Shown here one piece after another: positions 1-37,719 of a DNA stretch of 37,719 bases (the first letter of the stretch is position 1; each line of letters opens with the position of its first letter). The notes under the pieces were generated by a model. The model had not been told where the DNA came from and did not search any database. It saw only the letters and a list, made by a program, of their open reading frames with translations. The stretch spans positions 1 to 37,719 of the forward strand of contig JAQUNZ010000018.1 in the NCBI GenBank assembly GCA_028717345.1, read 5' to 3'. This stretch comes from Candidatus Methanoperedens sp. (GTDB lineage Archaea > Halobacteriota > Methanosarcinia > Methanosarcinales > Methanoperedenaceae). The translations under genes were made by a program, and so were the position numbers.

Positions 1-128
1 AGACCTGCTTTGCAGATGAATTGATCAACTTTGACTTTGCAGATCCAAGAGCAGCATTCGGCAAGGCGGCACTCAGAGAATGGGACCGCTGCGCTGGAGA
101 GAGAGCATTCGTTATCCCGGCAAAGTAG
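1..128 (+). CDS. mcrA: Methyl-coenzyme M reductase alpha subunit, C-terminal fragment (partial at window edge)
   Basis: Frame 3 reads ...[41 protein letters not shown], resembling the McrA C-terminus (…FADxxLxFDFxxPRxxFxKGALREFxPAGERxxIxPAK). Confidence 0.82.
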
Positions 129-145
129 AATGGTAAAAAATCAGG

Positions 146-181
146 TAAATAAGTATGTATCATACTTATTTATCTTTTTTT
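146..181 (+). terminator. Intrinsic-terminator-like hairpin after mcrA
   Basis: Perfect 12-bp stem TAAATAAGTATG/CATACTTATTTA with a TAT loop, followed by TCTTTTTTT. Confidence 0.7.
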
Positions 182-382
182 GTGCAGGTTTAAAATAACA
201 AACACTTACAAATAATTCCATAATATCATCTATGATAAAATCAAATACCATCGCTGAACCTATAGAATTGATGAATTATGGAACTGAATTAAGTTCACCA
301 TTTGGCGATGGTGAAGGGAAGAGGGGTCAGCCACGTTAAATATTTATCAACCTCCCTTCCCACTTATTTATATTCTGAATAA

Positions 383-1636
383 TTAATACTGTATCCTCTT
401 TCTATTGTCAATAGAATATACCGTCTGTTGCAATTGGTTTTTTCCAGAGGTAATATTTTCGTCAAGAGAAAACAGAAGTTTTTTTGACAACTCAAGTTCT
501 TTTTCAGCAGAAGCCAGATCCTCCTGCAGCACAGATATCCTTTCACTCGTATTTGCTTCCTCAAGCACTATGTTCATTTTTGCTATCTCCTCTTTTTTTA
601 CATTGATCCTGGATGAGATAGCCTGATATTCTTTCATAAAATCCCCGATCTTTGATACAGAATAATTTATCTGTTCAAGGATCTTTTCGCGTTTTTCCGG
701 ATTAAAAGCTGTCGTGTCCTTCTGGATAATGTTCTGAACTTCAATAAGATACTCAGGAGAAGCGGATTTTGGATTTGTCAGGAATGATTGAAGCTCTTTC
801 TTGAAGTCAGGCGAGAGTTCGTATTTTCCTGCATCATTCAGCTGTTTTAGTCGTTGAAGGGGTTTGTTTAAAGGAACAAGAAGAGTAATGATGTCAGATT
901 CCGCATCTTTAGCTGTATTTTCAAGATCTACAAGTTCATTCCTGCTGATCAAATATTGTTTCCATTCTTCACTTCCTGAAATCCGCGCCAGATCCTCACT
1001 ATCCAGTTCTATCTTCGTTTTTATAGAATCTACTTTCTTCTCGAATTCTAATATTATTTTTTTCTGATTTTCAATTCGGGATATCAGGTTCGTAATATTC
1101 AGAACTGATTTTTCGGCATTATCAATAGCAACAAGCACTTTTTTATTGCCTCCTATGGGTTCGACAAGCTGATTCAAAAGCCTTCCAAGCTCATTCACTT
1201 GTGCAATGACATTTTTTGAATCCTGAAAAAACACCATTTTTGTATATTGGTAGCTCTTCATCATGTTCTCAAGACACATTGTAAGTGTCTGAATAGCGTT
1301 TTCATGGAACTCAATAACGGTCTTTATGTCAGTTGTTTTCGGTATATTGATATTGGTCAACAGCAGCCTGACCTGCTTGACCATGTTATCCCTGTTGCTT
1401 ATCGCAATTTTTACCATCTTTAGGTGAAATCTCCCTTCAGGCTCTGCTTTTTCAAGCTCTGATGCGCTTTTTTCAATACCATCAAGCGCATCCGCAATAT
1501 CAGAATACACAGATTCTGCGTGCTTACCATGTGATAATCTGTCCCTGCTTGATGAAAGCCATTGAGGGAGCTCATCAAACTTTATTTCGACCGGGTCAGG
1601 CACTTTTTTCCCGAATATTTTTTCGATCCAGCTCAC
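383..1636 (-). CDS. Uncharacterised coiled-coil protein
   Basis: 417-aa ORF with long Lys/Glu/Leu-rich coiled-coil segments; overlaps the upstream trpB2-like ORF by 4 nt. Confidence 0.75.
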
Positions 1637-2940
1637 ACTATATCCTTCATTTCACCACTGAAATAACTATCGTATGAAGCCATGTCGAAATGCCCATGAC
1701 CGCTCAGGTTAAAGAGTATGGTCTTTTGTTCGCCGCTCTTCTTGCATTCAATTGCCTTATCTATCGCGCATTTTATAGCATGAGATGATTCAGGAGCAGG
1801 GACTATGCCCTCGCACCGCGCAAATGTAACGCCTGCTTTAAAGACCTCTGTCTGGTCATAGGCGACCGCATCAATGATATTATCTGCATAAAGCTGGCTC
1901 ACGATGGGAGAGTCCCCATGATACCGCAGACCTCCTGCATGGATCGCAGGCGGTATGTATTCATGCCCCATTGTGTACATCTTAAGTAGGGGAGTGAGTC
2001 CTACGGTATCACCGAAATCATACCTGAATTCTCCGCCTGTGAGGCTGGGGCATGCAGTTGGCTCTACGCCGATAACCTCCATATCCTTTTTGCCGGAAAG
2101 CTTGTCCATAAGGAATGGGAAGCTTATACCTGCGAAATTGCTTCCTCCCCCGACACTTCCTATGATATAATCCGGGTAATCCTCGACCTGTGCTAACTGT
2201 TCTTTTGCTTCCTGACCGATCACTGTCTGGTGAAGCATTACATGGTTCAGGACGCTGCCAAGGGAATAGTGCGTGTTTTCATGGGTCGCAGCATCTTCCA
2301 CAGCCTCGCTGATCGCAATTCCAAGGCTTCCAGGTGAATCCGGGTCTTTTTCCAGTATCTTCTTTCCAGCATTCGTGCTGCTGCTTGGTGAAGGGATTAC
2401 ATCTGCCCCCCATAGTTGCATGAGAGATTTTCGATAAGGCTTTTGCTGGAAGCTTATTTTTACCATATAGACCGTGCATTTGAGTTTAAATAAAGTGGTT
2501 GCAAGGGCAAGAGCGCTTCCCCACTGACCTGCGCCTGTTTCTGTGGCAAGCCTTTCTATTCCTTCTTTCATATTGTAATAAGCCTGGGCGATGGCTGTAT
2601 TTGGCTTATGGCTGCCTGCAGGGCTAACGCCTTCGTATTTATAATATATCTTCGCAGGGGTCTTGAGTTCTTTTTCAAGACGGTGTGCCCTGTAAAGTGG
2701 AGACGGGCGCCAGAGCGCGTAGATATCCCTTATCTCATCAGGTATGGTTATGAACCTGTCCTGGCTGACCTCCTGTTTTATCAATTCCATAGGGAAAAGA
2801 GGTGAGAGGTCTTTTGGACCTATTGGCTCTTTTGTCCCGGGATGAAGAGGCGGAGAGACCGGTGTGGGCATATCAGGCAGGATGTTATACCATTTTTTTG
2901 GGATGTCATTTTCATCAAGGGTTATTATTGTTTTTTTCAT
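1633..2940 (-). CDS. trpB2: Tryptophan synthase beta chain-like protein, TrpB2 type
   Basis: [33 protein letters not shown] (PLP lysine region), [24 protein letters not shown]-terminal extension typical of TrpB2. Confidence 0.92.
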
Positions 2941-3076
2941 ATGAAATCTCAGATTGTATATTTGCAGGGTAGTATATCAACTTTAAGATTTGATTACTGT
3001 TTTAATTCATAAAAAGTATAATTTAAATGAACAATCAGTATCAATAAATAGTTGCATGGTCATTAAGCCTAATCAC

Positions 3077-4348
3077 ATGAAATTCGTTATCCAGAGGTCA
3101 GAGATAAAAGGCACTGTTAATGCCCCACCGTCTAAAAGCTATACGCACAGGGCTATAGCGATAGCTGCGCTCTCAAAAAAGGCGACCGTAAATAATCCTC
3201 TTATTTCAGAAGATACAAAAGCCACGATAAGGGCATCTGAGGCTTTTGGGGCAAGTATTGAGCAGAAGAAAGATTCACTTATTATTAAAGGATTTGATGG
3301 AAAACTCAAGACACCGGATAATGTACTGGATGTGGCAAATTCAGGCACAACGCTGCGCATTATGAGTGCAGTAGCTTCACTTGCAGAAGGCGCAACAGTT
3401 CTTACAGGAGATGCAAGCATCAGGACTCGACCGAACACTCCTTTGCTCAATGCTTTGAACGATCTTGGAGCTGAAGCCTTCTCAACGCGAAACAATGGCA
3501 TGGCTCCAATAGTTGTGAGAGGGAAGATGAGAGGGGGACGCGTATATATAGACGGCTCTATCAGTTCACAATTCATTTCTGCTCTTCTCATTGCGAGTCC
3601 ATTTGCAAAGAATGAGACAAAAGTAATGATAAAAGGTGAATTGAAATCAAGACCTTATGTTAATATCACAATAGACATGCTCAAAGATGCAGGAGCAAGG
3701 ATCATCGAAGATAGTCCTAACTCATTTACCATTCCACCTCAACAGGAATACAACCTGAAATCATATAATGTTCCCGGAGACTTCTCATCAGCATCGTACA
3801 TGATGGCAGCCGGGGCGCTGTGCGGAGATGTGACCATAAAGAACATGTACCCCACCGAGCAGGGCGATTCAGCGCTTATCGATATCCTGAAAAAAATGGG
3901 GGCGAACATCATATGGGATGAGAAAAAAGGTGAGGTAAGGGCAAGCAAGAGCGAGCTTGCGGGCATTGCGGTGGATGTCGGGAAGACCCCGGATCTTGTT
4001 CCCACGCTTGCGGTGCTCGGCGCCGCATCAAAAGGCACGATGGTCATCGAGAACGCAGAGCATGTGAGATATAAAGAAACTGACAGGCTACATGCGATGA
4101 CAGTGGAGCTAAAAAAGATGGGCGTGGACATTATTGAGGAAAAAGACAGGTTGATCATCAGGGGTAGAACACTGAAAGGAGCGCAGGTGCACGGGTGGGA
4201 TGACCACAGGATCGTCATGGCGCTTGCTGTTGCAGGGATGGTTGCAGGAGGGACGACTATTGATACAGTAGAGTCGGTCAGCATCTCATACCCCGGATTC
4301 TTTGATGACTTGAAAAAGATAGGTGCAGGCGTTTCTGAAGCCCAATAA
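3077..4348 (+). CDS. aroA: 3-phosphoshikimate 1-carboxyvinyltransferase (EPSP synthase)
   Basis: APPSKSYTHRAIAIAALS, NSGTTLRIM, RTRPNTPLLNAL, KETDRLHAM, DDHRIVMALAVAG. The longer ORF starts at 2990; the likely start is ATG at 3077. Confidence 0.95.
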   Translation: MKFVIQRSEIKGTVNAPPSKSYTHRAIAIAALSKKATVNNPLISEDTKATIRASEAFGASIEQKKDSLIIKGFDGKLKTPDNVLDVANSGTTLRIMSAVASLAEGATVLTGDASIRTRPNTPLLNALNDLGAEAFSTRNNGMAPIVVRGKMRGGRVYIDGSISSQFISALLIASPFAKNETKVMIKGELKSRPYVNITIDMLKDAGARIIEDSPNSFTIPPQQEYNLKSYNVPGDFSSASYMMAAGALCGDVTIKNMYPTEQGDSALIDILKKMGANIIWDEKKGEVRASKSELAGIAVDVGKTPDLVPTLAVLGAASKGTMVIENAEHVRYKETDRLHAMTVELKKMGVDIIEEKDRLIIRGRTLKGAQVHGWDDHRIVMALAVAGMVAGGTTIDTVESVSISYPGFFDDLKKIGAGVSEAQ

Positions 4349-5052
4349 TGAGCAATATGGATGAAATTGATATTTATAAATCCGCATCTTCCGGGATCGC
4401 GTGGTTAAAAAACCAGGATATCACAGAAATAAAAGATCTGTCGAGGTCTATCCAGGCATTATCATTATGGGGTGAGAAAACGGTTCATCTTATGGGAATT
4501 TTACTCACAAGAAAAAAAGGTGAGTTCTGGGAAACTGATAAGCCTCTTCTTGATACTGCAAGAGCGTGCAGCGCTCTAGCTGGTTGCGGGATAATAGCAG
4601 ATGAGCCTGTTAACTGGATACTCGGACAGCAAAAGAACGGGAACTGGGGCAATAGCGAGATCGAGACATCATACGCCCTTATAGCACTGGGAGATGCTGG
4701 CATGAAAAACGAGTCCGGGTGCGAATGGCTGGTCAGCAATTATGGGAAAAAATGGGAACATATCGGAACAACATCGCTTATTATTACTGCTCTGTTAAAA
4801 CAGAATGAGGAAAAGTATCTGGATTTCATATTAGACCGCACCGGCTGGATATTATCAAAAAAAGAGTCTGGCGGATGGACTTATACTGCAACCAGCAATC
4901 TTGCTATACAGGCTTTGATACTTGCGGGAGAAGAGGATATTGACCCCTCGATCGAATGGCTTATGGGAAGACAGGTTAATGGAAACTGGGGCGACATTAC
5001 GTCGACTGCGCTTTCTCTTATCTCATTAAATATGTACCGGCACAATAATTAA
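4348..5052 (+). CDS. Prenyltransferase/squalene-cyclase-like alpha-barrel repeat protein
   Basis: Repeated QW-like motifs: GQQKNGNWGNSEIETSYALIAL, KKESGGWTYTATSNLAIQAL, GRQVNGNWGDITSTALSLISL; start overlaps the aroA stop. Confidence 0.7.
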   Translation: MSNMDEIDIYKSASSGIAWLKNQDITEIKDLSRSIQALSLWGEKTVHLMGILLTRKKGEFWETDKPLLDTARACSALAGCGIIADEPVNWILGQQKNGNWGNSEIETSYALIALGDAGMKNESGCEWLVSNYGKKWEHIGTTSLIITALLKQNEEKYLDFILDRTGWILSKKESGGWTYTATSNLAIQALILAGEEDIDPSIEWLMGRQVNGNWGDITSTALSLISLNMYRHNN

Positions 5053-5069
5053 AAGGTAAGGGGGTGGTC

Positions 5070-5092
5070 GTAACCTTAAGAGGTTACTTTTA
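5070..5092 (+). terminator. Hairpin followed by short T tract
   Basis: GTAACCT-TAAG-AGGTTAC then TTTTAT, downstream of the 4348-5052 ORF. Confidence 0.4.
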
Positions 5093-5252
5093 TGGTGATA
5101 TTGGGTTATGGTGGTGGTTAGAAAAGTTACCGCCCGCCTTACAAACAATACTATGACTGCACAACACGATCATTGTGATTGCTACTATTGATACTACTAA
5201 AGGTAATCTTAATAATGGTTCGGATTGAAGAGGGACAAAAGAGAAGATAATC

Positions 5253-6269
5253 ATGAGTAAAATTGCAGCAGTTATAAATGGTGACGGCGTAGGTCCTGAG
5301 CTTGTTAGCAGCATGCTCAGGGTAGTTGAAGCCGCAGGTACGAATGTTGAATTTATCAAGTGCGAAGCAGGCGCGCAATGGTGGGAAAAGAACGGCGGGG
5401 ATTCGTTGATACCTCCTGAGACATGGGATGCATTATCAAACAGTGATGCAGGGTTTAAAGGTCCGACCACGACCCCGGGCGGCGCTGGCTCACCGAAGAG
5501 CGTGGCAGTATCCATCCGCCAGAAGTTCAACCTGTACGCCAATGTGAGACCGATAAAATCTTTCCCGAACACCCAGAAACCACTTGGAGATGTAGATTTT
5601 GTGTGTGTGAGAGAAGGCACTGAAGGGCTGTATTTCGGGAAGGAAGTGCAGTTGACCGATGATGTTTATATAGCGATCAGAAAAATAACGCGACCAGCAT
5701 GCAGGAACGTAGCGCGTTACGCATTTGAAGAGGCGGCGCGAAGGGAATGGAAACACGTGGTGGCGATACATAAAAGCAACATACTCAAAATGACCTGCGG
5801 GACTTTCCTTGAGGAAGTTGATAAAGTCAGGAAGGATTATCCCAACATCGAACTTGAAGAATACCATATCGATAATATCGCACAGCAGTTGATCAAGAAC
5901 CCCCAGATATTCAACAACAAAGTTCTCCTCTCGACTAACCTTTTCATGGATATCCTGAGTGAAGAGTGCTCTGCGCTTGTGGGCAGCATCGGGCTCATCT
6001 ATTCTGCAAATATTGGTGACTGCTATGCCATGTTCGAACCTGCCCATGGCTCTGCGCCAAAATATGCGGGTCAGGATAAGGTAAACCCTGTTGCAACTGT
6101 TCTTGCGGGGGCATGGATGCTTGATTATCTGGGTGAATATGAGAATTCAAAAGCGATATTTACAGCGACGGAGAAAGTTATTTCAGAGGGTAAGAAGGTT
6201 ACCTACGACATGGGCGGGCATGCGAAGTCAAGTGAGATGGTGGATGAGATAATAAGGAAGATCGCCTAG
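5253..6269 (+). CDS. Isocitrate/isopropylmalate dehydrogenase family protein (likely NAD-type IDH)
   Basis: INGDGVGPEL, FKGPTTTPGG, VREGTEGLYFG, FEPAHGSAPKYAGQDKVNPVATVLAGAWML. Confidence 0.9.
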   Translation: MSKIAAVINGDGVGPELVSSMLRVVEAAGTNVEFIKCEAGAQWWEKNGGDSLIPPETWDALSNSDAGFKGPTTTPGGAGSPKSVAVSIRQKFNLYANVRPIKSFPNTQKPLGDVDFVCVREGTEGLYFGKEVQLTDDVYIAIRKITRPACRNVARYAFEEAARREWKHVVAIHKSNILKMTCGTFLEEVDKVRKDYPNIELEEYHIDNIAQQLIKNPQIFNNKVLLSTNLFMDILSEECSALVGSIGLIYSANIGDCYAMFEPAHGSAPKYAGQDKVNPVATVLAGAWMLDYLGEYENSKAIFTATEKVISEGKKVTYDMGGHAKSSEMVDEIIRKIA

Positions 6270-8080
6270 ATATTCTTATAAAAAAGGGTAAACCTGTATT
6301 CATTATTCGGCGGTCTCTCCATCTTCCTGAAAAGGATGAATTCGGGCGTGAGATCAGACGGTCTGAACCAGTACCAGGACATCCGTGCGCTGTTAAGCCG
6401 GATGTAATCGCTTCCGAGATTGCGCTGCATGATATCAGCTTCTGTCCCGTTCCCGTCAGAATCGTGCACTACGATGAGCGGGGCATTGAATCTGGCGTCC
6501 ATACTCACCTTCCATTCCACATCAGGATAATGGCGTGCATACCACAGCAACAGGGTCTCCATATTTTCATCAGTAACCTGTATCCTTGTTGACTGGTTGC
6601 TGTACTGTGAAGATATCTCGAAAATCTTTGTAACGAACTCAGAAAATTTCTGCGGCGGCTGCCCTGCCTGTATCATCGGTTCATCTGTATTGGCATAATT
6701 AATATAATTCAATTGAATGCTTGAATGGACAAAAAACAGACCGCTGGCTATAAGGAAAATAATTGTAAATGTTCCGGTTCTTGACTTTATTTTTAACCTG
6801 GGCAGCAATTCTCCCAGATATGCAGCCGAGATTATTGCAAGAGGCAATAGCGGGTTCAATACAAGCCACTGGACTTTTTCCTGGAGATACGAATAAACAA
6901 AAAAGCTGGTCAATCCCCAATAGATCAAAAAAGCAAAAAAAAGATTCCGAATATAAAGTACACCAACGATCCCCAGCAGGAGAAGCGGAAGAAATATGAT
7001 AATCGAGGATTGGATGTAGGATATTGGTAAGAATCTTCCTGCAAATGCATAGTTGTCTGCTATGAGATACATTACGCCCACAGCCACCCAATAAATAAGC
7101 AATACTATCAGCAGCTTACCTTTTTTCCTGCCGTGGAAGCCATAATAGAACATACCAAGAATTCCAAATACAAGTAGGGGTAATTCATAAAGTGCAGTAA
7201 TGCCCAGATAGAAAAAATAAGGTCCACCCAGGCGCTGTATCCTGTGCATCTCATACCAGGCGGAAATCGCTTTTTCAACTGTGGTTTTCATGCCCCCGAT
7301 ATCAAAGATGTTTCCTGTATAGAACAGGGAAAAAACAACAAGGACTACAAGAATGAGAAATACCCCTTCTGCAATCAGGATAATAAATTCTTTATCTGGC
7401 ATTTTCATTCTACCTATCAGACTTCTTAAATACCGTTCCCTTATGAAAAACAGTACCAGGAACAGGGCTATCAAAGCCATTGTGATGTACGCGTTCTCTT
7501 TCAGGGCTGCCATGGAGGAAATTGCTATCCCCCCAAGCGCAAGATAAAAGATCCTTTCAATAGAATACCCGGCGGTAAAATGAAGGTCCAATAACGAAAC
7601 TGACTTCCTGTCTTTATCAAATGCTTCTGCGTATTTTACAGCGCAAACAAGAGCCAGCAGCGTGAAGAACGATATGAATATGTCTTCCCTGTAGAACCTG
7701 GAGTAATACAGGAACGAAGGCGAAAGAGCGAGAAAGAATGCGGCAAAAAGCATGCCGGCATTCCCCAGATATCTTCTAAGAGGTATCAGCAAAAAGATCA
7801 TCGATGCGCCAAGGATCGCGGGAAGCAACCTGGATGAAAAAATAGTGTCACCAAGGAGCCGGTACATTTCTGATGTGACGTAGTACATGAACGGACCATG
7901 GAAATACGGATCATATGTGTAGATACCGTCATTGAATAATTTGTATGTGCCATATGCCACAGCTGCTTCATCATGGTGGAAAACCCTCTCGTCAAGGTGA
8001 TATAGCCTCAGGAAAAATGCAAGAATAATTATTAGAAAAAAAACAAGATACAATCCAAAATGTCTTTTTTTCATGAACAT
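6266..8080 (-). CDS. Agl23-like flippase-associated membrane protein (TIGR03663-type, glycosyltransferase-like)
   Basis: Multi-TM protein with LRLYHLDERVFHHDEAAVAYGTYKLF and YSRFYREDIFISFFTLLAL; close paralog of ORF 33685-35511. Confidence 0.75.
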   Translation of the reverse strand: MFMKKRHFGLYLVFFLIIILAFFLRLYHLDERVFHHDEAAVAYGTYKLFNDGIYTYDPYFHGPFMYYVTSEMYRLLGDTIFSSRLLPAILGASMIFLLIPLRRYLGNAGMLFAAFFLALSPSFLYYSRFYREDIFISFFTLLALVCAVKYAEAFDKDRKSVSLLDLHFTAGYSIERIFYLALGGIAISSMAALKENAYITMALIALFLVLFFIRERYLRSLIGRMKMPDKEFIILIAEGVFLILVVLVVFSLFYTGNIFDIGGMKTTVEKAISAWYEMHRIQRLGGPYFFYLGITALYELPLLVFGILGMFYYGFHGRKKGKLLIVLLIYWVAVGVMYLIADNYAFAGRFLPISYIQSSIIIFLPLLLLGIVGVLYIRNLFFAFLIYWGLTSFFVYSYLQEKVQWLVLNPLLPLAIISAAYLGELLPRLKIKSRTGTFTIIFLIASGLFFVHSSIQLNYINYANTDEPMIQAGQPPQKFSEFVTKIFEISSQYSNQSTRIQVTDENMETLLLWYARHYPDVEWKVSMDARFNAPLIVVHDSDGNGTEADIMQRNLGSDYIRLNSARMSWYWFRPSDLTPEFILFRKMERPPNNEYRFTLFYKNI

Positions 8081-8186
8081 ATAATATGCAAAGCCTTATT
8101 TAACTTATTTATCACCAAAAACTTTATACCCTATCATTTGATTCAAATAATATAGATGCAGGTATAGACCTCATCGTTTAACAAAA

Positions 8187-8870
8187 ATGGCAGAAGAAAA
8201 AGTTATCGCATATATCAAAAAATGCCTTGAAGAAGGGAAGATGCCTGAAGCCATAGATACATCCAAAATGGCTGGTGTGCCGCTATCAAAAGAAGAATTA
8301 AATAACTATATCCATAAATATCTTGAAAACGGATGGGTTTCCAGGGCATTAAAAGGCTCAAAAGCATCAGGAATCGAGCTTACACCGGAAATCATCACGG
8401 ACTATATTAAAAAATATCTTGACGAGGGGCGAATTTATTCTGCTGTTGATGCTGCAAAGCTCATCGGGAAACCTCTTCCGGCTGAAAAGCTTGTAAGTAT
8501 CGGGAATGAGTACCTGATAAATGGCAATCTTACTTCAGGCCTGGAAGCATACAAACTTGCAGGAGAGATACCGCAAGCAGAGGTACTCATCACATGTGGA
8601 AAGACGTGCTTCAGTAATGGTCAGCTCTCACATGGCCTGGAAGCCTACAAACTTGGGGGTAGTAAGCCGACCGTGGAAGAACTCATCGAGTGCGGAGAAG
8701 TGTGCCTGTGCGAAGGGGAGATAACTCAGGGTCTGGAAGCATTTGAATTAGCCGGCAAGACCCCAACAAAAGAGATGCTTCGTGAGTGCGGTGAAGTGTG
8801 TCTCATTGAAAGACGCGTCGATGATGCACGAAAAGCTTTTGTTGCAGCACTTACAGTAAATAATATATAG
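8187..8870 (+). CDS. Repeat protein built of about seven 32-aa units
   Basis: Units align as (x)2-[YC/CG]-x2-[YC]L-x2-G-x5-[AL]-x2-[AS]-KLxG-x2-P-x2-E-x-L; cysteines accumulate in the C-terminal units. Confidence 0.8.
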   Translation: MAEEKVIAYIKKCLEEGKMPEAIDTSKMAGVPLSKEELNNYIHKYLENGWVSRALKGSKASGIELTPEIITDYIKKYLDEGRIYSAVDAAKLIGKPLPAEKLVSIGNEYLINGNLTSGLEAYKLAGEIPQAEVLITCGKTCFSNGQLSHGLEAYKLGGSKPTVEELIECGEVCLCEGEITQGLEAFELAGKTPTKEMLRECGEVCLIERRVDDARKAFVAALTVNNI

Positions 8871-8961
8871 TAATAAAAACATTTAATTAAATGTAAGGGT
8901 ACTTGGCTAGTCATCTGGATCAAATTGTTGTTTTTTCCATAGATGAGCAGCGACGGATAAA

Positions 8962-9003
8962 ATGACAAAAGTGCTTGTTGTGGAGGAAAATGCACCCGAA
9001 TGA
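8962..9003 (+). other. 13-codon mini-ORF resembling a response regulator N-terminus (relic or leader)
   Basis: ATG ACA AAA GTG CTT GTT GTG GAG GAA AAT GCA CCC GAA TGA = MTKVLVVEENAPE*, overlapping the start of the downstream REC gene in another frame. Confidence 0.45.
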
Positions 9004-9547
9004 AATTAATGCGCGAGGATCGAAGGGTAAAGTTCTCGTAGTGGACGATGAAGAAATTAATATAAAGCTTATCGAAGCATACCTGAATGAAGAATACGAG
9101 ATAATAACAGCTCAAAGCGGCAACGAGGCTTTGAATAAAATAATCGAGGATAAACCGGATATTGTGTTGCTGGATATCATGATGCCACAGATTAGCGGAT
9201 ATGATGTATGCAAAAGCATAAAGGAAAATGATGCAACCCGCTTCATACCTGTCGTGATGTGCACAGCACTTTCAGGATCAGAAGCTAAGATCAAAGCTAT
9301 AGAGATCGGAGCTGACGATTTTCTCACAAAGCCAATAAACCGGCAAGAACTTTTTGCACGTATCAAATCTCTTCTTAAGAAAAAATATTACCAGGATGAA
9401 CTTGTGCATGATAAAGATATCATAGAAAAGCAAAACGAAGCATTGCGCCAGGAACATAATGAATTAGAACAAAAAGTTCATGAACGCACTGAAGAGCTGA
9501 TGAAGGCAAAAATATCTGGCTTAAAAGATAGAATGAAATTAAAATAG
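8990..9547 (+). CDS. Response regulator receiver domain protein with C-terminal coiled coil
   Basis: GKVLVVDDEEINIKLI, PDIVLLDIMMPQISGYDVC (phospho-Asp), PVVMCTALSG, DDFLTKPINRQEL; start ATG 8990 preceded by GGAGG. Confidence 0.9.
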   Translation: MHPNEINARGSKGKVLVVDDEEINIKLIEAYLNEEYEIITAQSGNEALNKIIEDKPDIVLLDIMMPQISGYDVCKSIKENDATRFIPVVMCTALSGSEAKIKAIEIGADDFLTKPINRQELFARIKSLLKKKYYQDELVHDKDIIEKQNEALRQEHNELEQKVHERTEELMKAKISGLKDRMKLK

Positions 9548-9616
9548 TTGTTTCATGTTGCCGCTTGTGGCGAAAAAGGATTTACCCCTATTCACCATAT
9601 GACTTTTTATTTAGAA

Positions 9617-9725
9617 TGCCCAGGACGGGATCCGAACCCGTGACCTCCAGATTTCTCAGGAAGCTAAGCGCCTCATCAAAATATCCCTATGAGTCTGGCG
9701 CCCTAACCAACTAGGCCACCTGGGC
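9617..9725 (-). tRNA. Elongator-type tRNA-Met(CAU) with a 35-nt intron at 37/38
   Basis: Minus-strand acceptor GCCCAGG/CCTGGGC, T arm ACGGG-TTCGGAT-CCCGT, anticodon stem CCAGA/TCTGG. The intron (about 9653-9687) removes to give the loop CTCATAA. CTCA/TGAG central helix flanked by TAG and AAA bulges fits a BHB. Confidence 0.88.
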
Positions 9726-9787
9726 ATCACCCCTACATGCAAAGAAGGTATTAAAACATATCGTCTTTCAAAGACAGAGTTCGCAGA

Positions 9788-9862
9788 TAGCGGGGCATGG
9801 ATTCGAACCATGGATCTACGGGTTATGAGCCCGTCGGGATTTCCTGACTACCCTACCCCGCT
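9788..9862 (-). tRNA. Initiator tRNA-Met(CAU)
   Basis: AGCGGGG...CCCCGCT+A (A1:U72), anticodon stem ACGGG-CTCATAA-CCCGT with three G:C pairs, T arm CATGG-TTCGAAT-CCATG. Confidence 0.9.
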
Positions 9863-9986
9863 GCTGGAGTAAAAAATAGCATCCCTTTCATGTGAATGAA
9901 TACTGATAAAGTCTTCGGTGAAAACAATATCGCGTTAAACCGGCAGTTTTATTTAAATGAAAGGAATTTTGGTTTCAGGTGTTATT

Positions 9987-10526
9987 ATGATCAAATTGAA
10001 AAATATCATAATTATTGCAGTTATTGGAATAGTGGTAATATTATCAGGATGTACAGGCGGTCAGGAGAAAAAGGTGACAGGAACAGCTCCACCAACTCCT
10101 GTTCAAACGACCATTGTTCAAACCACTACACCTCAGGCACCGCAAAGTCCTTATCAGGTACAGGTCACAGAATTCAGGACTCTTTCTGATTGCATAAAAT
10201 CGCCTTATTCAAGTGAGGTCAAACCCTGCACTTTAATTAATCTACAGGTTAAAAATAATAATGTTAAGAGCCTTGATTTTAAATTAGTTAAAGAAGAAGT
10301 TATCACAAAGTCCTCCAGGATATTGCCAAAAAGGTATGAAAATGATGTGGGATTAAATGATCTATGCACACCTCAGGCAGGAATGGAATTCGTTTTGACC
10401 GAGAACACACAAAGAAATATAGGCTTATGCCATCCAACGATCAATACTGCTGAAGAACCGACGCTGAAAATTGAGGCATTAATTAAAGGAGTGCGCCAGG
10501 AATACGAATTTAGCCTGCCCTCATAA
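9987..10526 (+). CDS. Predicted lipoprotein
   Basis: MIKLKNIIIIAVIGIVVILSGCTGG: signal peptide with lipobox LSGC, then a T/P-rich linker. The supplied ORF starts at 9957. Confidence 0.7.
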   Translation: MIKLKNIIIIAVIGIVVILSGCTGGQEKKVTGTAPPTPVQTTIVQTTTPQAPQSPYQVQVTEFRTLSDCIKSPYSSEVKPCTLINLQVKNNNVKSLDFKLVKEEVITKSSRILPKRYENDVGLNDLCTPQAGMEFVLTENTQRNIGLCHPTINTAEEPTLKIEALIKGVRQEYEFSLPS

Positions 10527-10557
10527 TCTATAAACATTTGCAAGATAAAATAAGATC

Positions 10558-11556
10558 ATGCTTTATGCGATAGAGACAGAGGAGATAACCAAAAGATTTG
10601 ATGATATCGTTGCAGTAAATAAGATCAGCATCTCTGTGAAGCCGGGAGAACTGTTCGGGCTTCTGGGACCGAACGGGGCAGGTAAGACCACTCTTATAAG
10701 CATGCTGTCCACAATAGCAGAACCCACATCCGGAAAGGCAAAAGTCTGGGGATTTGATGTTGAGAAGGAATCTTCGAAAGTGCGCGAGAACATCGGTATG
10801 GTTTTCCAGGACACTACTCTTGATGACCGGCTTACAGGCAAAGAGAACCTAGATCTCCACGGCAGGCTCTACGGGCTTGACGGAAAAACGCGAAAAAAAA
10901 GGATTGAAGAGGTGCTGGCTCTTGTAGAGCTCACTGAAAGGGCTGACTCGATCGTCAGGACTTTTTCGGGCGGGATGATGAGGCGGCTTGAGATCGCGCG
11001 TGGACTGATGCATCATCCCCACGTGCTGTTCCTGGATGAACCCACGCTCGGGCTTGACCCCCAGACGAGGAACCATATATGGGAATACATAAAGACCCTT
11101 AACAAAGTTGAAGGCGTGACCATTGTGCTTACAACTCATTACATGGAAGAAGCTGACCACCTCTGCGAAAGGATAGCAATCATTGATCACGGCGATATCG
11201 TAGCGCTTGACACTCCCGAAGCGCTCAAGGACAGATTGGGAGGCGACGTGATAATTCTTCAACTTGAAAACCCGGATGAAAAATCAAAATTGTGTGAGAT
11301 ATACGATAAAAACGGATGCGCAAAGATCGTTTCCAGGCACAATGGCGAGGTTTTCATAACTGTCAAGAACGGGGAGCACCAGATACCGCATATTCTTTCA
11401 CTTGCATCAAATGCCGGGATATCTATCCTTGCTGTAAGCCTTCGAAAACCAACGCTGGACGATGTGTTCCTTCACCACACCGGGCGAGCCATACGAGACA
11501 AACGCGCAAGCGAGATCGAGCAGGTCGGATTTAAGATCCGATCAAGGAGGAAATAA
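10558..11556 (+). CDS. ABC transporter ATP-binding protein (DrrA-like)
   Basis: Walker A GPNGAGKTT, signature FSGGMMRRLEIARGL, Walker B VLFLDEPTLGLD. Confidence 0.93.
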   Translation: MLYAIETEEITKRFDDIVAVNKISISVKPGELFGLLGPNGAGKTTLISMLSTIAEPTSGKAKVWGFDVEKESSKVRENIGMVFQDTTLDDRLTGKENLDLHGRLYGLDGKTRKKRIEEVLALVELTERADSIVRTFSGGMMRRLEIARGLMHHPHVLFLDEPTLGLDPQTRNHIWEYIKTLNKVEGVTIVLTTHYMEEADHLCERIAIIDHGDIVALDTPEALKDRLGGDVIILQLENPDEKSKLCEIYDKNGCAKIVSRHNGEVFITVKNGEHQIPHILSLASNAGISILAVSLRKPTLDDVFLHHTGRAIRDKRASEIEQVGFKIRSRRK

Positions 11557-11558
11557 CT

Positions 11559-12332
11559 ATGAAAAAGGCAGTCAACAGGGCGCTGCAGACTGTGTATACC
11601 ATGTGGCTTCGGGAGATGCTGCGCTTCTGGCGCTCAAAGTCGCGTATTATAGGATCTCTTGCCACGCCGCTTTTTTTCCTGGTTTTTCTCGGGGCAGGCT
11701 TTAGCTCGTCTTTTCAGGTCGAGGGGGGGCGTCCATTTGACCCGTCCTATCTTGCGCCCGGTCTTATAGGTATGGTCGTGTTATTTTCGTCCATGATGGG
11801 GGGGGTGTCCATTATATGGGACAGGGAATTCGGTTTCCTCAAAGAGATACTCATTGCGCCTGTGAGCCGCTTCTTTGTAGCGCTCGGGAAAGCTGTTGGG
11901 GGTGTAACCACATCAGTTATACAGGGTATTTTGATAATGTTCATCGCCTCGTTGATGGGTATCGAATATAAGTCTTTATCAGGTGTCATTGCCGCGATAG
12001 CTGTCATGTTCGTATCAGGCATAGGTTTCATAGGTCTTGGTATCGCGTTAGCTTCCATGATCGATAGCCACGAGGGATTCCAGATGGTCATGAGCTTCCT
12101 GACAATGCCACTTGTGCTTCTTAGTGGTGCATTCTTCCCGATCTCGAAACTGCCTGGGTGGCTAACGTTACTCGTGTATGCCAATCCTCTTACCTACGGG
12201 GTTGAAGCGCTTCGCTATTTCCTTCTTGGAGAATCAATAATCCCTATCTTCAGGAGTATCACGGTACTTCTCGCCTTTGCTCTGGCAATGACGTTCCTTG
12301 GTGGGAAACTGTTCGGTAAGATGAAGGTGTGA
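11559..12332 (+). CDS. ABC-2 type transporter permease
   Basis: Multi-TM ABC-2 permease (WDREFGFLKEILIAPVSR; FPISKLPGWLTLLVYANPLTYGVEALR), directly after the ATPase. Confidence 0.92.
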   Translation: MKKAVNRALQTVYTMWLREMLRFWRSKSRIIGSLATPLFFLVFLGAGFSSSFQVEGGRPFDPSYLAPGLIGMVVLFSSMMGGVSIIWDREFGFLKEILIAPVSRFFVALGKAVGGVTTSVIQGILIMFIASLMGIEYKSLSGVIAAIAVMFVSGIGFIGLGIALASMIDSHEGFQMVMSFLTMPLVLLSGAFFPISKLPGWLTLLVYANPLTYGVEALRYFLLGESIIPIFRSITVLLAFALAMTFLGGKLFGKMKV

Positions 12333-12333
12333 C

Positions 12334-13248
12334 ATGATACTACTGTCGGGCGGAACCGGGACACCCAAGCTGCTGCAGGGTTTGAGGAAGCTGATTCCAG
12401 ATGAGGAGATCACAGTAATTGTGAACACTGCAGAGGATATTATGATATCAGGGAATCTTGTATCCCCTGATGTCGATACAGTTCTATACCTTTTTTCAGG
12501 ACAGCTTGATGATGCTAAGTGGTGGGGTGTCAGGAACGACACGTTCCATACGCATAATGCTTTAAAAAAAATGGGTATCAACGAAAAGCTCATGATAGGG
12601 GATACTGACCGCGCCGCGCACATATTCCGCTCAGAAATTATGCGAACTGGAGCACGTTTAACAGAAGCCACAATGCAGCTTTCAACTGCGCTTCGGATCA
12701 GGGCTGTTGTTCTTCCAATGTGCGATGAAAAAGTTGATACGATGATATCCACTCCTCAGGGCGATATGCATTTCCAGGATTTCTGGGTGGGCGCGCATGG
12801 AGAACCAGATGTACTTGACATTAAAATAAAGGGTATCGAAAAAGCAAAACTGACTGAAGAGGTGATGAAGGCGCTTGGCTCTGATGATAGAGTTATTATC
12901 GGGCCGAGCAACCCGATAACAAGCATAGGGCCGATTATTTCTATAGAGCATATGCGCGGGATATTATCTTTTAAAAAAGTAATAGCTATAAGTCCAATCA
13001 TTGGAAATGCGCCTGTCAGTGGACCTGCAGGGAAGTTGATGAGGGCAAAGGGGTATCCTGTATCATCGGCAGGGGTAGCGCAGTACTACGGTGATATACT
13101 GGATGTGATGGTAATCGATGAAAGGGATACTTCGGATGAGAGGGATTTTCCTGTGAAAGCGGTAAGGTTCGATACTATGATGACCTCTGTTGAGAAAAGC
13201 GAGGCGCTTGCCGGGTATGTGCTGGAGTTGTTCGAGACGCTTTGTTGA
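12334..13248 (+). CDS. cofD: 2-phospho-L-lactate transferase (F420 biosynthesis)
   Basis: MILLSGGTGTPKLLQGL, NTAEDIMISGNLVSPDVDTVLYLFSG, GDTDRAAHIFRSEIMRTGARLTEAT, IGPSNPITSIGPI. Confidence 0.95.
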   Translation: MILLSGGTGTPKLLQGLRKLIPDEEITVIVNTAEDIMISGNLVSPDVDTVLYLFSGQLDDAKWWGVRNDTFHTHNALKKMGINEKLMIGDTDRAAHIFRSEIMRTGARLTEATMQLSTALRIRAVVLPMCDEKVDTMISTPQGDMHFQDFWVGAHGEPDVLDIKIKGIEKAKLTEEVMKALGSDDRVIIGPSNPITSIGPIISIEHMRGILSFKKVIAISPIIGNAPVSGPAGKLMRAKGYPVSSAGVAQYYGDILDVMVIDERDTSDERDFPVKAVRFDTMMTSVEKSEALAGYVLELFETLC

Positions 13249-13251
13249 TGT

Positions 13252-13563
13252 TCAAATATTCGATAGCAGCACAAGCCCCCTGTCCGTGAGCCTGTAAATG
13301 TCACCATCCATCCTGAGGTAACCGCCTTTTATCAGGAAATCTGTCTGGAAGTTGAAGATAGCGTCATTCACTCCAACCTCTTTTTGCAGTTCTTCTTTTT
13401 TCTTTCCGAACACACCTGTGGTTTTTATCATCTTCCTCCTGACAGGATGCTCCAGAGCCTTGACCATGAGTTCGTGATCAGCTACTTTTGCCTCGCGCAC
13501 CGAAGGACGGCGCTCAAGCATTGCTTCAAGCTCGTCATCTGTTATTTCTTCGCCTTTACTCAA
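13252..13563 (-). CDS. Winged-helix-like small protein
   Basis: ALEHPVRRKMIK...DFLIKGGYLRMDGDIYRLTDRGLVLL resembles a wHTH; overlaps the dodecin-like ORF by 8 nt. Confidence 0.65.
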   Translation of the reverse strand: MSKGEEITDDELEAMLERRPSVREAKVADHELMVKALEHPVRRKMIKTTGVFGKKKEELQKEVGVNDAIFNFQTDFLIKGGYLRMDGDIYRLTDRGLVLLSNI

Positions 13564-13774
13564 GGAACATCTCCACCCTGCAAAGGTATGCAGCGATTTT
13601 ATTATCCTCGATCTTTACGTCGAAATCCTTGATGTTCGCCTTTGTTATCTTGCCTTTCTGCTTGAATATGGGGAGTTTCGATGCGTCCTCTATTGCGTTC
13701 TTCGCTGCCTGCTCCCAGCTATCAGGGGATGAACCCACTGTGTCGATTATTTTTACGAATGGCATGTATTTCAC
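13556..13774 (-). CDS. Dodecin family protein
   Basis: VKIIDTVGSSPDSWEQAAKNAIEDASK... resembles small dodecins. Confidence 0.75.
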   Translation of the reverse strand: MKYMPFVKIIDTVGSSPDSWEQAAKNAIEDASKLPIFKQKGKITKANIKDFDVKIEDNKIAAYLCRVEMFLE

Positions 13775-13856
13775 CTTACGGTATGTTGGGTTGCAAGAGT
13801 ATTAAATTTCACTGAGAACCAAAAGCTTTATTATTTTAGACGTAATTTATAAGTAT

Positions 13857-13877
13857 ATTGTACGTAAAAAGTACAAT
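13857..13877. promoter_or_regulatory. Candidate operator: perfect inverted repeat upstream of a toxin-antitoxin-like operon
   Basis: ATTGTAC-GTAAAAA-GTACAAT, just downstream of a TATA-like ATTTATAAGTATA and upstream of an AAGGAGG Shine-Dalgarno. Confidence 0.6.
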
Positions 13878-13940
13878 CATATAAGGAGGTATGAATGGCT
13901 GACACAATAGACCAATATGGCGACAGGAGAGAATTTGTAA

Positions 13941-14258
13941 ATGAAATACAAAGAAAAGACGTTAAAAAATATCGAATCGTTGACGGATATAAAAATACGT
14001 ATACAGGAGCTGGTTTATAAAGAAAAATATGTCATATTATGGAACCACATAAAACATCATCATCCAAATATCACTGAACAGGAAATCCTGAACGGTCTGA
14101 TTTATGGATTCTATAAGACGGATAATACTAATGAAGGACGCTATATATCATGGTCAAAATTTACAAGCCCGGTAAGGCTTATACGCATTGTATTCGAAAT
14201 CCATAAAACTCATAATGATGAATTTGTACTTGTGGTCACAGCTTTCGAGGAAGAATAA
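13941..14258 (+). CDS. Putative toxin, DUF4258-like
   Basis: 105-aa protein (…ITEQEILNGLIYGFYKTDNTNEGRYISWSKF…RLIRIVFEIH…VLVVTAFEEE) directly before a YgiT/MqsA zinc-finger gene. Confidence 0.55.
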   Translation: MKYKEKTLKNIESLTDIKIRIQELVYKEKYVILWNHIKHHHPNITEQEILNGLIYGFYKTDNTNEGRYISWSKFTSPVRLIRIVFEIHKTHNDEFVLVVTAFEEE

Positions 14259-14290
14259 GATAATACAAATAAACTCTCAGGAATAAAATA

Positions 14291-14782
14291 ATGAAAACCA
14301 GGAAAGAAAAAACGGAAATGCCTGAAAATATCCCCGTAATAACACAGGAAATGATGGAAAAAACCGCCATCGAGATAGCCAAAAGGCGTTATGACAGAAA
14401 ACAATCGCCAGTGAAAGGCGTTAAGGATATTAATTGCCCATCTTGCGGGAACAGCACAATGAGCTATGCAGATGACCTGACTTTTGATGTTACGCTGACC
14501 GGCGAAAGAATAGTAATACCAAATCTTACAGGCTTGAAGTGCTCAAAATGCGGTGAAGTGGCTTTTGATGCTCATTCTACTAAACTCATAGAAAACTACA
14601 CCGCAGATAAACCAACAGGAGGATATGAATTGAATGTTTCCACAGTTGGCGGGGGAAAGCTTGGAATGTATTTTCCAAGGGATGTTCTCAGAGTTATGAA
14701 GATAAGTAAAAACGATAAAGCTATTCTGACGCCGCTGTCAAAGCGAAAAATGGTCATAGAATTGCTGAATTCTACGGCATGA
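14291..14782 (+). CDS. Putative antitoxin: YgiT/MqsA-type zinc finger plus AbrB-like C-terminus
   Basis: CPSCG...CSKCGE pair; C-terminal GGGKLGMYFPRDVLRVMKISKNDKAILTPLSKRKMVIEL resembles an AbrB/MazE swapped hairpin. Confidence 0.7.
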   Translation: MKTRKEKTEMPENIPVITQEMMEKTAIEIAKRRYDRKQSPVKGVKDINCPSCGNSTMSYADDLTFDVTLTGERIVIPNLTGLKCSKCGEVAFDAHSTKLIENYTADKPTGGYELNVSTVGGGKLGMYFPRDVLRVMKISKNDKAILTPLSKRKMVIELLNSTA

Positions 14783-14795
14783 ATTGTTCTTATTT

Positions 14796-16019
14796 TCAAT
14801 GACCTGTTATCAGCATGGAACCACCATACGGCATAACAATAATCTTAGCTTCCATTCCATGTTTCAATAGCGCCATATCCAGCGCTACTTTCAGGGTTGC
14901 CGGGATAAAATTCGCCCTTATGACCGCCTCATCAGGCAGCGAAGATACGAGATACAGGTCAACCTTCTTAGACAGCGCTGCAATGAGCGCCGCTTTATGC
15001 CCTCCCATAACGAATCCTTCCCTGAACCGCTCTATCACCTCATCCCTGCCGTACTTCAGCCATTCTTCATAAACCCGGTTGCCGTACCCTTCCCTGCACT
15101 CAGCCACAAGAATGATAGAACCGCCTTCTTTCATGGCGTTCTTCGCATGCTCAAGCGCCTTGTGGGACTGGAATATATCGAGATCCTTCGGAAAACCTCC
15201 AGGAGAGACGATAATAATATCTGCCTGTTCAACTTCTATCTTTGAGAGCCTGTCAAGGAACTCAACTCCCTTCCTGTGCGCCTCTATATGATTCCCGGCT
15301 GCCGCGAACACGATCTCCTTTCTCTCATTCAGGACGACATTCAGGATAAAATCAATACCCAGCATCTCCGAAGCCTCCTCGATATCCTGCCTCACTGCAC
15401 CGTCAATGCGTCCTGCACAGGATTTAGTATCAAGCATAAGGGCATGGTTCGCATTTATGCTCCTCTTTGATGATACGGCAGGAAGAATTGACTTGGCTCC
15501 GCCTGAGTAGCCTGCATAATAATGGAACTCTATTGTCCCTGTACATACCACAATATCAGCTTCCAGGACAGGTCTGAATATCTCGACCGGCGTGCCCCTT
15601 TCAGTGGTGCCAAGATAAACGCAATCGTTCAGGTCGTGTTCAAGGCTTCTGACTTTTCCATACAGTCCCCCCAATATCTTCTTTTTCTCCTCCTCTGTCT
15701 GCTTCCTGTGAATACCAAGCCCGAAAATGATCGTGATATCCTTAACCTCTCCAGCTTCCAGTTCAGAAATGAGAGGCAAAAGCAGTTTTGCTGTCGGTGT
15801 GGGGCGCGTGGTATCACTGACTATGATTACCGCCTTTTTTCCATGGTCTGCGATCTCTGATAATCTCATGCTGTTTATAGGGTTCTCCAGTGCTTTTTTA
15901 ATAAGCCTGATCTCCTCCTCTGCAGCCGGTACAAAGACCTGTTTTATCACTTTGACACTGCATTCAGGGGGTATATCTACAGAGACCTCTGTATTTCCGT
16001 ATGGTAAATTGTACAACAC
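14796..16019 (-). CDS. LarA-family nickel-dependent racemase/epimerase
   Basis: SDTTRPTPTAKLLLPLI, GLGIHR, GTIEFHYYAGYSGGAKSILPAVSS, SPGGFPKDLDIFQSHKALEHA. Confidence 0.85.
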   Translation of the reverse strand: MLYNLPYGNTEVSVDIPPECSVKVIKQVFVPAAEEEIRLIKKALENPINSMRLSEIADHGKKAVIIVSDTTRPTPTAKLLLPLISELEAGEVKDITIIFGLGIHRKQTEEEKKKILGGLYGKVRSLEHDLNDCVYLGTTERGTPVEIFRPVLEADIVVCTGTIEFHYYAGYSGGAKSILPAVSSKRSINANHALMLDTKSCAGRIDGAVRQDIEEASEMLGIDFILNVVLNERKEIVFAAAGNHIEAHRKGVEFLDRLSKIEVEQADIIIVSPGGFPKDLDIFQSHKALEHAKNAMKEGGSIILVAECREGYGNRVYEEWLKYGRDEVIERFREGFVMGGHKAALIAALSKKVDLYLVSSLPDEAVIRANFIPATLKVALDMALLKHGMEAKIIVMPYGGSMLITGH

Positions 16020-16153
16020 AAACTAACTCAATGCATAAAAATTACATATATTTTTTGATTCGGGAGGCTGTGGGACAAAAATAATATATCCCTTATATCA
16101 ATAAGCACCTTCAGTCCTAGTCCACGCCAGTTACACTCCCTGTTTAGGTGGTT

Positions 16154-16738
16154 TCAAGTTCTCTTTGAAGCAAGGAGGACGATCAGCTGTTCATACATAT
16201 ACTTAGCATGTCGTTCCTCTTCCACAGAATAGCCAAGATCAAGAATTCTTGACTTGATCTCATCCACCCCCGAAAGCGATGATACAAGCATCAATATTTT
16301 CCCACCCTCTGCAAGACAATTTCCTGCATCTTCGAGAAACCGGAATATCACCTGTCTTCCATCGCTTCCTCCATCAAGCGCAGCATTCAGCCATCCCTTT
16401 TGCCTCTCTCTATCTTCTGTTGGAAGGTATGGGGGATTAAAAATAATGAGATCAAAACGCCCTTTAATACAACTTAACATATCTCCTCTTATCGCTTCCA
16501 CTCCATTTTCCTTCGTGCACTTAACAGCATGAGGATTAATATCAATGCCTGTGACACTTGCATTTGTACTGGCATTAATAACAGCAGATATTATTCCGCT
16601 TCCGCATCCTGCTTCCAGTATATGTTCGAATCCATTTATATTTGATAAGGCTGCGTCAGCAAGTAAAAAAGAATCTTCAGAAGGCTCATAAACATGTTCT
16701 GATATGTTTATTAAAGCCTTCTTATACTGAATTCTCAT
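16154..16738 (-). CDS. HemK2/Mtq2-like release-factor glutamine methyltransferase
   Basis: YEPSEDSFLLADA, EAGCGSGIISAV, FDLIIFNPPYLP (NPPY motif). Confidence 0.85.
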   Translation of the reverse strand: MRIQYKKALINISEHVYEPSEDSFLLADAALSNINGFEHILEAGCGSGIISAVINASTNASVTGIDINPHAVKCTKENGVEAIRGDMLSCIKGRFDLIIFNPPYLPTEDRERQKGWLNAALDGGSDGRQVIFRFLEDAGNCLAEGGKILMLVSSLSGVDEIKSRILDLGYSVEEERHAKYMYEQLIVLLASKRT

Positions 16739-17832
16739 TATATTTTCTTTCTGCCAGTAACGATCTCAGCATGACAGTCAGAGCAGAATTTGGGCTGATG
16801 ACAGTCACTGCAAACCTTTCCAATTAATACCTCTTTCTTATGCGTGGTCAGCCAGTCTTTCGGATGCTCATTGCTGTGGCACGTTGCACACAAATTCGGT
16901 TTGATCTTCGGTTCATGTTTCACATTCGAGTGGCATTGATAACAGGCTATCTTGTTGTTGGTGACATGGTTCTTATGCACGAAATCAAAGTCATCGTATT
17001 TATCCACTCTTTCCCTGACATTATGGCATGAATAACACTTGTTCTTAGGTACAATGTCACTTGCGCCGGTTGACAGCTCTGTATGGCAGGTCAGGCAATC
17101 ATACCCGCGATCTATATGGGTGGTGTGGTTAAAGTTAGTATAATTCTTGTGGGTCTGTTTTGGCGGTCCGTGGCATGAAGGACATCCTGATATGGATGTA
17201 TTCCCTTTTACATCCCTGAAGTGGCATGTAAAACATGTTGCAGTTGTTACAACAATATGCCCTATGTCGCTCTGAACTATGTTCGGATGGCACTGGCTGC
17301 ACGATGGGTCTGTGACCGATCTGTGTTCACTCATACCTATGACAAGCATGGAATGGCAGCTTGTGCACGTCAATCCGATACCTCTCTTGGGTTCAAGCAG
17401 ATGGTTCTTATGGGTAAAATTTACGCCCAGATATTGAATACTTGATGAAAATATTCTTTGTTCGTGACATAAAAGGCAATTCTTATCCATGACCCTGGCG
17501 TACAAATTACCGGAATATTCCTCAACTGTGGTCTCATAGCTATAAAATTGCATAAGTCCGTTTATTTTTCCTTTGATATGTCCGACCAACCCGGGTTCGT
17601 AATGACATTCAACACAGCGGACATCACTATGAGAGGATGTTTTCCACGAATCATAATATGGTCTCATTATATGGCAGTTTTTTCCGCAGAATGCCGGATT
17701 TTCGCTGATATCAAGCACCTTTTCAGTTATAACGACTGAAGCCAGGATCAGCACAATAAAGACGATCGCCAGGGGGACTTTATACCTGTGTAACCAGCTC
17801 TTAACAGCTGCTTTAAGTGATATTTTATCCAC
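16738..17832 (-). CDS. Membrane-anchored NapC/NrfH-like multiheme cytochrome c (12 CXXCH + 1 CX3CH)
   Basis: N-terminal TM, FCGKNCHIMRPYYDSW, then CVECH, CLLCH, CTSCH, CSQCH, CFTCH, CPSCH, CLTCH, CYSCH, CYQCH, CATCH, CSDCH, CSDCH. Confidence 0.92.
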   Translation of the reverse strand: MDKISLKAAVKSWLHRYKVPLAIVFIVLILASVVITEKVLDISENPAFCGKNCHIMRPYYDSWKTSSHSDVRCVECHYEPGLVGHIKGKINGLMQFYSYETTVEEYSGNLYARVMDKNCLLCHEQRIFSSSIQYLGVNFTHKNHLLEPKRGIGLTCTSCHSMLVIGMSEHRSVTDPSCSQCHPNIVQSDIGHIVVTTATCFTCHFRDVKGNTSISGCPSCHGPPKQTHKNYTNFNHTTHIDRGYDCLTCHTELSTGASDIVPKNKCYSCHNVRERVDKYDDFDFVHKNHVTNNKIACYQCHSNVKHEPKIKPNLCATCHSNEHPKDWLTTHKKEVLIGKVCSDCHQPKFCSDCHAEIVTGRKKI

Positions 17833-17840
17833 TGTATCAC

Positions 17841-18803
17841 CTACCTTTTTCTCATCAGGTATATTATTGCAAGTATTGCAAATATCAGAACGATCCCAAC
17901 TCCAGGCACATTATTTTCAGTGGTTTCAACCTGTGAGGTCGCATGTTCTGATTTTTTAGCCCAATCGATACCGCTCTGAATTTGCTTATCAAAATCTTTC
18001 AGGTTGAATTGATGCCATAATGATGGGATACTATCCATTACAGCCTGAGCTTTATCAAGATCGATTTGTTCTGAAGTTACATCATTTCCTGAAGCCTTTG
18101 CATGAGAAAGTGACAGCTTTGCCTTCAGGAGCTCATCCTGAAATTCCTTCTGTTTATCAAGCGCAAGCTTTGCTTCCTTTGGAACGTTCGCTATTGCAAT
18201 ATTGTCTTTCTGATTATGACATACGCTGCAAAGAGCTGTAAGTTCTGATGCTTTCAGTACCTTGAATGTATGAGTCTTGTGGCATGTGATACAGGAAGGA
18301 GCTCTGGATTCTGCTTTTAATCTCTGGTAATGCATTGTGTTCTTGAAATGCTCCATTTCCTCTGCATGGCATTTCCCGCATGTGTCAGGGATATTCTTGA
18401 AATAAATAGTACTGTTCACATCATTTTTTCCTTTCATTGACGCATGGGATGTTACTTCATCACTTGCGTCAGGATTTCCACCGTGGCAATCATCGCAGGT
18501 TACATAATATTTGGAATGGTCTGACTCTGACCACTGCTGGAAATTGTCAGATGCTGTTTTTCTAATAACATCTTCATGGCATTCTAAAGAACACGATATA
18601 TTTTTTAGTGTGTGGTTCAATCGTATTTCGTTCAACCTTGTTTGTTCTTCAGTAAAAGGAGATATTATCTTGTGGCAGTCCACACAGGAATTATTTAAAG
18701 AAATTGAACTTGCCCCGGCACTGAACGCAAACAATATCAATATTAAGCAGCTAAATGACGATCTAATAAAAAGCATTTTTTGTTTCGTTGTTTTTAAAAG
18801 CAT
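17841..18803 (-). CDS. Secreted multiheme cytochrome c (5 CXXCH + 1 CX3CH), C-terminal anchor
   Basis: CVDCH, CSLECH, CDDCH, CGKCH, CITCH, CSVCH; C-terminus NNVPGVGIVLIFAILAIIYLMRKR resembles a PGF-CTERM. Confidence 0.9.
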   Translation of the reverse strand: MLLKTTKQKMLFIRSSFSCLILILFAFSAGASSISLNNSCVDCHKIISPFTEEQTRLNEIRLNHTLKNISCSLECHEDVIRKTASDNFQQWSESDHSKYYVTCDDCHGGNPDASDEVTSHASMKGKNDVNSTIYFKNIPDTCGKCHAEEMEHFKNTMHYQRLKAESRAPSCITCHKTHTFKVLKASELTALCSVCHNQKDNIAIANVPKEAKLALDKQKEFQDELLKAKLSLSHAKASGNDVTSEQIDLDKAQAVMDSIPSLWHQFNLKDFDKQIQSGIDWAKKSEHATSQVETTENNVPGVGIVLIFAILAIIYLMRKR

Positions 18804-18991
18804 TTTTGGGTTCCACCGTTTTGTGATTTAAATATTACATATTGAATTATATATTTCATGACTTATCCGATCAACAAGCCAGAACATGGTACCCGTTTTT
18901 TATTCTGGGATGTAGCAATATTCCATGATTTGATAGAATAAATACCTTGCGTTTAAATTAATCCAATTAAAAATATATAAAAACAAGAAAA

Positions 18992-20164
18992 TTAGTCTAT
19001 ATCTTCATCCATATCCTTCCACGGAGGAAGTATATAAGTTAAGACCAGGAGTATAATGAAGGGGATCGTGAGTATTATTATCGCTGGCAGCACGCCTTCC
19101 TGGCTGAAGAACACAGGAACATATGTATTTGTACCGCTCAAGCTCTTTGATATCTCCTGTCCTCCGATCACGACATTCCAGCGCATCGCAAATACGCCAA
19201 TGACTACAAAGATAGAAGATACAGCGATCATAAGGGTTTTCAGTTGTTCCCGGTTCTTCATGACCATTACAAGAATAAGAAGCACGAACGGGATGAATAT
19301 CCCCATGGTTAGCTGAACACCATAGAATGTAGTAGCGATCTTTTCTGATAGCAGCCTGTCGATTATTTCGATCTCTTCAAGAGACTCGTATTTCATGCTA
19401 ATTATTTCAAGCAGTTCAAGCGCCACGTCAAGTATCAGGAATACCCACAGATAATGAGCAAGTGAGAAAAGTGTTTCATAGTTCAGCACTTTCTTCCTTA
19501 ATTTTGATGCCGCGATATAGAGGAGTATCAAAAGAGCTATTCCTGACACGATCGCTGACATAAGGAATATTATAGGCATAAGAGGCGTGGACCACCAGGG
19601 ATTTGCCTTGATGCCGCCAAAAATGAACCCGACATAACCATGCAGGAACGCCGCTGACGGGATACCTATTATGGCAAGTTTCTTTGCCAGTTTTTCGTCG
19701 TCATGCAGGGCTTTCCCGGATATGTCGTATGAATAAAGAGCCAGAGCCGAATACATTTGTTTTTTCCATCCTTTGCATTTCAGGGCGTTCTTTACAATAT
19801 CTTCCCTGAACGACAGCCATATTTCAAGCACTACAACGATAAGATAAAATGAATATATGTATCCAAATCCAGACATTGCTGACGTGAGATGAGGCGTGAA
19901 CATGATCTCAATACCTCTCTCAGGATGTCCAAGATGCGTTAGAAGCGGCATAGTGGCAACAAGCAGGAAAGAAAGGGCTGTAAGAAGAGCGAACCTCGCA
20001 ACTGGTTTTATCTCCCGCTTCCCGAAAACATGATACAGTGATGATGCTATGAAGGCTCCTGCAACAAGACCCGTGATATACGGATATAATACGATCAATA
20101 CGCTCCACTGAATTTCTATTTCATTGGGGTAAATGTATCCCCATACAAGATTTTCTACTGCCAT
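18992..20164 (-). CDS. NrfD/PsrC-like polytopic membrane subunit
   Basis: Many TMs (LYPYITGLVAGAFIASSLYHVFG, LLTHLGHPERGIEIMFTPHLTSAMSGFGYIYSFYLIVVVLEIWL); adjacent to the 4Fe-4S subunit. Confidence 0.85.
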   Translation of the reverse strand: MAVENLVWGYIYPNEIEIQWSVLIVLYPYITGLVAGAFIASSLYHVFGKREIKPVARFALLTALSFLLVATMPLLTHLGHPERGIEIMFTPHLTSAMSGFGYIYSFYLIVVVLEIWLSFREDIVKNALKCKGWKKQMYSALALYSYDISGKALHDDEKLAKKLAIIGIPSAAFLHGYVGFIFGGIKANPWWSTPLMPIIFLMSAIVSGIALLILLYIAASKLRKKVLNYETLFSLAHYLWVFLILDVALELLEIISMKYESLEEIEIIDRLLSEKIATTFYGVQLTMGIFIPFVLLILVMVMKNREQLKTLMIAVSSIFVVIGVFAMRWNVVIGGQEISKSLSGTNTYVPVFFSQEGVLPAIIILTIPFIILLVLTYILPPWKDMDEDID

Positions 20165-20943
20165 TATCTCACTTCCCTGTCAAGCCCGACATAGTAAACT
20201 TTTGGTTTTGTTCCAAGGTCTGCTTTCAGGACATTTATCCGTTCTTTATCAAGTATCTTATTTATCTCGCTTTCAGGATCTTTCAGGTCGCCGAATTTCC
20301 TTGCCCCGACCGGGCATGCCTGGACACATGCGGGCAGCAAACCTTTTGTGATCCTGTGATAGCACCATGTACATTTATCAGCAGTCCTCTTTTCATTATT
20401 GAAATACCGTGCGCCGTAAGGGCAGCCCTGGATGCAATACCTGCACCCTATGCAATAATTATAATCAACAAGGATCACGCCGTCTTCGGTCTTGTATGTG
20501 GCTCCAACCGGACACACCTGCACACAGGGGGGATTGTCGCAGTGATTACATATCTTGGGGACATAAAATGCTTTTTTGATCTCTTCTGCCGGAATATCTT
20601 CTGCAAATCCCTTGATGCCGCCATCAGGGGAATCGATTTTTACACTCTCTTCTGTTCCTTCTCTTACTATCCTGTATCTTTCGATCCATGTCCTGTAAAC
20701 CGGTTCATCAAATGGGACTTCATTCTCAAGTTTGCATGCATTTGCACATCTTCCGCACCCTATGCATTTGCGGGTATCGACAACGTATCCCCATAAATGC
20801 TCGTTCCAGTCGTATTCTTTATTTGACGATTCTTCCTGAGCTACACCCAGAGTGGCTATGGATTCAACGATAGTTGCACCAGCAGCTGCTCCAATAATGA
20901 TCCTGCATCCGAACTTAGTAAATTCTCGTCTTGATAAATCCAT
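20164..20943 (-). CDS. TAT-exported 4x[4Fe-4S] ferredoxin subunit (NrfC/DsrO/PsrB-like)
   Basis: SRREFTKFG twin-arginine signal; CIGCGRCANACK, CNHCDNPPCVQVCP, CIGCRYCIQGCP, CTWCYHRI...CVQACP. Confidence 0.92.
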   Translation of the reverse strand: MDLSRREFTKFGCRIIIGAAAGATIVESIATLGVAQEESSNKEYDWNEHLWGYVVDTRKCIGCGRCANACKLENEVPFDEPVYRTWIERYRIVREGTEESVKIDSPDGGIKGFAEDIPAEEIKKAFYVPKICNHCDNPPCVQVCPVGATYKTEDGVILVDYNYCIGCRYCIQGCPYGARYFNNEKRTADKCTWCYHRITKGLLPACVQACPVGARKFGDLKDPESEINKILDKERINVLKADLGTKPKVYYVGLDREVR

Positions 20944-20955
20944 AATTATACCTCT

Positions 20956-21411
20956 TTATAAAAACCACGGCTTATGCGGGTTATGGCAATATGCGCATTT
21001 CAGGTTCTCACCGTGTGTTTCAGGATCGATCTGCGGGAAATCAGCAGGTCTTGCTGCGCGTTTAAAGTGACACAATCCGCAGAACTCTCTTGTATCGTTT
21101 GCCGGTTCTGGCATGACCCTGGTATCAATTACATGTTTTTCCGACGGACCATGGCATGTTTCACAGTTCACTGTCTTGTGTCTTGAATCGACCCATATGG
21201 AATACGTTGTTTTATGGCATTCATTGTTGATGCCACTGCAACTTGCAGAGCCGGCATATCCTACAGGTATATCCCTGAGCTCGGCAACGGAATCACCCCT
21301 GTACCACCCATACTGCCCGAAAGACTCGGGGACAATAAATGAGCGGACAAAGAGAAAACCGATAATAACTAAAACCAGTATAATAAATGCTCTTTTCAAG
21401 TGCGGCTGCAT
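20956..21411 (-). CDS. Small multiheme cytochrome c (3 CXXCH + CX6CH)
   Basis: N-terminal TM; CSGINNECH, CETCH, CGLCH, CAYCH. Confidence 0.85.
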   Translation of the reverse strand: MQPHLKRAFIILVLVIIGFLFVRSFIVPESFGQYGWYRGDSVAELRDIPVGYAGSASCSGINNECHKTTYSIWVDSRHKTVNCETCHGPSEKHVIDTRVMPEPANDTREFCGLCHFKRAARPADFPQIDPETHGENLKCAYCHNPHKPWFL

Positions 21412-21445
21412 TCTTATTCACCTGTTGACCAGAATATCCTTATCA

Positions 21446-22426
21446 TCATTCCCTATTTTTTCTAATAAGGAGAAGTACTGCAGCAATCGAAATAAGCATC
21501 AAGATACCGGTAAATCCCGGAGTTTCTTTTGCATTTGTTTTTCCTGGTGTCGTAGCAGCAGTCGGCTTTACAATATTTTCTGCCTTCTTTATCTCGGCAT
21601 TACCTTTATCCAGCTCGGTTTCAAAATGAGTGAGATTGAATTCATGCCACAGGACTGCAAGGTTGCTGAGTGTTCCAAGTGCGTTATCTGCATGCTTCTG
21701 TGCCTGGGAAACGTCTGTTCCATTCTTCTTTGCTAAGAATATGTCATTGTTCGCCATATCAATATTGAACTTCAGTTTATTCACGCCACCCATCAAATAC
21801 TCAGCTTTGACCGGGATATCATATGGTGCGACTTTTTTATAAACTGAATGGCAGTTCCCGCAGAAATTCCTGAACTCTTCTGGATCAAGTACTGTGAACC
21901 TGTGCGGTGCATGGCATGTGGTGCATGTTGGAGCAAGTTTAAGAGCTTCAAGTTTCTGGTAATGTTTACTGCTCTGGAAATTCTGCAATTCTTTGGAGTG
22001 GCATTTCCCGCATGTAGCCGGGACATTGGTATAATAAACAGGGCTTTCAACGTTAGTTCGTTCGACAATGGATTTATGCGCCCCTTCTTTATCTGCTGCC
22101 TTTGGTTCTCCGCCGTGGCAATTTTCGCATGTAATACCTTTCAAAGCGTGTACCGATTCGGACCACTGCTGATAATTTGCTGTAGCAAGCTGTCTTACCC
22201 GGTCTTCATGGCATTCAAGAGAGCATGACACGTTCTTTTCCAGATGCTCAACCCGGATCTGGTTGAACTGTTTCTGGATCTCGATAAAAGGAGAAATAGT
22301 TTTATGACAATCGATACATGAGTTATCGGATGCTGTCACATTCGGAACAAAAAGTAAAGAAATACCGATTAGTAATATAAATATACCTGATCTTTTATAC
22401 ATTTTTCCTACCTGCTTTTTTTGCAT
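21446..22426 (-). CDS. Secreted multiheme cytochrome c (5 CXXCH + 1 CX3CH) with PGF-CTERM
   Basis: CIDCH, CSLECH, CENCH, CGKCH, CTTCH, CGNCH; C-terminus ETPGFTGILMLISIAAVLLLIRKNRE. Paralog of 17841-18803. Confidence 0.92.
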   Translation of the reverse strand: MQKKQVGKMYKRSGIFILLIGISLLFVPNVTASDNSCIDCHKTISPFIEIQKQFNQIRVEHLEKNVSCSLECHEDRVRQLATANYQQWSESVHALKGITCENCHGGEPKAADKEGAHKSIVERTNVESPVYYTNVPATCGKCHSKELQNFQSSKHYQKLEALKLAPTCTTCHAPHRFTVLDPEEFRNFCGNCHSVYKKVAPYDIPVKAEYLMGGVNKLKFNIDMANNDIFLAKKNGTDVSQAQKHADNALGTLSNLAVLWHEFNLTHFETELDKGNAEIKKAENIVKPTAATTPGKTNAKETPGFTGILMLISIAAVLLLIRKNRE

Positions 22427-22571
22427 ACTGTTTTTTATGCGGTTGACGTTTTTATACTTATGCGTTTTTTGAGTTCACAAATCTTTTATTTTGTATAAAT
22501 AGCTTTTGGTTTTAAAACCGTGGAATTTCTTAGAGAGATTTATTATCATTGCTGAACATAAAAATCCATTA

Positions 22572-23798
22572 ATGCACAACGATGAAAAAAAGGAGATGAA
22601 ATGGATATACGAAATAATCGTGGGGAGCATACCCCCGTTCTCTCTTCTTCCTTACAGGTACAGCATCCTGCTGCAGCTTCTGCTTCTTCTTGTCATCGGT
22701 CTTATTCTCGGTTTCATATTCGATCTGAAACCCATTTCTCTGATATACGGTTCACTCGGAATACTGGTAGCGGTCTCCTGGAGCCTGCTGATACTTCAGC
22801 TCGGCCCTACCCTGCGAAAATTCAGGGCGCCTCTTAGTAAAGATGAAAATGAACTGCTTGAGAGGTACAGGGGTATACTCTTTCACAGGAATCACTATGA
22901 AGCAGTACCAGGGATTCTTATTTTCATCACTTTCATGTCATATCTTTTTTATCTGAGCCCACAGCTTTTAGATTTCTGGCTAGGAAAATATCCTGATATC
23001 GTTCTGCTCTTATTTGTAAGTCTTCTCATCTGGGATATCTGCTACAGGATGGGGCTCGGGATATGGACATCTATCCTGGCTCTCTGGAGATCCATCAAAC
23101 TGAAAAAACTCGCAGAAAATAGAAGTGAACTTGAACATACTCCATATACTGAACTTAATTATCTTCGAAAGCTTGATATAAATAATGTCTTTTTCGGAAT
23201 GATATCCCTTCTTCTGATACCGATTATACAGCAGGACCGTGTTCTTGTTGCGATAATACTGGTATTTTTCATATTTATCATTTTGACGTCATTTGCCTCA
23301 GCATATATAGTCTCAAAAGTACCCTGGCTTCCGCCTGATATATACAATCTTGTAATGGAGTCCAGTTTCGCATATATAGGGAATGCGCTACATGGAACTA
23401 CGCACGTCACTCCTGTAGTATATATTTTCGATGGACAGAGGATATTTTTTAATACTTCAAAAGAGTCAAAGAAGTTAAAAATATTGCGAAAGAACAGTAA
23501 GGTCGCGTTCCTTATAGACACACGGGACATGAGCAACATATATGAGAACAAAGCTGTCTTGTTCACAGGCGAAGCAAAAATATACGGGCTTTCTGACATC
23601 CCACTTCGCTTTTTTCAGATGCTTGGCGCGCGTTCTCTATTTCTTAAGAAATATCCCGAATATACTAAAAAATATGCCACTTCGGATCTGCCAAAAGCAT
23701 GGCAGTTGACCCCGATAATCTCAAGGATACTTGTGGAAATAAAACCGGTCAGGATAATATACTGGAGAGGAGCAAAACAAATAAGTGTGCCGGTGTAA
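22572..23798 (+). CDS. Polytopic membrane protein fused to a C-terminal PNPOx-like (flavin/F420-binding split barrel) domain
   Basis: About six hydrophobic segments, then SSFAYIGNALHGTTHVTPVVYIFDGQRIFFNTSKESKKLKILRKNSKVAFLID...VRIIYWRG. The supplied ORF starts at 22506 (TTG). Confidence 0.7.
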   Translation: MHNDEKKEMKWIYEIIVGSIPPFSLLPYRYSILLQLLLLLVIGLILGFIFDLKPISLIYGSLGILVAVSWSLLILQLGPTLRKFRAPLSKDENELLERYRGILFHRNHYEAVPGILIFITFMSYLFYLSPQLLDFWLGKYPDIVLLLFVSLLIWDICYRMGLGIWTSILALWRSIKLKKLAENRSELEHTPYTELNYLRKLDINNVFFGMISLLLIPIIQQDRVLVAIILVFFIFIILTSFASAYIVSKVPWLPPDIYNLVMESSFAYIGNALHGTTHVTPVVYIFDGQRIFFNTSKESKKLKILRKNSKVAFLIDTRDMSNIYENKAVLFTGEAKIYGLSDIPLRFFQMLGARSLFLKKYPEYTKKYATSDLPKAWQLTPIISRILVEIKPVRIIYWRGAKQISVPV

Positions 23799-23801
23799 CC
23801 C

Positions 23802-24269
23802 ATGAAAATCCCACATGAAATGCTCAATATCCTGTATGGGAACTACTTCGGATACGTGTGCACAAGCGACAGGAGCGACCAGCCGCATATTACGCCTGTT
23901 TTCTTTGTTTACGAAGAGCCTTTGCAGAAGATATTTTTTATTACCAACGACAGATCAAAAAAGGTCAAGAATATACTTGAGAACCCGAAGGTCAGTATTA
24001 CAGTAGATATAAGGGATACGAAAAATCCATTCAACAACGAAGGTATATTGGCGCAGGGTACTGCCCAGATAACAGAAAAAGGACCTATCTATTTTCTTTC
24101 AGAGGAGACTCTGGGACTCTACAGGGATATCTATATGGAATTCAAAGGAAAGTACCAGGCAGTGATAGAGAACAGACCCATGGGGGAGAACGATGTGATC
24201 GTTCAGATTAAGATCGAAAAAATGGTGTACTGGAAAGGACCCCATTTCAAGTCAATTAAGCTTGGTTAG
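23802..24269 (+). CDS. PNPOx-like split-barrel flavin/F420-binding protein
   Basis: YFGYVCTSDRSDQPHITPVFFVYEEPLQKIFFITNDRSKKVKNILENPKVSITVDI...KMVYWKGPHF. Confidence 0.75.
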   Translation: MKIPHEMLNILYGNYFGYVCTSDRSDQPHITPVFFVYEEPLQKIFFITNDRSKKVKNILENPKVSITVDIRDTKNPFNNEGILAQGTAQITEKGPIYFLSEETLGLYRDIYMEFKGKYQAVIENRPMGENDVIVQIKIEKMVYWKGPHFKSIKLG

Positions 24270-24917
24270 ATGATGTATATCGATACATGTACCTCTCTGT
24301 GCAAGATATATGGACAGATACCCTATGGTTCTACTGTTCTTGAGATAGGATGCGCTGACGGCAGGCTTGCTAATATGCTGTCGATAAAGAAGAAATGCAA
24401 GGTTTACTGCGTAGAAAAAGACCCTGCAATGGCATGCATTGCAAAGGGCAAGTGCGTGGATATACAAAATATCGATATAGAAAAAAAACAACTTCCTTAT
24501 AGCGAGGGATTTTTTGATTATGTCATCATGGGCAATGTCCTGGAACACATGGTAGAGCCATTGAAAGTATTGAAAGACATCAGGAAATACCTGTCAGATG
24601 ATGGGTTTTTAATTTTTTCTGTCCCCAATATCGTGAACTGGCACTCCAGGCTGACCATCTTTTTCGGGAAATTCGAGTATGCAGAAAGTGGAGTGTTCGA
24701 CAGGACACACCTGCATTTTTATAACCTGAATTCTGCAAAGAAACTCGCAGTTGATGCTGGTTACAGCATAGTATGGCAAGATGTCACGCCAAGTATTTAT
24801 TTCTGCAAAGAAAGGCTGAATTTTATGTGGTACAGGATGGCTCTGGCGTGGAAGAATCTGTTCGCGGATGAGTTCATTATAATGGCTAATAAACAAATGA
24901 GGTTGGGAAATCCTTAG
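24270..24917 (+). CDS. Class I SAM-dependent methyltransferase
   Basis: VLEIGCADGRLANML, FDYVIMGNVLEHMVEPLKVLKDIRKYLSDDGFLIFSVPN; begins right after the preceding stop. Confidence 0.85.
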   Translation: MMYIDTCTSLCKIYGQIPYGSTVLEIGCADGRLANMLSIKKKCKVYCVEKDPAMACIAKGKCVDIQNIDIEKKQLPYSEGFFDYVIMGNVLEHMVEPLKVLKDIRKYLSDDGFLIFSVPNIVNWHSRLTIFFGKFEYAESGVFDRTHLHFYNLNSAKKLAVDAGYSIVWQDVTPSIYFCKERLNFMWYRMALAWKNLFADEFIIMANKQMRLGNP

Positions 24918-24953
24918 ACTGGATTTTCAAGACATCCACTCAAAAAGACATTT

Positions 24954-26675
24954 TTATTTTACGAGAGCATCAATTACCTGTCCCCTTTCAACATCCACAA
25001 GACCCATATCAGTGATCTTGACCAACGGGATCACAGGCAGAGCAAGGAACGACATCTGGATGAACGGCGCCTCAAGCCTGCACCCCATTCTTCTTATCGC
25101 TGTATGAAGCTCTTTCAGTTTCTTATCAACATCATATGCGCTCTGCGTGCTGAGTATCCCGGCAAAAGGAAGATTAAGATGATCAATTACCTTATCTTTT
25201 GCAAGCACTATCCCTCCCTGCATTTCCCGAATCCTGTTGGCGCATAGCGCCATATCCTCGAAATTTGTGCCTGCAACAACCACATTATGCGAATCGTGCG
25301 CTATGCTCTGCCCCACAGCGCCCTCTTTCAGGTTAAATCCGCGGACAAAGCCCCTGCCGATGTTCCCGTTCTTTCTGTGGCGCTCGATCACAGCAATCGA
25401 CAGGATATCACGTTCAATATCAGGAAGCACGGTATGTCCATCTGTTCTCATTTCTTTGATGCATTTTTTCGTGATAAGTTTGTCAGGTACGATCTCAATA
25501 ATACGAGCTGATACTTTCTTTTTATCCGAAAAGATTTTCAGGTCGTCAGGTTTGATATTCCTGTACTTAACAGTCCTGAAAACATATTTCGGGTATTCTA
25601 TTCCAGAAATAATCGGGTTCATCACCCCCCGTACAATTACAGTCCTTATCCTGAATTTTTCAAGATCATCCAGAATCAAAAGGTTCGCTCTTCTGCCTAT
25701 GCTGATCGATCCCACGAGCTGGTCTATCCTGTAGTGGCGCGCTGTATTGATCGTGGACATAGATATTGCCTGCGCAGGATCAACGCCAAGGCTGATCGAT
25801 TTTCTTACAAGCGCATCCATGTGCCCTGCCATGAGATCGCCAGGATGCTTGTCGTCTGTTGCAAAGAAAAAGTTCTCAAGAGATATGCCATCATGAAGAA
25901 GTTCGGGAATGAACTCATCAAGGCACTTTGCAGCAGAACCTTCCCGCAGCATTATTTTCATTCCAAGCCGAGCCTTAAGTAGCACTTCATCGTAGGTCAC
26001 TGACTCATGGTCTGAGGATATCCCTGCGCTCATGTACCCGAAAAGTTCGCTTCCTTTCATGCCTGGGCAGTGACCATCCACTACAAGTTTTCTCTCAATG
26101 GCAGCAGAAATCATTGCAAGTTTTTGTGCATATCTCCCCAAGACAGCAGGATAGTCCATCACTTCACCAAGCCCGACCACGAATTTCTTATCAAGGAATT
26201 TTCTTATATCTCTTATTCCAAGCTTTGCCCCGGAAGTTTCAAGATGGCTTGAAGGCACGCATGATGAAATCGTGACAAAAACGTCCAGTGGAAGCTTTTT
26301 TGCTTCCCGCAGCACAAGCCTGATACCTTTTGCTCCAAGAATATTGGCGATCTCATGCGGGTCTATGACGATGCCGGTTGTTCCGTGGCGCAGGGATTCA
26401 TGTGCGAAATGCGTCAGCGTCACCATGCTGGATTCAAAATGAACATGACCATCGATGAGCCCGGGGCATACGTGGGCATTACTCACGTCAAGGAGTTTCG
26501 TTCCAGTTCCTGTCAGGTCGTCCACATCACCGATCCCGATTATGAATCCTGAATAGATGGCTATGTCGCCTTTGTGAACCTCTTTCGTGTTGACATTAAC
26601 GATCCTGCAATTCCTCAATACAAGATCCGATTTTATATCGCCTTTACCTGCCGCTATCTTCTCCCCTGGGAGCAT
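24954..26675 (-). CDS. ade: Adenine deaminase
   Basis: CPGLIDGHVHFESSMVTLTHFA, GTTGIVIDPHEIANILG, SCVPSSHLETSGA, GHCPGMKG, ATDDKHPGDL. The supplied ORF reaches 26723 by a TTG inside a hairpin; ATG at 26675 is the likelier start. Confidence 0.92.
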   Translation of the reverse strand: MLPGEKIAAGKGDIKSDLVLRNCRIVNVNTKEVHKGDIAIYSGFIIGIGDVDDLTGTGTKLLDVSNAHVCPGLIDGHVHFESSMVTLTHFAHESLRHGTTGIVIDPHEIANILGAKGIRLVLREAKKLPLDVFVTISSCVPSSHLETSGAKLGIRDIRKFLDKKFVVGLGEVMDYPAVLGRYAQKLAMISAAIERKLVVDGHCPGMKGSELFGYMSAGISSDHESVTYDEVLLKARLGMKIMLREGSAAKCLDEFIPELLHDGISLENFFFATDDKHPGDLMAGHMDALVRKSISLGVDPAQAISMSTINTARHYRIDQLVGSISIGRRANLLILDDLEKFRIRTVIVRGVMNPIISGIEYPKYVFRTVKYRNIKPDDLKIFSDKKKVSARIIEIVPDKLITKKCIKEMRTDGHTVLPDIERDILSIAVIERHRKNGNIGRGFVRGFNLKEGAVGQSIAHDSHNVVVAGTNFEDMALCANRIREMQGGIVLAKDKVIDHLNLPFAGILSTQSAYDVDKKLKELHTAIRRMGCRLEAPFIQMSFLALPVIPLVKITDMGLVDVERGQVIDALVK

Positions 26676-26718
26676 GATATAGAGTTGTTCGGCATTGGTA
26701 AAAAGATTATCGTATAAA

Positions 26719-26745
26719 AACAAACCGCTGTGCGGTTTGTTTTTT
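26719..26745 (-). terminator. Bidirectional terminator-like hairpin after hppA
   Basis: AACAAACCGC-TGT-GCGGTTTGTT with a T tract on both strands, abutting the hppA stop at 26745. Confidence 0.65.
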
Positions 26746-28808
26746 CAGGGTTTAAGGATATAGTATTTCAATATCAACCCTGCGAACAATATCGCCACAA
26801 TATTCATCACTTTTATCAGCGGGTTGATAGCAGGTCCAGCCGTATCCTTTGTCGGGTCGCCCACGGTGTCGCCAACAACAGCGGCTGCATGTGTGGGATT
26901 CTTGCTTCCGTCAGGCAGTCTCTTACCGCCAAGGTTCCCTGACTCGATATATTTCTTTGCATTATCCCATGCTGCGCCGCCTGTCGTCATCATGATCGCA
27001 AGCATTAGCCCTGAGATAATAACGCCTATAAGCAATCCGCCAAGTGCTACAGGACCGAAGATAAAGCCAACAACAAGAGGGGAAAGCACTGCAAGAAGCC
27101 CGGGGATGATCATTTCCTTCTGTGCTGCAATTGTTACAATATCCACACAGCGCCCGTAATCCGGCTTTCCCGTTCCTTCCATGATCCCTTTTATTTCCCT
27201 GAACTGCCGCCTTATTTCTGTAACAATGGTAGTAGCAGCGCGCCCCACTGCTCCCATCAGGAAACTCGTGAAAAGGAATGGTATCATGCCTCCGATGAGC
27301 AAACCCACGAGCACAAGCGGATCTGAGAGGTTAAGCTCAAGGGTCTTGCCATCGCCGAGAAGTTTGCTTACCTCACTGCTGTAAGCTGCATAAAGCGCAA
27401 GAGCACCCAGTGCGGCAGAGCCAATAGCATATCCTTTTGTGACCGCCTTTGTGGTATTTCCAACAGCGTCAAGAGGGTCTGTTATGTCCCTGACTTCCTT
27501 CGGCAGTTCTGCCATTTCAGCTATGCCGCCTGCGTTATCTGTTATTGGACCGTAAGCGTCAATAGCGATAATGATTCCAGTGACTGATAGCATGGCGGCT
27601 GCTGCTATTGCAATACCATACAATCCAAGTGCGGGGTTGGACGCACCGCCCATTATCAAATAGGAGGAAAGGATGCCTGCGCATATTACGATCACAGGCA
27701 GAGCCGTGCTCTGAAGACCCACGGCAAGACCTGTAATTACATTTGTCCCCGGACCTGTCACCGAGGCATTGGCTATGTCTTTCACAGGTTTATGTGTTGT
27801 TGATGTATAATATTCTGTGATCAGTATCATTGCTGCAGTAACGCCAAGACCAATAAGCGCGCTGATAAAGAGGCGGATATCGCCTTTCATCATCTGCTGC
27901 GTGATCACATAGAACAATACCAGCGATATTATTCCTGCAACGATCGCGCCGTTATACATCGCTCCCATGATATTGCCTGACTTACCGAGCTTAACAAAGA
28001 ATATCCCGATGATGGATGCGATAATGGCTGCCGCGCCAAGCGTCAGGGGATATATGACTGCATTTGGAAATTCGTTCATCACCGTCACACCGATGAGCAT
28101 CGCGCCAAGCGCCGTGACAGCATATGTCTCAAAAAGATCAGCAGCCATACCTGCACAGTCGCCCACGTTGTCTCCCACGTTGTCAGCTATAACACCGGGA
28201 TTTCGCGGGTCGTCTTCGGGAATTCCAGCTTCGACTTTTCCCACAAGGTCTGTACCTACATCCGCAGCTTTTGTAAATATGCCACCGCCAATCCTTGCGA
28301 AAAGACTGATAAGCGAAGCTCCAAATCCGAACCCTACAACTTTATCAACAGCACTGACATCCCCGCCAAATGCGATAAATAATCCGCTTACACCCAGGAG
28401 AGCAAGACTTGCAACTGATATCCCTGTGACAGCGCCTCCCTTGAACGCCACATCAAGCGCTTTTGCCATCCCTTCTTTGGCTGCATTTGCACAGCGCACG
28501 TTGCTTCTCACTGATATGTTCATGCCCAGATATCCGGCAGCAGCTGACATTACGGCGCCGAGGATGAATCCGATGGCGGTCTCAATGTTGATCGTGACTC
28601 CGATCAGAATTGCAAGTATGACCGCGATCACTGCCACGGTCTTATACTGCCTGTTGAGGTATGCCATTGCGCCTTCCTGTATGGCAGAGGCGATGGCTTT
28701 CATTTTCTCTGTACCGGCATCAAGTTTCATTATATACGAAACAAGATACACTGCGAAAACAAGTCCGATTATGCCCGCAAGCGGGGCTGAGTACAATAAC
28801 TGTTCCAT
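26745..28808 (-). CDS. hppA: Membrane-bound ion-translocating pyrophosphatase
   Basis: Multi-[94 protein letters not shown]. Confidence 0.96.
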
Positions 28809-28906
28809 AATTTCCTCCTGTAGTTGTTTGGCTCACTAAGCAGTAAATATATATATTGTTTACCTTTGAAATTTGTTTTTCAAACGATATTCTGGTTAAA
28901 AAAGTT

Positions 28907-29386
28907 CTACAGGTACGCCCTTCTTACCCTGTCCTTGTGCTCAACGTACTTTCTTCGAAAAGCCGGGTCATCCTTCATCTTTTCGACCTGACCTTTAAGC
29001 TTATGCTCAAGTTCTGCCTGTTTGCTCGAAAGCAATTCCCTGCACAAAAGACTTGATGAATCAGAAGAATATGTCTGTATCCCTGCCATTACTATCGATG
29101 GCTTGTTTCGCTGGGGGGTCACATTACCGAAGGGAACAGGAGAACCCTGTTTCATGATCTTCTCAAGCTCTTCATCCATTCGTGCTATCCTCATCCCAAC
29201 GGCAACCATTTCTCCTGCTGTTACTTCTTCGGATCTGATCTGCCAGAGGTTTTTGTCCCCAGCCACAAAAGTATTATAATGATCCCTGTCCATGCCCTGC
29301 AGCACGCACCAGCTTGATTTGTTCTTGCTCTTATCGTATTTTTCCTTAAGATCCCCAACAAGGGTGCTGACGCTTTTTACTGCCAT
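28907..29386 (-). CDS. Uncharacterised protein translationally linked to AAA+ ATPase
   Basis: 159-aa ORF with charged helical C-terminus; its start overlaps the AAA+ ATPase stop by 1 nt. Confidence 0.65.
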   Translation of the reverse strand: MAVKSVSTLVGDLKEKYDKSKNKSSWCVLQGMDRDHYNTFVAGDKNLWQIRSEEVTAGEMVAVGMRIARMDEELEKIMKQGSPVPFGNVTPQRNKPSIVMAGIQTYSSDSSSLLCRELLSSKQAELEHKLKGQVEKMKDDPAFRRKYVEHKDRVRRAYL

Positions 29387-30504
29387 TATGCAAACATCCC
29401 TTTTGGCGGTTCAGACTTCTTCCCTACAGCTTCCGCGAATGCTTCATCAAATTGCCTACTTGTAACTTTTCCGCCTTTAAGTATGGCTTTATGAAGTGCA
29501 TTCTTGAGCAGCTTTTCAACAAGGTCGCGTCCTGAGAAGCCTGTCGTCTTTTTTGCAATGACCTGAAGATTAACATCCTTTGCAAGTTTTACCGGGAAGG
29601 TGCGGGTATAGGTCTGCAGGATCTTATACCGTTCTTCCATAGTTGGCATAGTGAACTCAATTTCTTCTTCAAAGCGGCTTCGCACTGCAGGGTCAAGTGC
29701 TGCCATCATGTTCGTGGCAGCTATCGTGCAGATGCCATCACGCTCATCTATTCCGTCCATCTCTGTAAGTATCGCATTAACTATCTCGGAAACATCTCCT
29801 CTTATTTCCTGGAAGCTCCTGTTAAGTGCGACTGCATCGAATTCATCGATAAATATAATACATGGTGAAAGCTCCTCAGCCTTTTCATAGAGCTGGTGTA
29901 TCTGGCGCGCCCCGTCGCCGACGAACTCACCGATAAGTTTTGTGGCTTTTACTGCCAAAAGCGGGACATCCACGGAATTTGCAAGAGCCTTTGCCATCAT
30001 GGTCTTTCCCGTGCCTGAAGGTCCGTGGAACAGTATGTTCTTAGGAGCCCACTTTCCGAACTTACGCGGATTGGAGAGGTATTTTTCAATAAGCTTGCAT
30101 TTCTTTTTGGCTTTATTCTGCCCGATAATTTCTTTAAATGAGGTATCGGTTTTCATATCAGGGACAAGGAAATCCGCGTCATAGTCCTCTACCATGAATT
30201 TAGTGTTTTTTCCTATCTCTGAGTTTTCGGGGTCAACGTCTATGATCTTGAAGGCAAAATCGGGGAACATCCGCCTGTCGAAAAGATAGTCGCCTTTTTT
30301 TATAATAAACCCGTTCCACTGCTCGCGGGCATAGAATTCAAATACATCCAGTTCAGATGTTTCCGGGTATTCATGGAACATGCCTTTTAACGGGTAACCT
30401 GCAGGTTTCACTGTCACTGATTTTGCGCCATTTCCCTTAGCGCTTGAACTGCACTTACTGCCCTTTTTGTTGTTTACCCGTTGTTTTGATCTCATGGAAA
30501 GCAA
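29386..30504 (-). CDS. AAA+ ATPase (proteasome-regulatory/CDC48-like single AAA domain)
   Basis: Walker A GPSGTGKTMMAKALA, Walker B CIIFIDEFDAV, TIAATNMMAALDPAVRSRFEEEIEF (SRH). Confidence 0.88.
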   Translation of the reverse strand: MLSMRSKQRVNNKKGSKCSSSAKGNGAKSVTVKPAGYPLKGMFHEYPETSELDVFEFYAREQWNGFIIKKGDYLFDRRMFPDFAFKIIDVDPENSEIGKNTKFMVEDYDADFLVPDMKTDTSFKEIIGQNKAKKKCKLIEKYLSNPRKFGKWAPKNILFHGPSGTGKTMMAKALANSVDVPLLAVKATKLIGEFVGDGARQIHQLYEKAEELSPCIIFIDEFDAVALNRSFQEIRGDVSEIVNAILTEMDGIDERDGICTIAATNMMAALDPAVRSRFEEEIEFTMPTMEERYKILQTYTRTFPVKLAKDVNLQVIAKKTTGFSGRDLVEKLLKNALHKAILKGGKVTSRQFDEAFAEAVGKKSEPPKGMFA

Positions 30505-30521
30505 TAAATGTCAATTAACTA

Positions 30522-31559
30522 TTAAACTGTTACCCTCTTTTGTTTTTTTAAAAACTCTTTTATTCCGATGCCAGTATTATTAAGCAGCCTGAAAGCCATT
30601 TCCTGAGTTGGCCATGAGCCAAGTCCGCAGTCAGGACCTGCGTATTTTATCCTGTCCCCGAATATTGCATACGCTTTTTCAAGCCGTTTTTCTACCATTT
30701 CCGGTGTTTCCATTACCGAAACTATATCTTCAAGCTTTTTGGGCTCTTTCCAGACATTGATCCCGTATTTTTCGTTAAGTACTGACGACATATTGAATAT
30801 ATCGGTACGCGTTACCCCAATTCTCAGGAATTTATCGTATTCAAAAAGGTCTTTTTTATCAATTAGGTCAAGATACGAAGGACTTGCTGCTGATTCCACC
30901 CCGATAACGCTTATTGACGGCACATTGCATACCAGCTTATAATGAAGAGGCGAATGAAGATGTATCTCTGTATCTATTTTATGCGAAGCCGCTGTCGCTG
31001 CCGCCTTTTCCAGAGCACCTGCAAGGTCGCTGTCATTGAACATGATCTGGGGATTGATACCAATGCTGGGTTCATCGATCGATATGGTTGATATCCTGAA
31101 ATTTTTAGCATTGTCTATGGAATTGCTTATGAACCTGTCAATGCTCGAAGCGAAGTTGTTAAGAACGTCTGTGTACGCAGTCCCTCCGAATTGCTTCAAA
31201 TACAGCTCAACAGGACCAGTAACGCAAACCCTTATATTTAATTTTTTGCCAGTTTTTTTATAATATTCGGTGCCGACATCTTCGATAGCTTCAAGCTCTA
31301 TTATCCTTGCCCTGTCCTTACGCACCAGCAATGGCTCCTCGGTCATGGACTCGTCGTTTATTATCCCCAGGAACTGCTGGTTCATGTCCTGGTACTGGGG
31401 ATATGTGGGCACATCAACCCCGGCGCCTATCTTCTGCCGCATCGCATCCTTAATGATATCGAGGAATTTCGGGTCTTTTCTCTTTATGGCTTCTGGTACC
31501 CATTCCTTTTTCAAATCTTTCGGCAGAGGGTAGCTTCCAATATCATCGAATAATATCAT
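30522..31559 (-). CDS. MetE C-terminal-like / core methionine synthase family protein
   Basis: ILFDDIGSYPLP, VCVTGPVELYLKQFGG, ISIDEPSIG, EIHLHSPLHY, GPDCGLGSWPTQEMAFRLL. Confidence 0.75.
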   Translation of the reverse strand: MILFDDIGSYPLPKDLKKEWVPEAIKRKDPKFLDIIKDAMRQKIGAGVDVPTYPQYQDMNQQFLGIINDESMTEEPLLVRKDRARIIELEAIEDVGTEYYKKTGKKLNIRVCVTGPVELYLKQFGGTAYTDVLNNFASSIDRFISNSIDNAKNFRISTISIDEPSIGINPQIMFNDSDLAGALEKAAATAASHKIDTEIHLHSPLHYKLVCNVPSISVIGVESAASPSYLDLIDKKDLFEYDKFLRIGVTRTDIFNMSSVLNEKYGINVWKEPKKLEDIVSVMETPEMVEKRLEKAYAIFGDRIKYAGPDCGLGSWPTQEMAFRLLNNTGIGIKEFLKKQKRVTV

Positions 31560-31604
31560 AATGCACTTTTTTGTGTTAATTGACTTTATACCTATTGGAT
31601 TGAA

Positions 31605-32168
31605 ATGGAGATGGTTTCGAGCACTGCAAAAGCTATTAGTACCCTAATGCAAATAAATGATACATCAATGAAGATCAAGACGAAAATAATAGGAAATAAG
31701 GTACATGATGTAGGCTATCGTGTATTCCTGCTTCGAAAAGCTCTTGAGCTTGGAGTAGAGAGATTCAATGCTTATAATACAAATGAGAATGGAGTTCAAG
31801 TCCTAATTTCTTTCCTGGATGGTGACAACGATCAAATATTGGCATTTAAGGATTATATTAGGAATAATAAACCGGAAAATGCAGAAGTATCAGATACCAT
31901 TTTTGAAGATTATGCAGGTTATGTAATAGGAATTGTTGACTATATGCACTTGATCCAGGTCGAACAACTCAGCAAGGGGATACCTGCTATATTAAGTATA
32001 GACCGAAAACAGGACAGAATGCTTGAAAAGCAAGATCAAACAAGGACTGAGATTAGCAGCGAAATAAGAGAATTACGGCGGGATTTAAGATCATACCTTG
32101 ATGAAAAACTACTCAAAATCGAAAATGATATTTTCCAAATCAAGGCAAAAATCGGGCTAAAAGCATAA
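31605..32168 (+). CDS. Acylphosphatase-like domain plus C-terminal coiled coil
   Basis: IIGNKVHDVGYRVFLLRKALELGVERFNAYNTNENGVQVLI matches the acylphosphatase pattern (GxVxxVGYRxF...N); C-terminal TRTEISSEIRELRRDLRSYLDEKLLKIENDIFQIKAKIG. Confidence 0.75.
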   Translation: MEMVSSTAKAISTLMQINDTSMKIKTKIIGNKVHDVGYRVFLLRKALELGVERFNAYNTNENGVQVLISFLDGDNDQILAFKDYIRNNKPENAEVSDTIFEDYAGYVIGIVDYMHLIQVEQLSKGIPAILSIDRKQDRMLEKQDQTRTEISSEIRELRRDLRSYLDEKLLKIENDIFQIKAKIGLKA

Positions 32169-32170
32169 CC

Positions 32171-33352
32171 TCATTCTATAAGGACCATATCAACCTCTTC
32201 TCCCTTGCCAATACCCTCCACGTTCTCAGGTATTATCACAAATCCATCAGCTTTCGAGACCGAACTTAAGATCCCTGCGCCTGAGGTGGCAAGAGGAATT
32301 GCTTTGCCATTTTTCAGCTTGACACGCGCAAAAGTCTTATACCCTGTCCTTCCCGGAATCTTCTCAGAAAGCACAGCCCGTACCACCCTGTACGGCTCAT
32401 CAGGCAAATGCGCGAGTTTGCGCACTGCGGGGCGGGCAAAATAATACAGTGCCACCATGCCTGCTACAGGATATCCTGGCATGCATACAACAGGTTTAAC
32501 GTTTATAAGACCAAGCGCAGTAGGCTTTCCAGGGCTTATACCCACGCCGTGGACAAGCAGAGTACCAAGAGATTCCACAACAGCAGGTACATGATCTCTT
32601 TTTCCAACTGATGTTCCGCCGCTTATGATAATCATATCTGCGCCGGAAACCCTCTGGATAGCCTCTTTGATCTTTTCAGGGTCGTCTGTCACGACATCAA
32701 GCAGGCGCGGGATTCCGCCCCACTTTTTCACATAGAGGGAAGTCATCAAACCATTGGTTTCATATACCTCTCCTGCTTCTGGATTTCTGCTCCCTCTTGG
32801 GACAACTTCCTCTCCGGTCGGGATTATCGCTACAACCGGTTTTCGAAAAACATTTATCTTATCGATCCTGACTGAAGCAAGGACAGCAATATCGCATGGT
32901 CGAATTACATGACCATTCTGGATAATGAGTTCACCTTTCCTGATATCCTCCCCGATCTCTCCAACATTCTTGAACGGATGCACCTGAGTGAAAACCTCGA
33001 CAGTCCCACCGTGAACAACCGTATCCTCGATCATGACCACAGCATCAGCCCAATCAGGTACATGAGACCCGGTATGGACTCTGGTACATATTCCTTTTTC
33101 ACCATCCTTATCCGATCTTAAGAGAACAGGTGAATTGCTGCCTGCTCCCATGGTATCTGCCGCTCTCACAGCAAAGCCATCCATTGCAGCCCTGCGGTAA
33201 TGAGGCACGTCCACTTGCGAAAAAACGTCCTCGGCTGCTATTCTTCCATCACAGTTTTCGATAGTTATCAGTTCACTTCCCTCAACTGGTCGAAACGCTT
33301 TTAAAAAAAATTCCTTTGCCTGATCAGCATTTGTGATTTTTCGAAACATCAT
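32171..33352 (-). CDS. moeA: Molybdopterin molybdenumtransferase
   Basis: DVPHYRRAAMDGFAVRAADT, VHTGSHVPDWADAVVMIEDT, IPTGEEVV, YETNGLM, IISGGTSVGKRDHV, PGKPTALG, MPGYPVAGMVALY. Confidence 0.95.
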   Translation of the reverse strand: MMFRKITNADQAKEFFLKAFRPVEGSELITIENCDGRIAAEDVFSQVDVPHYRRAAMDGFAVRAADTMGAGSNSPVLLRSDKDGEKGICTRVHTGSHVPDWADAVVMIEDTVVHGGTVEVFTQVHPFKNVGEIGEDIRKGELIIQNGHVIRPCDIAVLASVRIDKINVFRKPVVAIIPTGEEVVPRGSRNPEAGEVYETNGLMTSLYVKKWGGIPRLLDVVTDDPEKIKEAIQRVSGADMIIISGGTSVGKRDHVPAVVESLGTLLVHGVGISPGKPTALGLINVKPVVCMPGYPVAGMVALYYFARPAVRKLAHLPDEPYRVVRAVLSEKIPGRTGYKTFARVKLKNGKAIPLATSGAGILSSVSKADGFVIIPENVEGIGKGEEVDMVLIE

Positions 33353-33621
33353 CCTCCGGAAACAGGGGGGAAAATTGCGATCTCGTCATCCGCATGCAGC
33401 ATTGTGTTAATTCCACCAGATTCTTTCACATTTCTTCCATTCAGGAAAACATTCACATAAGGTTTAATCTTTTCTCCATCAAATATCAATTCTTCAAATC
33501 CAGGGAATTGCGTGCACAGATTTTTGAGAATTCCAATTAGAGTACTGCCATAAATCTCAAGTTCTTTTGTACCTGTGAATTCCCTGAAATTGGCAAAAAA
33601 TTTAACTCTGATATTTGGCAT
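33349..33621 (-). CDS. moaD: MoaD/SAMP-like ubiquitin-fold protein
   Basis: IRVKFFANFREFTG...VNVFLNGRNV...LHADDEIAIFPPVSGG with C-terminal GG; overlaps moeA by 4 nt. Confidence 0.9.
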   Translation of the reverse strand: MPNIRVKFFANFREFTGTKELEIYGSTLIGILKNLCTQFPGFEELIFDGEKIKPYVNVFLNGRNVKESGGINTMLHADDEIAIFPPVSGG

Positions 33622-33684
33622 GACCTGAGATTATCTCCATTAAACCATAAATGCTATGAATATATTAAACCATTTTATGACCAA

Positions 33685-35511
33685 ATGAATAAAAGACAAT
33701 GTGGATTATATCTTTTTCTTATTTTCATAATAATCTTTGCATTTTTCCTGAGGCTTTATCAACTTGATGAGAGGGTTTTTCACCACGATGAAGCCGCAGT
33801 GGGTTATTTCACATATAAATTATTCAATGACAGCGTCTACTCATATGATCCGTCTTTCCACGGTCCTTTCATGTACATTTTCACCTCAAATATGTACAGA
33901 CTTCTGGAAGACTCGGTTTATTCTTCAAGGCTTCTTCCTGCGATTTTCGGCGCATCTATGATATTTTTGCTGATACCTCTTCGAAGATATCTCGGAAATA
34001 CCGGAACGGTGATAGCAGCGTTCTTTCTCGCAATATCCCCTTCGTTCCTGTATTACTCGCGGTTTTACAGGGAAGATATTTTCATATCATTCTTTACCCT
34101 GCTTGCACTGGTATGCGCAGTAAAATATGCAGAGGCATATGACCGCGACAATCGACCTGTGTCCGGATCGAGCCATTGTTCAAGCCATTATTCTATTGAA
34201 CGGATATTTTATCTTGCTATTTTTGGCATTGCGATATCATCAATGGCTGCCCTGAAAGAGAACGCATACATAATCATGGCATTGATAGTATTGTTCCTGT
34301 TCATGTTTTTCATCCGGGAACGGTCATACCTGGGGTTACTGGATAGATTGAAACGAAAAGATAAAGGATCAATTACGCTGATCCTGGAAGGAATTTTTCT
34401 TGTTCTTGCAGTGCTTGTTGTTTTTTCGCTGTTCTATACAGGACACCTCCTTGACCTGTCTGGCATGAAAGATGCAGTTTACAAGGCGCTCTCCCACTGG
34501 TATGAGATGCACAGGATACAGCGCATGGGCGGACCATACTATTACTACATGCCCTTGATAGCCCTTTATGAGCTTCCTGTCCTTGTATTCGGGCTGCTGG
34601 GAATGTTATATTATGGCTTCAAGAATTGCTATGAGGGCAGGAAAAAAGAAAAACTCCTGATAGTACTTCTCATTTACTGGATAATTGTTGACATAATGTA
34701 TCTCATAGCACAAAGTTACCCATGGGCAGGAAAATACTTGCCAACTACTTATATACAGTCATCCACAATTATATTTCTGCCTGTCCTTGTGCTTGGCATC
34801 ATCGCAGTTTTTTATATCCATAACAGGTTCATTGCATTTCTTGTCTTCTGGACATTTTCTAACTTCTTCATATATTCGTATGTGCAGGAAAAAGTCCCAT
34901 GGCTCGTCCTGAATCCGTTGCTGCCTCTGCTTTTGATCGCAGCGGCATACATTGGCGAGTTCTTATCAGGGTTAAATATCAGGTCAAGGTCAGGGGCTGC
35001 CCTTATAATTTTCCTTCTGATCAGCAGTGCATTTTTTGTGCACACAAGCCTTCTTTTGAATTATGAGAACTATACAAATCCCGCTGAACCGCTCATACAG
35101 GCTTCACAACCCCCCCAGGAAAAGTTCTCAGAATTCCTCAATAAGACCTTTGAAATATCCTCCCAGTACAGTAACCAGTCCACTGATATTCAGGTCGTTG
35201 ATGTAGAAATGGAAACCCAGTTGCTCTGGTATGCGCGCCATTATACCAATATACACTGGAGAGTAGATATTGATGTGAAATTCAATGCCCCGCTCATTGT
35301 TGTGCATGATTCTGATGCGAACGAGACCGAGGCTGATGTCATGCAGCGCGATCTTGGCAGGGATTACGTGAGGCTTGACAGCGCAAAGATGTCCTGGTAC
35401 TGGTTCAAGCTCTCGGACATCACCCCTGAATACGTCCTCTGGAGAAAGATGAACAGACCGCCGGATGAATACAGGTTCGCACTTTTCTATAAACCAAAAT
35501 CCCAGAAATGA
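33685..35511 (+). CDS. Agl23-like flippase-associated membrane protein (paralog of 6266-8080)
   Basis: LRLYQLDERVFHHDEAAVGYFTYKLF, YYSRFYREDIFISFFTLLALVCAVKYAEAYD; high similarity to the first copy along its length. Confidence 0.75.
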   Translation: MNKRQCGLYLFLIFIIIFAFFLRLYQLDERVFHHDEAAVGYFTYKLFNDSVYSYDPSFHGPFMYIFTSNMYRLLEDSVYSSRLLPAIFGASMIFLLIPLRRYLGNTGTVIAAFFLAISPSFLYYSRFYREDIFISFFTLLALVCAVKYAEAYDRDNRPVSGSSHCSSHYSIERIFYLAIFGIAISSMAALKENAYIIMALIVLFLFMFFIRERSYLGLLDRLKRKDKGSITLILEGIFLVLAVLVVFSLFYTGHLLDLSGMKDAVYKALSHWYEMHRIQRMGGPYYYYMPLIALYELPVLVFGLLGMLYYGFKNCYEGRKKEKLLIVLLIYWIIVDIMYLIAQSYPWAGKYLPTTYIQSSTIIFLPVLVLGIIAVFYIHNRFIAFLVFWTFSNFFIYSYVQEKVPWLVLNPLLPLLLIAAAYIGEFLSGLNIRSRSGAALIIFLLISSAFFVHTSLLLNYENYTNPAEPLIQASQPPQEKFSEFLNKTFEISSQYSNQSTDIQVVDVEMETQLLWYARHYTNIHWRVDIDVKFNAPLIVVHDSDANETEADVMQRDLGRDYVRLDSAKMSWYWFKLSDITPEYVLWRKMNRPPDEYRFALFYKPKSQK

Positions 35512-35529
35512 AATGACAGGAATTATGAA

Positions 35530-36804
35530 ATGAACGATAAAGTCGAATTGAAGCGTGAACTCGGGCTGCTTGAGGTCACACTTTCAGGTATTGGTATAAT
35601 TCTCGGAGCAGGCATATATGCCCTCATAGGAAAAGCTGCCGGGCTTGCCGGGAACTCTGTATGGCTCTCGTTTGCCATAGCGTCTCTCATTGCTGTATTT
35701 ACCGGATTGAGCTATGCAGAGCTTTCATCAATGTTCCCGAAGGCAAGCGCAGAGCATGAATATGTCAGGAATGCCTTTGGCAGGAAACTGGCATTCGTTA
35801 TCGGGTGGCTTATTATCCTTAGCGGCGTGATAGGTGCGGCAACGGTCGCCCTGGGTTTCGGGGGTTACTTCAATTCATTTTTTAAAGTGCCTGTCATCCC
35901 GTCTGCCTTTGTGCTCATTGTGGCTCTTTCCTTCCTTCTCTTCTACGGGATAAAAGAGACAACGCGTTTTGTGATAATTGCAACACTCATAGAGACCGCG
36001 GGTCTTGTTATTGTGATATTTATCGGGCTACCATATCTTGGAAAGGCGGACTATTTTGAGATGCCTTACGGCTGGACTGGCGTTTTTCAGGCGTCTGCGC
36101 TTGTATTTTTCGCATATACCGGGTTTGAGAGCATAGTCAAACTCTCTGAGGAGACAAAGTCTCCAGAGAAAACTATCCCGAAGGGATTGATACTGGCGAT
36201 AGTTGTGAGCATTTTCCTTTACATCACAGTGGCAGTTTCTGCGGTCAGCGTGATGGGCTGGGAAAGGCTTTCAACCTCGGATGCGCCATTTGCAGATCTT
36301 GCATTTTTAGCTTTCGGCAATAACGCTTTCATTCTCCTCACTGCTATTGCTCTTTTTGCCACAGCCAATACAGTGCTTATGATGATGCTGGGGTCATCCA
36401 GGATAATCTACGGGATGGCTGATTCCAGGACGCTCCCTGCGATCCTTTCACGTGTCCACAGGGCAAGGAGGACTCCATGGACAGCCATACTGGTTACGAT
36501 GGCAGTATCAATCCTCTTCATCTTTGCAGGAGATATCGCCTTTGTGGCGAACGTGGATAATTTTACACTGTTCGTGACATTTTTTATTATAAATGCAGCT
36601 CTGATATTGCTTCGGTATAAAGAACCAGAAATGAACCGACCTTTCAGGGTACCGCTCAATGCAGGAAAATTTCCCGTACTGCCGTTTCTTGGGATATTGG
36701 CATGTTTATTCATGCTTGTACAGCTTGAGGGGAAGGTTATCCTCACCGGGGTAATGCTTGTGGCAATCGGGCTGATCGTATCGTTTTTTGAATTGAAAAA
36801 TTAA
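35530..36804 (+). CDS. APC-family amino acid permease
   Basis: LGLLEVTLSGIGIILGAGIYALIGKAAGLAGNSVWLSF, SYAELSSMFPKASAEHEYVRNAFG, FFAYTGFESIVKLSEETKSPEKTIPKGL. Confidence 0.92.
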   Translation: MNDKVELKRELGLLEVTLSGIGIILGAGIYALIGKAAGLAGNSVWLSFAIASLIAVFTGLSYAELSSMFPKASAEHEYVRNAFGRKLAFVIGWLIILSGVIGAATVALGFGGYFNSFFKVPVIPSAFVLIVALSFLLFYGIKETTRFVIIATLIETAGLVIVIFIGLPYLGKADYFEMPYGWTGVFQASALVFFAYTGFESIVKLSEETKSPEKTIPKGLILAIVVSIFLYITVAVSAVSVMGWERLSTSDAPFADLAFLAFGNNAFILLTAIALFATANTVLMMMLGSSRIIYGMADSRTLPAILSRVHRARRTPWTAILVTMAVSILFIFAGDIAFVANVDNFTLFVTFFIINAALILLRYKEPEMNRPFRVPLNAGKFPVLPFLGILACLFMLVQLEGKVILTGVMLVAIGLIVSFFELKN

Positions 36805-36889
36805 GCCGCAGAGGCACAGAGCCCACAGAGGTTTTAAATACTGGATTTTAGCTATTTTGATCATCAGAAATAATTGATTTTGATCTATC

Positions 36890-36922
36890 TATGATAATAT
36901 AATCATAATAATTATTATCATA
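36890..36922. repeat. AT-rich inverted repeat
   Basis: TATGATAATA (36890-36899) and TATTATCATA (36913-36922), perfect 10-bp arms; another TATGATAA at about 36951. Confidence 0.6.
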
Positions 36923-37059
36923 AAAATTTTATTAAAACGATAGATTTAAATATGATAAAAATAATGCATGCGTCTAATATTTGAAAAAATGTGGTGTTAA
37001 TTTGCTCTTAAGAGCGATTTGAGGTGGAACAATTAATAGACGGGATAGGTGAGGTAGGA

Positions 37060-37611
37060 ATGAATCAAAAAAAATTAGGGAATAAATTAATTATTGGTAT
37101 CGTTTGTGGACTTCTGTTACTTATACTTCCAGCAGCAGATGCTGCACAGGTCGTTCTAGTAGCAAACTCAACAGGAAATGTTGGTCAATCAGGACGACTT
37201 ATAGGTGAGAACTTATCTGCATTAGGAGTAGCAGATGCTCAATGGACAACAAGAACTGCTATTTCGGCATTAAATATGAATGCTATGTCTGTCGATGACA
37301 CAACTTATTTCGCACAAACAGGAACAACCAATGTTGATGCTATAATTAACATCAACTTTACGTTAGCAAATGTTGGGAGCGTGAATTATGTGTATGTGAC
37401 TCAGATAGGTTCAACAACAACTAACCCTGAATATAATGTATTAGGTTTATATAATGGAACACAGGCAAATTGGACAATGGTAAATGTTTCAAATCCACCA
37501 GTTGGAACATATGTAGCTGTGACATATAATATATCTTCAGCAGAAGATAAGTCAAGATATCTTGTTCTAAGTGGTAACACATTGACCTTTAGGGTGTCAG
37601 CACCGGTCTAG
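37060..37611 (+). CDS. Secreted protein of unknown function, possibly truncated at the 3' end
   Basis: MNQKKLGNKLIIGIVCGLLLLILPAADAAQ signal peptide, then Thr/Asn-rich beta-like sequence; stop lies at the apparent mobile-element boundary. The supplied ORF starts at 37024 (GTG). Confidence 0.65.
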   Translation: MNQKKLGNKLIIGIVCGLLLLILPAADAAQVVLVANSTGNVGQSGRLIGENLSALGVADAQWTTRTAISALNMNAMSVDDTTYFAQTGTTNVDAIININFTLANVGSVNYVYVTQIGSTTTNPEYNVLGLYNGTQANWTMVNVSNPPVGTYVAVTYNISSAEDKSRYLVLSGNTLTFRVSAPV

Positions 37612-37719
37612 ATTTCCCCACTTTCTCCGGGTTAAAAATCCCCAGTTGACAATCTTGGGTATAAATCCCAGGATTGGAGACTATGATCGAAACGGAGGAA
37701 TGGTTTATGATAAGAGATC
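37612..37719 (+). mobile_element. istA: IS21-like element, left end and start of IstA transposase (partial at window edge)
   Basis: Repeated CCCCA-type end sequence (ATTTCCCCACTTTCTCC...AAATCCCCAGTTGACA), then ATG at 37683 encoding MIETEEWFMIRD, like an IS21 IstA N-terminus. Confidence 0.55.

Follow-up and report, generated by a model that had tools for sequence, protein, structure and literature searches.

Two probably separate electron-export units in a conserved cytochrome gene cluster of Candidatus Methanoperedens

Introduction

Where archaea oxidise methane with nitrate, metals or electrodes, the step by which electrons exit the membrane is still open. In Leu et al. 2020 (PMC7327174, PMC7082337), operons that combine NrfD and a 4Fe-4S protein with 3-/6-heme cytochromes are described as menaquinol:cytochrome c oxidoreductases. 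As far as the accessible parts of these articles describe them, these operons belong to the same family as the cluster analysed here and share its gene content and proposed role. The cluster is treated there as one group, and its separability, a private leader and a doubtful quinol site in the 13-heme cytochrome were not found in those parts. In Table 2 of Arshad et al. 2015 (PMC4683180), each of the four cytochromes is represented by orthologues (ANME2D_00599/00600/00603/00604; MPEBLZ_03194/03195/04299/04300) with RPKM values of 767-1073 under nitrate, and all four are among the 23 most expressed cytochromes. The genes are given as single cytochromes only, not as a complex, and our orthologue match rests on the motif pattern (5 + CX3CH, 3 + CX4CH, 5, and 12 + CX3CH) and on the numbering, which fits the six-gene order. 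Given these operons and this cytochrome list, the cluster is not new but previously described. No biochemistry on any of these proteins was found in the literature.

The NrfBCD module of E. coli NrfABCD likewise combines NrfD, a 4x[4Fe-4S] protein and a multiheme cytochrome and passes electrons from quinol outward. The electrode-induced cluster Metp_01713-01722 (Ouboter et al. 2024, PMC10874420) also encodes NrfD-like, 4x[4Fe-4S] and multiheme cytochrome proteins, but it contains two 7-heme cytochromes and an Fdh-like cytochrome b and is a different cluster from the one in the window. Iron-reducing Archaeoglobi, among them the Fe(III) reducer Geoglobus ahangari, have a tetraheme-FeS-NrfD core beside NapC-like cytochromes with 10-12 hemes. 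The G. ahangari genes GAH_01253..GAH_01256 (PMC4600277) form one tight operon for a tetraheme cytochrome, FeS protein, NrfD and NapC/NirT-like 10-heme cytochrome; this operon lacks the hexahemes, and its NrfD shows 34% identity. Another locus in this genome encodes an NrfD with 52% identity together with a 12-heme cytochrome.

Results

The window, meaning the whole stretch of 37,719 nt that was analysed, represents one contig from a MAG of Ca. Methanoperedens (genome completeness 95.9%), in line with the host named in an initial annotation made from the letters alone. The six ORFs proposed there were all found on the minus strand and in the given order, and a recount reproduced the 29 heme motifs (6+4+6+13), which consist of 25 CX2CH, 3 CX3CH and one CX6CH. 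A motif scan of the window found no ORF with two or more CXXCH outside the cluster. The features are as follows.

21446..22426, minus strand: cyt6a, hexaheme c-type cytochrome of unit I (5 CX2CH + 1 CX3CH)
20956..21411, minus strand: cyt3, membrane-anchored small tetraheme cytochrome of unit I (3 CX2CH + CX6CH; Pfam Cytochrome_C7/C554)
20164..20943, minus strand: FeS, TAT-exported 4x[4Fe-4S] NrfC/PsrB-like protein of unit I (TAT motif and 4Fe-4S sites)
18992..20164, minus strand: NrfD, heme-free membrane subunit of unit I (PF03916, 155.4 bits, cut-off 25.8)
18874..18959, minus strand: promoter/leader of unit II (a TATA-like box, the conserved sequence ATCATCA and an inverted repeat around AAAAACGGG)
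17841..18803, minus strand: cyt6b, hexaheme cytochrome of unit II (5 CX2CH + 1 CX3CH)
16738..17832, minus strand: cyt13, 13-heme cytochrome of unit II (12 CX2CH + 1 CX3CH; matches TIGR03153 and 2j7a_C)
16154..16738, minus strand: HemK2/MTQ2-type methyltransferase (TIGR00537, 159 bits)

The cluster genes were 46-94% identical to their counterparts in about 30 relatives, which rules out chance. Synteny was conserved, with all six genes adjoining each other in 21 of 30 genomes; units I and II were found together almost without exception, and the cluster was kept in metal-reducing lineages. As the initial annotation had supposed, no catalytic subunit was linked: neither the cluster nor the flanks examined held a Mo-pterin subunit of the kind that defines CISM respiratory enzymes. 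The genome contained only three Mo-pterin matches, all on other contigs and the largest formate dehydrogenase-like, and thus no nitrate reductase was seen. The menaquinone gene mqnC scored over its cut-off. The set is real and family-wide, and methane-oxidising Methanoperedens probably pass electrons through it from the membrane to surface cytochromes.

The genes for cyt6a, cyt3, FeS and NrfD formed a fixed block that was unbroken in relatives wherever the contig allowed, and the NrfD and FeS genes shared a 1 nt overlap. As a heme-free multi-TM subunit with a PF03916 match and an NrfC/PsrB-type FeS partner, NrfD falls within the NrfD/PsrC family, and its position adjoining a 4Fe-4S protein and 3-/6-heme cytochromes is that of the Methanoperedenaceae NrfD-type menaquinone:cytochrome c oxidoreductases. 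The nearest solved structures were ActC of alternative complex III (6f0k_C/6lod_C). Quinol-site residues His77, Ser95 and His175 and the gate Arg328 were invariant in 25 of 25 family members, so that the equivalents of ActC His139, Ser164, His247 and Arg395 are kept; in contrast, two quinol-site aspartates of ActC, Asp169 and Asp253, are not kept. The menaquinol-to-cytochrome wiring put forward initially is supported by these residues. The ActB/QrcB-like large subunit of alternative complex III and Qrc is absent from the cluster. NrfA of the E. coli-type NrfABCD system is also absent, and the equivalog scores for that system were 56.1 for NrfD (cut-off 347.6) and 167.7 for NrfC (cut-off 377.6).

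The FeS protein scored 102.5 bits with Fer4_11, and its nearest solved structure was PsrB (2vpw_B, E 3e-48). Tyr169, within a CRYC motif, was invariant in the family and matches QrcC Tyr113, which is essential in Qrc. A DsrMKJOP/DsrJOP assignment was considered and rejected: the FeS protein reached 212 bits with the DsrO model (above 200), but NrfD scored only 42.8 against 350 for DsrP, and there was no DsrJ match. The CX6CH of cyt3 is a CX4CH widened by a 2-residue insert, which the window shares with its nearest relative; CX4CH stands at this position in 22 of 24 aligned orthologues.

The orthologues of cyt6a formed a group of their own in the tree (86/97), and cyt6b likewise had a separate group. 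The tree supported the earlier view that the two hexahemes are paralogues, with cyt6b an ancient paralogue of cyt6a that lies nearer to Rieske/cyt b-linked hexahemes, and a recent flanking duplication was rejected on these grounds. Cyt6a starts with a signal peptide and ends with PGF, a TM helix and a basic tail, resembling PGF-CTERM. By eye the C-terminal tails read PGFTG in cyt6a and PGVG in cyt6b; the PGF-CTERM-type tail model gave no match, and archaeosortase A (ArtA) was over the cut-off at two loci in the genome. Both hexahemes may be anchored at the surface. AlphaFold models of cyt6a (pLDDT 64.7, pTM 0.39, confident only in the C-terminal helices) and cyt13 (pLDDT 37.5) were too poor for use.

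In 9 of 30 genomes unit II was found at unrelated loci away from unit I, and cyt6b and cyt13 were present as a pair in all nine. The promoter/leader ahead of cyt6b was conserved in an alignment of 24 sequences, and a genome-wide model search found one strong copy per genome. Its inverted repeat scored 14.7 compared to 10.3 for shuffled arms. Cross-pairing the arms of different genomes gave almost as much (14.1), and covariation is therefore not demonstrated. RNAalifold predicted no stable fold in the leader, and an Rfam scan found two tRNAs only, so the leader is no known riboswitch.

The description of cyt13 as NapC/NrfH-like held in part. It has an N-terminal TM helix and an NrfH-like N-terminus and matches 2j7a_C, and the equivalents of NrfH Lys82 (Lys89) and of the heme-1 Met49 (Met56) were invariant. 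However, the NrfH model TIGR03153 gave 69.5 bits, far below its cut-off of 134.2, a search for the NapC/NirT Pfam PF03264 gave no match, and NrfH Asp89 was replaced by Gln95, with Gln in every member. The NapC-like partners in Archaeoglobi kept neither NrfH Lys82 nor Asp89. A second quinone module in cyt13 is thus doubtful.

Discussion

We consider it probable that the cluster consists of two neighbouring, separately transcribed electron-export units: a menaquinol:cytochrome c oxidoreductase (unit I), and a 13-heme relay with a hexaheme (unit II). Menaquinol would be bound by NrfD close to the membrane's outer face, and electrons would pass through the four [4Fe-4S] clusters of the exported FeS protein to the tetraheme cyt3 and on to the putatively surface-anchored cyt6a. 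In unit II, membrane-tethered cyt13 would work with its own hexaheme, cyt6b; its source would most likely be unit I or the quinol pool, from which electrons would be carried outward. The set includes no substrate reductase, and acceptors would be reached via other multiheme cytochromes.

The initial annotation proposed a single six-subunit complex in which menaquinol is oxidised by NrfD as well as by a NapC-type subunit, with a surface cytochrome on either side. Its family-wide co-occurrence stood, with six adjacent genes in 21 of 30 genomes, and in Archaeoglobi NapC-like 10-12-heme genes lie directly behind NrfD; a physical partnership of both units would also fit these observations. Against one complex with two quinone modules, genes one to four behave as one unit and genes five and six as another, unit II being unlinked as a pair in nine genomes and having its own promoter/leader. 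In addition, Asp89 of NrfH is Gln in cyt13, and the Archaeoglobi partners keep neither Lys82 nor Asp89. We regard the single complex as unlikely. Within the two-unit explanation, unit II alone could be a complete CymA/NrfH-type menaquinol oxidase with an exit hexaheme, running in parallel with unit I but independently of it, and cyt13 possibly a second quinol oxidase. The separate locus and promoter and the invariant Lys89 and Met56 speak for it, but the Asp to Gln exchange throughout, the score under the NrfH cut-off and 13 hemes instead of 4 make it somewhat unlikely. Tentatively, it is possible that cyt13 is a quinol dehydrogenase turned relay, with a partly lost quinol site and fed by NrfD/FeS/tetraheme, in a two-part system common to Methanoperedens and the Archaeoglobi that reduce Fe(III). 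If so, a conserved leader of its own, acting as operator or RNA, could let the relay part be switched separately.

Electron direction is unreadable from sequence because the related Qrc works in the opposite direction. A role of unit I in electron uptake, as a cytochrome:menaquinone reductase of the Qrc type, would agree with the composition of Qrc and Nhc, which are likewise NrfD/FeS with multiheme cytochromes; we hold this to be very unlikely, as a QrcB-like subunit is absent and the family is known to export electrons. A function of the units with a periplasmic nitrate reductase rather than with extracellular acceptors is suggested by the high expression of the BLZ1 orthologues under nitrate, but it is quite improbable given the few Mo-pterin matches in a nearly complete genome and the retention of the cluster in metal-reducing lineages.

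If the cluster known from the literature comprises two units, of which one has a switch to itself, the gene sets to compare in transcriptomes would change. The Gln found in place of the NrfH Asp offers one testable residue for whether cyt13 touches quinol. The methyltransferase gene, which has one base in common with cyt13 and frequently accompanies unit II, being linked in many relatives, is probably a housekeeping passenger.

Cluster content and conservation

All six open reading frames of the cluster were present as the initial annotation had described them, in a window that constitutes an entire contig (G000:C18) of a 2.54-Mb MAG (completeness 95.9%), with Ca. Methanoperedens as its nearest relatives. 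Its 29 heme motifs were recounted as 25 CX2CH, 3 CX3CH and 1 CX6CH. The FeS protein carried 4Fe-4S sites along with a TAT motif, and the NrfD subunit matched PF03916 with 155 bits. The CX6CH motif, in the small cytochrome cyt3, was a CX4CH that had been widened; CX4CH stood at that place in 22 of the 24 orthologues aligned, so the reading of cyt3 as a tetraheme cytochrome is sound. Divergent from the cluster, a gene at 22506-23798 (plus strand) encoded DUF7530 fused with a pyridoxamine-phosphate-oxidase-like domain.

Of 30 further genomes in the genus, 27 encoded NrfD (81-92% identity), as did two of three from the rest of the family (78-80%). In the relatives compared, the block of the hexaheme cyt6a, cyt3, FeS and NrfD was unbroken wherever the contig was long enough, and of 23 other genus genomes tested, 22 had the 13-heme cyt13. 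An additional, orphan paralogue of cyt13 with 70% identity was located at G000:C53:4434-5522 (L072:4413-5546), near a 13-TM protein and cytochromes with 12 and 16 hemes, with like loci in G003, G008 and G021.

Two separable units

The proposal of a single six-gene machine was only partly supported; the cluster consisted of unit I (cyt6a-cyt3-FeS-NrfD) and unit II (the hexaheme cyt6b and cyt13). Among 30 genomes with NrfD, window included and one locus per genome, cyt6b lay within 1.2 kb downstream of NrfD in 21 and not in the other nine, all of which carried cyt6b and cyt13 elsewhere. Judging by neighbour names read from the sequence, the unlinked unit II adjoined, for example, ribosomal-protein-like genes in G008 and G012, and in G002 and G018 it was next to a DnaJ-like gene; in G006, G008 and G021 it lay deep within other long contigs. 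In the window, 188 bp separated the units, and genes within each were spaced by 8-34 bp or overlapped by one base. The unlinked state is probably derived, since the family's other genus (L129, L130) showed linkage too, as did Archaeoglobi.

A conserved leader was found before cyt6b:

18874-18959, minus strand: unit II leader, containing a conserved TATA-like box, a stretch of ATCATCA and an inverted repeat that surrounds AAAAACGGG

Within it, AAAAACGGG was almost invariant, and the leader preceded cyt6b in linked and unlinked genomes alike. When 22 genus genomes were searched with a sequence model of the leader, 21 showed a single strong copy, always at cyt6b, with all remaining matches weaker than E 1e-4. 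Thus, unit II has its own promoter. The leader is family-specific, would act as an operator or an RNA element, and matched no known Rfam family. AAAAACG(G) runs were also seen in the leaders of cyt6a, another hexaheme gene and the formate dehydrogenase-like gene, which may point to a leader feature of broader occurrence in the genus:

Window 22427-22510 (minus strand), and L008:5725, L064:5492 (minus strand) and L136:1119 in other loci: AAAAACG(G) runs

Candidate quinone modules

When NrfD was aligned to R. marinus ActC, ActC residues His139, Ser164, His247 and Arg395 corresponded to His77, Ser95, His175 and Arg328, which were invariant in 25 Methanoperedenaceae and nine nearer-type Archaeoglobi proteins; more distant paralogues also kept Ser95 and Arg328. 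Equivalents of ActC Asp169 and Asp253 were not kept. Judged by its position between two cluster cysteines, the invariant Tyr169 of the FeS protein matched Tyr113 of QrcC, a residue essential in Qrc. The menaquinone gene mqnC was present in the genome.

The N-terminus of cyt13 aligned with D. vulgaris NrfH (2j7a_C; E 4e-5), and NrfH Lys82 and the heme-1 residue Met49 corresponded to Lys89 and Met56, both invariant in 22 sequences. NrfH Asp89 is kept in the true NrfH of Methanoperedens (Arshad et al. 2015), and its position was Gln95 in every cyt13. The NrfH score of cyt13 was half of the cut-off, and the NapC/NirT Pfam model gave no match in cyt13. Archaeoglobi NapC-like cytochromes adjoining NrfD lacked both NrfH residues, in a loop where the alignment is uncertain. 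These observations make a relay role for cyt13 no less likely than quinol oxidation.

Wider kinship

Within the phylum, members of family f9 also carried tetraheme-FeS-NrfD cores in their genomes. In Geoglobus ahangari 234T (G097, locus L126), FeS, NrfD and a NapC-like gene with 10 hemes stood in tight order behind the tetraheme gene, an arrangement that fits GAH_01253 and GAH_01256. In a tree, the hexahemes formed two old groups, cyt6a (86/97) and cyt6b (100/99), and two more hexahemes, beside Rieske/cytochrome b-like genes (G000:C15), grouped with cyt6b. Thus, several quinol-oxidising modules of the genome each have a hexaheme of their own, with which they would be functionally paired. A bacterial FeS-NrfD pair with 52% and 48% identity to the unit I counterparts was located on an Eisenbacteria contig (L026), which suggests archaea-bacteria exchange.

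Relation to earlier reports

The cluster is real, conserved and previously known. An operon of NrfD-like and 4Fe-4S proteins with 3- and 6-heme cytochromes has been reported, with expression under methane oxidation coupled to Mn(IV) (Leu et al. 2020, ISME J), and five menaquinone:cytochrome c oxidoreductase types have been distinguished in the family, two being NrfD-based (Leu et al. 2020, mBio). BLZ1 orthologues of ANME2D_00599, 00600, 00603 and 00604 have 5, 3, 5 and 12 CXXCH motifs, with an extra CX3CH in the first and last and CX4CH in the second, and reached RPKM values of 1073, 767, 993 and 907 under nitrate (Arshad et al. 2015, PMC4683180). The ANME2D numbering matches the window gene order, leaving space for two heme-free genes between. 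Zhang et al. (2023) placed four cytochromes, 02260, 02261, 02264 and 02265, in a single oxidoreductase cluster that was highest under soluble iron; their numbering, again two-gap-two, suggests that it is the window cluster. New here are the separability of unit II with its private leader, the Gln in place of the NrfH Asp, and a core that iron-reducing Archaeoglobi share.

Genome context

Neither the cluster nor the flanks examined contained a Mo-pterin subunit. PF00384 had three matches in the genome, all on other contigs, the largest being formate dehydrogenase-like and the other two of formylmethanofuran dehydrogenase size. Nitrate reductase was not seen in the draft genome, which, within draft-genome limits, favours extracellular acceptors for this organism. 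The genome (95.9% complete) also had no match for McrA (PF02249, PF02745) or McrB (PF02241), and in G001 (95%) PF02745 and PF02241 likewise gave no match; such matches were present in most of the other genus members that are near-complete. The missing Mcr would reflect an assembly gap or an mcr-less lineage. Elsewhere in the window, a 109-base tRNA match at 9617-9725 (minus strand), which could hold an intron, adjoined a normal tRNA at 9788-9862.
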